64,000 bases of DNA, from positions 310,001 through 374,000 of the forward strand of contig NZ_JANUCQ010000002.1 of assembly GCF_024807035.1 (NCBI RefSeq), read 5' to 3'. Both the position numbers and the translations under genes were made by a program. Under the pieces are notes generated by a model. The model was not told where the DNA came from and made no database searches. It saw nothing but the letters and a program-made list of their open reading frames with translations. The stretch comes from Methanococcus voltae PS (GTDB lineage Archaea; AGJL01; Methanococci; Methanococcales; Methanococcaceae). Every line of letters starts with the position of its first letter. Positions within the stretch are counted from its first letter, which is position 1. Of this stretch, positions 1 to 64,000 are shown one piece after another.

Positions 1-883
1 CAATGGAACCTACTATTCTTAATCCTTTTGCACCTTCGGCTCCTGCCCGTTCTTGTATTTTCGAGCTTCTAGCCATGTTGATTAATGCTGCACCAACGAA
101 AGGCTCGTGACCGTTTACCACGATATTTATGTATTCTGGGTCAACTATTCCTAAATCAACGTCTACTTTATGAGGCATTGGTGTGCCATACAATATATCT
201 TGCACCATTTCCAGACCTATTTGAGCCCCATATATGCAAGAAATCCCCAAACGCATTGCTTTTAAAGCTAATGAAACGTAATCGCTATCCACATTTGTTA
301 AACAACTTGATGTAGAAACTAGCATCTCTTCTTGAGGTCCTGCGGGATATATCCCCAATTTATTCCAAAGGTCTTGACGTGGCTTTGGTGCAAAACGTTC
401 CACCATTATGGATGGTCTACTAGTATAGGTTTGTTCATAAAGGAATTTTGCCAAATTAACTGCGGTTTCATTTACTGAAGTGACTTTTAAACCACATGCG
501 TTTGCAAAAGTTTTTAATTTATTTATATCTTGAATTTCAAATGGGGTTCTACCCTCTGCAGTTGATTTTAAGGTTCTGAATGCTTCCTTTGCGTGATATG
601 TGTATGTACTAGTCCCCATAACATTTCTAAGTAACATGTATCTCATTGCCATTGCGTCAGGACCAATTCCACATGCCCCCGAGTCTATTTTCCGTTTCCC
701 CTCGACAATTGGTGTAATACGGCATGGTCCATTGCTACAGAGTTGGCAACTCATCCCTTGACTACAAAAACCACATCTAACGGTTTCTTGCTGGTCTTCT
801 CGGTCAAAAATGTTAGACATGTTGTCTTCTATTAATTTTTGGTACATTTCATTTATTGAATCATGTTCTGAAACTTTTTTCAT
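1..883 (-). CDS. cooS: Ni-CODH catalytic subunit CooS, partial (3' part beyond window)
   Basis: This is the N-terminal 294 residues of a monofunctional-type anaerobic carbon monoxide dehydrogenase, which interconverts CO and CO2 at a Ni-Fe-S cluster. The start is ATG at 883, preceded by the G-rich ribosome site GAGGGGG. Near residues 35-60 the cysteine cluster CGFCSQGMSC followed by CSNGPCRI matches the motif that binds the D and B iron-sulfur clusters in the family, and a further Cys follows in SGACGIGPDA. The reading frame is open to the window edge, so the active-site C-cluster ligands are outside. The gene diverges from nothing on its 5' side; argJ lies 170 bp upstream on the same strand. 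Family assignment is confident; whether it acts alone or with an acetyl-CoA synthase cannot be seen here. Confidence 0.93.
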   Translation of the reverse strand, partial: MKKVSEHDSINEMYQKLIEDNMSNIFDREDQQETVRCGFCSQGMSCQLCSNGPCRITPIVEGKRKIDSGACGIGPDAMAMRYMLLRNVMGTSTYTYHAKEAFRTLKSTAEGRTPFEIQDINKLKTFANACGLKVTSVNETAVNLAKFLYEQTYTSRPSIMVERFAPKPRQDLWNKLGIYPAGPQEEMLVSTSSCLTNVDSDYVSLALKAMRLGISCIYGAQIGLEMVQDILYGTPMPHKVDVDLGIVDPEYINIVVNGHEPFVGAALINMARSSKIQERAGAEGAKGLRIVGSI

Positions 884-1056
884 ACGACCCCCTCATCCTC
901 GTATACAATATAATTTTTATTTTTCATAATTTAAATATTATGACGTATTACACAATAAAAGTGTTAAAATGTGAAAATAACTAAAAAATAAATTATAAAA
1001 AATAAAGAAAAAATGATAAAATATAAAATATAAAATATAAAATATAAAAATAATAA

Positions 1057-2388
1057 TTAAGTTGTATATTCTGCATTAATTCTTACGTATTCGTGACCTA
1101 AATCACAACCAAATGAAGTATTTTCAAAATTACCTCTTTTTAAATCTATTACGAATTTTATTTTTTCTTTTTGCATTAATTGTTCCGCTTTTTTCAATTC
1201 TGGCGTTCCATCATCAGCTATTTGTACACCATCCTTTACCAAATAGGTAGATTCATTAAAATCACCTATTGATAAGTCAAAAATGTTCATATCCATATCT
1301 GCACCACTGTAGCCGATAGCTGCTACTATCCTACCCCAATTAGGGTCATTACCAAATACTGCTGTTTTTACCAACAATGACCTTACAACTGCCATAGATG
1401 CCTTTTTGGCATCTTCTTGGGTATTTGCACCTTTTACAAGTACTTCAACCAATTTTCCAGCACCTTCTCCATCTCTAGCCATTAATTTTGCTAATTCTTG
1501 GCATACTAATGATAAGGCTTTGTCAAAAAGTTCTTTGCACTCTTCGTATTTTACACCACTTTCACCATTTGCCATTAAAAACAAACTATCATTGGTACTA
1601 GTATCACCATCAACCACAGTATTGTTGAAACTTTTTTCAGTAGCGTCATATAAACAGTTTTCGATATCATTAGCTGATATTTCTAGGTCTGTTGTAACTA
1701 CTGCCAACATTGTTGCGTGTAATAAATTCTTTGGCTTTTGCATGTTTGGTGCTATCATACCCGCACCTTTTGCAATGCCCCCCATTTTAACAACCTTATC
1801 ATTTACTGCTATTTCTATACAAACACTTTTATTAAACGCGTCTGTAGTCATTATTGCCTTAGATGCGTTTTCGTTATTACTTTCTACTTCCAAGTTAGAA
1901 TATGCCTTTTCAACTCTGTCAACTATTATGTCCATTGGCATTTTTCTACCGATTACTCCCGTAGACGCACTTAGGATGTGATTTTCAGATACGTTTAACA
2001 GTTCTGACGTGACCTTTACCATTTTGTTATTATCCTGCATACCGTCCTTTGTAAAACAGTTTGCATTACCACTGTTTATGACTATTGCATTAAACTTTTT
2101 ATCATCACTACTTAGTAATAAATCTTTACAGTACTTTACAGGATGTGCATATACCTTATTAGAAGTAAAAACTCCTGAACATACAGTATTTGGATTTTCA
2201 GAGTAAACAATAGTTACACCGTACTTTCCTTCCTTATAACCATTTGCTTTGAAGCCTTTTGGGAATACCACACCCATTTGCTTTTTATCGTTATTATCTT
2301 TATTAGTTTTATATATTATATATTCGCTGTCTTCTTTATCATCTGCGAAAATGAAACTTTTATCTATTTTTTTTAGCCTGTTTGTCAT
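1057..2388 (-). CDS. argJ: Glutamate N-acetyltransferase / ornithine acetyltransferase ArgJ
   Basis: ArgJ transfers acetyl groups between N-acetylornithine and glutamate in arginine synthesis and autocleaves into two chains. The motif HATMLAVVTTD, with the conserved Thr nucleophile after Ala, is present at about two fifths of the protein, preceded by GGIAKGAGMIAPNM. The C-terminal part has the usual NDPNWGRI motif. I chose ATG at 2388 (443 aa) because it follows GGTGAGCATAAG, a good methanococcal ribosome site. The longer frame back to 2472 would translate a 9-bp tandem repeat and lacks such a site. The archaeal relative in Methanocaldococcus is known to be bifunctional. Expression could be influenced by the repeat array that directly abuts the ribosome site. 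Confidence 0.95.
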   Translation of the reverse strand: MTNRLKKIDKSFIFADDKEDSEYIIYKTNKDNNDKKQMGVVFPKGFKANGYKEGKYGVTIVYSENPNTVCSGVFTSNKVYAHPVKYCKDLLLSSDDKKFNAIVINSGNANCFTKDGMQDNNKMVKVTSELLNVSENHILSASTGVIGRKMPMDIIVDRVEKAYSNLEVESNNENASKAIMTTDAFNKSVCIEIAVNDKVVKMGGIAKGAGMIAPNMQKPKNLLHATMLAVVTTDLEISANDIENCLYDATEKSFNNTVVDGDTSTNDSLFLMANGESGVKYEECKELFDKALSLVCQELAKLMARDGEGAGKLVEVLVKGANTQEDAKKASMAVVRSLLVKTAVFGNDPNWGRIVAAIGYSGADMDMNIFDLSIGDFNESTYLVKDGVQIADDGTPELKKAEQLMQKEKIKFVIDLKRGNFENTSFGCDLGHEYVRINAEYTT

Positions 2389-2400
2389 CTTATGCTCACC

Positions 2401-2445
2401 AGTAATAATAGTAATAATAGTAATAATAGTAATAATAGTAATAAT
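2401..2445. repeat. 9-bp tandem repeat, five copies, in argJ leader
   Basis: Five perfect copies of AGTAATAAT (plus strand) end directly beside the argJ ribosome binding site (GGTGA at 2396-2400 on the minus strand). The unit is a multiple of three, so copy-number change would not shift the frame of the upstream extension. A leader-length effect on translation is possible but unproven. Confidence 0.95.
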
Positions 2446-2678
2446 ATTATTTTTAAAATTAAATAATTGCATATAATTGCATAATTTAATATTGTATCAC
2501 TACAATAAATATAATATGTTATTTTGTATATAAACTTAAAATTAAATTAAAACCAAAATACATTAGAATTATAAGAAATTATGAAAAGTTATGGAAAATT
2601 ATAGATTTTTGATTTTAAATAATGGATAATTACAATTTACACGACAGTCAAAAAAGACTTAATTTAAAAAGTGATAAG

Positions 2679-4040
2679 ATGAATATAAAAATTTTAAATA
2701 AAAATGAACTAGTCGAAAATTTAAAAAATGTAGAAAATCCACTTTCTTTAGTGTTATTAGGACATTTGACACTCTTAATTTTAGCATTACCTTATTATGG
2801 CAAATTTGAGCCTACGGTTTATTACTCAGTACTTGTGATGTTTTTTAACATTGTAATGTTTGGAATACCTTATTTTGTAAAAATTAGCTTTAATGCTAAT
2901 GATAAGAATAATAACGATAATAACGATAATAACGATAATGAGGCAGAAACTGCAAATAATTCTAATTTAAAAGATAATTCATTAAAAAACCATACAATAA
3001 GTAATTTAAAAGATTTTAAAAAACCTCTTGTATTACTTAGTCTAGTAATATGCGGAATAGTTGCGGGAAATGGTATCTACGCATTTTTAGGTATTGAAAC
3101 CGCCATATTATTTATGATAATTGGATTTGGCTTATTAGAACTATTCTTTGGATACTATAAAAAATACAGTTTTGCTTGTAACAAAGAATATGTCATAAAT
3201 AATAAAAAAGGCGAAAAAAATAAAAATAAGAGAAATATCGATAAAATAGGATACTATGCAGGTTTATTTGGTATACTATCATTTATAATAATAGTTTTAA
3301 AATACGGAAATATCCCGATATTAGATTATAGCATAAGAATGGGAATTGCAAATGAGCCTTTAAGGCTTTTATCGTATGGTACTTTGTCATATTTTGCGTT
3401 AAGTGGATTTTTACCATTTATAATTGCCTTGGGCTTAAATATTGGATTAGGGTATAAAGCAGGCGTTTTAACGGTTGTGGTATCGTATCTAATTTGGAAA
3501 AAAAAGACTTCGAAAATAAGTTTTGCAAAATTAGTGTTTTGGGCACTAGTATTGCTAGTATTTTTAGGAGTAATGTCAAAACTTATAATAAGCACATCTG
3601 GACAAAATTGGAGCCTCAATTTCATAGAAATGTTATCATATCGAGCATATTTCGATATAATGTCTTTTGATAAAGTTATACACTATCCTCAAATGTTAAT
3701 GGGAAGTACTACGTTTATACCAAATGGAGAACAAGTAATTTCTCAACTAATATATGGTTATAATCATAATATAACAACCACGATGTTTGCACCGTTCCAT
3801 TTGGACTTTGGACTTTTAGGGGGCGGTTTCTTAGCATTCCTATTCGGTTTAATTTCTAAAAAGATATATGAAAACATTGATTTAAAATTATATTGCATAT
3901 ATGGAGCAATTTTACTTTCAATGACGGAAATAGGATTTAACTACGGATTTTTAGTAGTTGTAGCATTATTCTCGTATATGGCAGTTAGAATGCAGGATTA
4001 TAAAATAAAATATATTAAACATGCTAAAAATATACGGTAG
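2679..4040 (+). CDS. Putative O-antigen-polymerase-like polytopic membrane protein (DUF70/PF01901-like)
   Basis: This is a 453-residue integral membrane protein with about ten to twelve hydrophobic segments. A hydrophilic Asn/Asp/Lys-rich loop sits near residues 75-110, encoded partly by a 9-bp repeat, and a second Lys-rich loop near 185-210. The C-terminal half has motifs typical of polysaccharide repeat-unit polymerases as I recall them: IPILDYSIRMGIA, FDIMSFDKVIHY and FHLDFGLLGGGF. The archaeal family formerly called DUF70 is annotated as a putative O-antigen polymerase. ATG at 2679 follows GTGATAAG, so it is preferred to the in-frame ATG at 2622, which has no ribosome site. It may polymerise or ligate surface glycans, but no glycosyltransferase genes adjoin it. 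Function is inferred. Confidence 0.65.
   Translation: MNIKILNKNELVENLKNVENPLSLVLLGHLTLLILALPYYGKFEPTVYYSVLVMFFNIVMFGIPYFVKISFNANDKNNNDNNDNNDNEAETANNSNLKDNSLKNHTISNLKDFKKPLVLLSLVICGIVAGNGIYAFLGIETAILFMIIGFGLLELFFGYYKKYSFACNKEYVINNKKGEKNKNKRNIDKIGYYAGLFGILSFIIIVLKYGNIPILDYSIRMGIANEPLRLLSYGTLSYFALSGFLPFIIALGLNIGLGYKAGVLTVVVSYLIWKKKTSKISFAKLVFWALVLLVFLGVMSKLIISTSGQNWSLNFIEMLSYRAYFDIMSFDKVIHYPQMLMGSTTFIPNGEQVISQLIYGYNHNITTTMFAPFHLDFGLLGGGFLAFLFGLISKKIYENIDLKLYCIYGAILLSMTEIGFNYGFLVVVALFSYMAVRMQDYKIKYIKHAKNIR
2910..2936 (+). repeat. Intragenic 9-bp tandem repeat (three copies)
   Basis: Three copies of AATAACGAT encode the Asn-Asn-Asp stretch of the hydrophilic loop in the membrane protein above. 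In-frame copy-number change would alter loop length only. Confidence 0.9.
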
Positions 4041-4142
4041 AATTAGTTAAAATAGTTAAAATAATTAAAATTAATTTAATTAGTTAAAATTAATATGTTT
4101 AACTAATTATAAAATAGTATAAACTAAATATGTGTTAATTAG

Positions 4143-5597
4143 TTAATCCCAGGGTGATTTATAATTTATATGACCCTTTGATGTAACTTTTAATTTTAAT
4201 TTTTCATCTTTATTTATATCTTTTAGGTTTTCATCTAATTTTTTATAGCTATTGCTACCTATTGAAGATTTTAAGGATGATTTTAAATCTTTGTATATTT
4301 CATCTTGGTTTTTTCCCGTATTTTGAGCATTTAAATGCTCTATCTCGTTTATCTCTGCTACATGGCTTTTAATTATGTCCTTACTAGTTTCAGTTTCTAA
4401 TTTTAAATTTGAATTTTTTGAACTTAAACCATCTTTTTGATATAATTCGTTTATTTTATGAATATCTTGACTAAATTTATCTAAATTTTCATCTATTTTG
4501 CTTAATTTATCTAAACCTTTAATTTTGAGATTTGAAGAATTGTTTAAAACATTATTTTCAATATTTTCAATATTTTCATTGTTACTGTTATTTTTATCGT
4601 TTTTATTGGAATTTTGTTGTTTTTCTTGCCTATTTAATCTTAATTTTGCTAATTTTTCATCAATTCGTTTTATCTTTTCAGATTCTTCGTCATCCACATT
4701 ATTAATTTTTTCCTTGTCAATTTCTTTTAATTCCGGTTTTTTTAAATGTTCCTCAGATAAAATGCTTCTAAAATCCCCATTTTTAGGTATATCTTCAACC
4801 CGTATATAATTCTTAGAATTAGATTTCATCCCTTTTAAATTTTCTAATTTAAGTTCGGGTTTTACAACATACTTTAAATCAGTTTTCAATTCTGTTGATT
4901 TCGGAATCTCTTGGGCTTTTTGAATATTTTCAATATTTTCAATATTTCGAATGTCTTTGAGATATTTATCTTGATATTCCTCGCCATATTCTTTTAATTC
5001 ATGACTTTCGGGTGCTTTAATAGAGTCAATATTTTTACCGACGTCGTTATTAACTGATTTTGTATTTTTAACTGTATTGTTAGTTTTAAAAGCTTCAGGT
5101 TTTGAATCTACTTTTAAGGTTTTATTGATATTTCTATTCTCATTTATCTTGATATCCATATCAATATTTCCAATTTCTTTTTCATGGCTTATCAAATATT
5201 CATTAAATGAATCTTTAATAGATTTTTGGATTGTATTCATCAATAAATTATTATTATCTGCAAAATAGCTATATATTGCATCATGATAACACGAACTTAT
5301 TTCTATACAATTGTCCTTAAAATGTGTATTTATACCATCTTTAAAAGAATTTACGATTAAATCTTGGGGGTTATCCGTTTTAGAAATATAATGATTCAGA
5401 TAGTTTTCTAAATTACTATTTAAGGATTTTTTGATTAATTCGTCTATCTTTTCGGTGTTTTCTAAAATATATGACCGTATATAATCGTTCATTTGTTTTT
5501 CAATTATATTATTGATTAATTCATTGTTTTCTTGCAAATAACTCATAATATGGCTTTCTAAAGCACTTAATACCATTTCTTCCGCGTTAAATTCCAT
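4143..5597 (-). CDS. Unknown charged, helix-rich protein
   Basis: I do not recognise this 484-residue protein. The start at 5597 (MEFNAEEM) follows GGTGATAAT and is preferred to the ATG 27 bp upstream. Residues 1-150 contain roughly three repeats of an amphipathic helical unit (patterns such as ENNELINNIIEKQMNDYI and ENTEKIDELIKKSLNSNL), with Cys pairs near residue 95. The remainder is extremely rich in Lys, Glu, Asn and Asp, probably disordered or coiled-coil, with NIE repeats coded by 9-bp DNA repeats. There is no signal peptide or membrane segment, so it is probably cytoplasmic. It ends about 100 bp from the convergent membrane protein gene. It could be a structural or scaffold protein; no function can be assigned. 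Confidence 0.75.
   Translation of the reverse strand: MEFNAEEMVLSALESHIMSYLQENNELINNIIEKQMNDYIRSYILENTEKIDELIKKSLNSNLENYLNHYISKTDNPQDLIVNSFKDGINTHFKDNCIEISSCYHDAIYSYFADNNNLLMNTIQKSIKDSFNEYLISHEKEIGNIDMDIKINENRNINKTLKVDSKPEAFKTNNTVKNTKSVNNDVGKNIDSIKAPESHELKEYGEEYQDKYLKDIRNIENIENIQKAQEIPKSTELKTDLKYVVKPELKLENLKGMKSNSKNYIRVEDIPKNGDFRSILSEEHLKKPELKEIDKEKINNVDDEESEKIKRIDEKLAKLRLNRQEKQQNSNKNDKNNSNNENIENIENNVLNNSSNLKIKGLDKLSKIDENLDKFSQDIHKINELYQKDGLSSKNSNLKLETETSKDIIKSHVAEINEIEHLNAQNTGKNQDEIYKDLKSSLKSSIGSNSYKKLDENLKDINKDEKLKLKVTSKGHINYKSPWD
4554..4580 (-). repeat. Intragenic 9-bp tandem repeat (about three copies)
   Basis: ATTTTCAAT repeated (last copy one mismatch) encodes an Asn-Ile-Glu triplet repeat in the unknown protein. 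A second, shorter array of AATATTTTC occurs at about 4924-4948 in the same gene and encodes the same triplet. Confidence 0.85.
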
Positions 5598-5930
5598 ATT
5601 ATCACCAAATCCTAAATTAAACATAATTATAATATACTTTTAAATTTTTTTAATATTTTGAATACTCTTAATATCTGTAATATGATTTATAAATTGTATG
5701 TAACCTATAACTGTAATTTGTAATTCATGTAATAAGAATATAAAAATTTGTTATATAATGATTATCATTTGATTTTATTTTTGATTTATTAGATTAGTAG
5801 ATTTAAAGAAAATAATATATAATATCTATTCATTATAATTAGATAATCGTATTTCAATAATAAATTCTATTATTTTATTATTTGAATATACTTATTTATT
5901 CGATATATTTATCAAAAAATAGGTGGAATT
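5598..5930. other. AT-rich intergenic region between divergent genes
   Basis: This 333-bp stretch separates two divergently transcribed genes and must hold both promoters. It is almost pure A/T, with many TATA-like stretches, so no single box can be chosen. I see no open frame, hairpin or RNA motif. Confidence 0.5.
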
Positions 5931-6815
5931 TTGAAATTTGCATCAAAACTATTGATAAAATTAGGCATTGTACTCATTATTTTGATTTTAGGTATAGCCA
6001 CTATAGGATATTTATCGGGCGCATTTTTTGGACCCGAAAAATCCACTAAAAGCATCGTAGATAATAGCCCTTATCCAGAATTTTTATACGTAGATAAAGA
6101 AGTAGCTACAGACTTTATAAACGATAGTATGAACATATCAATATCGCCAAGTATGTTATTCTTCGTAGATTCTGTGTACATAAACTTAGATAACTCTACG
6201 ATTGAAGATTCAAGCATGATGGAGAATAATGATAGTAATAACATCAATGATAGTAATAATAACACCAATAGCGAAAATAAAACCGAAATAGCCATTAAAA
6301 CACCATTGTGGTTTGTAGGTTACTTATTCGCAGGTGACGATATTTCTATTGAAAATGGATATATATTCATTAATTCGAAACATTTTGGAAAACCAGACTT
6401 TAATTATTCATATGAAGAATATAACGGCTTAATGGAAGGAAATATCGTAGTTTATTCAGAAGAAACGCTAATAATCCTTAATAGTGACGAAAAATATAAC
6501 TACATGCAGATGGTATTTAAAAATACCAACGATTATGCAAAATATTTAAACGAAACTAAAGCACAGGATGAAGATTTATTCGCTATTGATTGGACTACAG
6601 TGGGTTTAGGCGTAAAATTAAATTCTACGTTACAATATAATGGTGATTATGTAGTAGAAACGTCTGTATTCAATAAATCAAGTATTTCAGACAACATTGA
6701 CTATTTAAAACTTCAAAAACTTCAAAAAATTGAGGAAAAATTCTCTTATGGCGGTCATAACATTAGTGACCTAGGATTTTTACTAAATAATAGTTCAAAT
6801 GAAGAATATAATTAA
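5931..6815 (+). CDS. Unknown membrane-anchored extracytoplasmic protein
   Basis: The product is a 294-residue protein with one N-terminal membrane helix (about residues 8-30, rich in Leu/Ile/Gly) after a Lys-containing start, and a long hydrophilic domain presumably outside the cell. There is no lipobox or class III signal motif. The start is TTG at 5931, with AGGTGG ending four bases upstream; no ATG is nearby. A short Asn/Asp/Ser-rich linker lies near residues 100-125. The protein has several Asn-X-Ser/Thr sequons, which would suit N-glycosylation in the methanococcal envelope. I recognise no domain. It stands alone between two AT-rich gaps. Confidence 0.75.
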   Translation: MKFASKLLIKLGIVLIILILGIATIGYLSGAFFGPEKSTKSIVDNSPYPEFLYVDKEVATDFINDSMNISISPSMLFFVDSVYINLDNSTIEDSSMMENNDSNNINDSNNNTNSENKTEIAIKTPLWFVGYLFAGDDISIENGYIFINSKHFGKPDFNYSYEEYNGLMEGNIVVYSEETLIILNSDEKYNYMQMVFKNTNDYAKYLNETKAQDEDLFAIDWTTVGLGVKLNSTLQYNGDYVVETSVFNKSSISDNIDYLKLQKLQKIEEKFSYGGHNISDLGFLLNNSSNEEYN

Positions 6816-7008
6816 ATAGATAATGTTATTAAATAATCTATTTTTATTTTTTTATTATATTTTTTTAATTTATTTTTTATTATATTTTTTATTATATTTT
6901 TTATTTTACAAAGCATACGTTTAAATTTCAAAGTATACATACTATTTTAGTATAAGATTATTGATTATATCAACTATGTCAATATATATCTTTTATCTTT
7001 CATTTTTA

Positions 7009-7044
7009 TTTTAATTATTTTAATTATTTTAATTATTTTAATTA
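7009..7044 (+). repeat. 9-bp tandem repeat, four copies, in DNA ligase leader
   Basis: Four copies of TTTTAATTA end four bases before the GGTGAT ribosome site of the DNA ligase gene. As at argJ, a 9-bp array adjoins the translation start region. Confidence 0.93.
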
Positions 7045-7057
7045 TTTTGGTGATAAA

Positions 7058-8941
7058 TTGTTATACAAAGATTATTGCGAAATTATAGAAAAAATAGAGA
7101 AAACTACCAAAAGATTGGAAAAGACAGACTATTTTGTTGAATTAATTAAAAAACTCGATGAGGAGAAAGAAAAATCACGACTTTCCAATAGTCCGAGTAA
7201 TTCTGCTGAAATACTTGCCATATTATGTAAGTTATCAATTGGTAGGGTTTTCGCAGAATATGAAAATAAAGAATTAGGAATAGGCTATAATTTATTGGTT
7301 GAAGCTTTTAAATCTGTTGGAATCTCCGAAAAAGATATGTACGCTAAAATCAAAGAAACGGGGGATTTGGGACATTCTGTTGAACTTTTGAAATCGGAAA
7401 TAAAGCAAGTTACACTTTTCCAAACCAAATTAACCGTTGAGGAAGTATATAACTCCCTTAAAAAGTTATCGGCAATTGAAGGGGCTAGCTCTCAAAAAAA
7501 GAAAATAAGAACAATTTCTAATCTTTTGATATCTGCAAATGCTCTCGAAACACGATATCTTGCTAGACTTATTTTGGAGGATATGAGAATAGGGATGAAT
7601 ATATCAACGATACTTAGTGCTTTTTCAATATACTTTGAAATACCAAAACCAGATTTAGAGAAAACGTATGCTGTAACAAATGATATTGGAAAAATAGGGG
7701 AGAGATTACTTTCATACGATGGAAATTACTATGAAAATTTTAAAAAAGACAAAGAATTGCACTTAAACCTATTTAGGCCGATAAAACCGATGTTGGCACA
7801 ATTAACGCCTTCGATAAATGACGCAATCATAGAAATGGGAGTTCCTCAGTTTGAAACTAAATACGACGGCGCAAGGGTTCAAATTCATAAAGATGGCGAA
7901 GATGTTAAGATATATAGTAGAAGACTTGAAGATATAACAAATTCAATTCCTGAAATAGTCGATGAAGTTAAAAAAATTGATTGTAATCAACTTATAGTTG
8001 AAGGAGAGTGCGTTGCAATAGACGAAAATGGAAAACCTCGACCATTTCAAGACATATTAAGAAGATTCAGACGTAAATATGATATTGAAAAGATGACTTC
8101 AGAAATTAAACTTAGAGTATTTTTATTTGATGTTATATATATGAATGGAGAGAGCATAAGTGATTCACTACATCTTCGTCGTGAAAAACTTGAAAAAATA
8201 CTAAATAAGAAAAATAATTTTGATATTGATGAAAATGGGCAAGTTATTGTACCACAAACAGACGATGTAATAAATTTATCAACTAAGTTAGTTACAGATG
8301 ATGCCAAAAAAGCTCAAAAATTCTTTGATTGGTGCTTAAGTATTGGTCATGAGGGTGTTATGATTAAAAATCAAGATGCCTTGTATACTGCAGGTAGTAG
8401 GGTAAAAACGATGTATAAATTTAAGCCGACCTTGGATAATTTAGATGTTGTTGTAACCCGTGCTATATTTGGAAGAGGTAAGCGTAAAGACTGGTATGGT
8501 TCCTATGAAATTGCAGTTCGAGGAAATGGAGTTAACGAAATTAACGAAATTGGAGGAATTAGAGGAATTGAGGAGATTGGAGAGTTGGGCGAAAGTTCTT
8601 CATCTTTATCATCATTTGCAGCCTCAGATTTAGAAAATAGCAACTTATATGTTATCGGTCACGTCGGTAGTGGATTAACAGAAGAAAACTTAGAAGAGCT
8701 TACCAGAAAAGTAAATGAAATTAAAGAGGCAGATTTGGATGGCGAAGTTATTGTTGAGCCTAAAATCGTATTTGAAGTATCTTACGAAGAGATACAAGCT
8801 TCTGAAAAATATGAAATTGGCTACGCACTGAGATTTCCACGAGTAATCAATATCAGATATGATAAAGGTATTGACGATATCAATACTGTTGAAGACGTAA
8901 AAAGAATATATGCAATTCAAAAAAATAGGAAAAATAAATAA
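7058..8941 (+). CDS. lig: ATP-dependent DNA ligase
   Basis: This 627-residue enzyme seals nicks in DNA using ATP and is the replicative ligase of archaea. The N-terminal DNA-binding domain (1-230) is followed by the nucleotidyltransferase domain. The nucleophile is Lys268 in the motif KYDGAR; further motifs are GECVAID, FLFDVIYM, EGVMIKN and YKFKPT. A C-terminal OB domain ends with RFPRVINIRYDK. The start is TTG at 7058, four bases after GGTGAT. Residues about 492-525 form a Glu/Ile/Gly/Ser-rich insertion made of near-9-bp repeats inside the OB domain, longer than expected for the family. Otherwise it is intact. Confidence 0.96.
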   Translation: MLYKDYCEIIEKIEKTTKRLEKTDYFVELIKKLDEEKEKSRLSNSPSNSAEILAILCKLSIGRVFAEYENKELGIGYNLLVEAFKSVGISEKDMYAKIKETGDLGHSVELLKSEIKQVTLFQTKLTVEEVYNSLKKLSAIEGASSQKKKIRTISNLLISANALETRYLARLILEDMRIGMNISTILSAFSIYFEIPKPDLEKTYAVTNDIGKIGERLLSYDGNYYENFKKDKELHLNLFRPIKPMLAQLTPSINDAIIEMGVPQFETKYDGARVQIHKDGEDVKIYSRRLEDITNSIPEIVDEVKKIDCNQLIVEGECVAIDENGKPRPFQDILRRFRRKYDIEKMTSEIKLRVFLFDVIYMNGESISDSLHLRREKLEKILNKKNNFDIDENGQVIVPQTDDVINLSTKLVTDDAKKAQKFFDWCLSIGHEGVMIKNQDALYTAGSRVKTMYKFKPTLDNLDVVVTRAIFGRGKRKDWYGSYEIAVRGNGVNEINEIGGIRGIEEIGELGESSSSLSSFAASDLENSNLYVIGHVGSGLTEENLEELTRKVNEIKEADLDGEVIVEPKIVFEVSYEEIQASEKYEIGYALRFPRVINIRYDKGIDDINTVEDVKRIYAIQKNRKNK

Positions 8942-9097
8942 CCTGAGTGAAATAAATAAGAATAAAATAAGAATAAAAAATAAATGGATAAAGTTAGTTA
9001 AATAATTCGGATTATTGAAAAATACGGATTAAAAATTTTATAGATGTAAGATTTAAATTAGAAAGTTTTATATAGTTATAATTGATAACTAATTGTA

Positions 9098-9159
9098 TTG
9101 GTGGATGATGAACGGAGTAGCTTCTGATTTCATGATGATTTTGATCCTACTGACACCAA
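9098..9159 (+). ncRNA. C/D box sRNA (guide for 2'-O-methylation), copy 1
   Basis: All four boxes are visible: C box ATGATGA at 9105-9111, D' box CTGA at 9124-9127, C' box ATGATGA at 9132-9138 and D box CTGA at 9150-9153. The ends pair through TTGGTG (9098-9103) and CACCAA (9154-9159). The guides are ACGGAGTAGCTT before D' and TTTTGATCCTA before D. Archaeal C/D sRNAs have exactly this size and symmetry and direct fibrillarin to methylate the target base paired to the fifth guide nucleotide upstream of D or D'. Targets were not searched. Confidence 0.93.
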
Positions 9160-9234
9160 ACTTTTTATTGTAAATAATGTAATAACTATTTTATTGTTTT
9201 ATTTCAAAATAATGGTTATTTAGCTTTTGGCTAA

Positions 9235-9307
9235 TTAGTGAATGATGAATCTTTATCTTCTGATTAACTTAACATTTCATGATGAAAGATGGGCGAGCTG
9301 ACACTAA
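9235..9307 (+). ncRNA. C/D box sRNA (guide for 2'-O-methylation), copy 2
   Basis: The boxes are C ATGATGA at 9242-9248, D' CTGA at 9260-9263, C' ATGATGA at 9279-9285 and D CTGA at 9298-9301. The terminal stem is TTAGTG (9235-9240) with CACTAA (9302-9307). Guides are ATCTTTATCTT before D' and AAGATGGGCGAG before D. It lies 75 bp downstream of the first sRNA on the same strand, with only AT-rich DNA between, so the pair may share a transcript. Confidence 0.93.
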
Positions 9308-9423
9308 TTTATTTTCAAAAGAATTAATTTGTAAAAATTGTAAAATAAAATTATTTTTAAAATTTAAAAAATAGAAAAGTTATGTAAATATTATTTTTAT
9401 ATTGTTTCAATATTTCTCGTATA

Positions 9424-9801
9424 TTATTCTTGCTCTGCTTTTAAAAGAACTAAACCACCGAGTAAATCACCTTTTTTGATTTCTCCGTTTGCCGTAGCTA
9501 AAAATGTTACTCTATCAATGTCTCTTTCTGATTCAAAAGGTACTGGAATTTCTTCTCCTGCTGAAATCACACTACCATTTTTGTTAAGTTTGTAGGCAGA
9601 TTTTAAAACTACAGACTTTGGTTTTAAAGCTATTTTTTCAACTTTTATCTCAGTGATATCTCCTTTTTTTACCGCGATATCTTCTTCAGATATTAATAAA
9701 ACTTTATCCCCCATTAATTCAAAGTGTAAATTTGCATCTTTAATGTTTTTTTCGCTCAATTCGCCTTCAATCTTCTTTATTTTACCAATTATTCTAAACA
9801 T
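9424..9801 (-). CDS. Small conserved archaeal protein (possibly DUF22)
   Basis: The 125-residue product is predicted to be a beta-rich soluble protein with no cysteine, membrane segment or signal peptide. ATG at 9801 follows AAGGTGA. The C-terminal stretch AGEEIPVPFESERDIDRV followed by GEIKKGDLLGGLVLLKAE resembles, from memory, the archaeal DUF22 family, whose function is unknown. It lies downstream of ahaD on the same strand but is separated from it by 560 bp holding hairpins, so it is probably a separate transcription unit. Confidence 0.7.
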   Translation of the reverse strand: MFRIIGKIKKIEGELSEKNIKDANLHFELMGDKVLLISEEDIAVKKGDITEIKVEKIALKPKSVVLKSAYKLNKNGSVISAGEEIPVPFESERDIDRVTFLATANGEIKKGDLLGGLVLLKAEQE

Positions 9802-10362
9802 TATAATTCACCTTACTTGTTAAATGATAAATAAAATATTAATATTTTAATTCCGTAATTAGTAATCCATAATTACTAGAGTATTATTTTGTGATATATT
9901 ATCTATTTTAATTCATTTAATTATATTATAGTTAAACATTTTATAGTTTTTGATATAATTTGAGATAAATCCTTTATTGAATATTAAAATAATAAAATAG
10001 CTATTATAAAACAATTGAACAATGTAATTTAATTAAAATAAATTTTATATGAAAATTGAATAATTGTTTAAATAAAAAAAGGTAGGACATACATATCCGA
10101 TAGGAAAATGGGATACATATGAAATTTTTATTTAAACATTACCCATAAAGAATATAATGTATTGTTGTATATATCAAAAATTTTTTTATAAATATAGGTA
10201 TTCTTATAGGTATAATTAATTATTTTATATTCTGTATGACATATTGTGGTAGGATAATATGCCTTACATATGATTATGATTATCATAGTTAATATATAAT
10301 CACTATTTGAAATTTTAAATATGTGAAATTAACTAAAAGATTAAAAATTGATGAAGAGATTA
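9802..10362. other. Long intergenic region with two hairpin-forming elements
   Basis: The first hairpin has arms CATACATATCC (10088-10098) and GGATACATATG (10111-10121), pairing except for one symmetric CA/CA internal loop. A second structured stretch lies at 10239-10272. Both carry GGTAGGA (10081-10087, 10248-10254) followed by ACATATGA (10115-10122, 10266-10273). No open frame is credible. These could be part of the ahaD 3' region, a small RNA or regulatory sites for the downstream gene. Confidence 0.6.
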
Positions 10363-10998
10363 TTATGCTTCTCTTGCATCAATTCTTGCTTTAATCAATT
10401 TCAAACGGAAGAAGTTTTCTCTTTCCATTTCATCTAATCTCATTGAAATGTACTTTTTGGTTTCATCCATTCTTGGAATTACAACGTATTCAAGAGCGTT
10501 AACTCTTCTCTTTGTTGTAATAATTTCTTGAGCTAACATCTTGATGGATGTCTCAATTTCTGCAAGTTCTGCAATAAGTTGAAGAGCTTCTTCGAAGTTA
10601 CCTGCTGCTTCATCTAATTTTGCTGATGTACTGTAAGGGCTGTACCCTCTTGTTGATATATCTCTTTTAACGTTGTTTATTTCGAAAGCAGGTACTGAAA
10701 TACCCATAACGTTTCTCATATCTACGTCAAGTTCGATGTTATCGTTTTTAGCAGCAAATGAAGCCTCTTTAACTGACAAAGTACCCATAACAGCTTGAGC
10801 CATTATTAAGTCTTTGTAAGCTTTAGCAAGTGCATCGTTTACCTTTTCCCTTATTCCAGAAGCTTGATTCAAAATATCAAAAAATTCCATCATAAGAGCG
10901 TCTCTTTTTTGTTTCAAGAGTTTGTGCCCTTTTTCGGCTAATTTGATTTTTGTTTTCAATTTTAATAATTCCATCCTTGTAGGGTTAACTTGTGCCAT
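10363..10998 (-). CDS. ahaD: A-type ATP synthase subunit D
   Basis: Subunit D forms the central rotor stalk that couples the A1 head to the membrane rotor. The 211-residue sequence begins [20 protein letters not shown], the hallmark of the family, and ends with a long helix; the whole is predicted to be an antiparallel coiled coil. ATG at 10998 follows GGGGGATAAT. It is the last gene of the aha cluster on the minus strand, 135 bp after ahaB, with a 7-bp repeat array between them. Confidence 0.97.
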
Positions 10999-11070
10999 AT
11001 TATCCCCCGATAAAAATTTGTAATAATTAAATTAATGATGAGATAATTGAATTAACACACTTATTAGTGA

Positions 11071-11105
11071 TTAATTATTAATTATTAATTATTAATTATT
11101 AATTA
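11071..11105. repeat. 7-bp tandem repeat between ahaB and ahaD
   Basis: Five copies of TTAATTA occur in the ahaB-ahaD spacer. No coding role. Confidence 0.85.
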
Positions 11106-11133
11106 GTGGTTAATCAATTTATTCATTAATTAA

Positions 11134-12528
11134 TTATTTTCTGAAATTTGGGTGGTATTTTTCGATTAAGTCTTCAGAGATTCTCTTAAGCTCTTCCATA
11201 GGTAAGATAGCTAAGATATCCCATACATAGTCGAGTGTTTCCTCGATGTTTCTGTCTTCGTCGACTCCTTGTGTTACAATTCTGTCTTCGAAAGCTTGAG
11301 CGAATTTTAAGTAAGCTCTGTCTCTGTCTGTAAGTGCTTCTTCCCCTACAACAGCGACTAAGTCTCTTAAACCTCTACCTTCTGCGTAAGCAGCGTAAGC
11401 CTGGTTAATAACTTTTGAGTGGTCGTCTCTTGTTTTTCCTTCGCCGATACCGTTACCCATTAATCTGGATAATGAAGGTAAAACGTCTACTGGTGGGTAA
11501 ACACCTTTTCTGTTCAATTCTCTTGACAATACAATCTGACCTTCGGTAATGTAACCGGTTAAGTCAGGAATTGGGTGAGTAATATCATCGTGAGGCATTG
11601 TTAAAATAGGTATCTGGGTAACTGTTCCTTGTTTACCTTTAACTCTACCAGCTCTTTCGTATAAAGAAGCTAAGTCGGTGTACATGTAACCTGGGTAACC
11701 TCTTCTACCTGGAACCTCGTTTCTTGCTGCTGCAATTTCTCTTAAAGCTTCACAATAGTTTGTTAAGTCTGTTAAAATAACTAAAACGTGCATTCCTTTT
11801 TCGTAAGCTAAGTATTCAGCTGTTGTTAAAGCAATTCTTGGTGTAATGATTCTTTCAATAGCTGGGTCGTCAGCTAAGTTGATGAAAACAACTGCTTTTT
11901 CCAAAGCTCCTGTTTTTCTAAACTCTTCGATGAAGTAGTTTGATTCTTCACTTGTGATACCCATTGCTGCGAATACAACCGCGAACTGTTCTCCTTCTCC
12001 TCTTACTTTAGCTTGTCTTGCAATCTGAGCAGCTAACATGTTGTGAGGTAAACCTGAACCTGAGAAGATAGGGATTTTTTGACCTCTAACTAATGTGTTA
12101 GTACCGTCGATTGTTGAAATACCCGTTTGAACGAAAGCGTTTGGTGAAGCTCTTGATACTGGGTTTAATGGTGAACCGTTAATATCGATTTTTTCTTCAG
12201 AAATAATTTCTGGACCTTTATCGATTGGTTTACCTGCACCATCGAAAACTCTACCTAACATATCCATTGAAACGCCTAATTTAGCTGTTTCGCCTGTGAA
12301 TCTAACTTTTGTTTCACTAGTGTTCAAAGCTGTCGTACCTTCGAATACCTGAACAACTGCTACTTCTTCGTTAGCTTCCAAAACCTGTCCTGTTCTTTTT
12401 TCGCCGCTTGGTGTTGTGATGTCTACGATTTCCCCGTATGAAACACCTTCGATTCCTTCAATAACCATTAAAGGACCAGCAATTCTTGAAACTGATGTAT
12501 ACTCTATGGTTTTTTGCATTGCATCCAT
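11134..12528 (-). CDS. ahaB: A-type ATP synthase subunit B (regulatory nucleotide-binding subunit)
   Basis: AhaB alternates with AhaA in the A1 hexamer; it binds nucleotide but lacks a true Walker A loop. At the P-loop position the sequence reads [12 protein letters not shown], as in archaeal B subunits, and [12 protein letters not shown] and [16 protein letters not shown] follow. I place the start at ATG 12528 ([10 protein letters not shown], 464 aa), six bases after GGAGGG. The 28 residues upstream in the longer frame are Asn/Lys-rich leader sequence without a ribosome site. Length matches the family. Confidence 0.97.
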
Positions 12529-12774
12529 AATAACCCTCCTTAATTTAAATAGGTTATTTTGTTTGTTATTTTGTATTTTTAATTTAATATTTTCCTTAAT
12601 ATTATAATTAAACAATTAAACAATGGAGATAGATTAATTCAATATATTAATTTAATCAATAAATTATTAATAATTATTAATAATTCAATATATTTCATTA
12701 TATCTACAATTCCATCTAAATTGATAATCTAATGCAATTAATACAGTAATCAAATTTTACTTATTAAATACTAA

Positions 12775-14532
12775 TTAGATTAATTTGCTTAATTCAACGT
12801 CCATTTTTGAAATCATTTCTGGAGCTTTTTTGTTTAAAAATTCTTGTTCTTCAACATACTTCATTCTTGCAATATCTGCTTTAACAGTAACTTTTGAGAT
12901 TTCTGCTGGGTTTGCACCTTTTGCAACTGCGTCAAGAGCTTTGTTGTAGTATGTCATAATAACTTTTAACATTGTATACTGTTTCATAGGTGAACAGTAG
13001 CTGTCAATTTCGTTGAAAGCATCTTGTTGTAAGAAGTCTTCTCTTAACATTCTTGCAATTTCTAAGATAACTCTTTCTCTTTCAGGCAATGCGTCAGGAC
13101 CAACTAATTGAACGATTTCTTGTAACTCTGCTTCTTTTTGGAGCAAGTTCATAGCTTCGTCTCTTAAAGCTCTCCAATCTGCACTTGTGTTTTCTTTCCA
13201 CCATCCTGCGATATCGTCGATGTACAAGGAGTAACTTGTTAACCAGTTGATAGCAGGGAAGTGTCTTCTTCTTGCTAAGTTAGCATCTAAAGCCCAGAAT
13301 ACCTTAACAATTCTCAATGTGTTTGAGGTAACTGGTTCTGAGAAGTCACCACCAGGAGGGCTAACTGCACCAACGATACAAACGAATCCTTTTCTGTCAT
13401 CGCTACCTAAACAGTCAACTCTACCAGCTCTCTCGTAGAACTGAGCTAATTTTGATGATAAGTACGCAGGGTAACCTTCTTCACCAGGCATTTCTTCTAA
13501 TCTACCGGAAATCTCTCTCATTGCTTCTGCCCATCTTGAGGTTGAGTCAGCTGTTAATAAAACACCGAAACCCATATCTCTGAAGTACTCTGCAATTGTG
13601 ATACCTGTGTAAACTGAAGCTTCCCTAGCAGCTACCGGCATGTTTGATGTGTTCGCAATTAATACGGTTCTGTCCATCAATTTGTTTCCTGTTTTTAAAT
13701 CGTCTAAGTGTGGGAACTCTTCGATAACCTCAGTCATCTCGTTACCTCTTTCACCGCAACCGATGTAAACCACAATGTCCACGTCTGACCACTTAGCCAA
13801 CTGGTGTTGTGTAACTGTTTTACCACTACCGAATGGACCAGGGATAGCTGAAGCACCACCTTTTGCTAAACCAAAGAATGTGTCTTCTACCCTTTGACCA
13901 GTGATTAAAGGAATTACTGGAGGTAATTTCTCTTTGTTTGGTCTTGGTTGTCTTACAGGCCATTTTTGCATCATGATAACGTCTTTGTCACCGTTTGCTG
14001 TTTCTACAACTGCTACGGTTTCTTCAACGGTAAATTCGCCTTCTTTGATTTCCTTGATTGTACCGCTAACGTTAACTGGTATCATGATTTTGTGTACGAT
14101 TGAAGCTGTTTCTTCAACTGTACCAATGATGTCTCCACCTACAACTTTGTCGCCAACTTTTGCAGTTGGTTTAAAGCTCCATTTTGCATCTCTTGATAAA
14201 GAAGGTACACTTACCCCTCTTGGGAGGTAAATTGAGTTTGTAGCATCTTCAATTGCGTTTAATGGTCTTTGAATACCATCGTACATTGCTTTTAACATAC
14301 CTGGACCTAATTCAACTGAAAGCGGAGCACCTGTTCCTTCTACAGGTTCTCCTGGTTCCATACCAGCTGTTTCTTCGTAAACCTGGATAATAGCTTCATT
14401 TTCAGTTAACTGAATAATTTCCCCAGTTAATCCTTCGTTACCTACTTTAACAACTTCGTACATCTGTGAGCCTTTCATACCTTCAGCAACAACAACAGGA
14501 CCGGCGATTTTAATAATTTTACCGACGACCAT
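12775..14532 (-). CDS. ahaA: A-type ATP synthase catalytic subunit A
   Basis: This 585-residue subunit carries the catalytic sites of the A1 head. The archaeal P-loop GPFGSGKTV lies near residue 235, with the A-subunit-specific insertion (about 110-200) ahead of it, followed by [14 protein letters not shown] and the [22 protein letters not shown] region. ATG at 14532 follows GAGGTGA. It lies between ahaF and ahaB with gaps of about 245 bp on both sides, unusually loose for this operon. No intein is present. Confidence 0.98.
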
Positions 14533-14775
14533 TTTTTCACCTCAAATGAATGGAATAGTTGTCTAATTCCATCGAAAGAGCATTTATTATTATTTTTTTT
14601 AATAATGTTCGATTAATATTAATTATTACATTAAATGGAATACAATAAATCCATATTTTTATATTATATCATTATTGTATAAGTTAATTTAAATCATTTT
14701 TATAAGTAGTATATTTTTCTTTTGAATTACAATGGAAATTAAGCTTATTATTGATATTTTTATATAATAATAACA

Positions 14776-15075
14776 TTATTTAAGCTCAACACCAACTGCA
14801 TTTCTCACGAGTACTTTAACAGGGTCGTTTTCCCTTACAATTGGACCTTTTTTATCAGGAACTTCAACGATTGTAGTTTTCATTCTTGATAATGAATCTC
14901 TGATTGATTCACCAATTCTTTCGGTTGTAACGATTAATCCTATTTCTTTGTTTTCTTCGAGTTTAGTAATTGCTTCGAGTGCCCCATCAGTGTTTGAAAC
15001 ATCATACACTTCCGTAAGACCAGCAAGTCTGAACCCTGTAATCATGTCGGAGTCTCCAACTACACCTATTTTCAT
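14776..15075 (-). CDS. ahaF: A-type ATP synthase subunit F
   Basis: Subunit F is a small Rossmann-like regulatory part of the central stalk. The 99-residue product begins MKIGVVGDSDMITGFRLAG, typical of the family, and contains VTTERIGESIR. I prefer ATG at 15075, which follows GAGTGATAAA, over the in-frame GTG at 15087 that overlaps that ribosome site. It is 48 bp downstream of ahaC. Confidence 0.95.
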   Translation of the reverse strand: MKIGVVGDSDMITGFRLAGLTEVYDVSNTDGALEAITKLEENKEIGLIVTTERIGESIRDSLSRMKTTIVEVPDKKGPIVRENDPVKVLVRNAVGVELK

Positions 15076-15123
15076 TTTATCACTCACTCATTAATTGCCT
15101 TTTAATGCGTTATTGCACGATAA

Positions 15124-16290
15124 TTAAGCCATTAATTTTCTGATGTCTGTAGCGGATAATCCTTCAATTTTTCCTTTAATAATAATTTTTAATTTTCTTA
15201 TTTCAGCTTCTTTTGAAGTGATTAATCCAATAATTGGCCCTACACCAAATGGCTGTCTGAGAGATAGCTTTTTACCAGTTGCAACTACGTAATCGTCAAA
15301 TACTTTCTCAAATTCGTAGATTGAATTGGTTTTTTGGTATTCTTCGAGAGCGTGTGTTAACAATGGAGCGTATTTAGTACTATCTAAACCACTAATTACA
15401 CCATCGATTGAGTCAGCTTCTGCGAGTTCTTTTAATTTCCATGAAGCAAGTTCGTAACCTGTTTCAGTAACGTATTTTAAAACTATTTCTGAGGATAATT
15501 TATCAGCTTTACCTTTTAAGATAACTTTCAAGTTCTCTACGTCGATTAATGTACCAACATATTCCTTGAATAAGTCTTTTTCAGTTCCATTGATTGATAC
15601 GTTTTTCCAGAGATTTTCAAGAATGAATTTGTCTAAAGCCAATTCCATTGTCGTTAATCTTTTGGTTTGTTCGTAGTCAGTTAATCCTTCTGAAAGTAAT
15701 TTTGAGAATTCGTAACCTTCCAAGCTACTTGCAAGTTCTTCTACGGATTTTGTTTCGCATAACTCTCTTAATTTATCCTTTAAACTTCCGAGAGGTACTA
15801 ATAAGGAATATGTTTGTTCAGCATCTAAGCCTACAAATTTAGCTCTTAATAATGTTTTAATGTTTTTAACATCAAACTTCATTTCAAATAATCTTAAGAT
15901 TTTCCTTGCACCTTCTGGTGACATGTGTGCGAGAGCCTCGTACAAATGAGCTAAATGTGTGTCTAACGCCTTTTCAGCAAATGTTGGGTCGTTTTCATTA
16001 CCTAATGCATCTAATAAGTAAGGTCCGTAATCACTATCTTCTAATTGGTTGATTAATTCAGTTGTTCCTGCTGATTCGATTAACTCGTTCATTTTATTTT
16101 CATCGAGTAATCTAGCTTCCATACTTCTAACTCTTGCGTTAACGTAAGCGTATGGTGCAGTATCTGAAAGATATCTAATTAAATAGATGATTATAACCAT
16201 GAAGACAATAATAAAGCCAAGAACCAACATTGTGATAAAGACATCAGGTGAATTCATAAAGTTTTCAATTAATGATATTGCATCATTCAT
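15124..16290 (-). CDS. ahaC: A-type ATP synthase subunit C
   Basis: Subunit C caps the membrane rotor and links it to the central stalk (the eukaryotic subunit d counterpart). The 388-residue protein contains YAYVNARVRSMEARLL, typical of the family. Residues 15-40 form one hydrophobic segment (MLVLGFIIVFMVIIIYLI) preceding the soluble helical body; this N-terminal membrane anchor is seen in methanococcal relatives as far as I recall. ATG at 16290 follows GGTGG. It lies between ahaE and ahaF. Confidence 0.95.
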   Translation of the reverse strand: MNDAISLIENFMNSPDVFITMLVLGFIIVFMVIIIYLIRYLSDTAPYAYVNARVRSMEARLLDENKMNELIESAGTTELINQLEDSDYGPYLLDALGNENDPTFAEKALDTHLAHLYEALAHMSPEGARKILRLFEMKFDVKNIKTLLRAKFVGLDAEQTYSLLVPLGSLKDKLRELCETKSVEELASSLEGYEFSKLLSEGLTDYEQTKRLTTMELALDKFILENLWKNVSINGTEKDLFKEYVGTLIDVENLKVILKGKADKLSSEIVLKYVTETGYELASWKLKELAEADSIDGVISGLDSTKYAPLLTHALEEYQKTNSIYEFEKVFDDYVVATGKKLSLRQPFGVGPIIGLITSKEAEIRKLKIIIKGKIEGLSATDIRKLMA

Positions 16291-16386
16291 CTAAACCACC
16301 TTGCACCTTTTTATCTTAATTTCCTAATTTTAGTTTTGTGCGTATTTTGAACAAGTTATAATTGCAAATTTATAATTAAATTACAA

Positions 16387-16998
16387 TTAGAATAATAAAT
16401 CTGCTATTTTTGCTCTTACACTATCTAAATTTCTTTTGAATGTTGATTCAAGACTGTTGTCGGATACTTTTGTACCATCTGCTGATTTAACAATACATCC
16501 GCCGATTATGTCGATTGGTTCGCCTTTTTTCAAGACTGTTACAATATTCAATTTTTCTTCGACTTCTTTTTCGAGCTTCCACAAAGTTTCGTCACCGATT
16601 AATTCGAAGTCATTCTTGTTCATTTCGAGTGTCAATTCTCCGCCACCGATTGAGAGAACGCCTTTAATTACCATACCTGTTAAGATGTCTTTGTATTCAT
16701 CTTTTTGAGGTAATTTCATTAAGTCTTCCTCTAATTTTTCGAGTGTCATTTGAATTGTATTTTCTCTTTCTTCAAGCAATTTCTTTTTTGAGGATAATCT
16801 TGCATCAGCTAAAATTCTGTTTTCAGCCATTTCTGCTTCTTTTTCTCCTTTTCTAAGAATAGCTTGCTTTCTTTTTTCAGCTTCTTCTTTAGCTTCTGCC
16901 ATTGTTGCTTCGTATTTAGCTTGTGCGTCAGCTACGATTGAATCAGCTTTTAATTTTGCATCTTCTTTAATTTTGGAAGTTATCTTTTCCGCTCCCAT
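16387..16998 (-). CDS. ahaE: A-type ATP synthase subunit E (peripheral stalk)
   Basis: AhaE pairs with AhaH to form the peripheral stalk that holds the A1 head. The 203-residue sequence starts [21 protein letters not shown], with an N-terminal Ala/Glu/Lys coiled coil (about 1-95) and a globular C-terminal domain containing [20 protein letters not shown], a family signature. ATG at 16998 follows GGTGTAAAT. Confidence 0.96.
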
Positions 16999-17362
16999 AT
17001 TTACACCTTTAATTATTATTTGTAAGATAAATTGGGATATTTCCTAATTTTAATTTCGACTTCGTTTCTCTAAATTACAATTTTAGCATAACCCATCAAA
17101 TTTAAAATAAAAAAAGTAAAAAGAAATAATAAATAATAAATAATAAATAAATATTATTTTATTACCTTATTTCCCATTATTTTATTTTATCATCGATATA
17201 TTGAGTTATTTGATTGTATTTGAGCTTTTTTTCGAAATTAAGTATTGATTTACAGTTGATTAATTAGATATTTGCTAATTTGCGATTATCTAATTTAATA
17301 TATCTATTTTTAATTTAGATTCGTGTTTATAGTTTATTCGTACTAATTACTTCTTAAGATAC
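16999..17362. other. AT-rich spacer within the ATP synthase cluster
   Basis: The 364-bp gap between ahaK and ahaE is long for cotranscribed genes. It holds a short AAATAAT repeat (about 17125-17150) and no open frame. An internal promoter for ahaE-C-F-A-B-D or a processing site is possible; nothing decisive is visible. Confidence 0.45.
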
Positions 17363-18031
17363 TTAGAACATGATACCAAGCATGATTAAGATAGCAATTA
17401 ATAAACCGAAGATAGCGAATGTCTCTGACATAACAGCTAAAACTAAACCTCTACCCATAACTGATGTATCTCTTGCTGTAGCACCGATTGCACCAGCTGC
17501 GGTAATACCTTGACCAATACCTGAAAGACCAGCGAAACCAACACCTAAACCAGCACCGATTGCTGCAATTGTTTCAGCACCTGGTCCAGTGAATACCTGA
17601 ACTAATAAAAGGATTGATACTAATAAACCGTAGATAGCCTGTGTTTCCGGAAGTACGGAGAAAACCATAGCTCTACCGAAAATACTTGCATCTTCTGAAA
17701 CTGCACCTAAACCAGCTGCTGCTGCAATACCTTGACCAATAGCTGATAAACCAGCTAAACCAACGCTCGCACCTGCTGCTAACATTGCCCATTCAGGAGC
17801 TGTTTTGAAAACGAATAATATTAAAATCGCAACTAAGAAACCGTAGAGACCTTGTGTCTGCGGTAACGCTTGGAATACGATAACTTTACTGAATTGTTTT
17901 GGGTCTTCTGCTAAAACACCTGCACCACTTGCACCAGTGATACCTGCACCTATACCTGAACCTAAACCTGCAATACCTACTGCTAAACCAGCACCTATAG
18001 CTCCGAGTAATAATGGATTTTCAAATACCAT
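17363..18031 (-). CDS. ahaK: A-type ATP synthase proteolipid subunit K, three fused hairpins
   Basis: The 222-residue product is the ion-binding rotor ring subunit. It holds three hairpins of about 70 residues instead of one. Hairpins two and three have helix-one GQGI and helix-two SVLPETQAIYG or AVMSETFAIFG, so each carries the ion-binding Glu. Hairpin one has QALPQTQGLYG, with Gln in place of Glu, and GSGI in place of GQGI. Triplication with one non-ionisable hairpin is known in methanococcal enzymes. The Gln/Glu pattern suggests Na+ rather than H+ coupling. The start at 18031 is chosen for its six-base spacing from GAGGTG; ATG at 18034 is an alternative. Confidence 0.96.
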   Translation of the reverse strand: MVFENPLLLGAIGAGLAVGIAGLGSGIGAGITGASGAGVLAEDPKQFSKVIVFQALPQTQGLYGFLVAILILFVFKTAPEWAMLAAGASVGLAGLSAIGQGIAAAAGLGAVSEDASIFGRAMVFSVLPETQAIYGLLVSILLLVQVFTGPGAETIAAIGAGLGVGFAGLSGIGQGITAAGAIGATARDTSVMGRGLVLAVMSETFAIFGLLIAILIMLGIMF

Positions 18032-18196
18032 CATAAACACCTCAATTTTTTACGGATGTAATGATTATCGAGATTATCGATTGATTATCAATTTTTTTTT
18101 ATTATACTATTCTATGTATTATTATTTAATTAATTTAATACTATAATTAATTCATTAATAAGCTATTTATTAATAAGCTATTTATTAATTCATTAA

Positions 18197-20254
18197 TTAT
18201 TCAGTGTACTCTTTTTTAGCCTTAAATGGAATAAATTTCTTTCCACCGCCTTCGTAGAATTGTCCGAAGAATTCCACATAGTGAAGTCTTAATGAGTGGA
18301 TGAATGAACCTAAACCATTCATAGAGAAGTTAAATGCGTGTCCACCAATGAGCATTAACACAGCTAATATAACACCTACAACAGGTACTGATTTGTCAAG
18401 TAAACCTGCCATAATGTTTACAGCCATTGCTAAACCACCGGTTGATAAACATAAAGCCAAAAGCCTTGCGTAAGATAACACGTTACCTAAGAAACCTGTA
18501 ATATCTAAAGCACCTAACATTGCGTCGAGTACTCCGCCGTTTTTAAATCCTTTGTACATGCTTAATAACATAACTGGTATTAAAACGCCTACTGTAACCA
18601 TTCCATTACCTGTAAGTGATGTAAATATAATCGCAAGGATTAATAACATCCACATACCTTGGTTTAAGAATGCGTCAAGGAATCCAACATTTTTAAGTGT
18701 ATCTTTGAATCCAAGGAACATACCTACAAACAAGTGAGCTATACCCAATATGATTGAGAATAACAAAATAGCTATAGGACCATTGTTGATTGAAACACCA
18801 AAGAACTCGAATAATGGACTTGCTTCGCTAATGTAAACGCTTCCACCTAATGGGTTAACTAATGCAAGAGCTGTTTGGAATATATCAAATCCTAAGAACT
18901 GTAATGCAAAGTCACCTAAATAGCTTCCAGTTAAAATACCTGCAACTATTGTAACAATACCAGATAATTTCAAAATGTAACCTAAGTTATAAGCACCTTC
19001 ACTTACTTTACCGATTCTATGTTGTAATATTAAACCTGCTATAGTGAGTAATACACCGTAGAAAGCGTCTGTTAACATGATACCATAGAATAATATGAAT
19101 GTAGGTAACAATAATACTGTTGGGTCAATTTCATTATATTTAGGCATTGAGTACATTTCTGTTAACATCTCAAATGGTTTAAAGAATTTTGAGTTGTTTA
19201 ATTTAACAGGAATTTCTGATTCATCTACGTCAGGTTCGTCAATTTCAACTACAGCATAGCCTTCGGAAGCACTTTCGATAATTTCCTTAGCTTTGTTTAC
19301 GTCGAATTTAGGAGCCCAAGCTTCGATTAAATAGGTTCTTTCAGTCATACCCATTGATGAGTAAGATTCAGCCCTATCTTTTTCATTTTCTAATATTTCA
19401 TATGTAACGAGTAATTCATCGTTCCATTTTTTGCCTAATGCTTTTAATTTATCGACAGTTGACTTGATTTCGCCTTTAACGCTGTTTAATTCGCTAACGG
19501 TGTTATTTAATACATTTGAAGGTGTACCTTCTGCATTAATATCAAATCTGTCAAAACCGTGTTTTCTGAGTTCTGCGCCTGCAACTTCTGCGTAGTCTTT
19601 TAACATTGCAATTACTACAGGTAATTTCTCAGTTTTGCCGTCTTCGTCAATAAAAGTCTTGCCAGCTGCAATGGATATACATCCTTCGGTTAACTGGTCC
19701 AAGTCTGCTTCGAATTCGCTGAATACCGCCTTATTTAAAATACCTGCTGTTACGTAGGTGTATTCACCCATTCCGAGGTCTTTGATATCATAATCAAAGT
19801 CGGTTAAGTAACTAACATTTTCTTTTAAATTTTCAAGTGCGGTTTCTTTGCTTTCAAGTTCTGATAACCTGGCTGCGGGTTCTGATACTTCGCTTTCAAC
19901 GCTGTTTACAATATTTTCAACATAATTCAATGCTTCCTCTGCGGATTCAAAAGTTACGTTTTTCTTTGTAGGTAACACAGGGTTTAACATGGTACCTAAT
20001 GTTACTTTTTCTTGGTCTGCAACGTTTGAGAACAAATCAAGTGTTTTATTCACTTTTATCATATGTGAAGCTACATTTCTACCGTATTCTGCAGATGATG
20101 ATGACTTAACAATTGTTTTCCATTCAGCATCTTCTAATTTGGTAGTTAAATCGTAAAGCTCCACGAGCCCGCTTTTATGGAGTTGTCTAACAACAGCATC
20201 CACTTTTTCATCCAAGATGACAGCCCTAATTTTGCTCATTCTTGCGGGTCTCAA
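18197..20254 (-). CDS. ahaI: A-type ATP synthase membrane subunit I (stator a-subunit)
   Basis: AhaI provides the ion half-channels next to the proteolipid ring. The N-terminal 350 residues are a soluble peripheral-stalk-binding domain; the C-terminal half has about eight membrane helices. The essential Arg is expected within LSYARLLALCLSTGG, which is present near residue 575. I choose TTG at 20254 (MRPARMSKIRAVIL, 685 aa), four bases after AAAGGTGG. The GTG at 20263 overlaps that site. It follows ahaH by about 160 bp. Confidence 0.96.
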   Translation of the reverse strand: MRPARMSKIRAVILDEKVDAVVRQLHKSGLVELYDLTTKLEDAEWKTIVKSSSSAEYGRNVASHMIKVNKTLDLFSNVADQEKVTLGTMLNPVLPTKKNVTFESAEEALNYVENIVNSVESEVSEPAARLSELESKETALENLKENVSYLTDFDYDIKDLGMGEYTYVTAGILNKAVFSEFEADLDQLTEGCISIAAGKTFIDEDGKTEKLPVVIAMLKDYAEVAGAELRKHGFDRFDINAEGTPSNVLNNTVSELNSVKGEIKSTVDKLKALGKKWNDELLVTYEILENEKDRAESYSSMGMTERTYLIEAWAPKFDVNKAKEIIESASEGYAVVEIDEPDVDESEIPVKLNNSKFFKPFEMLTEMYSMPKYNEIDPTVLLLPTFILFYGIMLTDAFYGVLLTIAGLILQHRIGKVSEGAYNLGYILKLSGIVTIVAGILTGSYLGDFALQFLGFDIFQTALALVNPLGGSVYISEASPLFEFFGVSINNGPIAILLFSIILGIAHLFVGMFLGFKDTLKNVGFLDAFLNQGMWMLLILAIIFTSLTGNGMVTVGVLIPVMLLSMYKGFKNGGVLDAMLGALDITGFLGNVLSYARLLALCLSTGGLAMAVNIMAGLLDKSVPVVGVILAVLMLIGGHAFNFSMNGLGSFIHSLRLHYVEFFGQFYEGGGKKFIPFKAKKEYTE

Positions 20255-20416
20255 TAAAACCACCTTTTAATTGAATAATAGATAATTTTTATTGGTAATT
20301 ACTTGTTACAATTACATATATTCATTATAAATTTAGCATTTATTGTAAATATAATATCTGTTGTAATTTGTAATCTAATAATCAATATAATATAACAATT
20401 TCATAATAATAATTCA

Positions 20417-20728
20417 TTATTCAAATTGCATAACATCTTCTAATCTTATTGATAAGATTTTCACTTTTGCAAGTGATGAAACTTCTGCAACTTTTTTATT
20501 TTCGTTAGCAACTATACAGTCAGCTTCTTCTTTAGCCTTAGCTTCAGCTTTAGCAACCATTTCTGTAACAGTTTGGTCAGCTTCTGCCTCAACTTCTGAG
20601 ATAACTTTTTTGCCATCGATGATAGCTTGTGCTTTTATCTCTTCAGCCTTTTTGTTAGCTTCGTTTATAGCATTTACAGCTTCATTTTCTGTATGCTTTA
20701 TTTCCTTAATGGTATCTATAGCACTCAC
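20417..20728 (-). CDS. ahaH: A-type ATP synthase subunit H (peripheral stalk)
   Basis: The 103-residue protein is a continuous Ala/Glu/Lys coiled coil (AVNAINEANKKAEEIKAQA) that pairs with AhaE. I place the start at GTG 20728 (MSAIDTIKEIKHTE), six to seven bases after AAAGGAGGT, the strongest ribosome site in the window. The longer frame from 20833 has no such site. It is the first gene of the cluster, so the operon promoter should lie in the large gap upstream. Confidence 0.94.
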   Translation of the reverse strand: MSAIDTIKEIKHTENEAVNAINEANKKAEEIKAQAIIDGKKVISEVEAEADQTVTEMVAKAEAKAKEEADCIVANENKKVAEVSSLAKVKILSIRLEDVMQFE

Positions 20729-22225
20729 AGAATAACCTCCTTTAAGAATATTTAGTATATCCCCTACACTAACTATATATAATTTGTTATTGTTTGAACT
20801 TTCAAAGTATGAAAATTCGATTAATAATAACATTGAGTAATAATAATATACATTATTAAATTTAACGTTTGTACGATAGCCATAATCATAAATAGTCTGA
20901 ATATTACGATTTTACAATTAATTGCAATATATTATTACGATATACTATTATAATATATTATTACAATTTGTAACTGTATGTAACTGTATATTAGACATTA
21001 CAATCAAATTTATAATTATTAATCGTGAAGTTAAATTGTAATACTCATACTTTATTATACCTATTTTAATAGTTTTGTACGAGATTGAGAGTTATTGAAT
21101 ATGCTTTATGCACGAAACATTCTAGTTTTTTATATTATTTGGTATTTTATTTAGTATATTGTTAATTAATTTGTTAATTAATAATTAATAATTAATAACC
21201 ATGTAAATTTGTATATGATATTTTACTAAATTCTAAGCATTAACATTGGCAAAAATCGCCAATAATACTATCTAATATATAGTATCACATAATGTCATAA
21301 CTACATATTATTTTCTTGTATTAATACATTACAGAATTTAGGAATAATATACACCAATTAACAGATATAGATTAGGTATTACATTTAAATAAGTAGATAA
21401 ATCAATCTAACATAAGTTTACTACTTAAATATTTTTCCCAATATTATATATCAATTTAATATATAATTGTTATATACCCAATTCCAAATTGTAGCAATTT
21501 AATTGTATGCAATAGGTTATTACAAATAATTAATATATAAATTTTATATAAATTTCATATAATTATTATGTAAAATATTAGTAAGAATTGTAATATCAAA
21601 ATATTTAATTTATAAATTTATATATATGTAATCATCGAACGCAAATAGAAAGACATATAAAACAAAAAAATTTTAAAGGAATTTACATGCTACAATATTG
21701 GTAATACTTGTTATTGTATATTATTTTTATATTTAAATTATTTTAACGACTATTTTTAATAAATAATTTGCAATAGTCGATAAAATTATTTTTCAGCTGT
21801 TTTATAGATTACCAGGTAAATCTTACAAAAATAGTATATTTCGACAATTGTATAATAAAAATACAACACCAGGCGAAATACTTATATATTAGATAATTAA
21901 TAGTAGGAAATAATACAATTTGTCATTATTAATCATGATGAATTCATATGAATTATAGATTTTATAACAGTGTATAATTGGATTATACAGTGGTGAATTT
22001 GAAAGTACATGTAATGTTATATTAATCATAGAATTCAAAATTATTATTGATGGTAATAAATTGTAGAAAATTTCAATATTAATATTGTGGTTAATCAATT
22101 TGAATTTTTAATATTGTAAATTAATAGATTAATAGATTAATATATAGTAAATAATAAATTTACAGATGTTAAATTATTAAATTAGTAAAATTAAATACTG
22201 GTAAGACGATATTTTGGGTGAAATC
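20729..22225. other. 1.5-kb intergenic region between the ATP synthase operon and acs
   Basis: I see no credible gene here. Inverted repeats are present: ATTGGC/GCCAAT (21245-21250, 21258-21263), immediately followed by ATACTAT/ATAGTAT (21265-21271, 21279-21285), and TGTATAAT/ATTATACA (21971-21978, 21982-21989), the last 237 bp before acs. The rest is AT-rich with TTAATTAATAA-type repeats near 21170-21200. It should contain the divergent promoters of ahaH and acs. Base composition is more extreme than in the coding parts. Confidence 0.6.
21971..21989. promoter_or_regulatory. Inverted repeat upstream of acs
   Basis: Perfect 8-bp arms TGTATAAT and ATTATACA are separated by TGG. The position, about 240 bp before the acs start, fits either a protein-binding site or an RNA hairpin; which is unknown. 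Confidence 0.4.
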
Positions 22226-24142
22226 GTGAAAACTGGGGATAAATACATTTTATTGGAAAAAATGAGCCCTCTTCAAAAAGAGGCACTTGAAGACCCTGAA
22301 AAGTTTTGGGGAGAACAAGCGAAATGTTTAGATTGGGAAAAAACTTGGTCTAAAGTATTAGATTGGGATTATCCAAATGCAGAATGGTTTGTAGGCGGAA
22401 AATTAAATGCTTGTTATAACTGTGTAGATAGGCATATTAAAGGCAATAGAAGAAACAAAGCGGCAATAATTTGGGAAGGAGAAGACGGCAGTTGTGAAGT
22501 ACTCACTTACTACGAATTATACAGACAAGTGAATATGTTTGCAAATGTACTTCAAAATTTAGGTGTGGAAAAAGGAGACGTAGTTGCCATATATATGCCA
22601 ATGATGACTGAAGCTGTTGTAGCCATGCTTGCTTGTGCAAGAATTGGGGCAATACACAACACAGTATTCTCTGGTTTCTCCTCAGAAGCACTTTCAGAGC
22701 GAATAAACAATTCAAAGGCAAAAGTATTGGTTAGTACGAATACACTATACAGACGTGGTAAAAAAATAGATTTAAAGGGCATTGTAGATAAATCTGCTTT
22801 AAACTGTAACTCTTTAAATAACGTAATTTATGTACCTAGAGGAGACGAAGATATCAAACTTTCATTTGGTAGAGATTATCTCTGGGACGAATTAATGGCA
22901 GGAGCACGCAGTAGAGTTGAACCTGAAATAATGGATTCAAACGACCCGTTGTTTATACTATATACGAGTGGTACAACAGGTAGTCCTAAAGGTGTAGTTC
23001 ACGCTACAGGCGGTTATTTAACTTACGCCACCAAAACGATGGACTGGACGTGGGGTATTGAAGATACTGACGTATTTTGGTGTACTGCAGATATTGGCTG
23101 GATTACAGGACATTCCTATGTAGTTTATGGGCCTCTTTCATTAGGCTCAACGATTGTAATTTATGAAGGTGCGATTGATTATCCAGAACCAGACAGACTT
23201 TGGAAAATTATTGAAAAGCACGGTGTGACCATATTATACACGGCGCCTACTGCAATCAGAATGCTTATGAAATACGGTGAAAAATGGGTTAAAAACCATG
23301 ATTTGTCAACACTTCGACTTTTGGGTACTGTGGGAGAACCAATTAACCCAAGAGCTTGGAAATGGTATTATTCAGTAGTTGGGGATAAAAACTGTCCAAT
23401 TTGCGATTGTTACTGGCAAACTGAAACTGGTGGACACGTTATTTACCCGCCAAACGGTATTCAAACGGTTCCTTTAAAACCAGGGTCTGCTTCATTTGCG
23501 GGCGTAGGTATTGAAGCCGATATTGTCGATAAAGATGGTAAAAGCGTTCCACCAAATACTAAAGGTAATTTAATTATCAAAAAACCTTGGCCTGGTATGT
23601 TAAAAGGTTTATGGAACGACCCTGAAAGATATAAAGCTTCATACTGGAATAAAATACCTGGGGTATTTGCTACATCTGATTATGCTACTAAAGACGATGA
23701 TGGGTATATATGGATATTGGGAAGAGCTGACGAGGTACTCAATGTAGCAGGACATAGGATAGGTACTGCAGAACTTGAACACGAATTAGTTTCAAATCCG
23801 ATGGTTGCAGAGTCTGCAGTTATTGGTAAGCCTGATGAAGTTAAAGGAGAAGTACCGGTTGCTTTCGTAACACTTAATCCTGAATATGTTGGTAGACCTA
23901 AGGAAGAGCTTAAAAAAGAACTTATTCAGTACATAAGAGATACAATGGGTCCTATTGCCATTCCTTCAATAATATTCTTCGTTAGTAAAATGCCTAAAAC
24001 TAGAAGTGGCAAAATTATGCGTAGAATCCTTAAAAAGTTGGTTGTTGGTGAAGAAATAGGAGATATAAGTACTCTTGAAGATACAACTAGTGTAGATGAA
24101 ATAAAACAGCAATTAAAAGGTTCTAAAACTTTTAATAAATAA
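22226..24142 (+). CDS. acs: AMP-forming acetyl-CoA synthetase
   Basis: Acs activates acetate to acetyl-CoA through acetyl-adenylate, allowing assimilation of acetate. The 638-residue protein has the acyl-adenylate motif YTSGTTGSPKGVVH near residue 250, the GYIWILGRADEVLNVAGHR hinge region and the catalytic Lys in PKTRSGKIMRR near the C terminus. The start is GTG at 22226 (MKTGDKYILLEK), four bases after GGGTGA. TTG at 22214 overlaps that site and is rejected. The gene is monocistronic; a T-rich stretch and 12-bp repeats follow the stop. Confidence 0.97.
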   Translation: MKTGDKYILLEKMSPLQKEALEDPEKFWGEQAKCLDWEKTWSKVLDWDYPNAEWFVGGKLNACYNCVDRHIKGNRRNKAAIIWEGEDGSCEVLTYYELYRQVNMFANVLQNLGVEKGDVVAIYMPMMTEAVVAMLACARIGAIHNTVFSGFSSEALSERINNSKAKVLVSTNTLYRRGKKIDLKGIVDKSALNCNSLNNVIYVPRGDEDIKLSFGRDYLWDELMAGARSRVEPEIMDSNDPLFILYTSGTTGSPKGVVHATGGYLTYATKTMDWTWGIEDTDVFWCTADIGWITGHSYVVYGPLSLGSTIVIYEGAIDYPEPDRLWKIIEKHGVTILYTAPTAIRMLMKYGEKWVKNHDLSTLRLLGTVGEPINPRAWKWYYSVVGDKNCPICDCYWQTETGGHVIYPPNGIQTVPLKPGSASFAGVGIEADIVDKDGKSVPPNTKGNLIIKKPWPGMLKGLWNDPERYKASYWNKIPGVFATSDYATKDDDGYIWILGRADEVLNVAGHRIGTAELEHELVSNPMVAESAVIGKPDEVKGEVPVAFVTLNPEYVGRPKEELKKELIQYIRDTMGPIAIPSIIFFVSKMPKTRSGKIMRRILKKLVVGEEIGDISTLEDTTSVDEIKQQLKGSKTFNK

Positions 24143-24169
24143 AATAACCTTATTTTTTTTATTTTATTA

Positions 24170-24205
24170 TTTGTATTATTATTTGTATTATTATTTGTAT
24201 TATTA
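24170..24205 (+). repeat. 12-bp tandem repeat after acs
   Basis: Three copies of TTTGTATTATTA lie just downstream of acs, after a run of eight T residues (24153-24160) that could terminate transcription. Confidence 0.85.
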
Positions 24206-24369
24206 TTTTTACATTATTGGTATTATATAATATTTATTTTAAAATAATATTACGGAATAGTTAGATTTTATGAAATAATAATATAATATATCATAAAATA
24301 CATAAAAATCCAAATTATAAATTTTATAGAGTATACGAATAAACAAGTACAAAATAGAAATTAAGTCAT

Positions 24370-24813
24370 TTATTCGTTTCCTAAATTGGATATTAGCCTT
24401 TTTAAATAATCTTTCAATTTGGATTCTTCTTCATCTGAAAATCCAGACAATATCATTTTTGTTTGGGCGTTACATTTTTCGAAACCTTTTTCTTTAAGTT
24501 CCAGCCCTTTTTTAGTTAAATAAATTAATTTAACCCTTGAATCATTTTCGTCAAAAACTCTTTCAATAAGCTCTTTCTTTTCTAAATGGTCTATTAAGTT
24601 AGAAACAGATGAAGCCTTTATGCCCAAATAACGCTGTATTTCTGATTGAGTTATGCCGTCTTTATACCATAAAACTTCTAAAACATTGAATTGTGAACCA
24701 GTAACCCCTAATTCTTTGAACGATTGGTTACATTTTTTGCATAATTCAGTTTTAATGGAATAAAGCAAATGATTAATTGAATTATTTTCGCTCCTTTCAG
24801 GTAATTTAGTCAT
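24370..24813 (-). CDS. MarR-family transcriptional regulator
   Basis: The 147-residue protein has the MarR winged-helix layout: DGITQSEIQRYLGIKASSVSNLI as helix-turn-helix, then the wing DENDSRVKLIYLTKKGLEL. ATG at 24813 (MTKLPERSEN) follows AGAGGT; the ATG at 24831 precedes that site. The N-terminal dimerisation helix includes CKKCNQS, with a Cys pair that could sense oxidants or metals (inference). It is divergent from the iron-sulfur protein gene at 25352, and two TTAGATATCTAA palindromes lie between them. It is a clear paralog of the gene at 46757. Confidence 0.92.
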   Translation of the reverse strand: MTKLPERSENNSINHLLYSIKTELCKKCNQSFKELGVTGSQFNVLEVLWYKDGITQSEIQRYLGIKASSVSNLIDHLEKKELIERVFDENDSRVKLIYLTKKGLELKEKGFEKCNAQTKMILSGFSDEEESKLKDYLKRLISNLGNE

Positions 24814-24899
24814 AGTATAACCTCTAATCATATCATCATATTTACAACATTGAAATTAAAAATATGAAAATTAAAATTCATACTGTTATGTCACGTTAG

Positions 24900-24926
24900 T
24901 AATTTTAGTAATTTTAGTAATTTTAA
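24900..24926 (+). repeat. 9-bp tandem repeat upstream of marR
   Basis: Two perfect copies and one near copy of TAATTTTAG lie about 90-115 bp upstream of the MarR gene start. Confidence 0.85.
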
Positions 24927-25200
24927 TAATGTTGGTTGTTTATTTATATATTATTTAGTATATTAAATATATTTAGCACAGATTTATATATAACAATTAT
25001 GAGGATTAGCTACATTTTGAATAATATTGTATACTTATATATTTAAAGTTTTTAATATATTAGTATTTGCTAACTAATCTAGATATATACATATGTTATT
25101 AATATAATATACTGTTATATCCCCATATAATAAACATATGTTACATACTTATTATATTATTTATTCAAGAATATCGGTAGATAAATTAATATACTAGTTC

Positions 25201-25237
25201 TTAGATATCTAATGTTATAATATTATTAGATATCTAA
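25201..25237. promoter_or_regulatory. Twin perfect palindromes, candidate MarR operator
   Basis: TTAGATATCTAA occurs at 25201-25212 and again at 25226-25237, 25 bp centre to centre. The pair ends 8 bp before a TATA-like box for the iron-sulfur protein gene and lies between it and the divergent MarR gene. Placement over the TFB/TBP entry region suggests control of that promoter. Binding by the neighbouring MarR is inferred. Confidence 0.7.
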
Positions 25238-25244
25238 TATTAGG

Positions 25245-25253
25245 TATATAAAA
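25245..25253 (+). promoter_or_regulatory. TATA box of the iron-sulfur protein gene
   Basis: TATATAAAA lies about 100 bp before the start at 25352, directly after the palindromes. Transcription would begin near 25275. Confidence 0.5.
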
Positions 25254-25351
25254 TTAACTTATCTAACAATATGATTAATATTAAATTTATCAAAAAATGT
25301 TAAAATAAAAATAGAATTAAAAATAAAAAAAGTATAATAACGGTGAAAGTT

Positions 25352-26053
25352 ATGGATTTAAAAAAATGGTATGCTAAATTATCAAAAAATCAAAAAAATA
25401 GGTTATATTTACAAATTGGAGCATTGATTCCACTTTTAGCTTTGGGAATGACTGGAAGAATGGTTGTTTTAATATTGCTATTTCCATTCATGCTATTACT
25501 TGGACCGATTTGGTGCGGGTGGATTTGTCCGATGGGGACATTGCAAAGAATTTCTGGATTATTGGGGAAAAAATTGTTTGGACATAAACACAATAACTTT
25601 ATAAGCAAAAAAACACACGAAAAATTGAAATATGTAAAGTATTTCATGTTATTTGGAATGATGGGCTTTGCAGGATACTACATTTTAATATTAAACGGTA
25701 CAGTGGACTTTGTAATCTCAGTATTTATGGCAACTGTAGTGATTGGTGTAATATTATCATTATTTAATGAAAGGGTGTACTGTAGATATTTATGTCCTGC
25801 AGGAGCAATGATGGGACTTACAAACTTGATTAAGCCAAGAACAATTAAAAGAGATGCAAATAGTTGTGTAAGTTGTTCAAAATGTGATAACTCTTGTCCG
25901 ATGGGAATCGATGTATCAAAAACTACGGAACTAAGAAATCCTCACTGTATATCGTGTAATGCTTGTGTGGATAGTTGTCCAATAAACGATGCTTTAAGCG
26001 TAAAATGGGATAAAAAGATTAAAAATATTAAAGAAAAAGTAATAAATAAATAG
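25352..26053 (+). CDS. Membrane-bound polyferredoxin of the NapH/MauN type
   Basis: The 233-residue protein has four hydrophobic membrane segments, two cysteine motifs at the membrane edge (WCGWICPMGTLQR and YCRYLCPAGAMMG) and two classical 4Fe-4S clusters at the C terminus (CVSCSKCDNSCP and CISCNACVDSCP). Proteins of this plan pass electrons between a quinol or ferredoxin pool and a periplasmic or cytoplasmic partner. The partner is not adjacent. ATG at 25352 follows GGTGA; the GTG at 25343 overlaps that site. It is divergent from a MarR regulator, which probably controls it. Confidence 0.9.
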   Translation: MDLKKWYAKLSKNQKNRLYLQIGALIPLLALGMTGRMVVLILLFPFMLLLGPIWCGWICPMGTLQRISGLLGKKLFGHKHNNFISKKTHEKLKYVKYFMLFGMMGFAGYYILILNGTVDFVISVFMATVVIGVILSLFNERVYCRYLCPAGAMMGLTNLIKPRTIKRDANSCVSCSKCDNSCPMGIDVSKTTELRNPHCISCNACVDSCPINDALSVKWDKKIKNIKEKVINK

Positions 26054-26124
26054 TTAAATAGTTAAATAATTTTTTTATTTTATATTATTTTATTATTAAT
26101 TAATTAATTAATTATATATCATAA

Positions 26125-26787
26125 TTATCTATTGTAAGCATAATTCAATTTTTTTTCAATTAAATTAGATAATAACGAAACTGTGAATATTACGGATAAA
26201 TAAACTAAAGCTATTACAATATAAACTTCAAAGGGACTTGCTGTTTTTGTATATATTAACTGCCCCACTCTGGTCAACTCAGTTATTGCAATTACCGAAA
26301 CTAAGGAACTCTCTTTTATTATTGTAGAAAATGAATTCATAAGCGAAGGCATTGAAATACGGATGGTTTGAGGAATAATAACATATACCAAACTTTGTAC
26401 TTTATTCATTCCTAATGAAGAGCACGCGTCCCATTGACCTTTTGGAATGGACAATAGCGAAGCTCTGACAATTTCAGATATATAAGCCCCACCATTTAAG
26501 GATAACCCCAGTACAGCCGCTGTAGTATTATCCATTACAATACCTACCGAAGGTAAACCATAGTATATAAAAAATAGCAATATTAACAAGGGTATACCCC
26601 TAAATGTTTCCACATAAGCTCTAAATATTAAATCAACAGCCTTAGGAATATTTAAAGCTCTTAATATGCCCACTACGTGTGCAATAATAATTGCAAATAC
26701 GAATGATAAAAAAGCTATTTTTAAAGTAATTACTAGCCCCCAAAAAAGTGCCGGTAAATTATACAACAATATTATGTCAAAATTCAT
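26125..26787 (-). CDS. Polar amino-acid ABC transporter permease
   Basis: The 220-residue membrane protein is of the HisM/GlnP family, with about five helices. The coupling motif to the ATPase (EAA loop) is the region GAYISEIVRASLLSIPKGQWDACSSLGMNKVQSLVYVIIPQ, near residues 95-135. ATG at 26787 follows AGGGTGT. It lies 158 bp downstream of the binding-protein gene on the same strand. No ATP-binding subunit gene is nearby, so the ATPase must be encoded elsewhere. Confidence 0.93.
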   Translation of the reverse strand: MNFDIILLYNLPALFWGLVITLKIAFLSFVFAIIIAHVVGILRALNIPKAVDLIFRAYVETFRGIPLLILLFFIYYGLPSVGIVMDNTTAAVLGLSLNGGAYISEIVRASLLSIPKGQWDACSSLGMNKVQSLVYVIIPQTIRISMPSLMNSFSTIIKESSLVSVIAITELTRVGQLIYTKTASPFEVYIVIALVYLSVIFTVSLLSNLIEKKLNYAYNR

Positions 26788-26945
26788 ATATTTACACCCT
26801 GATATAAATTAAAATAACACTGAATTAAAAATAAAAATAAGGTATTAATATGGTAATTATTAGTTAATTAATTGGTTTATTAGATTTTTAATTAGTAATT
26901 TAATATCAATTTAACAATCATTTAATAATTAAAATTATGTATTAA

Positions 26946-27752
26946 TTATTCAAATGAAAGCCATTTTTCTTTTATTTCGTCGTATTTACCGTTTTCTTTC
27001 AATTTATTAATTGCTTCATTCATTTTTTGAGTTAATTCTTTAGCACCAGATTTTTGAACTGTGATAACATTTACAGGATTAATTGTAATGTTGGTAGTTT
27101 TTACATTTTGGTACTCTTTCATTTGAGTGAGAGCGTAAGCTTGACCTACGATAACAGCGTCTATTCTACCGTTTTCTAAGTCAATAAATGCTTCAGGGTT
27201 ATAATTATATGTTTTAACCTCTTTAACACCTTCAAGTTTTTCTGCGGTATCTTGTGAACCGGTACCTAACTGTGCACCGATTATTTTACCGTCTAAATCA
27301 GCTAATGATTTGATTGAGTCGGTATTTTTGTTAACTACAACTACATCTGTTAAAGCGTAGTATGGTTCACTCATTTCCACATTTTCTGCAGCAGTTTCTC
27401 TTTCAGACATACAGGTAATTAATGTATCATAGTCGCCTTTTGAAAGACCACCAAGTAAAGCAGGCCATTCTGCGTCTATTATTTCAACTTTTACGCCTAA
27501 TTCATTACCAAGGGCGTTTGCAAAATCGATATCGAAACCTTCGAATTCGCCAGTTTTTGCGTTTCTTGATTCAAATGGAGGGTATGCAGCACAAAGACCA
27601 ACTCTTAATACACCGCTATCTTGAACATTTTTCCAAGACATATCGGTGTTTGAATCATCAGAACTTTGTGTACTAGTGGATGTACATCCTGAAAATGCCA
27701 ATACTAAGCTTAATAAGCCTAATACTACTAAAGTAAGTTTTTTATTCACCAT
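26946..27752 (-). CDS. Amino-acid ABC transporter substrate-binding lipoprotein
   Basis: The 268-residue protein has a signal sequence ending in the lipobox-like FSGC at about residues 20-23, a Ser/Thr-rich linker, then a family 3 binding domain (LRVGLCAAYPPFESRNAKTGEFEGFDIDFA). The bound ligand is probably a polar amino acid or cystine-like compound; specificity cannot be read from the sequence. The start is either ATG at 27752 or GTG at 27749, since GGTGAA directly precedes both. It probably forms an operon with the downstream permease. Confidence 0.92.
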   Translation of the reverse strand: MVNKKLTLVVLGLLSLVLAFSGCTSTSTQSSDDSNTDMSWKNVQDSGVLRVGLCAAYPPFESRNAKTGEFEGFDIDFANALGNELGVKVEIIDAEWPALLGGLSKGDYDTLITCMSERETAAENVEMSEPYYALTDVVVVNKNTDSIKSLADLDGKIIGAQLGTGSQDTAEKLEGVKEVKTYNYNPEAFIDLENGRIDAVIVGQAYALTQMKEYQNVKTTNITINPVNVITVQKSGAKELTQKMNEAINKLKENGKYDEIKEKWLSFE

Positions 27753-27997
27753 TTCACCATTAAGTTTTTTAATAGGGTTGTATTACAATATATAAATTTG
27801 ATTTGCAGTTATTGTATAAATAAATTGTTATACGTAGTTATTAGTATAATTTATAGGTATTAAATAACTTAATATAATCATACTATCAAAACAGGCAAAA
27901 AAAGTGTTTTAACGTCGTAGAGTAGTTTAAAAAAAGCAATATAAAATTAAAAAAATAAAATAGTATAGATTAAAATAAATTTATTATAATAAATTTA

Positions 27998-28528
27998 TTA
28001 TAACAAACTCTTTAAGTATTTTAAAGATTCTTCTACATCATTTTCATCTATTGCAACATATTTCATAGAAATTTGATTTGCTTCTAAAATATTTATTAAT
28101 TCATCCATGAAAATGCCTTTTTCAGAAATAAATTCCATTTTATTGATTTTTTCATTCATATTTGAATTACTTGAGAATCCACCCCATTCGGAACCTGAAC
28201 AAGTCTTATAAATACCGCAACTTGGACTACCATCTACGCCGACCAATAAATCAATTGTATAGCCATTTTCTTTGTAGTTCATGATTTGTTGGATTACGGG
28301 TTTCAACATTTTTTGAGATTGTTCTCTAAAATGAGGGGTGTCAAATTGCTCCTTTACATGCCCCCATCGTTTGATACCATATATTATAGTTTCAGGACAA
28401 GGTAATTGGATTATACCATAATTAGCATCCATTAAGTAATTTACTACGTCTTTTAACGCTCCTTCGTATTCGCATATCCCTTCTACTTTTGCGTTTCCAT
28501 TCAATATACAATGTGCAACGATTGCCAT
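27998..28528 (-). CDS. TudS-related putative desulfidase (DUF523-like)
   Basis: The 176-residue protein has three well-placed cysteines: AHCILN near residue 7, LPCPE near residue 44 and SPSCG near residue 103. In thiouracil desulfidases (TudS, DUF523) three such cysteines hold a 4Fe-4S cluster that removes sulfur from thiolated bases. The substrate here is unknown. ATG at 28528 has only a weak ribosome site (AGATGT), so the start is less certain. It is divergent from a flavin reductase-like gene, with an A/T-repeat-rich spacer between them. Confidence 0.72.
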   Translation of the reverse strand: MAIVAHCILNGNAKVEGICEYEGALKDVVNYLMDANYGIIQLPCPETIIYGIKRWGHVKEQFDTPHFREQSQKMLKPVIQQIMNYKENGYTIDLLVGVDGSPSCGIYKTCSGSEWGGFSSNSNMNEKINKMEFISEKGIFMDELINILEANQISMKYVAIDENDVEESLKYLKSLL

Positions 28529-28854
28529 TTTTTTACATCTTTTGATAATTTCACCACAGGGTTATATTTTGTATTTTTTATTTTTTATTTTTTATTTTTT
28601 ATTTTGCATATTAGTTAAATTAGTACCATATAAAGTCGCATAGGTGGTTATTTATCATAATTATACTATTTATAGGTTATTATATTAAAAATTCATTAAA
28701 TAATAGATTATTAGTTAATCTAATTACGTAATTTAATTGGTAATATATTTATAAAATAAGTATTATTATGTAATATAATTATAAAATAAATAATACTGTA
28801 GTTATCATTATAATATACTAATGTTATGAAAAAAATTAAAATAGAGGTATGCAA
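28529..28854. other. AT-rich divergent intergenic region with 7-bp repeats
   Basis: This 326-bp region carries four copies of ATTTTTT (28573-28600) and no open frame. It must contain promoters for the flanking divergent genes; TATA-like sequence is too common to pick one. Confidence 0.5.
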
Positions 28855-29463
28855 ATGATTTTAAAACCGTTTTTAAGGGAAAATTTTATACCATTACCAG
28901 TAGGGTTTATATCGTCAATCAATAAGAAAGGAATTAGAAATATAGCACCTTATTCTTGCTTAATGCCTGTTCTAAGACCTTTAGATTTAATATGTATTGC
29001 TTCAGCAAAAAGACGAGATACATTAGACAATATTAAAGAAATGAACGAATTTGTAATTAATATGACTGGCGTAGATTTTGCAGACAAAGTTGTGCCTACT
29101 GCGAAACATACGACCCCTGAAATAGATGAGTACGAATATGCACAGATTGAAGAGAAAAAATCTAGAGTAATTAAAACACCAGGTATTAAAGGAAGCTATG
29201 CTTGGATGGAATGCGAATTATTCAAAATATACGAAGAAAAAACTTATAATTTGATTATGGGTAAAGTGGTCAACTTAGAAGCTGATGACAAATACTTAAA
29301 AAAAGACGGTTCTCTCGATGTAGAAAAGGCTAAACCACTATTTAATGTGAGCGATTCTAAAGGAATGAATTTTTGCACTGTAAACGAAATAGGGACTCAT
29401 GAACCTTTTGGAGCTATGTTTCCCGATGGTAAAGACCCATTATCAAAAAAATACATAGAATAG
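28855..29463 (+). CDS. Flavin reductase-like (flavoredoxin-type) protein
   Basis: The 202-residue protein has the FMN-binding split-barrel plan: LPVGFISSINKKGIRNIAPYSCLMP at the N terminus and FVINMTGVDFADKV in the middle. Members bind FMN and transfer electrons or reduce flavin. I use ATG at 28855, six bases after GAGGT; the ATG at 28849 directly abuts that site. The electron partner is not evident from neighbours. Confidence 0.85.
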   Translation: MILKPFLRENFIPLPVGFISSINKKGIRNIAPYSCLMPVLRPLDLICIASAKRRDTLDNIKEMNEFVINMTGVDFADKVVPTAKHTTPEIDEYEYAQIEEKKSRVIKTPGIKGSYAWMECELFKIYEEKTYNLIMGKVVNLEADDKYLKKDGSLDVEKAKPLFNVSDSKGMNFCTVNEIGTHEPFGAMFPDGKDPLSKKYIE

Positions 29464-29626
29464 CTATTAAATTACTTAATTACAATATTTTACTTATTTT
29501 ACTTATTTTACAAAATTTATTAATTGAGTATAACAAATTATTTGACTATTTGATTATTAATTTTAGATTGTTATTGGTAAGTTAAATTGGTAAATAATTG
29601 ATTAATCTATTGTTTATTAGAGCTAC

Positions 29627-29854
29627 TTACTTTGAAGGTACTTCCATATCGTAGGAGTTTTCAGTTAAGTAAGCTATAAATTTATCTAATTTTTCAGTAC
29701 CCATTTCAAACATTAAGCAAGCTACGGTACTATCTACATAAATAGGCTCAAACAAATCAATATATACGAAATTTTCATTTATTGCAACGTTTTTAATATT
29801 TTTACTACTTAAATAGATGTCTGTTTCGTTATTTTTAAATTTGAAATATTTCAT
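29627..29854 (-). CDS. Small unknown protein
   Basis: This is a 75-residue acidic protein without membrane segment or recognised domain. The call rests on ATG at 29854 preceded by GGGTGACATT, an excellent ribosome site, and on normal codon use. It lies downstream of the S-layer gene on the same strand, 270 bp after its stop. Confidence 0.65.
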   Translation of the reverse strand: MKYFKFKNNETDIYLSSKNIKNVAINENFVYIDLFEPIYVDSTVACLMFEMGTEKLDKFIAYLTENSYDMEVPSK

Positions 29855-30127
29855 AATGTCACCCGGATGATTTAATTAAATGATATATTAGGATAATATG
29901 ATATATAATTATCCGTACGAAATTAGGACTTTTTTTGATGTATATATTCGTATTTAGAATATAAACTAATAAAATACGCGATAATATCAAAAATAAAACT
30001 ATAAATTAAAAAATAAATAAAAAAAGTAATATTCTAAAAAATAAAGTATATAAAAACAAAAGAATGTAAAATAATTTTAAAAATTAAAAAAAGAATAATT
30101 TTGATACAATGTATTATTCAATTTTAA

Positions 30128-31768
30128 TTATAATAATTCAACAAATGCTTTTGCAGCTTCGTTGGTAGTTTTTGTATTTCCACCCGCTACAACTAAAACA
30201 TCGTTTCCATTAGCTACACCATTTACAACTGCTAATGTAGCTTGTGATTCTTCCGTAAGGTTTATTTTACCCATTGACTTTAATTCTTTTGATAATGCGT
30301 TTACCACAGGTCCACCGACAACAATTAAATTTTTGTCAGCTGACTCTAATGATATTTCTTCATCTAAAACAGCTAATGGAGCTTTTAAACCTGTTAATTT
30401 AGTTCCAGTACCTTCAATACCTTCTAAAGCTATTTCAGAGTTTAAAACGGTTCCTTTTGAACCTACTGTTAAATCTAAATCTTTTGTAGTGTCCATTTCA
30501 AACAATACGTTCATAGTGTTTGCTTTATCGTCATCATCATCGAAATTCATACTTGCATATTTTAAAATATCGATTTCTTTACCTGAAGATAATGAATCGT
30601 GGTCGTCACCAACGTATTTTAAAGCAATACCTCGGTTAGGTACACCTTTTACAATATCATCGGTGTAAACTAATTTATTACCTTCTTCTATAACTACGTA
30701 AGTTTCCCAGTCAGGTATGTATTCCTCACCTAATGGCATACACTTTAAGTTATCGGTAACTACCAATTCAACGAAACCATAGTCATTTCCTATATCTTTC
30801 CATGCTTTAAACATTCTAACGCCGATACCGCCAGCCATTAAATTAGTTGGTGCATTGTCAAATTTTTCAGCGATTACTTTACCATCTTTTAAGATTTGTA
30901 ATTTTATTTTATATTCTTCGTTGGTAGTTCCTGCATTACTTACTAAAACAGAATCAACTTTTACTTCAAGACCGTTTACAGCGTAAGTATCGCCTTCTTT
31001 AATTACACCTTGGTAAACTTCTTTACCTAAAACTACGACGTCTTTACTACCACTCGTACTCATGATGATATAGTTTTCGCCTAAAAATGGTATTTCTTTA
31101 CCCGGGCATAAAAAATCTAAGCCTTTAAAAGTAGTATTATCGTCTTTGAATGATAAAACAGCGTAAGATAATTCATTTTCGTTTATAGCCCATTTATCGT
31201 TGTTTTCTTTTGTAACTCTACCCATTAAAAATTCATAAGCATCGTTATCGTTATCAAACCATTTGAATGGGTCTGTATCTTTAACTTCGGCTAAGGTGGA
31301 TAATCTACCTAATGAAACAGCACCATCTTTTGCATCTAAATCAGTATCGTCTCCAAAATAAGCAGTATTTGCCATTAAATCAGCATAATCGCCATCTGCA
31401 GCTGCTACGAATAACGCATTGTCATCCTTAGTTGCTAAAGTAACTTCTTTGTTACCTACTAAATTGTAGTCATCTGACTTAGCAAATGCCCTCACGTTAA
31501 GTTTTGCTGAACCAACGTCTGCTGATTGCTCTGTATATAATAAATTACCAACTTTTGCGGTTATCTCTGCTGCAGAAATTACATCTCCTGCGTTTGCATT
31601 TGAACCTACAACAATATTAACATTTGGATTTCCTTCAACAACAACTTTTTTCGAGAAATCTTCTACATCTCCAATTTGTTCTACTGCAAAAGCGCCCGTA
31701 GCCAATGTCGAAGCCAACATTGCACTACCTGCGATAATTGCACTAGTTTTAACTATGCTTCTTACCAT
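30128..31768 (-). CDS. sla: S-layer structural protein
   Basis: This 546-residue secreted protein forms the paracrystalline cell wall of methanococci. Residues 1-28 are a signal peptide (two Arg/Lys, hydrophobic core, cleavage after AFA), and the mature chain begins VEQIGDVEDFSKKV, which I recognise as methanococcal S-layer sequence. The mature protein is acidic and rich in Asp, Val and Gly, ending in a domain with VVGGPVVNALS and VVAGGNTKTTNEA. Two N-glycosylation sequons are visible (NTT near residue 210 and NLT near 506). ATG at 31768 follows AGGTGAACT. Codon use is visibly more regular than in the neighbours, as for a highly expressed gene. Confidence 0.95.
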   Translation of the reverse strand: MVRSIVKTSAIIAGSAMLASTLATGAFAVEQIGDVEDFSKKVVVEGNPNVNIVVGSNANAGDVISAAEITAKVGNLLYTEQSADVGSAKLNVRAFAKSDDYNLVGNKEVTLATKDDNALFVAAADGDYADLMANTAYFGDDTDLDAKDGAVSLGRLSTLAEVKDTDPFKWFDNDNDAYEFLMGRVTKENNDKWAINENELSYAVLSFKDDNTTFKGLDFLCPGKEIPFLGENYIIMSTSGSKDVVVLGKEVYQGVIKEGDTYAVNGLEVKVDSVLVSNAGTTNEEYKIKLQILKDGKVIAEKFDNAPTNLMAGGIGVRMFKAWKDIGNDYGFVELVVTDNLKCMPLGEEYIPDWETYVVIEEGNKLVYTDDIVKGVPNRGIALKYVGDDHDSLSSGKEIDILKYASMNFDDDDDKANTMNVLFEMDTTKDLDLTVGSKGTVLNSEIALEGIEGTGTKLTGLKAPLAVLDEEISLESADKNLIVVGGPVVNALSKELKSMGKINLTEESQATLAVVNGVANGNDVLVVAGGNTKTTNEAAKAFVELL

Positions 31769-31886
31769 TAGTTCACCTAAGGGGATACTAGCATCAATAA
31801 TATTTTTTAGATATTATTAATAACTTAGTATTATTTTTTTAATTTTAATATTACTTGTCAACAAACATATGTAATAGTAGGAATAA

Positions 31887-31895
31887 TATATAAAA
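31887..31895 (-). promoter_or_regulatory. Candidate TATA box of the S-layer gene
   Basis: TTTTATATA reads on the minus strand about 120 bp upstream of the S-layer start. Transcription would begin near 31862, giving a leader of about 95 bases. Other TATA-like sequences exist nearby, so this is a best guess. Confidence 0.4.
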
Positions 31896-32061
31896 CTTAT
31901 GATATGATACTACTATTTTTTAATAATTAATACTGAAAAACTATATCTTGTTTAAATTTGATTAAATTCCTAAATATATACCTTAAATAACATTAAATAA
32001 GATATATCAAGATTAAAATCAATTATCTCAACAAATTATTAGATTATTTAATCTATACTAG

Positions 32062-32084
32062 TTACAATAAGGGGGTTATTGTAA
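32062..32084. promoter_or_regulatory. 9-5-9 perfect inverted repeat, candidate operator
   Basis: Arms TTACAATAA and TTATTGTAA flank GGGGG. It lies in the 575-bp region between the divergent S-layer and NicO-type transporter genes, about 260 bp from the latter. Apart from this site and a few TATA-like runs the region shows nothing. The symmetric arms fit a dimeric regulator such as a metal sensor; the pairing with nickel is inference from the neighbour. Confidence 0.6.
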
Positions 32085-32343
32085 TGATTATTAATTAACA
32101 TGCTTATTTGTAGACCACAATAGTATATATATCTTTCCATTTTTGCCAGAGTATTCAAAACTTTAAAAAAATATTATATTGTAATATTCAATATATTAAA
32201 GTAGTATTTAATACTATTTAAAAAAACTTTATAATAATCACCTATATATATAGTAACAATAATATTTTATTACTAAGTAATATTTTATTAAGAATATTTT
32301 AAAAATCGTAATACTATTAATTTATTATAGATAGGTGATGATT

Positions 32344-32970
32344 ATGCAATACGTCATATTATTTTCAGCATTCTTATTGGGGGCATTTCATGCACTAGAG
32401 CCAGGGCATGGAAAATCAGTTATGGCTGCTTTCGTACTTGGGACAGATGCTAACATCTGTAGCACATTAACATTGGGTTTTACCGTAGTATTTTCTCATA
32501 TAATTGTTATATTACTCATGGGGATTTTATCATTGTATTTATCAAATTATTTCAATTTAGGGAGCTTAAGCTCAACTATGGAACTTATTGGCGGAGTTAT
32601 TTTATTACTGGTTGGAATTTGGATATTAAAAAGTTACTATAAACCTCACGTACATAAGATAGATACAAATAAAAGTGCTATAGCCATAGGATTATCCGCT
32701 GGTTTAATCCCTTGTCCTGCAGCTCTTGCGGTGCTTTTAATTAGCATATCTAGTGGAGTTATCGTCGATGGATTATTATATGTAATTATCTTTAGTTTAG
32801 GTCTAGCAGTTAGCATTTCGTTGTTTTCGATTCTATTTGTAAAAAGTAAAGATTTCTTGGAAAAATATGTTTCTAACAATAGCATAAACAAATTACCATT
32901 AATTAGTGGAATTATAATTATATTGTTTGGAATTTGGAATATCGCTGGTCCGTTGTTTGGAATTCATTAA
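32344..32970 (+). CDS. NicO/RcnA-type nickel or cobalt transporter
   Basis: The 208-residue protein has six predicted membrane helices. Its helix-one motif LGAFHALEPGHGKSV is the NicO/RcnA signature, and SAGLIPCPAALAVLL is the second conserved block. Such proteins move Ni2+ or Co2+ (some relatives move sulfite-type anions). Ni and Co are central to methanogens (hydrogenase, CODH, methyl-CoM reductase cofactor). The start at 32344 is five bases after GGTGA; earlier GTG/ATG codons overlap that site. A cytoplasmic His-rich loop (KPHVHK) is short. Import versus export cannot be decided. Confidence 0.82.
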   Translation: MQYVILFSAFLLGAFHALEPGHGKSVMAAFVLGTDANICSTLTLGFTVVFSHIIVILLMGILSLYLSNYFNLGSLSSTMELIGGVILLLVGIWILKSYYKPHVHKIDTNKSAIAIGLSAGLIPCPAALAVLLISISSGVIVDGLLYVIIFSLGLAVSISLFSILFVKSKDFLEKYVSNNSINKLPLISGIIIILFGIWNIAGPLFGIH

Positions 32971-33089
32971 ATTTTTTACTTTATTTCTTTTTTAATTTTT
33001 AGATTATATTTATTTTAGTTTATTATTATTAAGTTTTTATAAAAGATATCATATAAGTTAAATTAAAGAGATAGAGATTTGGTCAAAAT

Positions 33090-33116
33090 ATGGAAAATAT
33101 GGAAAATATGGAAAAA
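33090..33116 (+). repeat. 9-bp tandem repeat at the thiL start codon
   Basis: Three units (ATGGAAAAT twice, then ATGGAAAAA) each supply a possible start codon. Copy-number change would alter only the first residues. Confidence 0.9.
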
Positions 33117-34232
33117 AAAGCAATAAATGAATTTGATATTATAGATATAATTCAAAAAAACAATACCTCGGTAAAGGGAAATTCTGGCATTATAAAATCT
33201 ATTGGAGATGATTGTGCAGTAATTAACTTGGGAATTAACAAATTAGTGATAACTACAGATATGTTGTTCAAAAGTACTCATTTTCCAGAGTTACTTACGC
33301 CTTTTCAAATTGGAAAACGAGTAGTTACTGCCAATGTATCCGACATAGCTTCCATGTGTGCTAAACCACTCGGAATTGTGGTATCAATGGGATTTGACAA
33401 AGAAACTGCCGATAAAAAGTATATTGACGAGCTTTCGAGGGGGATAAATTCGGCTTGTTGTGAATATGAATGCCCATTAGTAGGTGGCGATACTAATAAA
33501 TCAGAAGAATTGGTTTTATCAGGTACTGCGTTTGGTATTACGTCAAATCCAGTATTTAGGGATTTTAATTTAAAAGAAACAGAAACAAATCAATATGAGT
33601 CAAATATATACATAACTAATGACTTAGGGAAAGTATCCTGTGCTTTGATAATGTATGAAAAATACTTGATTGATAAAAAAAATGGAGTCCCTTATGACTT
33701 TAATGTAGGTTTAAAGCTCATAAATAACTATCCCGAAATTTTTAATAAACTTAGTGAGCCAAAAGCAAGAATTTTTGAAGGTATGGCACTTAATGGTCAT
33801 ATAAATACTTGTTGTGATATTTCCGATGGATTAGGTAAAGATATCACATATTTAAATAATTTTGAACTTAATTCAGAAGATATATTAAATTGTGCAAGTT
33901 CTGAAACCTTTGAATTCTGTGAAGAACTTGATATTGACGATATTGGATTATTGGATATTATATTAAATAGTGGTGAAGAATTTGAATTGCTATTTAGTTC
34001 ATTTAATTCAAGTCATTATTTGAATAATAAATTGGAAAAAATTGAACGTAAAAATAAAAGTAAAAACAAAAATGATGAGAATAAAGATAATAGCAATAAT
34101 AATAAGAATAATGACAGTAAAGTTCAAAAAATTGGAAAAACAATTGAAAATGGTCAATATATAGATAGTGTAGCATTTAATAAATTCCACGAGGGCGTTG
34201 TCAAAGGCTATGTTCATCGTTGGAATGATTAA
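33090..34232 (+). CDS. thiL: Thiamine-monophosphate kinase ThiL
   Basis: ThiL phosphorylates thiamine monophosphate to the diphosphate cofactor. The 380-residue protein has the expected Mg-ATP motifs: IKSIGDDCAVI, TDMLFKSTHF, VGGDTNKSE and CDISDGLGKDI. Residues about 320-348 are a Lys/Asn/Asp-rich insertion near the C terminus that relatives of usual length (about 310-330) lack. The start region is three tandem ATGGAAAAT-type units, so ATG occurs at 33090, 33099 and 33108. The first is used here because GGTC lies upstream. The gene is monocistronic. Confidence 0.93.
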   Translation: MENMENMEKKAINEFDIIDIIQKNNTSVKGNSGIIKSIGDDCAVINLGINKLVITTDMLFKSTHFPELLTPFQIGKRVVTANVSDIASMCAKPLGIVVSMGFDKETADKKYIDELSRGINSACCEYECPLVGGDTNKSEELVLSGTAFGITSNPVFRDFNLKETETNQYESNIYITNDLGKVSCALIMYEKYLIDKKNGVPYDFNVGLKLINNYPEIFNKLSEPKARIFEGMALNGHINTCCDISDGLGKDITYLNNFELNSEDILNCASSETFEFCEELDIDDIGLLDIILNSGEEFELLFSSFNSSHYLNNKLEKIERKNKSKNKNDENKDNSNNNKNNDSKVQKIGKTIENGQYIDSVAFNKFHEGVVKGYVHRWND

Positions 34233-34385
34233 TGTATTGATAATTTACTATTAGATTAATATTAGATTTAATATTAGATTTAATAGTAAATATAAATAAT
34301 ATGATAAACAATAGTTTAGAATTACGAAAATTATTACGCTAATTATGAAAAATTATAATGAGCATGTTGATAAAAATTACATTAA

Positions 34386-35378
<993 letters not shown>

Positions 35379-35560
35379 GTATACTACATTAGTATATTAA
35401 ATACACTATTTTATATACACTATTTTACATTCTTAAATTTTAAAAATAAGATTAAATAAAGTTTAAAATAATAAATTGAATTTAATATTTTATTAAATAT
35501 TCTATTTTTAGATTATAGTCTTAGATTATAAGTTTAAATTATAAGTTTAAATTATAATTT

Positions 35561-36790
35561 TTAGATTATAAGTCCGTAACCGATTAATCTCCATCTTGAA
35601 CCTATTTTTCTGCTAATTGCTACTCTGTCATTCTTATCTGCACAGATTGGCAATTTTAATTTAATATCTACTTCGTCAGGTCTTGCTGAAGCAGTTATTC
35701 CAACGGTTGTTGATGTTCCAACGTTTAACATTAAAACTTCATTTGTTTTTAATGGTTCGATTGTCAATTCGTCTTGTGAACCTACAACTCTTTCGAGTAA
35801 CTGAGGTTTTATTGTCATTTGCTCTAAAGTTGGAGGTAAAGTTCCAGGTTTTCCTGCAATACTACCGTTTAAAGCATCTGATTTTGTTAATGAAGGGTCT
35901 AATTCAGTACCTACACCAATTAAACCACCAGGTTGTGCTTCTTTTACTTTTGCAGAGCCTGCACCTAATGAAGTTATTTTTGTTACAATTGGCTTCCAGT
36001 AAGTTTTGTTTCCTTCTACAACTTTTATACCAGGTCTTATTTCAATGTCTGCACCTGTTTTTAAGAGACCTTGGATGATACTTCCACCGATAACTCCACC
36101 TTTTAAGTTTTTAATAGGGGAACCTGGTTTATTTACGTCAAAACTTCTTGCAACGTGCATTCTTACATCTAAAGTATCGTCTCTTTCAGGTGTTGGGATG
36201 TACTCCTGGATTGCACTTAATAAAACGTCTAAGTTAGCACCATGGTGTGCAGAAACTGGAATTATAGGTGCGTCTTCTGCTACAGTACCTTTTACGAATT
36301 CTTTTATTTCTTCGTAGTTTTCGACTGCTTTTTCACGTGAAACTAAATCGATTTTGTTTTGGACGATTAAAATGTTTTTAACACCTAAAGCGTCTAAAGC
36401 CATTAAGTGCTCTTTTGTTTGCGGTTGTGGGCATGTTTCACTTGCTGCGATAACTAAAATAGCGCCATCCATTAAAGAAGCTCCTGATAACATAGTTGCC
36501 ATAAGTGTTTCGTGTCCTGGTGCATCTACAAAGGAGATTTTTCTTAAAACTTCTGGTTTTCCACCGCATTCACATTTGTTTGTGATGGTGTAAGATTCAG
36601 CGCCCTCACATTCTGGACATTTTTTAATCTCGCAATCTGCGTAACCCAATCTAATTGAAATACCCCTTTTCAATTCTTCACTGTGAGTATCTGTCCAAAC
36701 ACCGGTTAATTTTCTTGTTAAACTTGTTTTACCGTGGTCTACGTGTCCAACCATTCCAATATTTACTTCTGATTGTTTCGTTCCTGTCAC
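35561..36790 (-). CDS. eif2g: Translation initiation factor aIF2 gamma
   Basis: This GTPase subunit carries initiator Met-tRNA to the small ribosomal subunit. The 409-residue protein has [10 protein letters not shown] (P-loop), DAPGHE and NKID motifs, and a Zn knuckle (CPECEG followed by CECGG) typical of aIF2 gamma. The start at 36790 follows GGAGGGA. Domains II and III are complete, ending [14 protein letters not shown]. Confidence 0.98.
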
Positions 36791-37128
36791 TGTTTCCCTC
36801 CGTAACGTGTAATTTATTATTCTTAATTTGATTCTTAATTAAATCTTAAATTGGCTTTATGCAATTTATGCAAATTCTAACGTACATTTGAAAATAAAAT
36901 AATATATTTATATGTCTCATAAAATAATTATAAATTTATGTACAAGTACTAATATACTAAACAATATACTAAATAGCATACTAAAAATTATCGGCGTACA
37001 CCTAAATAATAATAGTTAGATTAAAAGAAGATAGTTATTTATAGTTTATATAGGTTTGTAAAATTAAAATACATTGACGAAAATTAGTAATTTAATACAT
37101 TATAATTATACACGGAGATTGGAAACAC
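36791..37128. other. Divergent intergenic region between aIF2 gamma and truD
   Basis: This 338-bp AT-rich region has no open frame or clear hairpin. A TATA-like ATATATTTATATG at about 36900-36912 could serve either strand. Confidence 0.4.
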
Positions 37129-38577
37129 ATGGAAACTTATAAAAAATTTGAATATGTTATGGAAGAAAGAAAAAGAGAAAGTAATGAAAATATCTCTAAA
37201 TTTAGAAATAATTTTAGGCGAAAGTTTAGAAATAAAAAAGTTACAAATGACTTAACCGATTTAAAAATAAACATTGAACATTTTATTACAGATTTTAGGC
37301 GAAATGATGGGCTAGTAAAAGAAAATCCCGAAGATTTTATTGTTGAGGAAATTTTAGAAAAAGACTTGGTTTTAGAAGCTGGGAAAAGCTTAAAAAATAA
37401 AGAAATTAGTGAAACTAATGAAAATAATAAAAATAATGAAAATAAAGAAGATAATTTAAATATTCCTGAAGAATTCAAAGACGTAGAGCGTTGGAATGGG
37501 TCTTTTTTGCATTTTACAGTTGAAAAACTTAATTATAACACCATTGATGTGATAAAGGACTTAGCAAGACTTACTAAAACTAAAAGAAAAAATTTTGGTT
37601 TTGCAGGTACCAAGGATAAATACGCTTTAACGACCCAAAGAATGGGTTGTTTTGGGATTAAACCAGAGGTTTTGGAAGCAGTTGGTAAAAATGGACTCGT
37701 AAAAAAAAGAGGGGGTCAATTTATAGTAAAAGATGTCTGTAAGTCAAATAAAAAGTTGAGAATGGGTAACTTATGGGGTAATAAATTTACAATAAAAATT
37801 AGAGATTTTGAAGAAAACGAGAATGAATGTGAAAATAACCCTATTGAGGATACAAAGTTAGATTATGTGCTCAATTATTTTGGAATTCAACGTTTCGGGC
37901 TATATAGACCAATTACTCATCTTGTAGGTAAACATATTTATGAAAGAGACTTTGAAACGGCTTTTTATATATACTGTGGTACCCCAATACATGAAAAAGG
38001 GCTTAAAAAAGATGCAAGAGAAGCTGTTGAAAATGGCGATTTCAAATTAGCTTTAAAATTATTCCCTAGGGAAAGTGAGTACGAGAAAAGACTTATACAG
38101 CAGTATTTAAAGTATAAAGACTATAAGAAAGCTTTTTACGCATTTGCCCCACAGCTTAGAAGTTTATTTGTAAACGCTTATCAATCTTATTTATTTAATG
38201 AAATATTGAATAAAAGATATGATTACGGATATAAAACTCTTGAAGGGGACGTATTAGAAGATGGAATACCTACTGCACCACTTTGTGGGTATAAAACAGA
38301 ATACTCCGGAGGCATAGCTGGAGAAATTGAGAAAGAAGTATTTGAAAAGTACAATATCGACTTTAAGAAGTTTAGAATTGAAGATTACGGTAATTTCTCA
38401 GGATTTAGACGTAAAATGATTACTCCAGTTTATAACTTTAAAATTAAAAAAATATATGAAAATGAAGAAAATGTTGAAAATTCAAATGATAATCCAATTT
38501 TGAAATTATCTTTTGAATTAGAAAAAGGAAATTATGCTACAATTGTAACTAGGGAATTTACGGGTAAATTATCCTAA
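37129..38577 (+). CDS. truD: tRNA pseudouridine(13) synthase TruD
   Basis: TruD converts U13 of tRNA to pseudouridine. The 482-residue protein has the family motifs KENPEDFIVEEI and NFGFAGTKDKYALTTQ; the catalytic Asp is residue 163. The TRUD insertion domain and the C-terminal GNFSGFRRKMI are present. The N-terminal 60 residues and the segment about 90-112 are Lys/Asn/Glu-rich additions. ATG at 37129 is preceded by GGAGATTGG. The gene is divergent from aIF2 gamma. Confidence 0.94.
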   Translation: METYKKFEYVMEERKRESNENISKFRNNFRRKFRNKKVTNDLTDLKINIEHFITDFRRNDGLVKENPEDFIVEEILEKDLVLEAGKSLKNKEISETNENNKNNENKEDNLNIPEEFKDVERWNGSFLHFTVEKLNYNTIDVIKDLARLTKTKRKNFGFAGTKDKYALTTQRMGCFGIKPEVLEAVGKNGLVKKRGGQFIVKDVCKSNKKLRMGNLWGNKFTIKIRDFEENENECENNPIEDTKLDYVLNYFGIQRFGLYRPITHLVGKHIYERDFETAFYIYCGTPIHEKGLKKDAREAVENGDFKLALKLFPRESEYEKRLIQQYLKYKDYKKAFYAFAPQLRSLFVNAYQSYLFNEILNKRYDYGYKTLEGDVLEDGIPTAPLCGYKTEYSGGIAGEIEKEVFEKYNIDFKKFRIEDYGNFSGFRRKMITPVYNFKIKKIYENEENVENSNDNPILKLSFELEKGNYATIVTREFTGKLS

Positions 38578-38600
38578 TTTAAGAGAATTTACCAGTTATA

Positions 38601-38645
38601 TTCTTTATATTCTTTATATTTTTTATATTCTTTATATTTTTTATT
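38601..38645 (+). repeat. 9-bp tandem repeat, five units, between convergent genes
   Basis: Units read TTCTTTATA, TTCTTTATA, TTTTTTATA, TTCTTTATA and TTTTTTATT. The array ends at the stop region of the lipoprotein gene and follows truD. Its T-rich plus strand could also act in transcription termination. Confidence 0.9.
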
Positions 38646-38653
38646 TCATTAAC

Positions 38654-38866
38654 TTAATAGTTTATCCATGCTATTTTAAATTGGCCATTAGTTGTCCTAA
38701 CGTTAGATTTTAAATTGTTACCATTATTTTTTGAAATATCTTTATAATCACTATCTGTTGTAATATCTTCATTTAGCACTTCGTCAGAACACACTGTTAC
38801 ACCAATACATCCAGATAACATTAACATACAAGATAAAGAAAGAATTAAATAAAGTTTATTTTTCAT
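38654..38866 (-). CDS. Small putative lipoprotein
   Basis: The 70-residue protein has a Lys-rich start, a hydrophobic core and the lipobox LSGC at about residues 18-21, followed by a short polar tail. ATG at 38866 follows GAGGGGCATAT, a good ribosome site. No known domain; likely attached to the outer face of the membrane. Confidence 0.7.
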   Translation of the reverse strand: MKNKLYLILSLSCMLMLSGCIGVTVCSDEVLNEDITTDSDYKDISKNNGNNLKSNVRTTNGQFKIAWINY

Positions 38867-39053
38867 AATATGCCCCTCAAGGTTAATAATATAGCTAATA
38901 ATAAAATAATTTAAAATACCCGATATATATAATTTTTTACCCTAATTAATCCATACTGTACAATAAATTGTAAGAGAATAGGTCAAATAATTTAAATAAA
39001 TGATGCAATAAAGAAATAACCAGGAAACTTAAAATTATGATAAACGTGATATT

Positions 39054-39932
39054 ATGATAAAAAAACACGCGATTGAAATATTGGAAAAATCATTAACTTA
39101 CGACGTTGGTTTTGGCGATTTAACCGTTGAAACGTTGATACCAAAAGATTTAAACTGTAAAGCTTTTGTAGTTGTTAAGGAAAATACCAAAATTTGTGGA
39201 ATGGATTTTGTAGTTGAATTTTTGGAAAAAAATGGTATTTCTTGTAAAAAATTATATGATGAAGGAGATTATATTGATTTTTCAAATAAATCTGGAAAAT
39301 CTGGAAAAAGAATTAAAATATTGGAAATTAGCGGTAACGCTCAAAAAATAATTACATTTGAAAGGACGATTTTAAATTTTATGATGCATTTATCGGGAAT
39401 TGCAACAAAAACTCATCAAATCGTTTCAATTGTTAAAAAAATCAATCCAAATGTTAGAATTGCTTGCACCCGAAAAACTCTACCACTTTTATCGATAGTT
39501 GAAAAATACGCTGTTAAGGTAGGGGGCGGAGATACGCACAGATATAGACTTGATGACATGATTATGATTAAAGATAACCATATTGAAGCTTTAGGTATTG
39601 CCGAATGTATGAAAAGGGTTAAAAAAGTTAGTTTTAGTAAAAAAATTGAGGTAGAAGTTGATAATAACACTCAACTTCGAGAAGTTATAAACTATCATCC
39701 CGATATAATTATGCTCGATAATTATAACGACTTAAAAATTGAAGAAGCCCTACGTATTGTTGAAGATTGTAATAAATTATACAATTTCAAACCTATTATA
39801 GAATTAAGTGGCGGAATTACGGAAAAAAATGTTTTAAGCTATGCAAAACACCCTGTTGATGTTATTTCCATGGGTTGTTTGATACATTCTGCAAAATCTG
39901 TGGATATGGGCTTGGATTTAGAAAAAATTTAG
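39054..39932 (+). CDS. nadC: Quinolinate phosphoribosyltransferase NadC
   Basis: NadC converts quinolinate and PRPP to nicotinate mononucleotide in NAD synthesis. The 292-residue protein has YDVGFGDLTVETLIP at the N terminus, RKTLPLLSIVEKYAVKVGGG with the PRPP/substrate Arg and Lys residues, RYRLDDMIMIKDNH, and LSGGITEKNV. Length agrees with the family. ATG at 39054 follows CGTGATATT. nadA and nadB are not in the window. Confidence 0.96.
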   Translation: MIKKHAIEILEKSLTYDVGFGDLTVETLIPKDLNCKAFVVVKENTKICGMDFVVEFLEKNGISCKKLYDEGDYIDFSNKSGKSGKRIKILEISGNAQKIITFERTILNFMMHLSGIATKTHQIVSIVKKINPNVRIACTRKTLPLLSIVEKYAVKVGGGDTHRYRLDDMIMIKDNHIEALGIAECMKRVKKVSFSKKIEVEVDNNTQLREVINYHPDIIMLDNYNDLKIEEALRIVEDCNKLYNFKPIIELSGGITEKNVLSYAKHPVDVISMGCLIHSAKSVDMGLDLEKI

Positions 39933-39977
39933 AAAAAATTTAAAAATAATATTCTTTTTTTATTTCTTTTATTTTCA

Positions 39978-41042
39978 TTACCAACCTTGCCATCTTGAAT
40001 AACTAAAATTATCTAAAGTTAATGTTTCATTTTTATTCTCGTCTTTACTTTTACTTTTATTTTCATTTTCATCGCCATTTTTAGAACATACGCAAGTTTC
40101 ATTCGTTGATATACGTCTTGATACATAAAAACCATTTATTGCATCTAAAACTATTTTTACATTACCTTTTGTCTTTGGTAAAACTAATATATCTTTTGAA
40201 GGCAATAATACAGAAGCTCGTATGTTATTTTCCCTTGCAACTTCTGTAAGATATTTATTCAATTCGAAAACTTCATTAAATAAATCTGTTGATATTTTTT
40301 CTTCAGGGTCGCAATATTTCAAACAGCAACCTTCTCTCCAATGACCGATTTTATCCCCTACTTCGTGAACACGTTGTACGTTTATATTGTAATGCTCGTG
40401 AATTGCCATAACATCATTTTGGCTTAATCTTAAGAGAGGTCTCAAAAAATAAGTATCATAACGTCTTGGGATTTTTGAAAGTTCCATTTTATGATAAAAT
40501 TCTTTATCTTCAGAATTTGGGTTTTTTTCCCTTAAATCATCTAAAATTGGCCCCGAGATTTTTTCCAAGGCGGTATCACCAGTTATTATGATATCAAATC
40601 CATTTTCGTGTGCATATTCTACAGCTCTAATTTTCATTATGTCTTTACATATTCTACAGATACTTTTACCTTTTGCACCGCGAATTTTTTTAGAGAGCTT
40701 TTCGGTTATATCGGGGAATATAATCGGGACTTCATATTTTTTAGCCAACTTTTCGGCTTCGTTTTTTGAAATATCCCAGCTCCAGTTGTGGACGTAATGA
40801 ATACATAATTCAACGTTTATATTTAATTCTTTACATAATGCAAGTGCAGTGGCACTATCTTTGCCCCCGCTTAACATTAAAAGAGCTTTTTTATCCAATA
40901 AATCACTATTTTCTAAATTTTTTATAATATTTGATTTTAATTCGTTTAAATCGTGTAAATTTCGTTTTTCGATAGTCCATTGTGTGAATTTTAAGTTTTT
41001 AGTGTTATTTTCATATTTTAGGGGTTTTGCAGTATTTTCCAT
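39978..41042 (-). CDS. PP-loop superfamily ATPase of unknown substrate
   Basis: The 354-residue protein has the PP-loop LMLSGGKDSATALAL near residue 58, marking an ATP pyrophosphatase that adenylates its substrate. Cys residues in CRICKD (about 132-135) and CCLKYC (about 242-247) suggest a metal or Fe-S site, as in the tRNA-thiolation (TtuA/TtcA) or QueC-like groups. The C-terminal 25 residues are Lys/Asn/Glu-rich. I use ATG at 41042, after CGTGAT. A role in tRNA sulfur modification is plausible but not shown. Confidence 0.78.
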   Translation of the reverse strand: MENTAKPLKYENNTKNLKFTQWTIEKRNLHDLNELKSNIIKNLENSDLLDKKALLMLSGGKDSATALALCKELNINVELCIHYVHNWSWDISKNEAEKLAKKYEVPIIFPDITEKLSKKIRGAKGKSICRICKDIMKIRAVEYAHENGFDIIITGDTALEKISGPILDDLREKNPNSEDKEFYHKMELSKIPRRYDTYFLRPLLRLSQNDVMAIHEHYNINVQRVHEVGDKIGHWREGCCLKYCDPEEKISTDLFNEVFELNKYLTEVARENNIRASVLLPSKDILVLPKTKGNVKIVLDAINGFYVSRRISTNETCVCSKNGDENENKSKSKDENKNETLTLDNFSYSRWQGW

Positions 41043-41220
41043 TATAATCACGTATTTAATAATTTTAATAACTTAATAATTTAATAATTTTAATAAGTTT
41101 AATCGATAATTGTAATTTTATATATGGTCTAAATCATAGAATTTCATTATATTAATACTTAATATCATTACTTAATATTAATACACCCTATTACTACACT
41201 CGAGGATATATTCCGAAAGA

Positions 41221-41228
41221 TTTATATA
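41221..41228 (+). promoter_or_regulatory. TATA box of the tRNA-Ser gene
   Basis: TTTATATA, preceded by the purine-rich CCGAAAGA (BRE-like), matches the classical methanococcal stable-RNA promoter. The start site is expected near TTGC at 41249-41252, giving a leader of about 50 bases. Confidence 0.75.
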
Positions 41229-41300
41229 GTAGAATACTTAATGATATATTGCGAGAGATACAATAGATTAAGGAATTGCTCTATTGGTGTTCTTTTATGT

Positions 41301-41387
41301 GCAGAGGTGGTTGAGCTTGGTCAAAGGCGTCGGACTTGAAATCCGATGGGGCTTTGCCCCGCAAGGGTTCAAATCCCTTCCTCTGCG
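41301..41387 (+). tRNA. tRNA-Ser (anticodon TGA)
   Basis: The acceptor arms are GCAGAGG (41301-41307) and CCTCTGC (41380-41386) with discriminator G. The anticodon stem CGGA/TCCG encloses CTTGAAA, giving TGA. A long variable arm (GGGGCTTTGCCCC) marks a type II serine tRNA. CCA is not encoded. No intron. Confidence 0.97.
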
Positions 41388-41463
41388 TTTTTTTATACAA
41401 GGTTATATTCATTAATATGAATGTAATGATTAATTACTACTTTGTAAATTGATTTTTTTAAGT

Positions 41464-41537
41464 GGGCTGATAGCTCAGCCTGGGAGAGTGCCGCATTGGC
41501 TATGCGGATGCCGCGGGTTCAAATCCCGCTCAGTCCA
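41464..41537 (+). tRNA. tRNA-Ala (anticodon GGC)
   Basis: Acceptor GGGCTGA (41464-41470) pairs with TCAGTCC (41530-41536), giving the G3-U70 wobble that specifies alanine. The loop TTGGCTA shows anticodon GGC. Discriminator A, no encoded CCA, no intron. It follows tRNA-Ser by 76 bp and may share its transcript. Confidence 0.97.
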
Positions 41538-41676
41538 TTTTTTAGAAAATATTTTAAGATATTATACCATTTTAAATCTTTTGAATTATTTTAACTTAAA
41601 ATAAGTTAATATTTATATATTCATATCATTCAATATTGTTTAATTACTATTTGTATTATTTTTTGGAGAATATACT

Positions 41677-41931
41677 ATGTTTAAACTAAAAAAAATGAAT
41701 AAGAAATATCAAAATATGATTTTTGGACTTTTTATGTCAATTTTAATGGCTTTTGGTATGTCTCTTGTAATGACTGCTTCCGTTTTAGGCGTTAATGAAG
41801 CTTTATTACGTGCTTGGCCATCTAAATTTTTAATAGGTATTGTAGTGGCAATCCCGTATTCATTTATTGCAGGACCAATTGCTAAAATAATAACCTCAAA
41901 AATCGTTGAAACATCCTCACAAGATGAATAA
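41677..41931 (+). CDS. Small two-helix membrane protein (DUF2798-like)
   Basis: The 84-residue protein has two membrane helices (about residues 14-36 and 47-68) with the sequence NKKYQNMIFGLFMSILMAFGM and a WPSKFLIGIVVAIPYSFIAGP block, as I recall for DUF2798. Function is unknown. ATG at 41677 follows GGAGAATA. Confidence 0.72.
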   Translation: MFKLKKMNKKYQNMIFGLFMSILMAFGMSLVMTASVLGVNEALLRAWPSKFLIGIVVAIPYSFIAGPIAKIITSKIVETSSQDE

Positions 41932-41982
41932 TCTTAAAAAATAAGAATGATAACTGAATTAAAAATAAAAATGATAAATAAT

Positions 41983-42378
41983 TTATAAGTCGTATTTTAC
42001 AATAAAATAAACACTTACAAGAATTTCATCTATATTATTCATATTATTCTCGTCTTCAATTTTAGCGTATAAGTCTTTTTTATCACTTGTATTGTCATTC
42101 GATAGCGTAATCGTCTTACAAACGTCAAAGCTCTTAAATAAAATGTCTACTTCTATATTTTCGGGTAATTGTTCTTTAAAACTTTTTAAAATTTCGAAAA
42201 GATTATTTACAACGTTTTTTGCTTGCTCTTTTGTAAAAAAATCTGAATCTTTTGGAATATAAGATATCTCTGTTTTTAATTTTTTATGATTTTCTAATTT
42301 CAACCAGTAATCGCCGAATTTAGTACCTTGAATAGCGTAATCCTTTAATTCAAAGCTTCTTGAGATTGTATTCTTCAT
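41983..42378 (-). CDS. Unknown protein
   Basis: The 131-residue soluble, acidic protein is not recognised. ATG at 42378 follows AGTGAAATT. It lies about 95 bp after the stop of the gene at 42474-43022 on the same strand and may be cotranscribed with it. No motif, cysteine cluster or membrane segment is seen. Confidence 0.65.
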   Translation of the reverse strand: MKNTISRSFELKDYAIQGTKFGDYWLKLENHKKLKTEISYIPKDSDFFTKEQAKNVVNNLFEILKSFKEQLPENIEVDILFKSFDVCKTITLSNDNTSDKKDLYAKIEDENNMNNIDEILVSVYFIVKYDL

Positions 42379-42473
42379 AATTTCACTTTTATATTTTTTA
42401 TTTTATTATGATATTTATTTTAGTTTTTTATATTTTTTATATTTTTTAGTATATTTTAGTATATTTTATCAAA

Positions 42474-43022
42474 TTATTGGTTTTCTAAAGTTTCTTTTAA
42501 ATCATTTGCTTCTTTTAACCATTCTGGAGCTATTGGTTTTTCCGATGCCACCATAGCAATTGATTTTCCGTGTAAGGTTTGTCTAACGCGCATACCCTCA
42601 GGGAATACTCTATTCATAAAATCTAGCACTTTATCGATGAATTCATCTTTCGCATCGTAAATCTTTGTGTTTAATTCGATATCTGAATCAGTTACAATCT
42701 CCAATCTAGACGGTTGGTCGAGTACAGCTATTTTTTCTAGGAGTTTTGGAGCATAAGTTTCGTCAATTATAGTTAATTTTTTTATAACTTTGTCATCTTG
42801 TTTTATCTCTTCCGATATCTCCGCAATATCCCGTAAACTAATTGCTCTAGAGGTAGACTTAGGCAATGCTCCTATTATAAAATAAGGTTCTTCCAAATTA
42901 CAAATCATAGTAACTTGTAGTATAGATTTACCCAAAACTAAATCTTCAAGGTTTGTTTGGATTATTCTATCATATATTTGCTTTCCTTCCGGGTCAGTAC
43001 ATTCTACATTTATCTTTGACAT
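42474..43022 (-). CDS. Possible methanogenesis marker protein 17
   Basis: The 182-residue soluble protein resembles, from memory, methanogenesis marker 17: an N-terminal VECTDPEGKQIYDRII, FIIGALPKSTSRAISLRDIAEI and later TIIDETYAPKLLEKI. That family occurs only in methanogens and is of unknown role. ATG at 43022 follows AAGGGAT. The assignment should be treated as tentative. Confidence 0.55.
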   Translation of the reverse strand: MSKINVECTDPEGKQIYDRIIQTNLEDLVLGKSILQVTMICNLEEPYFIIGALPKSTSRAISLRDIAEISEEIKQDDKVIKKLTIIDETYAPKLLEKIAVLDQPSRLEIVTDSDIELNTKIYDAKDEFIDKVLDFMNRVFPEGMRVRQTLHGKSIAMVASEKPIAPEWLKEANDLKETLENQ

Positions 43023-43239
43023 AAATATCCCTTAATTAACTCATTATAATAATAAAATGTGTAATTTAATAATATATTATATGAGGTATCCTATTTAAAA
43101 TAACTTATGAATAAATCTGATAAAAATATTTTGTTAAGAATATAATTCAGTAGTTAGATAAAATAAAAAATAAAAAATAAAAGATAAAAGATAAAAGATA
43201 AAAAAATGCTAATTTAAATTATACAAAGAAAATAAAAAA

Positions 43240-43605
43240 TTATTGGATTAATCCACTCATTAATTTTCCAATAGATATTACATCTACACCTTTTCCTAAC
43301 CCAAATTCGTATTCTACACTTCCAATTACGAGCTTTATTTCACTGTCTAAATCAAATGTTCCTGAATTTTGGATAGCGTAGCTATTAATTTTACTATATT
43401 GGAAAAACCTAAATTCTTTCTTTTTTCCAGTTAATCCCTGTGCATTCATCATTATTATCCTTGATGGAGTAAAGACCAATTCATCACGTACTCCTTTAAA
43501 TGAACATAGTATTTCTTCCCCATCTAATAAAAATTCTTTAAAAAATGGATTTTCATTCCCTCGGTTGTCTTTTCCGAAAAATCCCAATTTTACAACATTT
43601 ATCAT
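43240..43605 (-). CDS. Bacterial-type PH domain protein
   Basis: The 121-residue protein fits the prokaryotic PH fold: FLLDGEEILCSFKGVRDELVFTPSRIIMM, then FRFFQYSKINSYAIQNSGTFDLDSEIKL. Its role is unknown. ATG at 43605 lies five bases after GAGGG; the TTG at 43617 includes part of that site and is rejected. Confidence 0.78.
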   Translation of the reverse strand: MINVVKLGFFGKDNRGNENPFFKEFLLDGEEILCSFKGVRDELVFTPSRIIMMNAQGLTGKKKEFRFFQYSKINSYAIQNSGTFDLDSEIKLVIGSVEYEFGLGKGVDVISIGKLMSGLIQ

Positions 43606-43847
43606 ATTTACCCTCAATTTATTTTTTGAATTATTAATGCAGTATTTTTAATAAAATCTGGCATTATATACTGTTAAATATACATTTTTTCTATTATTCT
43701 TATTATATAACATTTTTTATTTAAATTTAGATAGCATAATATTTAAAAAATAAGATTAGTGAAAATAGGATAGACAAAACCAATAAATTTATAAGATTTT
43801 AAAAATTAAATTTGAGTAAATTCAAGTTAAATGAAGTTTAAAAAAGA

Positions 43848-43957
43848 GTGCTCTCAGTATCTGTGTATTCATCATTTTCAAATTGCTATAAACTCATAAT
43901 CCGATACACTATGATAGCAATATTGACTTCAGTAGAGATGACAATCATCATCGAGCA
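43848..43957 (-). ncRNA. C/D box sRNA with hairpin in the D'-C' spacer
   Basis: On the minus strand: TGCTC (43957-43953), C box ATGATGA (43951-43945), guide TTGTCATCTCTA, D' box CTGA (43932-43929), a 53-base spacer, C' box ATGATGA (43875-43869), guide ATACACAGATA, D box CTGA (43857-43854), then GAGCA closing the terminal stem. The spacer, normally 3-9 bases in archaea, contains perfect 8-bp arms ATTGCTAT (43921-43914) and ATAGCAAT (43889-43882), which would bring D' and C' near each other. It occupies the gap between the PH-domain gene and surE. Confidence 0.85.
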
Positions 43958-44167
43958 TTTTTATTTTTTACGTTATTTTTTACGTTATTTTTTTATTTTT
44001 TGACGTATATTTAAGATACCTGTTATTTTATATAAAACTTAAACATTTATAATATATTTATAATATTTAAAGACATATTTTTAATTATAGCTATCATAAA
44101 TAAAATAATCTAAAATAATTTATAATCTAAAATCTAAAAATAAGCTAAACTAATATTTGGTGATAAT

Positions 44168-44977
44168 ATGGATAAAATTGATATATTATTAGTTAATGAC
44201 GATGGAATTCAATCAAATGGGTTATTAGAATTAAAAAATTCATTAGAAAATAATTTTGATGCAAATGTGACTGTTGTAGCTCCTTCAAATCAACAAAGCG
44301 GTATCGGAAGAGCTATAAGTTTATTTGAACCCCTTAGAATAACAAAAGTTAAGCTTCCAGACTGTACGGAAGGTTTTGCCGTTTCTGGAACGCCTACGGA
44401 CTGTGTCGTTCTTGGAATATTTAAAATACTTGATAAAATACCAGATTACGTGGTATCTGGAATAAATATTGGTGAAAATTTAGGTACTGAAATCACCACT
44501 TCTGGAACTCTTGGAGCTGCTTTTGAAGGAGCTCATCACGGTGCTAAATCAATAGCTTGTTCATTGCAGGTTAAAACTGACGATATTAAATTTAATGAAG
44601 GTCATGCCCCTGTTGAGTTTAAAAATTCTGCTAAAATATTAAGCAATGTACTTAAAAAATCCATTGAATGTGACGTATTCGATAGCGGATGTGACGTTTT
44701 AAATGTAAATGTGCCACATGAAGCAGATACTAAAACGCCTTGGGAAATCACTACTCTTGCTAAAAAAATGTACACCACCCATATTGACCAAAGAAAAGAC
44801 CCTAGGGGTAGGGATTACTATTGGATTGATGGTAGTCCCGTATATGATGAGGAAGAGGGTACAGACGTACACGCCGTTAGAAATAAAAATAATGTTTCAA
44901 TTACGCCTCTTACTTTAGATACTACTTTGAAAAATTTAGAATTGTTTAAAAAAGAATATTCTGATAAATTAATTTAG
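44168..44977 (+). CDS. surE: 5'-nucleotidase SurE
   Basis: SurE removes phosphate from nucleoside monophosphates. The 269-residue protein has the metal-binding NDDGIQSNG near residue 8, APSNQQSGIGRAI, and VVSGINIGENLGTEITTSGTLGAAFEGA, all family signatures. ATG at 44168 follows GGTGATAAT. The gene converges on rnp2 with only 18 bp between stops. Confidence 0.96.
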   Translation: MDKIDILLVNDDGIQSNGLLELKNSLENNFDANVTVVAPSNQQSGIGRAISLFEPLRITKVKLPDCTEGFAVSGTPTDCVVLGIFKILDKIPDYVVSGINIGENLGTEITTSGTLGAAFEGAHHGAKSIACSLQVKTDDIKFNEGHAPVEFKNSAKILSNVLKKSIECDVFDSGCDVLNVNVPHEADTKTPWEITTLAKKMYTTHIDQRKDPRGRDYYWIDGSPVYDEEEGTDVHAVRNKNNVSITPLTLDTTLKNLELFKKEYSDKLI

Positions 44978-44995
44978 ATATTTAATTTCTTTTTT

Positions 44996-45400
44996 TTATT
45001 TTCTATTATTCTTATTTTGATATTCTCGTTTTTTTCTTTGAATTATCTTATAATATGGCTCATGAGGAACGTGCAAGAATTTTTTTCTGATATTTTTTAT
45101 AGAATTTGAAATTCCCATAACTCGTATATTTATTGGATTTCTTTTATAATGGCCCACCATAATTAAAGAAGCTTTTACGTTGTCAACTTGCGTTCTTTCG
45201 ACCCTTAAAATTCCCATTCCGTTGCTATAATCAATTAACCAGGGATTAGCAATACCACATTCTTTAAATCCACAGTAATCGATTATGGAACTTCTAATTA
45301 TTCCTATGACATCGTCATTTGAAAGTTCTTCCTTGTGAAGTATTTCAAAAGCCAAATATCTCTTTTTTTCCCTTAATGTAGGGGGTAATGTCTTTAACAT
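44996..45400 (-). CDS. rnp2: Ribonuclease P protein component 2 (Pop5/Rnp2)
   Basis: Pop5 is one of the archaeal protein subunits that help RNase P RNA remove tRNA 5' leaders. The 134-residue protein begins MLKTLPPTLREKKRYLAFEI, typical of the family, and has DVIGIIRSSIIDYCG. A basic C-terminal tail follows. ATG at 45400 follows AAAGGTTGA. It lies about 60 bp after flaK on the same strand. Confidence 0.93.
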   Translation of the reverse strand: MLKTLPPTLREKKRYLAFEILHKEELSNDDVIGIIRSSIIDYCGFKECGIANPWLIDYSNGMGILRVERTQVDNVKASLIMVGHYKRNPINIRVMGISNSIKNIRKKFLHVPHEPYYKIIQRKKREYQNKNNRK

Positions 45401-45459
45401 ATTTCAACCTTTAAATTATTAAATTATACTACTAATTATATTACTAATTCTATTACTAA

Positions 45460-46161
45460 TTACATGGGCAATATAATGCTAAGTATTTTGTCACCTAAAA
45501 ACGGCGTTATGATGTAAGATAGTGCAATCGGTACCAATAAAGGTAATTCCGGAGTTGCCCAAACATATTGCGTATCTTTGTACTTTGACAAATCATAATT
45601 TTTATCGTCATTTACTGAAGGTATCAATTTAACGTCTTTTCCTTTTCCCAATACTACTTTGTTTCCTTTTTTAGCTTCTGCTACGGTTATATATTCACCA
45701 ACTAACATTAAAACATATTCTTTCAATTTTTTAGGCTTTACACCGTTTGAAAGGTTTTTAAAGAACAAATATATAGGTAACACAATCATTAATATTACAC
45801 CGTTGAAGAAAACCAACAATGGGAACCAGGGTATATATTCCATTGTATATAACGGTTGAAGTGAAGAATATACTGGAAATGCGTAGCTTGGAATTAATGC
45901 GCCCATTCCCATTAATATTTTACCATCTGCACCACCGATGCCTAATACAAACATTAAATAACCAATTATAAAGCATATTATAAATCCTGATATTGAAGAG
46001 ATTATTGGCATAAAGTTGCCTGTTGTGAACGATAAGTATGTGGATAAAAGCAATCCTATAACTGCCATCCCTATCCAAATATAATTTTCTATCTCTCGGG
46101 ATTTGATATCCTGTATAGATGCAATTAATAATCCCAAAAGTCCTATTGCGTATGCTATCAA
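45460..46161 (-). CDS. flaK: Preflagellin (archaellin) peptidase FlaK/ArlK
   Basis: FlaK is an aspartic membrane protease that removes the class III signal peptide of archaellins. Counted from TTG at 46161, Asp18 lies in IQD18IKSREI and Asp79 in GIGGAD79GK; these are the catalytic residues established for M. voltae FlaK. The 233-residue protein has about six membrane helices, and a cytoplasmic loop with Lys-rich sequence near 170-200. The ribosome site GTGATAAC directly precedes the TTG. The length fits FlaK rather than the longer pilin peptidase EppA. Archaellin genes are not in the window. Confidence 0.93.
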   Translation of the reverse strand: MIAYAIGLLGLLIASIQDIKSREIENYIWIGMAVIGLLLSTYLSFTTGNFMPIISSISGFIICFIIGYLMFVLGIGGADGKILMGMGALIPSYAFPVYSSLQPLYTMEYIPWFPLLVFFNGVILMIVLPIYLFFKNLSNGVKPKKLKEYVLMLVGEYITVAEAKKGNKVVLGKGKDVKLIPSVNDDKNYDLSKYKDTQYVWATPELPLLVPIALSYIITPFLGDKILSIILPM

Positions 46162-46756
46162 GTTATCACTTTTTAAATTTTTAAATTTTTATAATATATT
46201 TTAATATTATTCATATTATTCATACAAATTATTGTTTTATTGTTTTATAGTTTATTTGGATTATCTAATATTTATTATTAATATATTACAAATTTGGATA
46301 TATAGCAACTTTTTAGGATTATTAGCGAAAGTAATATATATAAGGATAAATATTTTACATTCGAATGTATTTATTGGTGCACATTATTAAATTTTTTTTA
46401 AAAAATTAGAATTAAAATTATAATCCTAATATTAGATTTCTAAATTATATTAATAAATATTAATAATAATGGCAAACCTCAAAACCCCCAAATATTAAAT
46501 ATTAAATATATTCACACAATCAATATAAACTATTAAATAGTTTAAACGTATATTCAAATATATGAATAAACATAATAGTTTTATAAGTAATTAATTATAA
46601 AATTTTTATATTAATTCGTATGGGCAAACATGAAATAAAATACTATAGATATGAAAAATATGTAGCATAATCCATAAAAATATCCATAACAACTTATTAA
46701 AGTATATCAATCTCACAAAATATCAACTACTAAGTATAATTTAAAAAGGTGATAAT
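46162..46756. other. Divergent intergenic region with a perfect palindrome
   Basis: This 595-bp AT-rich region separates flaK from the divergent MarR gene. It holds the palindrome TACATTCGAATGTA (46356-46369), which is 20 bp after a TATA-like box (AATATATATAAG, about 46333-46344), and TATTCA/TGAATA arms at 46551-46556 and 46563-46568. No open frame is credible. A short transcript starting at the palindrome and ending at the T run near 46390-46398 is possible but unsupported. Confidence 0.5.
46356..46369. promoter_or_regulatory. 14-bp perfect palindrome, candidate operator
   Basis: TACATTCGAATGTA lies just downstream of a TATA-like sequence in the flaK-marR region. Its regulator is unknown; autoregulation by the MarR protein is a guess. 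Confidence 0.45.
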
Positions 46757-47206
46757 TTGAAATATACTCCTAATGATTTAATATCCCACTACATTTATTT
46801 GATACATTTGGAATTAAACATTTTAAACAACAGTTTATTAAAAGATTGCGAAATTACATCTTCACAATTTAGAGTATTATCTTGCTTATGGGTAAAAGAC
46901 GGTTTAACACAGTCTGAAATACACGAATACTTGGGCATAAAACCATCTTCAATTTCAGGATTAATCGACTGTCTTGAGAAAAAAGGTTTCCTCAAAAGAG
47001 TTGTTGATAAAGAAGATGCAAGGATAAATAGAATTTACTTGACTGAAAAAAGTTCTGAATTCAAAGAATGCTGTTGGGAAAAAGCTATCGGATTAAACAA
47101 CGATATTTTAGAAGGCTTTGACGAACAAGAAAAAGAAGAAGTTAAAAAAATACTTGTGAAATTATATGATAACGTTCACAAAAGATTACTTAATCACGAC
47201 AAGTAA
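46757..47206 (+). CDS. MarR-family transcriptional regulator (second paralog)
   Basis: The 149-residue protein shares the block LWVKDGLTQSEIHEYLGIKP and the downstream wing DKEDARINRIYLTEKSSEF with the MarR protein encoded at 24370-24813. An SSISGLI recognition helix differs slightly from the SSVSNLI of that paralog. The start is TTG at 46757, four bases after AGGTGAT. Cys residues occur at DCEITSSQF and ECCWEK. The target is unknown; nearest neighbours are flaK (divergent) and purO (convergent). Confidence 0.92.
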   Translation: MKYTPNDLISHYIYLIHLELNILNNSLLKDCEITSSQFRVLSCLWVKDGLTQSEIHEYLGIKPSSISGLIDCLEKKGFLKRVVDKEDARINRIYLTEKSSEFKECCWEKAIGLNNDILEGFDEQEKEEVKKILVKLYDNVHKRLLNHDK

Positions 47207-47347
47207 TAAAACAAATTAAAAAAAATAAAATATAATAGACTAAAATAGACTAAAATATAAATAAAAACTATTTTCTATTTTTTTAAATAAATTAAAATAT
47301 TATTTATTTAAAATTTACATATTTAAAATAAATTTATAAATTTAAAA

Positions 47348-47974
47348 TTAAAGTAATGATTTTTCGATACCATTTTCTGTAATCATAACTGTTGCACAAG
47401 TTACAGGATTCTCGAAATATTCGTGTTCCATTATGTTTTTAGAGATTTCTTCAGCGGTTTTTAAATCTACTGCTATTTTTTGGTGACTTGTTATCTTACA
47501 AGCTTCATAAACACTTAAATAATAAGCGTTGCCCTCTTCCAAATCTACTTTTTTAATCCTAATATCATCTTTTGCTACATAAGCCATGTAAGCTTCTTCT
47601 TTGTTCAAAACTACGGATATTCTTGGCGTATTATAATCGTCTTTTTCATAATCCATTCCTATCATAGATAATGAAAGTGCGTCTCTTATTGGTAAGCCTA
47701 ATTTAATTTTATCTGCGATAATATCAGTTTGCGAACCATTTGTAGCTACGATTGTATCCATATCGTTTTTTTCATCGTTTACTATTTTAACACAATTATA
47801 AGTAATATAAGTATTTTTAAATATTTCTTCCAAATCTTTAGGGATTATTGCTATTGTATTTTCATCCATTTCCTTTGAAACTCTGTTTGGGAAACTTCTG
47901 CTTGATACTCTGTAAGTTACAAAAGGATTACCCTCTTCTGTTTTGCCCAGTATTAAAAATCTTCCAAGATACAT
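47348..47974 (-). CDS. purO: IMP cyclohydrolase, archaeal type PurO
   Basis: PurO closes the purine ring, forming IMP from FAICAR, in archaea lacking the bacterial PurH cyclohydrolase. The 208-residue protein starts [23 protein letters not shown] and has SSRSFPNR and [10 protein letters not shown], characteristic of the family. ATG at 47974 follows GGTGATTTA. Confidence 0.94.
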
Positions 47975-48062
47975 TATAAATCACCAATTAAATAAATAAT
48001 TTCTTTTTATATTATCCTATTATTTTTTATGTTAGTATTTTATTTTATAATTTTATAATTTA

Positions 48063-48314
48063 TTATATTATTTTATTATTATTTATTATAGTTATTGCAC
48101 CTATTGTACAGTAATCTACACAAGCGTGACATTCTATACACTTCTCGGTATCAATTGTAGCATTACCAAGTGCAGTTATTGCTTCCTGCTCACAAAATGG
48201 AACACAAGCGCCACAACCCACGCAATTATCTCCAATTTCTAAAGAAAAATCTTTATTGGTATTTTTATTTTCATCTTCAATTATATTTCCAAATTTATCA
48301 TCTGCTGTTGACAT
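48063..48314 (-). CDS. Ferredoxin with two 4Fe-4S clusters
   Basis: The 83-residue protein has CVGCGACVPFCE and CIECHACVDYC, each with the CxxCxxCxxxC spacing, in the C-terminal 55 residues. The first motif ends in Glu rather than the usual Pro. About 28 acidic N-terminal residues precede them. ATG at 48314 follows AGGGTAA. Electron partner unknown. Confidence 0.93.
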   Translation of the reverse strand: MSTADDKFGNIIEDENKNTNKDFSLEIGDNCVGCGACVPFCEQEAITALGNATIDTEKCIECHACVDYCTIGAITIINNNKII

Positions 48315-48511
48315 AATTTACCCTATTAATTTTAAAAAAAATGCAAATTTGATTTATTTTTATTTATTTTTATTTATTTTAATTTAATTCGACTTGATTA
48401 ATAAATAATTATTATACATAATTACTAATGTACATTAATATATACTATGTGTTATTTTATAAATATTATTTATAATTATTATCTATACACTTATTATCAT
48501 ATGGCGATATT

Positions 48512-49042
48512 ATGAATGAAATTATGAAAGAAATAGTTGAAAAAAATAAATTTAAAATCAATGGCGAGACATTTATAATACTTGGGATTAATAATGCAAC
48601 TATTAATAATGACATATTTCAATTAAACAAGAAATTTGAATTTCAAATGCTAAATGCGGATTGCATAGCTACTATTAGCCATATTAAACAAGGTATAGTA
48701 CAAGCTATGACTAAAAAAAATATTTCAAATAATTTTTGGGTAGAGATATTAGTGAGAGCTTCTGCTACTCGTCAAATATCGACAGCTATTAAATTATTAG
48801 GAGCAAAATCCGGAAATGTATGCCTTATTTGTAAAGATGAAAAAGTTGCGGAAGTTATTATCGATAAAATTGGCGGAAACGTTCAAAAAGATGTTGTAGA
48901 ATTTTTAAACGTATCAGATGATTTTAACAATGAAAAGTTCAAAAACATAGTTAGTATATACGATTTAAAAAACGTTTACACAGTTGAAAACTTGATTAAA
49001 AGAGTTATTGAAGAAATAGCTATTGTAGAGTGTAAAGTTTAA
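48512..49042 (+). CDS. cgi121: KEOPS complex subunit Cgi121
   Basis: Cgi121 binds tRNA for the KEOPS complex, which makes t6A at position 37. The 176-residue protein has FQMLNADCIATISHIKQGIVQAM and EILVRASATRQISTAI, the conserved family blocks. ATG at 48512 follows GGCGATATT. Other KEOPS genes are not in the window. A dissimilar N-terminal start at 48524 is possible. Confidence 0.86.
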   Translation: MNEIMKEIVEKNKFKINGETFIILGINNATINNDIFQLNKKFEFQMLNADCIATISHIKQGIVQAMTKKNISNNFWVEILVRASATRQISTAIKLLGAKSGNVCLICKDEKVAEVIIDKIGGNVQKDVVEFLNVSDDFNNEKFKNIVSIYDLKNVYTVENLIKRVIEEIAIVECKV

Positions 49043-49171
49043 AATACTAAATGAAATTTTAAATTTAAATATCTTAAAATATGGTAAATATTTATATATC
49101 ACTATACAAATTTAGATATATTTATTATATTTTAATTATGTGTTAATCTTAGAAATTAACTGAGGGACATT

Positions 49172-50449
49172 ATGATTATTTTTAAAAAAATTGATGATTT
49201 AAATGAAGAAGAAATTCAAAAAATAATGGACAGAAATAAGACTAATATGGACAATATATTGCCAATAGTCGGCGATATCCTCAAAAATGTTAGGGAAAAT
49301 AAAGATTCTGCATTGAAAGAATATACAAAAAAGTTTGACGGTGTCGATATCGAAAACTTTAGGGTTACTAAAGAAGAAATTGAGACTGCGTATGAAAATG
49401 TAGATTCTAAAGTCGTATGTAGCTTAGAACAAGCTCACGAAAATATCTACGAGTTCCACAAAGCTCAACTTGATAATTTAAAAGAATGGGCATTGGAAAA
49501 AGATGGAATTAGTACTGGACAAATCATAAGACCTATTGAAAAAGCGGGTTGCTACGTTCCAGGTGGGAAAGCTTTCTATCCATCATCTGTCTTAATGACC
49601 ACAATTCCTGCAAAGGTTGCAGGCGTTAAAGAAGTCGTTGTAACATCCCCTCCAAATGGAACCAAGGGTAATTATGCAACCTTAGTGGCTTCTGATATTT
49701 GTAAGGTAGATAGCATCTTTAAACTAGGGGGTGCTCAAGCAATTGCAAGTTTAGCATATGGTACTGAAAGCATTCCTAAAGTTGATATTATCGTAGGTCC
49801 GGGTAACATATTTGTTACAACCGCTAAAAAATTAGTTTACGGAGAAGTAGCAATTGATTTCCCAGCGGGGCCATCAGAAGTCTTAATAATTTGCGATGAG
49901 GAAACAAATGTGGATTATGTGGCTCTTGACTTCTTAGCACAGGCTGAACACGACCCTAATGCATCTTGTGTGATTACAACTACTTCAGAAGATAAAGCGG
50001 TTGAAATTAAGAACCGAATAATTGAAACTGCACAGAATGCTAAGAGAAAGGAAATAATAGTAAAAGCTTTGGAAAATTCCGCAATAGTTTACGGTAGTTT
50101 AGACCAATGTATAGACTTATCAAACGAATATGCTCCAGAGCACCTTGAAATAATGACCAAAAACCCAAGAGAAGTTTTAAAATACATTAATAATGCAGGA
50201 AGCATATTTTTGGGTCACTACGCACCAGTACCGGTTGGTGATTATGCAAGCGGTACAAATCACGTTTTACCAACGTCAGGATGTGCAAAAATGTACTCAG
50301 GACTTAGCGTAGAAACATTTATTAAAAAGCCTACAGTTCAGGAATTAACTAGAGATGGCTTAAAAAGTATTGCAGATGTTGTAACCACCATTGCAGAAGC
50401 AGAAGGTTTATATAACCACGCTGAAGCAATTAAAGGTAGGTTAAAATAG
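49172..50449 (+). CDS. hisD: Histidinol dehydrogenase HisD
   Basis: HisD oxidises histidinol to histidine in two NAD-dependent steps. The 425-residue protein has YVPGGKAFYPSSVLM, VGPGNIFVTTAKK, DFPAGPSEVLI, AQAEHDPNA (Zn ligand His region), NEYAPEHLEI and the GTNHVLPTSGCAKMYSGL block. ATG at 49172 follows GAGGGACATT. The gene is not linked to other his genes. A large stem-loop follows. Confidence 0.97.
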   Translation: MIIFKKIDDLNEEEIQKIMDRNKTNMDNILPIVGDILKNVRENKDSALKEYTKKFDGVDIENFRVTKEEIETAYENVDSKVVCSLEQAHENIYEFHKAQLDNLKEWALEKDGISTGQIIRPIEKAGCYVPGGKAFYPSSVLMTTIPAKVAGVKEVVVTSPPNGTKGNYATLVASDICKVDSIFKLGGAQAIASLAYGTESIPKVDIIVGPGNIFVTTAKKLVYGEVAIDFPAGPSEVLIICDEETNVDYVALDFLAQAEHDPNASCVITTTSEDKAVEIKNRIIETAQNAKRKEIIVKALENSAIVYGSLDQCIDLSNEYAPEHLEIMTKNPREVLKYINNAGSIFLGHYAPVPVGDYASGTNHVLPTSGCAKMYSGLSVETFIKKPTVQELTRDGLKSIADVVTTIAEAEGLYNHAEAIKGRLK

Positions 50450-50501
50450 ATGTAAAAATAAAATATATGCTAATCTATAAATAATATCGTAAATAGATAG
50501 G

Positions 50502-50580
50502 ATATCAAATAATAATACTAATAATACTAATAACACCAATAATACCAACAATATGGTGCAAATATAATATTATTTGATAT
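50502..50580 (+). terminator. Large stem-loop after hisD with T-rich tail
   Basis: Perfect 13-bp arms ATATCAAATAATA (50502-50514) and TATTATTTGATAT (50568-50580) enclose an inner CACC (50534-50537)/GGTG (50555-50558) pairing, and a T run follows at 50586-50592. The loop side holds four 9-bp units related to AATAATACT (50511-50546). It may terminate hisD transcription or structure the leader of uppP. Confidence 0.65.
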
Positions 50581-50726
50581 TATTATTTTTTTAAAATATG
50601 GGATTATTTAAAATATATTAAATACGATTTTAAATACCTTTAAATATTTACATTAAGAATTTAAAAAATTTAAAAAAAATTTAAAAATAAAAATAAAGAA
50701 TTTACGATTTACAAAAAAGTGAAAAC

Positions 50727-51485
50727 ATGTTAGGATTTGAACAAATTATACTAGGTATAGTCCAGGGATTTACAGAATTTTTACCCGTTTCAAGCTCTGG
50801 ACACTTGGCAATTATCTCCAAATTGTTGTCAATTGAACCACAGATAAGTTATTTTGCAGCTTTGCATTTTGCTACTTTTTTGGCAGTTTTTATGTTCGTT
50901 AAAGAGGACGTAATAGAAATTACCAAAGGATTAGTTAAAAAAGATAAATCCTCTATGGATTTAAGTTTTAAATTGATTATATCAACCATACCAGCCGTTA
51001 TCGTAGGATTATTGTTAAAAAACTTTTTTACGTCATTTTACGGTTCTTTAAAATTTATCGGTTTATTCTTAGCTATTACTGGTATTATGATGATTATGTC
51101 GGATAAAATAAACCATGGAACTAAATCCATGTATGATATAAGCCATAAAGACGCTTTATTGGTCGGAATCACTCAAGCATTTGCAATATTACCTGGAATT
51201 TCACGTAGTGGTTCTACCCTATTTACTTCAGTATATAGGGGAATGAAAAAAGAGGACGCATTTAAATACTCATTTATAATGAGTTTACCAGTTACAGCAG
51301 GTGCTGGAGTTCTTGAATTAAGCGACGTAGCATTAACTTTTGAGTCAATTGTTGGATTAGTGTTCGCCACACTTTCGGGATTAATTGCCTTATCAATTGT
51401 TAAAAAATTAATAATAAACAATAAATTAAAAATATTTGGGTATTATTGTATTATAATGTCAATTTTGGTAATAATGTTCCTATAA
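50727..51485 (+). CDS. uppP: Undecaprenyl-diphosphatase UppP (BacA type)
   Basis: UppP dephosphorylates polyprenyl diphosphate so the lipid carrier can be reused, here presumably for N-glycosylation lipids. The 252-residue membrane protein has the two family motifs QGFTEFLPVSSSGHLAI (near 12-28) and LPGISRSGSTLFTS (near 155), with catalytic Glu, His and Arg. ATG at 50727 has a modest site (AGTGA). UppS, which makes the same class of lipid, is at 58787. Confidence 0.95.
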   Translation: MLGFEQIILGIVQGFTEFLPVSSSGHLAIISKLLSIEPQISYFAALHFATFLAVFMFVKEDVIEITKGLVKKDKSSMDLSFKLIISTIPAVIVGLLLKNFFTSFYGSLKFIGLFLAITGIMMIMSDKINHGTKSMYDISHKDALLVGITQAFAILPGISRSGSTLFTSVYRGMKKEDAFKYSFIMSLPVTAGAGVLELSDVALTFESIVGLVFATLSGLIALSIVKKLIINNKLKIFGYYCIIMSILVIMFL

Positions 51486-51568
51486 TAACGGCATTATCAA
51501 TATTATTGCTAGTATTATCAATATTAGTAACAATATTGTTGATATTATTAGCGATATTATTACCCATT

Positions 51569-52063
51569 TTACTTTTTTTCTTCTTCTTTTTCGTATATTA
51601 CTTCAATGCTAGTACTATTTTTTAAATTATATGTAATATTAGAGTCTTTAAACATATTAATGTCATCCTTATCTGATTTTTTAATATCCTGACTTTCTTG
51701 ACTATCAACATCTTTATTCCCTTTTTCAACCGTATCACTTAATTTCCCCATCTTTTTCATATCACCTTTTAAAGTTTCTGTCTCTTCGTCGTAATTATAT
51801 AGTTTATCGTCTTTAGAACCTTTTTTTCCAAACTCACTTGTCTTATATCTCTTCCATATCAATAATATAACTATTAAAAGTAGCAATAGAATAAATAACA
51901 AATAAATTTCTTTTTCATAAACCCCTAAACTTCCTAACGATGATATACTATTTGAAGTCCCGCCCGATACTTCAGTGGCTTTTAAAATTATCGGATATCC
52001 AAAAGCTGTTTGAAAATTTATTAAAAAAATGCCTGTAGCAATTATTTCAGTTAATTTGCTCAA
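51569..52063 (-). CDS. Unknown membrane protein with charged tail
   Basis: The product (about 164 residues) has a short N-terminal segment, one strong membrane helix (EIYLLFILLLLLIVILLIW near residues 50-70) and a charged, Lys/Asp/Ser-rich cytoplasmic tail. Translation probably begins at TTG 52063, six bases after GGTG; GTG at 52072 overlaps the GAGGGGG site. I recognise no domain. It converges on uppP. Confidence 0.6.
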   Translation of the reverse strand: MSKLTEIIATGIFLINFQTAFGYPIILKATEVSGGTSNSISSLGSLGVYEKEIYLLFILLLLLIVILLIWKRYKTSEFGKKGSKDDKLYNYDEETETLKGDMKKMGKLSDTVEKGNKDVDSQESQDIKKSDKDDINMFKDSNITYNLKNSTSIEVIYEKEEEKK

Positions 52064-52332
52064 TGGCAACACCCCCTCAACATTTGTTATATAAGTATTA
52101 TCCTATTCAATTATTGAGTTATTGATTTACTTATTTGTTAATTTGTTAATTTGTTAATTTAAAAATACAAATTTATAATTACATAGTTATATATTTTTAT
52201 GAATTTTATGATTTTTATAACTTAATATTTAGAGTTAGATTTTTAAAAATTCAAACAAAAAAAGTATTATATTTATTGAGTTTATTCTATTTTCTATTGA
52301 TTTATTTATTATTTATTACTTATTATTTAGCC

Positions 52333-53085
52333 CTATTTTAAGCTTAAATCCAACATAACTCTGTGATAACCTAATTCTTTTAACTTTGTATCAATTTCTT
52401 CAAATATATTGGTTTTTAAAAATTTCTGTGCATCTTTGTTGCTTACTTCAATTATTGCAATGTCTTTTAAAGTTCTAACTCTAAAATAACCCGTAATATC
52501 CAATAGATTCATTATAAAATCTTCTGCAAGTTCTGACATTTGCATTTTTTCTTTGGTTATTGGCGTATCCAAGACTCTTGTAGCTATGCAAGTTTCTTTT
52601 TTTGGAATATCTAATCCCAGATAGTATGAAAATTCTTTTACATCATCTTTTGTTATTTTATTATCTGCTAAGGGTGAAACAACCCCATACTCACGATAAG
52701 CATCTAAACCAGGTCTATCTTCTACAAGGTCCTCGTAAATAGTACCATCAACGATAATATCATATTCCAATTGGTCTTTTATTTCAGTTAAAATTTTTGC
52801 CATTATCTTTTTACATTCGTAACATCTATTTTCTACGCAAGCGTTTTCATCCAATTGATTAACATCGATAACAACGTGTTTTAAATTCATTAGTTTTGCC
52901 TTTTTTTCAGCGTATTTCAAAGCACTTTTTGAAAAAAATCCATTATCAATAGTTACTGCAACACATTCGTCTCCATTTTGAGCTAATTTTGCTACTAAAG
53001 TACTATCTATCCCGCCAGAGTAAGAAACAATTACTTTTTTACCCCTAAAAAAATTTTTTATATCTTTAAATTTTTCTTTATCCAT
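52333..53085 (-). CDS. larE: LarE-type sulfur-transfer ATPase
   Basis: LarE supplies sulfur for the nickel-pincer cofactor of lactate racemase and related enzymes. The 250-residue protein has the PP-loop VSYSGGIDSTLVAK, VDGTIYEDLVEDRPGLDAY and CIATRV. Cysteines in NRCYECK and ETCIATR fit the iron-sulfur type of LarE, which holds a 4Fe-4S cluster, reported for Methanococcus maripaludis, instead of the sacrificial single-Cys type. ATG at 53085 follows AGGCGAAAAT. LarA, LarB and LarC are not in the window. Confidence 0.88.
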   Translation of the reverse strand: MDKEKFKDIKNFFRGKKVIVSYSGGIDSTLVAKLAQNGDECVAVTIDNGFFSKSALKYAEKKAKLMNLKHVVIDVNQLDENACVENRCYECKKIMAKILTEIKDQLEYDIIVDGTIYEDLVEDRPGLDAYREYGVVSPLADNKITKDDVKEFSYYLGLDIPKKETCIATRVLDTPITKEKMQMSELAEDFIMNLLDITGYFRVRTLKDIAIIEVSNKDAQKFLKTNIFEEIDTKLKELGYHRVMLDLSLK

Positions 53086-53267
53086 ATTTTCGCCTAAATT
53101 ATTAAAAATATTTAAAATAATGCCATATCATTTTGAATATATTATATAATCTGTTTTATATTCTCAAATATTGCATTAATCCAAATATTGCATATATTTC
53201 GATTTTTAAATAAATTAATTGTATTTTTTAATTCTATCTTTAAATATATTTTTAAGTATATCTTTAA

Positions 53268-54404
53268 TTATTGAACTAATTCATAATTATAGGAGTTTTC
53301 ATACATCTCTTGTGAAAAACTACGGCTCATTTCTGAACCTATACCTTTACCAACGTAATAAAAAGCTTCTTTTGAGCTAAATCCAAATAATGTGTCGGCT
53401 CTAGTATCTTCTTTTGAATAGGTCTTAATCGATACATCGTTAGGTGATAAGTTTGTACGTTTTGCCAATACTTTAACTGCTTGGTCGAAATCTCCATTCT
53501 CGTCAACTAAACCGAGCTTTAAAGCATCTCTACCATCGTAAATTTTACCTTGTGCAAGATTATTGGCTTGTTCATAGGTCATATTCCTATCTTCTGCTAC
53601 TTGCGATACAAATTCCACGTATGAATTATTAACCATTCTTTGCAACATTGCATGTTCTTCTTCAGTCATTGGACGATATGGTGACGCAATATCTTTGTAT
53701 TTACCGCCTTTGATAATTGTAGAGTTTACGCCTATTTTTTCCATTAATCCATAGTAATGTAAGATATCCATTCTTACCCCAATACTACCGACGATCGCTT
53801 CTTTTTCGGATATGATATACCCTGTTGATGAAGCGGCACTATAAGCTGCAGATGCGCCCATAGCTTCAATGTATGCTATTGTAGGTTTAGTTTTTGATAC
53901 TTCTTTTATTTTTTTAGCTAATTTAGTACTTGCTATGCTACTACCGCCAGGTGAGTTTATTTTTATGATTATACCTTTGATATCAGGGTTTTTTTCAGCT
54001 TCGTCCAACCAATCAATGTAATCATAAACATCTGGAGGATATTCTGTGAATAAATCATCTTGAGGCGTGTCTAAATACAAAGCACCGTTAAAATCAATTA
54101 ATGCAATGTTTGCGTGTTCTTCTTCAGCCCCTAATAAATTTACGAAGTATAATGAACTTGTTAATAATATTGCAATTACGATGATTACAATGAATAAATA
54201 CACTAAACTTTTAGAATTCTTATTTTTAGTTTTAGTTTTAGATTCATGTTTATCGATAGATTTATTTGTATTTTTATCGTTATCGTTATTATTCGTATTA
54301 TTGGTATTTGCAATTATATTATTGTTGTTATTATCTTTTGGTTCATCGTTCAATTCATTTTGATTATTTTCGGAATCAGGTTTTGATTCATCTTCGAACT
54401 TCAT
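53268..54404 (-). CDS. sppA: Signal peptide peptidase SppA-type serine protease
   Basis: This S49-family protease digests cleaved signal peptides at the membrane. The 378-residue protein has a 65-residue Asn/Asp/Lys-rich N-terminal extension, a membrane helix (about 68-90), then the protease core. Catalytic Ser is in EAMGASAAYSAAS and catalytic Lys in GGKYKDIASPYRP, as in archaeal relatives. ATG at 54404 follows GAGGTACATT. The extension is unusually long and repetitive. Confidence 0.93.
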   Translation of the reverse strand: MKFEDESKPDSENNQNELNDEPKDNNNNNIIANTNNTNNNDNDKNTNKSIDKHESKTKTKNKNSKSLVYLFIVIIVIAILLTSSLYFVNLLGAEEEHANIALIDFNGALYLDTPQDDLFTEYPPDVYDYIDWLDEAEKNPDIKGIIIKINSPGGSSIASTKLAKKIKEVSKTKPTIAYIEAMGASAAYSAASSTGYIISEKEAIVGSIGVRMDILHYYGLMEKIGVNSTIIKGGKYKDIASPYRPMTEEEHAMLQRMVNNSYVEFVSQVAEDRNMTYEQANNLAQGKIYDGRDALKLGLVDENGDFDQAVKVLAKRTNLSPNDVSIKTYSKEDTRADTLFGFSSKEAFYYVGKGIGSEMSRSFSQEMYENSYNYELVQ

Positions 54405-54630
54405 AATGTACCTCTTTATGTTGTATGTGTAAATTTGTTTTAATCATATAAATTAAGGTTTTGCATATATTCTTAAATATATCCACAATATCTATTATCC
54501 TAATCAAAATATAAATAAGTATGATAAAAAAATGCTAAATTAAAGTATAAAATGGATAAAATAATAAGAAAAAATAAGAAAAAATAACAAATTCCCTATA
54601 AATAGCAATTTAAACTAAATTTTAAGATAA

Positions 54631-55293
54631 TTACATTTCACGATATACTCTTGGTTTTGGTTCGTAAATTTCGGAATTATCGATTAGTTCTTCTAAAATT
54701 CCATCTAACTCCTCTTCAGAGATTTCTGCCAAATCTAAAATATCGTAGTAACCTATTTCATTATTATTTTTTATAATATCTAAAACGTTATCTTTAGCAT
54801 CTAATTCTCCAAAAAGTTCTTCCAAAGCTTCGTTTTCCATATCTTCAAATCCATCACCTGATGAACCGCTGGAACCGGAAAACTCGCCTTCTTGGTACTC
54901 ATCTCTATTGTATGTTTGATTACCTTCGTCATTCACGTATTTTCTAGTTTCTTCGATTTCTTTTTCCCTAAGTTGAGTCCATTTTTCGGCATTTTCGGAT
55001 TTATTACTGAGAACTTCCAAAGAAACGTATCTTTCTTCATTATATATCCCGATTCTTCCGATTATATCCACCAAATCGCCTTCTTGGAATTTGTTTTCGG
55101 AAGTATTTTCAAAATCCTTTACAACAACGTCGTTTACTTGGAATGTTTTTACGCCTTCTTGCGTAATGTTAGAAGCTTTTCCTAGTAATCTAACTCTGTG
55201 AATGTATTTTCCATTTAAATTTAAAGCTTTATTCGATATTTCATTGTTTAAAAACTCTTCTGGCTTTATTTTGTATGCTACATACCTAATCAT
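54631..55293 (-). CDS. OB-fold / winged-helix protein, RPA32-like (COG3390-like)
   Basis: The 220-residue protein has an N-terminal OB-fold region (KYIHRVRLLGKASNI and EGDLVDIIGRIGIYNEERYV), an acidic Gly/Ser linker near residues 135-165 and a C-terminal winged helix (YYDILDLAEISEEELDGILEELI). Archaea have such RPA-associated proteins that bind single-stranded DNA complexes. Its partner RPA is not nearby. ATG at 55293 follows GGGTGAAGTT. Confidence 0.75.
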   Translation of the reverse strand: MIRYVAYKIKPEEFLNNEISNKALNLNGKYIHRVRLLGKASNITQEGVKTFQVNDVVVKDFENTSENKFQEGDLVDIIGRIGIYNEERYVSLEVLSNKSENAEKWTQLREKEIEETRKYVNDEGNQTYNRDEYQEGEFSGSSGSSGDGFEDMENEALEELFGELDAKDNVLDIIKNNNEIGYYDILDLAEISEEELDGILEELIDNSEIYEPKPRVYREM

Positions 55294-55508
55294 AACTTCA
55301 CCCTAAAATAACTATAAATAATTATGTTGTATAAATCATAATTAATTTTGGTTTTTATACCATTAGTCTATTAGTTTATAATATTGGTTGTTTTTATAAA
55401 TTATTATTTGTATCCAAATATTACTTATTTTTATTTTTCACATTAAAATTATTATTTTAAATTAATTTAAAATTAGTTTTACTTTTATTTTTAATTTTAT
55501 TTTTACGA

Positions 55509-55985
55509 TTAATATTCGTCCAATTCGTACTCATTGATTATATATCCGTGTTTAGTTTTTGGTGCAATACTCTTAATTAAATGCAACAATGCTGGACTAA
55601 CGTCTCCTTCATAATCTTCGTAATATTTATAGTTTTTTGAGTATTTAAACTCTTCTTCGTCTTTTTCATCAATTATAATAGATATTCTAATACCGCCGTG
55701 TACATCTTTATCGAAATTTAATGTATTTGAAAAAGCAGCTTGTTTATTTATGTAAAATTTAGATAATTTATCTGAAGCTCCTCTTTCTAAAACCATTCTT
55801 CCAGTATCCAATATTTCCTCAGTTCGTAATAATTGTTTAAATACATTAATATCTTTTGCAGTTCCTAAAACATATTTTTGGTCTTCCAAAGTTAATTCTG
55901 CGTCAGGAAATATGTTTTTTATTGCTTTAGCTACTTTATCATAGCTTTCAGTTGGTTTTAAAAATGCTCGTAAGTTTATAATCAT
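55509..55985 (-). CDS. RNA-binding protein of the COG1325 (DUF54) family
   Basis: The 158-residue protein has LRAFLKPTESYDKVAKAIKNIFP at the N terminus and KFYINKQAAFSNTLNF in the middle, which I recall as the archaeal COG1325 family, a predicted exosome-associated RNA-binding protein. ATG at 55985 follows GAGGGCATATT. No functional partner is adjacent. Confidence 0.75.
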   Translation of the reverse strand: MIINLRAFLKPTESYDKVAKAIKNIFPDAELTLEDQKYVLGTAKDINVFKQLLRTEEILDTGRMVLERGASDKLSKFYINKQAAFSNTLNFDKDVHGGIRISIIIDEKDEEEFKYSKNYKYYEDYEGDVSPALLHLIKSIAPKTKHGYIINEYELDEY

Positions 55986-56310
55986 AATATGCCCTCAAAA
56001 TCTTGTATAATATCTTGTATAATGAATAATAATATCATATTACCCCTATATTCGTATCGCTTAATAATTAATAATTATAATCAATAATTTTATAATAATC
56101 TAGTAATAGTACCCCATTGTTTATTAAGTTTACATTTTTCAATAGGTATTTTAAGAAATAATATTCTTTGCAATTAAAAAATGATAATTAAGTATATAAA
56201 TAAGTAAGGAATGATTAATAAATAAATTAACAAAATTTAACAATATTAATTATAATTATGTTGCATTATGTTATGATTTAATAGATTGTTAAACTTAAAA
56301 GGTGAGATAA
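55986..56310. other. Divergent intergenic region before aIF1A
   Basis: This 325-bp AT-rich gap separates the COG1325 gene and aIF1A. It contains no open frame or evident hairpin; the aIF1A promoter should be in the last 150 bp. Confidence 0.4.
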
Positions 56311-56625
56311 ATGGACCCAAGACAACAACAAACACAACCTACTAGAGTTAGAACTCCAAGAAAAGAAGAAAATGAACTTTTAGGAATTATCGAACAAATG
56401 TTAGGCGCAAGTAGAGTAAGAGTAAGATGTATGGACGGTAAATTAAGAATGGGAAGAATTCCTGGTAAATTAAAAAGAAAAATCTGGGTAAGAGAAAACG
56501 ATGTTGTAATTGTAACCCCTTGGGAAGTACAAGGAGACGAAAAATGCGATATTATCTGGAGATACACAAAAGGACAAGTTGACTGGTTAAATAAAAGAGG
56601 ATACTTAGATTTCATGCATCAGTAA
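56311..56625 (+). CDS. eif1a: Translation initiation factor aIF1A
   Basis: aIF1A is an OB-fold factor that occupies the ribosomal A site at initiation. The 104-residue protein has [37 protein letters not shown], as in the family. ATG at 56311 follows GGTGAGATAA. rio1 follows 21 bp downstream, so the two form an operon. Confidence 0.97.
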
Positions 56626-56646
56626 CTTCGTTCATAGGGCGAAATC

Positions 56647-57588
56647 ATGAAAAACGTAAAAAATAATGACATAAATACCGTATCTGACGATTTAGATAAG
56701 GATATAAGTTGGGATATGGAAAATATCAAGGAATATGATTTGAAAAACGAAAATGAAAAAGAGCATATTACTAAAAAAGACCAACAAAGAATCGACAAGG
56801 AATATCAGAAAAAAATTGTTGAAAGGAAAAAGAAGTTTTTAGAAAGTTTAAAAACTGAAAATGAAGTTTTTGACAAACGTACGTTAATGAATTTGTACAA
56901 CTTACTTGTTGGTAAACATGTTGACGAACTCTCTGGGATTATTAATTCAGGCAAAGAAGCGGTTGTATTCCGAGCCGAGGGAACAGACAGCGAAACTGGA
57001 GAATTAGAGGAATATGCTGTAAAAGTATATCGTGTTTCAAATTGTGACTTTAAAACTATGTGGAAATATATTCAAGGAGACCCAAGATTCCACCTTAAAC
57101 GAAGTAGCACTAGGCAAATTATAAATGCCTGGGTTGAAAAAGAGTTTAGGAACTTATTAAGAGCGGGAGATTATATAAATACTCCATTTGCAATACTTAA
57201 AAGGGAAAATGTGCTTTTAATGGAATTGATATGTGATGAAGATGGAAATCCTTGTCCAAGGTTAAAAGACTGTAAAGTCGATTATGAAAAATTCTACGCA
57301 CAAATAAGGGACGATATAAAAACTCTATACCAAGATGCAAAATTAGTTCACGGAGATTTATCCGAGTATAACATTCTTGTTCAGGATGAAGAACCTGTTT
57401 ACATCGACTTTTCGCAGGGTGTTATATCCCAACACCCCCTATCTAAAACATTACTAATTAGAGATATAAAGAATGTTTGCAACTTTTTCAAGCGTAAAGG
57501 AGTTAAAACAGACTACCAAGAGTTTTACAAGCATGTTACAGGTTCTGAATTACATTTATTAGATGAAGAACTTGCTAAAAACTACTAA
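56647..57588 (+). CDS. rio1: Atypical serine/threonine kinase Rio1
   Basis: Rio1 acts in small-subunit ribosome maturation. The 313-residue protein has the ATP-binding GIINSGKEAVVFRAEG, the catalytic LVHGDLSEYNILV and metal-binding YIDFSQGV. The N-terminal 70 residues are Lys/Glu-rich. ATG at 56647 is 21 bp after the aIF1A stop and follows GGGCGAAATC. Linkage with aIF1A is consistent with ribosome function. Confidence 0.95.
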   Translation: MKNVKNNDINTVSDDLDKDISWDMENIKEYDLKNENEKEHITKKDQQRIDKEYQKKIVERKKKFLESLKTENEVFDKRTLMNLYNLLVGKHVDELSGIINSGKEAVVFRAEGTDSETGELEEYAVKVYRVSNCDFKTMWKYIQGDPRFHLKRSSTRQIINAWVEKEFRNLLRAGDYINTPFAILKRENVLLMELICDEDGNPCPRLKDCKVDYEKFYAQIRDDIKTLYQDAKLVHGDLSEYNILVQDEEPVYIDFSQGVISQHPLSKTLLIRDIKNVCNFFKRKGVKTDYQEFYKHVTGSELHLLDEELAKNY

Positions 57589-57660
57589 GGTTCAATTAGT
57601 AATTCAAAAAATATTATAAAAAAGATGTTGAAAATGTCTTAAAAATATTTTTTTATTTTA

Positions 57661-57691
<31 letters not shown>

Positions 57692-57746
57692 TTACTTTAT
57701 TATCCTTTATTTTTATTTTATTATCTTATTTTATTATCTTATTTTA

Positions 57747-58304
57747 TTATTCTAAAAGATTATCAAATATATTTTCAACATTATTTAACACGTCACTATA
57801 AGTACCTTCATTAATAACCATATAATCAGCAAGTGCTATAACGCTTCCAATTGTAAAATCCAACTCTCGATTATCCCTTTCAATGAATACGTCCCATTCT
57901 GTAGAATCATCTTCCCTACCACGACTTCTTAATCTTTCAAATCTAGTTTTAGGTGAAGCGTGTATCGCTAAAACTTCCACGTCATAATATCTTTTAAAGT
58001 AATTTAGTTCATGTATACTCCTCACACCTTCGACAGCTATAATATGCGTGTTTTCCTTATTTTTGGCCTCAACTTCATTTACCAAATTAATACACGGCAC
58101 TGCAACTGCTTCAGCCCCATAAAGTTCCCTTAGTTTTTTAGCCGTATTTCCCACATTTTCAGGATTAAGTTCTAAACCCCGTTTTGTAGTCTCCCTTCTA
58201 ACCACGTCGCCCATTGAAACATACGCAATATGCTTGCTATCACATACACCCTGAACCAAACTTTTTCCAGAACCTTGCATTCCTGTAATTGCAATAATTT
58301 TCAT
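57747..58304 (-). CDS. UPF0200 P-loop kinase-like protein
   Basis: The 185-residue protein has the P-loop GMQGSGKSLV at residues 8-17 and a kinase-like layout related to dephospho-CoA kinase (HIIAVEGVRSIHEL, RLRSRGREDDS, RDNRELDFTIGSVIALADY). Archaeal UPF0200 proteins of this kind have an uncertain substrate. ATG at 58304 has only a weak site (AAGGGAATT). Confidence 0.85.
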   Translation of the reverse strand: MKIIAITGMQGSGKSLVQGVCDSKHIAYVSMGDVVRRETTKRGLELNPENVGNTAKKLRELYGAEAVAVPCINLVNEVEAKNKENTHIIAVEGVRSIHELNYFKRYYDVEVLAIHASPKTRFERLRSRGREDDSTEWDVFIERDNRELDFTIGSVIALADYMVINEGTYSDVLNNVENIFDNLLE

Positions 58305-58786
58305 AATAATTCCCTTGTAATGTTGATATCGTTTATTATGTATTTATTAATTAAGTGATAGTCTACTTATAACCTATAGCCTATAAGCTATAGTTCATAG
58401 TCCCTAAAAAGTTATAAATTATATAATGGTAATTATCCTTACTAGCTTACCACTATTTTTGTTAAACTATATACTATTCATACCTACTATTTAGTTAAAA
58501 TAATTAATGATTTAAAATATACGATTATTTAACGTTAAAATACTAAATTTACAATACTTATAAGTACAAATATATACTAAATCTGTGTTTATTATACTAT
58601 TATATTTAAATTATACTATAAGCATTTTATAAATATTTAAAAATTATTTTTATAATAAATATTATATCATTACTCATATAAAAATATATAAAAATAGATT
58701 ACAAAAATAGTATTAAATATAAATAAATTTAGCCATATTTAATCAAATTTGAGTAAATTTATAAAAATACCTTTTAGGTGGTATTA
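58305..58786. other. Divergent intergenic region with a hairpin
   Basis: Arms CTATAGC (58374-58380) and GCTATAG (58387-58393) form a 7-bp hairpin with loop CTATAA near the UPF0200 end. The remaining sequence is AT-rich without open frames. It must carry the uppS promoter. Confidence 0.5.
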
Positions 58787-59581
58787 TTGTTTTGGATTAA
58801 AATATATAATTTATTTAGCAAATTGGGTTTTATGAAAATTTACGAAAATGTACTAATTGAAATAATCTCCAAACAGAAGGTTCCTAAACACGTTGCCGTC
58901 ATTATGGATGGCAATAGAAGAGCAGCTAAATTATTGGGTATAGAAGCCACTAACGGTCACCAATTAGGTGCAAACAAGGTTAAAGAATTAATAGAATGGT
59001 GTGTTCTCCTAGATATAAAAGTTATAACAATTTACGCATTTTCGTTGGAAAATTTTAATCGTTCGGATAACGAAGTATATATATTAATGAAACTATTTGA
59101 GGAAGAATTTGAAAATCTTTCGAAAAATAAGTATATTTTTGATAAAAAAATTAAAGTAAAAGCCATTGGAAAATTGGAAAAATTACCTGAAAATTTACGA
59201 AAGTCTATTGAAAAAGTAGAAGAACTTACCAAAAATAATAATGATTACTACTTGAATATTGCAATATCTTACGGTGGACAGCAAGAGATAATCGATGCGG
59301 TTAAAAACATTGCAAAAGATGTAAAAGAAGGTAATATAAAAATCGATGATATCGACGAAGAATTAGTTTCTAAAAACCTATATACAAAAGATTTACCACA
59401 CCCTGAGCCAGATTTAATCATTAGAACGTCCGGAGAAGAGCGAATTAGCAATTTTTTAACTTGGCAATCTTGCTATTCTGAATTATATTTTTGCGAATCA
59501 AATTGGCCACAATTTAGAAAAGTTGATTTTTTAAGGTCTATAAGAGATTACCAGAAAAGAAACAGACGTTATGGTAAATAA
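58787..59581 (+). CDS. uppS: cis-Polyprenyl diphosphate synthase UppS
   Basis: UppS extends isoprenyl diphosphates with cis double bonds, making the dolichol-like glycan carrier. The 264-residue protein has VAVIMDGNRRAAKLLG (catalytic Asp), TIYAFSLENFNRS, NIAISYGGQQEI and LIIRTSGEERISNFLTWQSCYSELYF, all diagnostic. The start is TTG at 58787, five bases after AGGTGG; GTG at 58778 lies inside that site. Confidence 0.95.
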   Translation: MFWIKIYNLFSKLGFMKIYENVLIEIISKQKVPKHVAVIMDGNRRAAKLLGIEATNGHQLGANKVKELIEWCVLLDIKVITIYAFSLENFNRSDNEVYILMKLFEEEFENLSKNKYIFDKKIKVKAIGKLEKLPENLRKSIEKVEELTKNNNDYYLNIAISYGGQQEIIDAVKNIAKDVKEGNIKIDDIDEELVSKNLYTKDLPHPEPDLIIRTSGEERISNFLTWQSCYSELYFCESNWPQFRKVDFLRSIRDYQKRNRRYGK

Positions 59582-59691
59582 AATTGAAAATAAAATTAAT
59601 CGATTTAGGTTATTTATTATATTATTTTATTTTTTAATATAAACTAAAATTTATATATTTAAATATATAAATTAATTTGCCTAATATAAAA

Positions 59692-59764
59692 TGCGCCAGT
59701 CGGGATTCGAACCCGAGTAACTGGCTTGGAAGGCCAGAGTGATACCAGGCTACACCACTAGCGC
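59692..59764 (-). tRNA. tRNA-Gly (anticodon TCC)
   Basis: On the minus strand acceptor GCGCTAG pairs with CTGGCGC, and the anticodon stem CTGGC/GCCAG encloses CTTCCAA, giving TCC. The T arm has GGGTTCGAATCCC. No encoded CCA or intron. It follows the GCC glycine tRNA on the same strand. Confidence 0.97.
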
Positions 59765-59804
59765 ATAAGTCATATGTGTCATTGAATTTATGATAATTTA
59801 AAAG

Positions 59805-59875
59805 TGCGGCCTCCGGGATTCGAACCCGGGTATCGGCCGTGGCAGGGCCGTATGATACCACTACATCAAGGCCGC
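59805..59875 (-). tRNA. tRNA-Gly (anticodon GCC)
   Basis: Acceptor GCGGCCT pairs with AGGCCGC; the anticodon stem CGGCC/GGCCG encloses CTGCCAC, giving GCC. It is the first of two tandem glycine tRNA genes on the minus strand, 40 bp apart, likely cotranscribed. Confidence 0.97.
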
Positions 59876-59910
59876 TCTTTCATAAGAATAATGCTTAATA
59901 ATGCTTAATC

Positions 59911-59944
59911 ATTGCTCTTTCTTTCTCTTTTACATCAGAGCAAT
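59911..59944 (-). other. Hairpin in the tRNA-Gly leader
   Basis: Arms ATTGCTCT (59944-59937) and AGAGCAAT (59918-59911) pair over 8 bp and begin at the predicted transcription start. The element is in the pre-tRNA 5' leader. The rest of the 383-bp gap to arfC is AT-rich without open frames. Confidence 0.6.
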
Positions 59945-59964
59945 ATACACATACACAGTTATAA

Positions 59965-59972
59965 TATATAAA
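59965..59972 (-). promoter_or_regulatory. TATA box of the tRNA-Gly pair
   Basis: TTTATATA on the minus strand, preceded by CGAAACA, matches the tRNA-Ser promoter at 41221 (CGAAAGA before TTTATATA). Initiation is expected near ATTGC at 59944-59940. Confidence 0.72.
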
Positions 59973-60240
59973 TGTTTCGTTAATTTATCTATTTAATTAC
60001 TTAAATAATGAAATATAGGAATTCAATACGAAAATCAATGATATATAGATATCTAATTATGAGTAGAAGTGGTTAAGTGATTTAAACATTGATTTAGATA
60101 AGTTATAAATAATACGCGTGCATTTATTAAATAATAAGATGCTTAAAATTAAAAACCTTACACAATATCATAATTAAAACCAAAATTAAAGATAAAAAAC
60201 TAAAAAAGTCCTCAAATATCAATATCGAATATATTTTTAA

Positions 60241-60978
<738 letters not shown>

Positions 60979-60984
60979 CATATT

Positions 60985-61035
60985 TTTTCTTTATTTTTAT
61001 ATTTTAACTTTTCTTTTTTTCTTTTTTTCTTTTTT
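60985..61035 (+). terminator. T-rich terminator region after arfC
   Basis: The plus strand has successive T runs (six to seven T residues each, at about 60985-61035) without a hairpin, the usual archaeal terminator form. Confidence 0.55.
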
Positions 61036-61096
61036 ATTTATTTTCAAAAACTATAAAGAGTCATAGGTTTTATAACATTATATTTGGTTCAATATA

Positions 61097-61486
61097 ATGA
61101 AAATTTTTAAAGAATTAAGAGTTGATAACTTGGAAAATAATTCTGTAATGGACGACCTAAAAAAGATTAATAATTTATGGGAATCTAAAAAAAAGGATAA
61201 TAAAATAGCTTTAGAAAAATTAACGGAATTTATGAGCGAAATTAAAATTAATGCAATGGGAAATGAATTTATTGGAAAGCTTCCTGATGGAAAAACTGAA
61301 CTTATAATGTTTGAAGATATAGACGAAATGCCATTAGATGAATGGATTAAAAAGTATTTCCCAATTATTTTTGGATTCGATAAGGAAATTATAGAAAACA
61401 TGAATTTTAAAGTAAAATTAGAACTATTTAAAGCCTATATGGAAGAATATAAGCATATTTTATCTGAAAAATCCTTTCTGGATTAG
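61097..61486 (+). CDS. Possible tail assembly chaperone (lambda gpG-like)
   Basis: The 129-residue acidic protein has the size and gene order of siphovirus tail assembly chaperones. Its central region PDGKTELIMFEDIDEMPLDEWIKKYFP and following helices are reminiscent of that type. It ends with an overlapping frame encoding a short extension (next entry). ATG at 61097 has a weak ribosome site. No other head or packaging genes flank it: arfC is upstream and a histone gene downstream. I do not know a close archaeal homolog; the assignment is inference from layout. Confidence 0.5.
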   Translation: MKIFKELRVDNLENNSVMDDLKKINNLWESKKKDNKIALEKLTEFMSEIKINAMGNEFIGKLPDGKTELIMFEDIDEMPLDEWIKKYFPIIFGFDKEIIENMNFKVKLELFKAYMEEYKHILSEKSFLD

Positions 61487-61640
61487 GTGGGCCTTCAGCG
61501 AAGAAGCTTACGAGATATATCTTGTATCATCATACTTGAAGATAACCACTTTTGAAACATTAGAACTTAAAAATAAAGACCTTGGAGAATTTTATAGAAC
61601 TTTAGGGTTTGCTTTACGGCTTAAAAATGAAAATATGTAG
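61470..61640 (+). CDS. Frameshift-accessed extension (gpT-like domain)
   Basis: Downstream of and overlapping the previous gene, a second frame is open to TAG at 61638-61640 and encodes NPFWIRWAFSEEAYEIYLVS followed by about 35 more residues. It has no start codon or ribosome site of its own. It can be reached by +1 slippage at TTTC (61475-61478, where TTT in frame could re-pair as TTC) or by -2 slippage on the A run at 61467-61471. Tail chaperone genes in many phages use just such a shift. A disabled gene or sequencing error is the alternative. Confidence 0.45.
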   Translation, partial: NPFWIRWAFSEEAYEIYLVSSYLKITTFETLELKNKDLGEFYRTLGFALRLKNENM

Positions 61641-61684
61641 CTAAATTATTAAATTATAATTGATATATAATTTTGAGGAAAAAT

Positions 61685-62401
61685 ATGGCATCTGAAGATA
61701 ATTTAAACTTAAATGTAAATTTAAGCAAGGAATATTTTGTTGAAGTTGATGAGTTAAAAAAAATATTGAGAAAAGTTAAAAGAATATTTGATAATCCGGC
61801 TAATTTAAAAAATCTACAAATTAACAATGCTAAAAGCGTTAATCTAGTTAAAGCAGATAACAAGAACGATAGTAGTACCTATGGAGATAATAAAAGTAAT
61901 ACGGTTGTAAATTATGGAGTTTACAATATATATAAGAATTATAAGGTATACAAAGACTATAGTTACATTTTGGAAAATTTAAATACATCTGCAAGTGTTT
62001 TATTAAAAAGTAAGCCCAAAAGTAATACATATGAATCGCCATATAATTTAAATAGATTAAATAGTGAAAAAGTCAATAATTTTCATTCCTTAAACGAAAT
62101 AAGCAAAGAAACTAACTCATATATTGGGTATGATTATGGGAGTAAAGAAAATCCAAATATTAGTTTAAATAATTTAAATAACAATGGAAAGGGAGATAAT
62201 AACTCCAAAAGCGACGAAAATTATAAAAATTTGGAAATATCCTTATCAAAAATATATAATAAACTAGATGAGGGTTTCAAAAGTGTTAAAAAAGAAATAA
62301 TAGACAATAAACCTATTATAAATATTGAAGTGCGTGGAAAAGACGTAGATTACGATGTAGAGTGGGAAAAACAAGCTAAAGCCCATTATGAGAATTCTTA
62401 A
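61685..62401 (+). CDS. Unknown protein, possibly a short tape-measure protein
   Basis: The 238-residue protein has a short helical N terminus (EYFVEVDELKKILRKVKRIF), a long Asn/Ser/Lys/Tyr-rich middle and a helical segment near 190-210 before KPIINIEVRGKDVDYDVEWE. ATG at 61685 follows GAGGAAAAAT; a TTG at 61673 is upstream of that site. In tailed phages the tape-measure gene follows the chaperone pair directly, as here, but such proteins are normally much longer. Assignment is from position only. Confidence 0.45.
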   Translation: MASEDNLNLNVNLSKEYFVEVDELKKILRKVKRIFDNPANLKNLQINNAKSVNLVKADNKNDSSTYGDNKSNTVVNYGVYNIYKNYKVYKDYSYILENLNTSASVLLKSKPKSNTYESPYNLNRLNSEKVNNFHSLNEISKETNSYIGYDYGSKENPNISLNNLNNNGKGDNNSKSDENYKNLEISLSKIYNKLDEGFKSVKKEIIDNKPIINIEVRGKDVDYDVEWEKQAKAHYENS

Positions 62402-62583
62402 TTGAGTTATAATAGTTATATTTACGAATTCAAATTAATAAATATTTTTATAAATTACTTGTATAATTGAAAAATAGGCACAATGTAGTGAAAATTATAA
62501 TCTAAATAAGATTTAAATCGAAAATTATAAATACTGTGAAAATACCATTTTTATTTATATAATATCAAAAAGAAGGTGAGTAT

Positions 62584-62784
62584 ATGGCAGAACTTCCAAT
62601 AGCACCAATGGAAAGAATATTAAAAAAGGCAGGAGCTGAAAGAGTAAGCAGAGATGCTGCAATTTTGCTCTCAGAAGAATTAGAAGAAATCGCAATGGAA
62701 TTCGCAAAAGAAGCTGTTGAATTATCAGTACACGCTGGTAGAAAAACAGTTAAAGCAGAAGACTTGAAATTAGCTTTAAAATAA
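62584..62784 (+). CDS. Archaeal histone
   Basis: The 66-residue protein is a single histone fold: [20 protein letters not shown], three helices, and the conserved [16 protein letters not shown] end. It packages DNA as dimers and longer filaments. ATG at 62584 follows AAGAAGGTGAGT, a strong ribosome site. A 13-bp stem-loop lies 50 bp after the stop. Confidence 0.97.
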
Positions 62785-62834
62785 GATTAATTAGTATTTA
62801 ATTATAATTAATATTAATTAATTTTACCTACTAT

Positions 62835-62870
62835 TGACTAAAATACGTCATATAAGGCGTATTTTGGTTA
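62835..62870 (+). terminator. 13-bp stem-loop downstream of the histone gene
   Basis: Arms TTGACTAAAATACG (the first base is unpaired, 62834-62847) and CGTATTTTGGTTA (62858-62870) form 13 pairs with three G-U wobbles; the loop is TCATATAAGG. An (AAT)n repeat follows near 62888-62908. It may terminate or stabilise the histone transcript. Confidence 0.6.
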
Positions 62871-63003
62871 TTAATAGTTTAAAATGATAATAATAATAAT
62901 AATAATATAGTACTATAATAACATGAATATGATGATATACCAATAAGTAATTGAACCTATTTTTTAAGAGATTATTTTTATAATTTATTTATTTTAAATT
63001 AGA

Positions 63004-63216
63004 TTATACGTTTTTTAAACCTTCTAATGCCACATTTGAGGTATTGTTCATCGAACTAATACTTGAATCTTGTATTTTTTGGGAAACATCTATCATATAG
63101 TATCCTAGAATAGCTGCTGCGGCAATTACTGCACCAATTAGTATGGAAAATTCAAGGCTAATTTGGGCTTTTTTCGAAAATAATTTTTTAGGAATAGATA
63201 TATTTATAAAATCCAT
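63004..63216 (-). CDS. Type IV-like pilin with class III signal peptide
   Basis: The 70-residue prepilin has a basic leader (residues 1-17, ending FSKKA), cleavage before QISLEF at residue 18, and a hydrophobic helix (SILIGAVIAAAAILGYYM). The Q-x-S-x-E-F motif identifies the archaeal class III family. In methanococci such short pilins are processed by EppA, not FlaK. One sequon (NNT) lies in the exposed tail. ATG at 63216 follows GGTGTCTTT. No pilus assembly genes are nearby. Confidence 0.92.
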   Translation of the reverse strand: MDFINISIPKKLFSKKAQISLEFSILIGAVIAAAAILGYYMIDVSQKIQDSSISSMNNTSNVALEGLKNV

Positions 63217-63435
63217 AAAGACACCACATTTTAAGTTGACAATCCATATTATTTTTATTATTTTTCAATGATAATTATTATGTAAATTATAATATATATA
63301 AGTCTCAAAAATAATAATATTTTATATGTTATTCTATAGAAATATATATCATAATAAATAAACTATTTAAATCGATTTGAAAAATGATTTAAAATAATGA
63401 TTTAAAATAATAATTTTGAAAAACGGTGTAACCAT

Positions 63436-63477
63436 ATGATTTATGATTTTATGGGTACTTGTGCCATATATCGGTGA
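63436..63477 (+). CDS. 13-codon upstream open frame before the helicase
   Basis: ATG at 63436, seven bases after GGTG, begins the peptide MIYDFMGTCAIYR, whose TGA stop (63475-63477) lies inside the GGTGA ribosome site of the next gene. Ribosomes ending on this frame would sit on the start region of the downstream gene. It may be coincidental. Confidence 0.35.
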   Translation: MIYDFMGTCAIYR

Positions 63478-63482
63478 ATTTA

Positions 63483-64000
63483 ATGCTAATTATTCGAAAA
63501 CCTAAAAAAAAGAAAGACGAAATACAAATAACGGACTTGAAAACAAAGATAATTTACTACGCTACCTTAAGACCTACTAAAACTAAAATTACACTTTATA
63601 AATGTAAGGAACAGGTTGAAAGTAATATAACACCCCTTCAACCATCTAAATTAATGACAGTACTTAGGGAAAACAAAATATACATTAGTAACGACAATGA
63701 ATCCATTAAATTTGGACAATTTTTGGAAGAAAATAATTTAGATTACGGAATCGTTACATTATGTCCATTTTGCTTATTAAATGGAAGATATAATATTATA
63801 GCTACGATTAAAGAATTAAAAAAATCAAATAAATTAGAAAATGAATTAAAACCTCAAAAAATTAAAAAAGAAAAGAAAAACACGTACAAAATTTACAAAA
63901 CTAATGAAGTATGCCTAGAATGTGCAATAAACGAAATAAAACATGAAATTAATATAAATGAGGAATTTATCGAAAAATTATTGAGACGATTTAAAGATGC
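63483..64000 (+). CDS. N terminus of a likely large SF2 helicase (DUF5814-like), partial
   Basis: The frame from ATG at 63483 is open to the window edge (172 codons). GGTGA ends four bases upstream. The sequence starts MLIIRKPKKKKDEIQI and has LCPFCLLNG and VCLECAIN, a four-Cys zinc-like pair, then EEFIEKLLRRFKD. I recall this N-terminal zinc domain from archaeal DEAD/DEAH helicases with the DUF5814 module, but the helicase motifs would be beyond the edge. Confidence 0.55.
   Translation, partial: MLIIRKPKKKKDEIQITDLKTKIIYYATLRPTKTKITLYKCKEQVESNITPLQPSKLMTVLRENKIYISNDNESIKFGQFLEENNLDYGIVTLCPFCLLNGRYNIIATIKELKKSNKLENELKPQKIKKEKKNTYKIYKTNEVCLECAINEIKHEININEEFIEKLLRRFKD

Follow-up and report, generated by a model that had tools for sequence, protein, structure and literature searches.

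How does an archaeal box C/D guide RNA accommodate a 53-nt hairpin between its D' and C' boxes, and what might such a hairpin do? The question is raised by an intergenic gene in the window, the 64-kb stretch of Methanococcus voltae PS DNA analyzed here, where it lies between a divergent surE-like ORF (44168-44977, plus strand) and a 125-aa ORF (43240-43617, minus strand). An earlier note on this DNA had described a minus-strand C/D sRNA with a terminal stem, four boxes and perfect 8-bp arms in the spacer; every one of these parts could be located between 43957 and 43848, and the arms are present and pair as described (Table 1). Below, we discuss the evidence that the gene probably encodes a housekeeping box C/D methylation guide whose D'-C' hairpin closes the internal C'/D' kink as a k-turn-like motif.

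Anatomy of the sRNA gene

All four boxes match the consensus, RUGAUGA for C and C' and CUGA for D and D', and occur in the order C-D'-C'-D. The guides, at 12 nt (D') and 11 nt (D), fall within the 10-12 nt expected for an archaeal box C/D sRNA. The spacer fold extends beyond the 8-bp arms in both directions, with an outer TCAA/TTGA helix that carries a bulged T and a further inner helix.

Table 1. Elements of the box C/D sRNA gene, in window coordinates and in the order in which they are read on the minus strand
Feature	Position	Strand	Remarks
Box C/D sRNA gene, whole	43848..43957	-	Intergenic; orthologs in 7/7 Methanococcus genomes
Terminal stem, 5' strand TGCTC	43953..43957	-	Pairs with 43849-43853; invariant or compensated among relatives
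Box C, ATGATGA	43945..43951	-	Same in all relatives
D' guide, TTGTCATCTCTA, 12 nt	43933..43944	-	11 bp to 23S CAGAGATGACAA (position 2480); predicted G2484 methylation
Box D', CTGA	43929..43932	-	
D'-C' spacer, 53 nt	43876..43928	-	Hairpin fold, -13.1 kcal/mol
Outer hairpin arm TCAA	43923..43926	-	Pairs with TTGA 43881-43878; single bulged T at 43922
Hairpin arm ATTGCTAT, 8 nt	43914..43921	-	Compensatory U-A to C-G (G019) and G-C to A-U (G020)
Hairpin arm ATAGCAAT, 8 nt	43882..43889	-	Perfect pairing with ATTGCTAT
Outer hairpin arm TTGA	43878..43881	-	Pairs with TCAA 43923-43926
Box C', ATGATGA	43869..43875	-	Hairpin to GA pairs, 4 nt (AAAU)
D guide, ATACACAGATA, 11 nt	43858..43868	-	Target not found; degenerate relative to other genera
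Box D, CTGA	43854..43857	-	
Terminal stem, 3' strand GAGCA	43849..43853	-	
T6 tract	43840..43845	-	Directly beyond 3' stem; possible transcription end; relatives with similar T tracts

The spacer hairpin is conserved as a structure in Methanococcus

Short boxes in A+T-rich DNA could in principle bring box-like words and an inverted repeat together by chance, and the whole 114-nt RNA is of ordinary stability (z -0.76), with a naked-RNA fold in which the C box is able to pair with the guide. The spacer hairpin on its own is moderately unusual: the minimum free energy of the 53-nt spacer is matched by 0.75% of dinucleotide shuffles (p=0.0075), and arms of at least 8 bp arise in 1.25% of them. Because the whole RNA is ordinary in stability and the lone hairpin is only moderately unusual, the case for significance is built on conservation in relatives.

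A DNA search and a pattern search covered 36 genomes of the order. Seven of these are Methanococcus genomes, which by our own reading comprise a voltae-type group (the present genome, G000, with G019 and G020) and a maripaludis/vannielii-type group (G015-G018). In the DNA search, the G019 gene matched at 98% and the G020 gene at 83%; both halves of the sRNA, with a different middle, were found in G015-G018. A long hairpin spacer is present in the ortholog of each of the seven Methanococcus genomes searched, measuring 53 nt in G000 and G019, 55 nt in G020, 34 nt in G015-G017 and 47 nt in G018. Compared with dinucleotide shuffles, the spacer folds give p values of 0.002 in G019, <0.0005 in G015, 0.0015 in G017 and 0.0005 in G018; the hairpins of G020 and G016 are not significant singly (p=0.14 and 0.11). 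Across the 36 genomes, the pattern C-guide-D'-(25-55 nt)-C' matched 23 times, versus once for a reversed control. Conservation in seven genomes refutes chance assembly, and with the nearly empty control and the co-variation of guide and rRNA described below, its probability is negligible.

The spacer is also as exceptional in length as the earlier note had held. The remaining C/D sRNAs found in Methanococcus genomes mostly have spacers of 3-7 nt, with one at 15-16. In the remaining three genera of the family, the spacer of the sRNA that carries guide AGTCATCCCTG is 3-8 nt long where the C' box is consensus and, by eye, 10-11 nt at most where it is not. Matches with 25-55-nt spacers outside Methanococcus were mostly, by eye, apparent coding sequences or neighboring sRNAs, the exception being a tRNA-Met sRNA in G033. 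As far as these 36 genomes reach, the long hairpin of the D'-guide sRNA appears to be a Methanococcus trait. The relatives hold a single RNA, in which a hairpin or a short loop joins D' to C', and not the two unrelated pieces that the earlier note had considered.

An insert-like length, confined to one genus for the D'-guide sRNA, could also suggest an archaeal intron with a bulge-helix-bulge motif or an inserted mobile repeat. By eye, paired 3-nt bulges around a 4-bp helix are absent from every ortholog fold, and the genome holds no second copy of the spacer, with matches at chance level only. Both candidates were rejected on these grounds, and their probability is minimal.

A hairpin fold is found in every Methanococcus spacer, yet the arm sequences are unrelated between G000/G019/G020 and G015-G018. 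Within each group, pairing is retained through compensatory change. The voltae-type alignment of three sequences contains the two compensatory hairpin pairs listed in Table 1 and none in slid controls, with the observed covariation reached by 43 of 500 shuffles. The maripaludis/vannielii-type alignment of four sequences contains four double changes in the hairpin, and its whole-structure covariation was reached by 2 of 500 shuffles. These are small samples, of three and four sequences, in which slid controls across both alignments gave zero or at most one compensatory pair. Covariance of the arms in other methanococci, which had been proposed as a check on the hairpin, is therefore positive within both species groups. 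Judged from these alignments, the Methanococcus genomes preserve the hairpin structure even as its sequence changes.

The same comparison bears on the suggestion, also made in the earlier note, that the loop might serve a third function, such as an extra guide, an accessory rRNA pairing or a protein site. A 12-nt segment, TATCGGATTATG (43906-43895, minus strand), is identical in G000, G019 and G020 despite the changed arms. That run of identity is not significant (P=0.11), however, and the loops of the M. maripaludis and G018 types are unrelated to that of the voltae type. The best runs of complementarity between loop and rRNA are no better than those of shuffled loops (0.31), and no complement of the loop occurs elsewhere in the 64-kb window. 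A function of this kind is very unlikely.

The D' guide follows its target in 23S rRNA

Within its own genome, the D' guide forms 11 bp with 23S positions 2480-2491, a pairing equalled by 0.8% of shuffled D' guides, with a mismatch at the guide base adjoining box D'. By the N+5 rule, this pairing predicts G2484 of the G000 23S rRNA as a 2'-O-methylation site; by alignment the residue corresponds to what we take to be position 2422 in canonical E. coli numbering, in domain V. In G015 and G018, the rRNA sequence CAGGGATGACAA and the guide TTGTCATCCCTG pair at 12 of 12 positions. Relative to the other aligned 23S sequences, the helix around position 2480 in G000 and G020 carries a compensatory C-G to U-A change (CCCCUG/CAGGG to CCUCUG/CAGAG), and a C to U change in the guide matches the rRNA base that changed. 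Because the rRNA helix and the guide changed together, this is good evidence that the D' guide is in use, and it provides a clean example of a guide following its target.

For the D guide, a search of the 23S rRNA of six genomes, the 16S rRNA of four relatives and the 30 tRNAs of the genome itself returned no target above chance; 16S targets were scanned in the relatives' genes, the G000 assembly being without a 16S gene. In G023-type relatives, the D guide GACCTGGGGTAG pairs with 23S CTACCCCGGGGA, 17 nt downstream of the D' guide site. The Methanococcus D guide has changed past pairing with this downstream site.

Other C/D sRNAs were seen in the course of the analysis. On the plus strand of the window, two lie in tandem, at 9099-9157 with guide ACGGAGTAGCTT and at 9236-9306 with guide AAGATGGGCGAG, while in a M. 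maripaludis-type genome both guides are found on one sRNA (L141). The tandem pair seems to have arisen by duplication, with one guide retained per copy. A further sRNA, on the minus strand at G022:C1:748971-749016, has a guide, TGTTATCCCCGG, that forms 12 bp with 23S CCGGGGATAACA of G015/G018. Its 18-nt spacer, TTGGGGCTTCCCTTAATG, could fold into a short stem, and the sRNA is possibly another internal-stem case, outside Methanococcus.

A second hairpin sRNA is predicted to target tRNA-Met

The search for long spacers also identified a second sRNA, with D guide ACCGTATGAGCT, whose spacer is a hairpin in each of the seven Methanococcus genomes. In the elongator tRNA-Met, which contains an intron, its D guide is complementary to GGCTCATACGGA, where anticodon and intron meet, placing N+5 at C34, and the sRNA belongs to the same type as the Cm34 guides already described for tRNA-Met (PMC2584109). 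Cm34 has been reported in a tRNA-Met of M. maripaludis that is labelled Met-i and only possibly corresponds to the elongator (PMC7668247). The spacer of G000 is 40 nt long and forms 17 bp (p<0.0005), that of G019 is 39 nt long, and that of G020 is longer, with ATATTCAT/ATGAATAT. In G015-G017 it forms a 7-bp hairpin, ATTAAAC/GTTTAAT, and in G018 the hairpin carries a compensatory A-U to G-C change. Outside Methanococcus, the G033 sRNA likewise forms a hairpin (p=0.003), and orthologs of the hyperthermophile type in the order have short spacers in most cases.

In G015-G017, the D' guide of this sRNA (L212-L214), AAATAACCAGCT, is complementary to the D arm of the elongator tRNA-Met, GGCTGGTTATAG, as tested on the G000 tRNA. 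Both guides of the sRNA in these genomes may act on one tRNA.

A proposed change from an internal k-loop to a k-turn-like motif

The D'-C' segment of a C'/D' motif stands where stem I of the kink would be. The internal motifs of archaeal C/D RNAs fold as a k-turn when the kink is flanked by a helix and as a k-loop when it is flanked by a loop (PMC8413462), and a helix at D'-C' therefore breaks no rule. Our analysis parts here from the earlier note, which had set the inserted helix against a spacing constraint. The documented optimum of ~12 nt applies to the guide segments C-D' and C'-D (PMC8413462), which are of normal length in this RNA, and internal k-turns are recognized.

Several features bear on how the motif might fold. 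Firstly, a helix flanking the C'/D' kink (stem I) is present by sequence evidence, as a hairpin with compensatory changes. Secondly, the junction in G000 departs from a textbook k-turn, with 4 nt rather than 3 between the helix and the GA pairs and, throughout the voltae-type clade, two unpaired nucleotides after D'. In G015 and G018, the helix begins immediately after D', and the maripaludis-type tRNA-Met sRNA shows a canonical join, with the helix right after D' and a 3-nt AAU on the C' side. Finally, the G000 genome contains an L7Ae gene, with LEV at loop 9. E and V are archaeal L7Ae residues tested for k-loop binding (PMC8413462), and the LEV sequence is consistent with the short-loop sRNAs of the same genome.

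In the mechanism we propose, the D' guide would direct fibrillarin to 2'-O-methylate 23S G2484. The C'/D' motif, a short-spacer k-loop in other genera, would have gained stem I in Methanococcus, and the hairpin would hold D' beside C' and stabilize C'/D', with no separate role for its loop. By our inference, C'/D' gains stability from the hairpin and becomes a k-turn-like site for L7Ae; the transcription of the RNA, its binding by L7Ae as a k-turn, the methylation of its target and an advantage of the stem are likewise inferred.

The spacer may instead have grown neutrally around a D' guide that still works, the hairpin being retained just to keep D' and C' close and not as stem I of a k-turn. 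Such growth would suit a spacer that ranges from 34 to 55 nt, with two unrelated types of arm sequence and, in the G000 type, unpaired nucleotides separating hairpin from boxes; a dead D guide without a target would also leave the internal motif weakly constrained. It accounts less well for the compensatory changes in the arms, for a helix that starts immediately after D' in G015, G018 and the two groups of tRNA-Met sRNAs, and for the appearance of the same change in a second sRNA type. We consider neutral growth unlikely, and favor the k-turn-like motif. A broader proposal, that in two or more of its sRNA types mesophilic Methanococcus systematically replaced internal k-loops with helix-closed k-turns and thereby shifted C/D RNP assembly away from the k-loop di-RNP, is offered only tentatively, as something we doubt more than we believe.

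Comparison with known guide RNAs

The Methanococcus sRNA shares with the archaeal C/D guides that carry an internal k-loop (Pyrococcus type) the boxes C, D', C' and D, guides of 11-12 nt, the N+5 rule and a terminal stem. It differs from them at D'-C', where a 53-nt hairpin takes the place of a short loop. Rfam family RF01307 (sR55) matches the segment C-guide-D' with 23.5 bits (E 0.0017), below the gathering cut-off of 35 bits, a threshold reached by no Methanococcales genome searched. The C box, D' guide and D' box agree with this family near letter for letter (GAUGAUGA-UGUCAUC-CU-CUGA), whereas the second half of the model is unmatched in the Methanococcus sRNA. The sR-tMet/sR49-type Cm34 guides are matched by the D guide ACCGTATGAGCT of the second hairpin sRNA of the genus, which is a separate RNA. 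The Haloferax sR-tMet paper reportedly speaks of unique features in its title.

The debate over whether an archaeal C/D RNP contains a single guide RNA or a pair of them has drawn mostly on artificial RNAs. Di-RNPs were the only product of a natural RNA that has the internal loop, while a loop-less RNA with two k-turns gave a mix (PMC3608112), and the in vivo relevance of mono- and di-RNPs has been called an open question (PMC7089733). A Methanococcus cell would hold native guides whose k-loop is replaced by a helix alongside native sRNAs that retain the k-loop, and the mono/di question could thus be put to natural RNAs in a genetically tractable archaeon. By RNA-seq, M. maripaludis C5 has seven C/D sRNAs (PMC4644070).

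Helix-closed internal motifs are also known from two other settings. A k-turn-like internal C'/D' stem is also found in some eukaryotic C/D snoRNAs, such as Drosophila MeU2-C28 (PMC6770171), although eukaryotic C'/D' boxes are usually divergent and bound differently, whereas both boxes of the Methanococcus sRNA are consensus. In st-sR26, engineered from P. furiosus sR26, a helix likewise replaces the apical C'/D' k-loop; the k-loop was swapped for a k-turn so that the RNP would stay stable for days at 55 C, and the swap stabilized the RNP, left its oligomeric state unaltered and did not cost assembly (PMC7089733). Unlike that engineered RNA, the Methanococcus RNA is natural, and its junction is not perfectly canonical. 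It is best read as a natural, lineage-specific variant of an ordinary box C/D guide RNA, and seems to be the natural counterpart of a guide RNA that was stabilized by hand.

Follow-up and report, generated by a model that had tools for sequence, protein, structure and literature searches.

In bacteriophage lambda, the tail assembly chaperones gpG and gpGT are two products of one start, the longer being made by a programmed -1 shift. The viral relatives of the locus described below have the gene order tail tube, G/GT, tape measure. In the haloarchaeal virus HSTV-2, the shift in the chaperone gene has been reported as probably +1; UUU_Ynn sequences are prone to +1 slippage, which has been proven for the cassette UCC_UUU_CGU (PMC5009743).

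The closest described virus to the locus reported here is MFTV1 (Methanocaldococcus fervens tailed virus 1, MT711370), an infectious siphovirus. Its chaperone pair lies inside a single virus genome, which also encodes an integrase, a membrane protein of 123 aa and an 846-aa tape measure, and is adjoined by the tail tube gene. The gene-transfer agent (GTA) of Rhodobacter capsulatus, RcGTA, resembles the set proposed here in its vertically kept virion cluster, its ectopic loci and its short tape measure, and differs from it in being unrelated in sequence and in having a host of another domain; its tail measures 49 nm and its tape measure about 216 residues (PMC7296036). Non-alphaproteobacterial GTAs, including VTA, were said in a 2024 review to be only cursorily characterised, and work cited in that review is the source for the packaging of random host DNA by VTA particles (PMC11841831). 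The small terminase of VTA was predicted to be Mvol_0412, a protein of 125 aa and 14.6 kDa encoded beside TerL (Sherlock et al.; PMC6854486).

Here we describe a two-frame gene that very probably encodes the tail chaperone of a domesticated MFTV1-like particle, most likely the VTA of the M. voltae group.

A probable two-frame chaperone gene between arfC and a histone gene

The window is a stretch of 64,000 nucleotides (G000:C2:310001-374000) from a genome of 1.78 Mb in 12 contigs, called G000 below. On its + strand, the host gene arfC (60259..60978; Pfam RibD_C E=2.5e-58) is followed by a 15-bp box, AAACTATAAAGAGTC (61048..61062), a 129-aa gene, ORF-A (61097..61486), a second frame, frame B (61479..61640), a gene of 238 aa counted from its ATG, ORF-C (61685..62401), and an archaeal histone gene (62584..62784; Pfam CBFD_NFYB_HMF E=3.2e-21). 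The two Pfam matches bear out the initial annotation, which saw the pair flanked by ordinary genes and not by a prophage. The pair also sits between arfC and histone in G002 and G006. In four congeners that have no virion cluster, only 189-218 bp separate arfC from histone, and a module-free form of this site therefore exists in close relatives. It was also observed that the arfC ORF has 357-360 aa in Methanococcus relatives versus 239 aa in the window, and that the N-terminal extension of the relatives looks Toprim-like by eye.

Frame B is +1 relative to ORF-A, counts 53 codons after the shift and is open to a stop at 61638-61640. No start codon precedes its conserved part, the first candidate in G000 being a TTG 19 codons past the shift. 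A search of 61 relatives located both frames, with the same +1 offset, in G002, G006, G024 and G028, which speaks against a chance overlap. With the window, the pairing of a 129-aa-type gene with a startless second frame is present at five loci, to which the comparison is limited; a single genus contributes three of these. No start-codon position for frame B is common to the five. ORF-A is 92% identical to its homologue in G002 and 65% identical to that in G006 over the joined match; identity is 30-42% with G024 and G028, which belong to another family of Methanococcales. In G006 a small deletion at the 5' end of ORF-A removes the G000-type start and the frame begins at a more internal TTG, so that the first residues of ORF-A seem dispensable.

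The G024 locus is the MFTV1 provirus (100% match to MT711370). In this provirus and in that of G028, genes for a prohead-type protein and the MCP are followed by small head-tail genes, the gene of the 234-aa tail tube, the A/B pair, the 123-aa membrane protein and an 849-aa tape measure ORF, which matches phrog_58 (E=8.5e-16). The homologues of the pair (QNO11487 for ORF-A in MFTV1) therefore stand between tail tube and tape measure. The pair in the window, unlike that of MFTV1, is alone among host genes, is followed by a 238-aa gene and lies 246 kb from the tube gene of its genome. The G-GT-H order that had been proposed for the window is found in MFTV1 and G028; in the window, just the side downstream of the pair could conform to it, and there the 238-aa gene gave no tape-measure profile match. 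The MFTV1 pair occupies positions 11406-11916, of which the public record annotates frame A alone; the GT frame (11756-11916 of MT711370) falls in an unannotated gap of that record.

The profile searches suggested at the outset for the 129-aa and 57-residue products gave no significant match: ORF-A and frame B, like ORF-C, matched Pfam and PHROG entries at chance level at most. The MFTV1 pair, although in the canonical place, likewise had no significant Pfam or PHROG match, which indicates that these databases miss this chaperone branch. Scans with chaperone and MCP alignments retrieved from IMG/VR only contigs identical to MFTV1, and found no matches in a collection of genome contigs. Plain ORF-A and plain ORF-C were folded. 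The AF2 model of ORF-A (pLDDT 71) had a tail assembly chaperone as its best viral fold match, with a probability of 0.99 but an E-value of 0.011 and a TM of about 0.4; a search of the PDB gave no match.

The place of the homologues in an infectious siphovirus and the conservation of the double frame support the identification of ORF-A and frame B as a tail assembly chaperone pair of the G/GT type. The original suggestion of such a pair is strengthened by the same placement and by the gap-free fusion described below, and the fold match agrees with it. As with lambda gpG and gpGT, two products would come from one start, the longer by a shift, in the +1 direction here instead of -1; no sequence similarity to the lambda proteins was detected.

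A virion cluster without its chaperone segment

In a search of the same genome, the MFTV1 portal, TerL, MCP and tail tube were matched at G000:C2:116-125 kb; the MFTV1 tape measure, unlike these four, had no match in G000. The matched genes are part of a 14-kb cluster (G000:C2:116119-130322), 246 kb from the chaperone pair. One strand carries genes for the portal, TerL, a TerS candidate and a 150-aa protein. The other strand encodes a 79-aa protein, a putative protease, a 112-aa protein, the MCP, proteins of 98 and 125 aa, the tube, a 947-aa Dit protein and proteins of 283 and 316 aa. The 947-aa protein contains a Dit domain (phrog_33 E=7.9e-19; Pfam SPP1_Dit) and the 316-aa protein matches Sipho_Gp37 (1.6e-32).

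The tube and Dit genes of G000 are separated by 148 bases, and neither a chaperone nor a tape measure gene is present between them, whereas in MFTV1 both stand there. The cluster is also present in G002 and G006, where neither the tube/Dit gap nor the neighbours differ; it is thus vertically inherited, in synteny, across three species. Of 36 genomes, the same five have MCP plus tube, the chaperone pair and significant matches to a helix-turn-helix (HTH) protein described below. The 60 kb around the cluster (G000:C2:96001-156000) showed neither integrase nor replication genes. The idea that the pair is a dispersed piece of a tailed particle is well supported by the virion cluster of this genome, from which precisely the chaperone/tape-measure segment is missing, and the proposed look for capsid genes elsewhere led to MCP clusters in G000, G002 and G006.

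ORF-C as a probable short tape measure

ORF-C has homologues in G002 (80% identity) and G006 (57% identity). Its designation as a tape measure in the initial annotation agrees with its position after the chaperone and with its helical content, five helices being predicted at low confidence (pLDDT 48), but not with profile comparison, as ORF-C matched no Pfam or PHROG tape measure and its profile did not match the MFTV1 tape measure. VTA tails are about 61 nm long and MFTV1 tails about 150 nm, the latter with a tape measure of 846 aa. At 0.15 nm per residue, about 23-25 nm would remain for the ends of the tail in both cases, with ORF-C in VTA and with the MFTV1 protein.

On balance, ORF-C is probably a short tape measure, a reading that we hold with reasonable but limited confidence. 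It is possible, though less probable, that ORF-C is an unrelated small gene and that the true tape measure is encoded elsewhere or is very diverged: this would agree with the absence of a match to the MFTV1 and PHROG tape measures, and with a dN/dS of 0.24-0.32, the highest of the set. However, ORF-C follows the chaperone, which is the usual place of a tape measure, and searches of G000, G002 and G006 turned up no other tape measure, whereas both proviruses match phrog_58 strongly. Furthermore, RcGTA provides an example of a GTA with a tape measure of similar size.

The frame overlap points to a +1 shift at TCC_TTT_C

The decamer AAATCCTTTC, located at the overlap of the two frames, is identical in all five loci, MFTV1 included, although the fused proteins are only about 32% identical. 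Its context is GAA AAA TCC TTT CTG GAT TAG in Methanococcus and GAT AAA TCC TTT CGC AAT AGA in Methanocaldococcus; in the window, AAA TCC TTT CTG occupies 61469..61480. In MFTV1, the open part of frame B reaches back just 6 codons from the first codon after the shift, and frame A of Methanococcus terminates two codons past TTT; any shift is therefore limited to a few codons around the decamer.

Several features of this interval are those expected of +1 slippage. First, the slippery TTT can re-pair in +1 (TTT_C) at all five loci; in the window the Phe-tRNA would move from TTT to TTC within 61475-61478. Second, fusion at TTT_C aligns the Methanococcus and Methanocaldococcus proteins without a gap (EKSF-WIRWAF and DKSF-AIEWAL). 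Third, the codon waiting in the A site is probably slow, judging from its rarity: CTG is used 0.87 times per 1000 codons in G000, where it is third rarest, and CGC 0.14-0.30 times per 1000 in Methanocaldococcus, where it is the rarest. TCC represents 8.4% of the Ser codons in G000 and 6% in Methanocaldococcus. The site resembles that of influenza A PA-X (UCC_UUU_CGU), as both combine UCC_UUU_C with a poorly decoded A-site codon and MFTV1 reads UCC_UUU_CGC; influenza infects hosts of another domain of life and there is no homology, so that the resemblance is mechanistic alone.

A +1 shift at TCC_TTT_C is thus the most likely event, and the +1 slippage at TTTC envisaged initially is the option that fits all five loci. 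The second option then offered, a -2 slip on an A run, fares differently. M. voltae-type loci have five A's, and MFTV1 has three A's only, after GAT; the corresponding site of MFTV1 and G028, GATAAATCC, cannot re-pair in -2, and a -2 slip is rejected because the A run is absent from MFTV1. Frame B could also be reached by independent or coupled initiation, and in G006 a TTG stands in frame 13 codons further upstream, but the five loci share no start-codon position. Taken together, entry into frame B by initiation or by a -2 slip is unlikely, given that TTT_C is usable, with a gap-free alignment, in every case.

A stimulatory RNA structure was considered as a conserved feature of the site and rejected: modest stems are predicted downstream of it in G000 and G002, and none in MFTV1. 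A Shine-Dalgarno-like AGGTGG is present directly 3' of the shift site (window:61482-61490), and MFTV1 has GAGTGGG at the equivalent place.

A 15-bp box common to three loci and a candidate regulator

The box upstream of ORF-A, a probable promoter or operator, also precedes the + strand operon of the virion cluster. In whole-genome searches, AAACTATAAAGAGTC matched exactly at three places, and no more, per genome in G000, G002 and G006, and at none in G001, G003, G004 and G005, relatives that do not have the set; 0.009-0.018 sites per genome are expected by chance, and as G000, G002 and G006 are related species the shared sites are not independent. The bases flanking the box are unlike between loci and partly kept between species. 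The box contains CTATAAA and may overlap a TATA element. No copy with fewer than 3 mismatches was found in MFTV1 or G028, so the box appears specific to the Methanococcus set.

At the third site (G000:C1:566098), the box is followed by an ORF of 122-137 aa, the C-terminal part of which is homologous to the MFTV1 HTH protein QNO11479 (33% over 57 residues), itself a match to Pfam HTH_3. Within the order, significant HTH matches come solely from the five genomes that carry particle genes (4e-7 to 1e-6 for the two proviruses). The three box loci are best read as a co-regulated set, and the candidate HTH protein, or a factor answering to it, would act through the box.

Two observations concern these upstream regions. 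The sole usable GTG of the HTH ORF (G000:C1:566098-566610) lies inside a strong Shine-Dalgarno-like AGGGGGTG, and a nearby downstream ATT, conserved in the three species, may be the true start. A palindrome, TTTCTTAATTAAGAAA, is located upstream of the main-cluster box (G000:C2 about 121265), is nearly kept in G006 and is a possible second operator.

Purifying selection on all parts, and the probable link to VTA

In the comparison of G000 with G002, frame B shows 9 base differences, 8 of them at frame-B third positions; of these 8, 7 leave the codon synonymous and 1 does not. The two other reading frames over frame B contain stops. The dN/dS of frame B was 0.025 for G000/G002 and 0.126 for G000/G006. 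For the regulator, ORF-C, the two chaperone frames and those cluster genes that were compared, values were 0.02-0.24 (G000/G002) and 0.06-0.32 (G000/G006), close to those of the arfC control (0.12 and 0.07, respectively). Purifying selection acts on all parts, frame B included.

In the G006 cluster, TerS counted from MALF is 125 aa long, with a mass of 14.61 kDa. It thus agrees in size and mass with Mvol_0412, itself a published prediction; the TerS proteins of G000 and G002 are longer (154 and 142 aa, respectively). Because of this agreement, we regard the cluster as most likely that of VTA. A further likeness to the published VTA is that the cluster holds structural genes only, with no adjoining integrase. 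The link to VTA, put forward as speculative in the initial annotation, is supported by the cluster, by the identical genome distribution of its parts, by the shared 15-mer and by the TerS match; these genes are probably part of the VTA particle, the tie to the physical particle running through the published prediction of Mvol_0412.

Nothing in the present results ties these genes to measured DNA transfer, and the pair could be the working chaperone of an intact particle that is not VTA but is defective or satellite-like, such as a tail-only device of the tailocin type. We consider this improbable, as TerS matches that of VTA in size and mass, and the TerL, portal, putative protease and MCP genes are under strong constraint, which leads one to expect DNA-packing heads. 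Improbable too is that the cluster and the stray pair, left by deletion, are functionless remnants of a decaying MFTV1-like provirus, an alternative raised at the start which would account for the lack of integrase and replication genes beside the cluster and of the MFTV1 genes m123, 188 and 184, but which is largely refuted by dN/dS values of 0.02-0.32, resembling those of host genes, and is further opposed by the exact 15-mer kept at three loci in three species, by the preserved synteny and by the fact that a frame accessible solely by shifting would not survive decay.

We therefore return to the domesticated, VTA-like particle, which with high confidence is the best explanation of the whole. 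In this model, the chaperone module would have moved from between the tube and Dit genes of the cluster to the arfC/histone site. Most ribosomes would stop at 61484, giving the short chaperone; a minority would slip +1 at UCC_UUU_C, with the rare CUG in the A site, to make the extended GT form (...EKSF-WIRWAF...). By analogy with lambda G/GT, coating of the tape measure would fall to the short part, and the extension would bring in the tail tube protein. A third locus holds the candidate virus-type HTH regulator, and the same box at the three loci would allow their joint switch-on by this regulator or by a factor answering to it. We find it likely, with somewhat less assurance than for the particle itself, that this is an archaeal GTA which needs three unlinked loci, joined by one 15-bp box and its own virus-derived HTH regulator, and whose tail assembly is governed by a +1 shift at a PA-X-like UCC_UUU_C in a chaperone gene detached from the cluster.

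Neither the detached chaperone locus, nor the regulator locus, nor the 15-bp box is described in the openly accessible literature that was searched, and the locus and box are provisionally regarded as new. VTA would gain a parts list that includes its missing tail chaperone, a probable tape measure and, under a candidate regulator, a regulon of three sites; deleting single genes could then test how the particle is produced and controlled and what sets its tail length. Programmed +1 frameshifting in archaea gains a probable and well-conserved example, whose site is common to the infectious MFTV1 and to a domesticated copy. The locus also suggests that a virus assembly gene can move to an unrelated chromosomal place and stay working. 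Finally, integrases 46-55% identical to that of MFTV1 are encoded in G000 away from the cluster (C2:53936-54907, C2:80676-81587 and C3:136624-137745), which suggests that other integrated elements are present in this genome.
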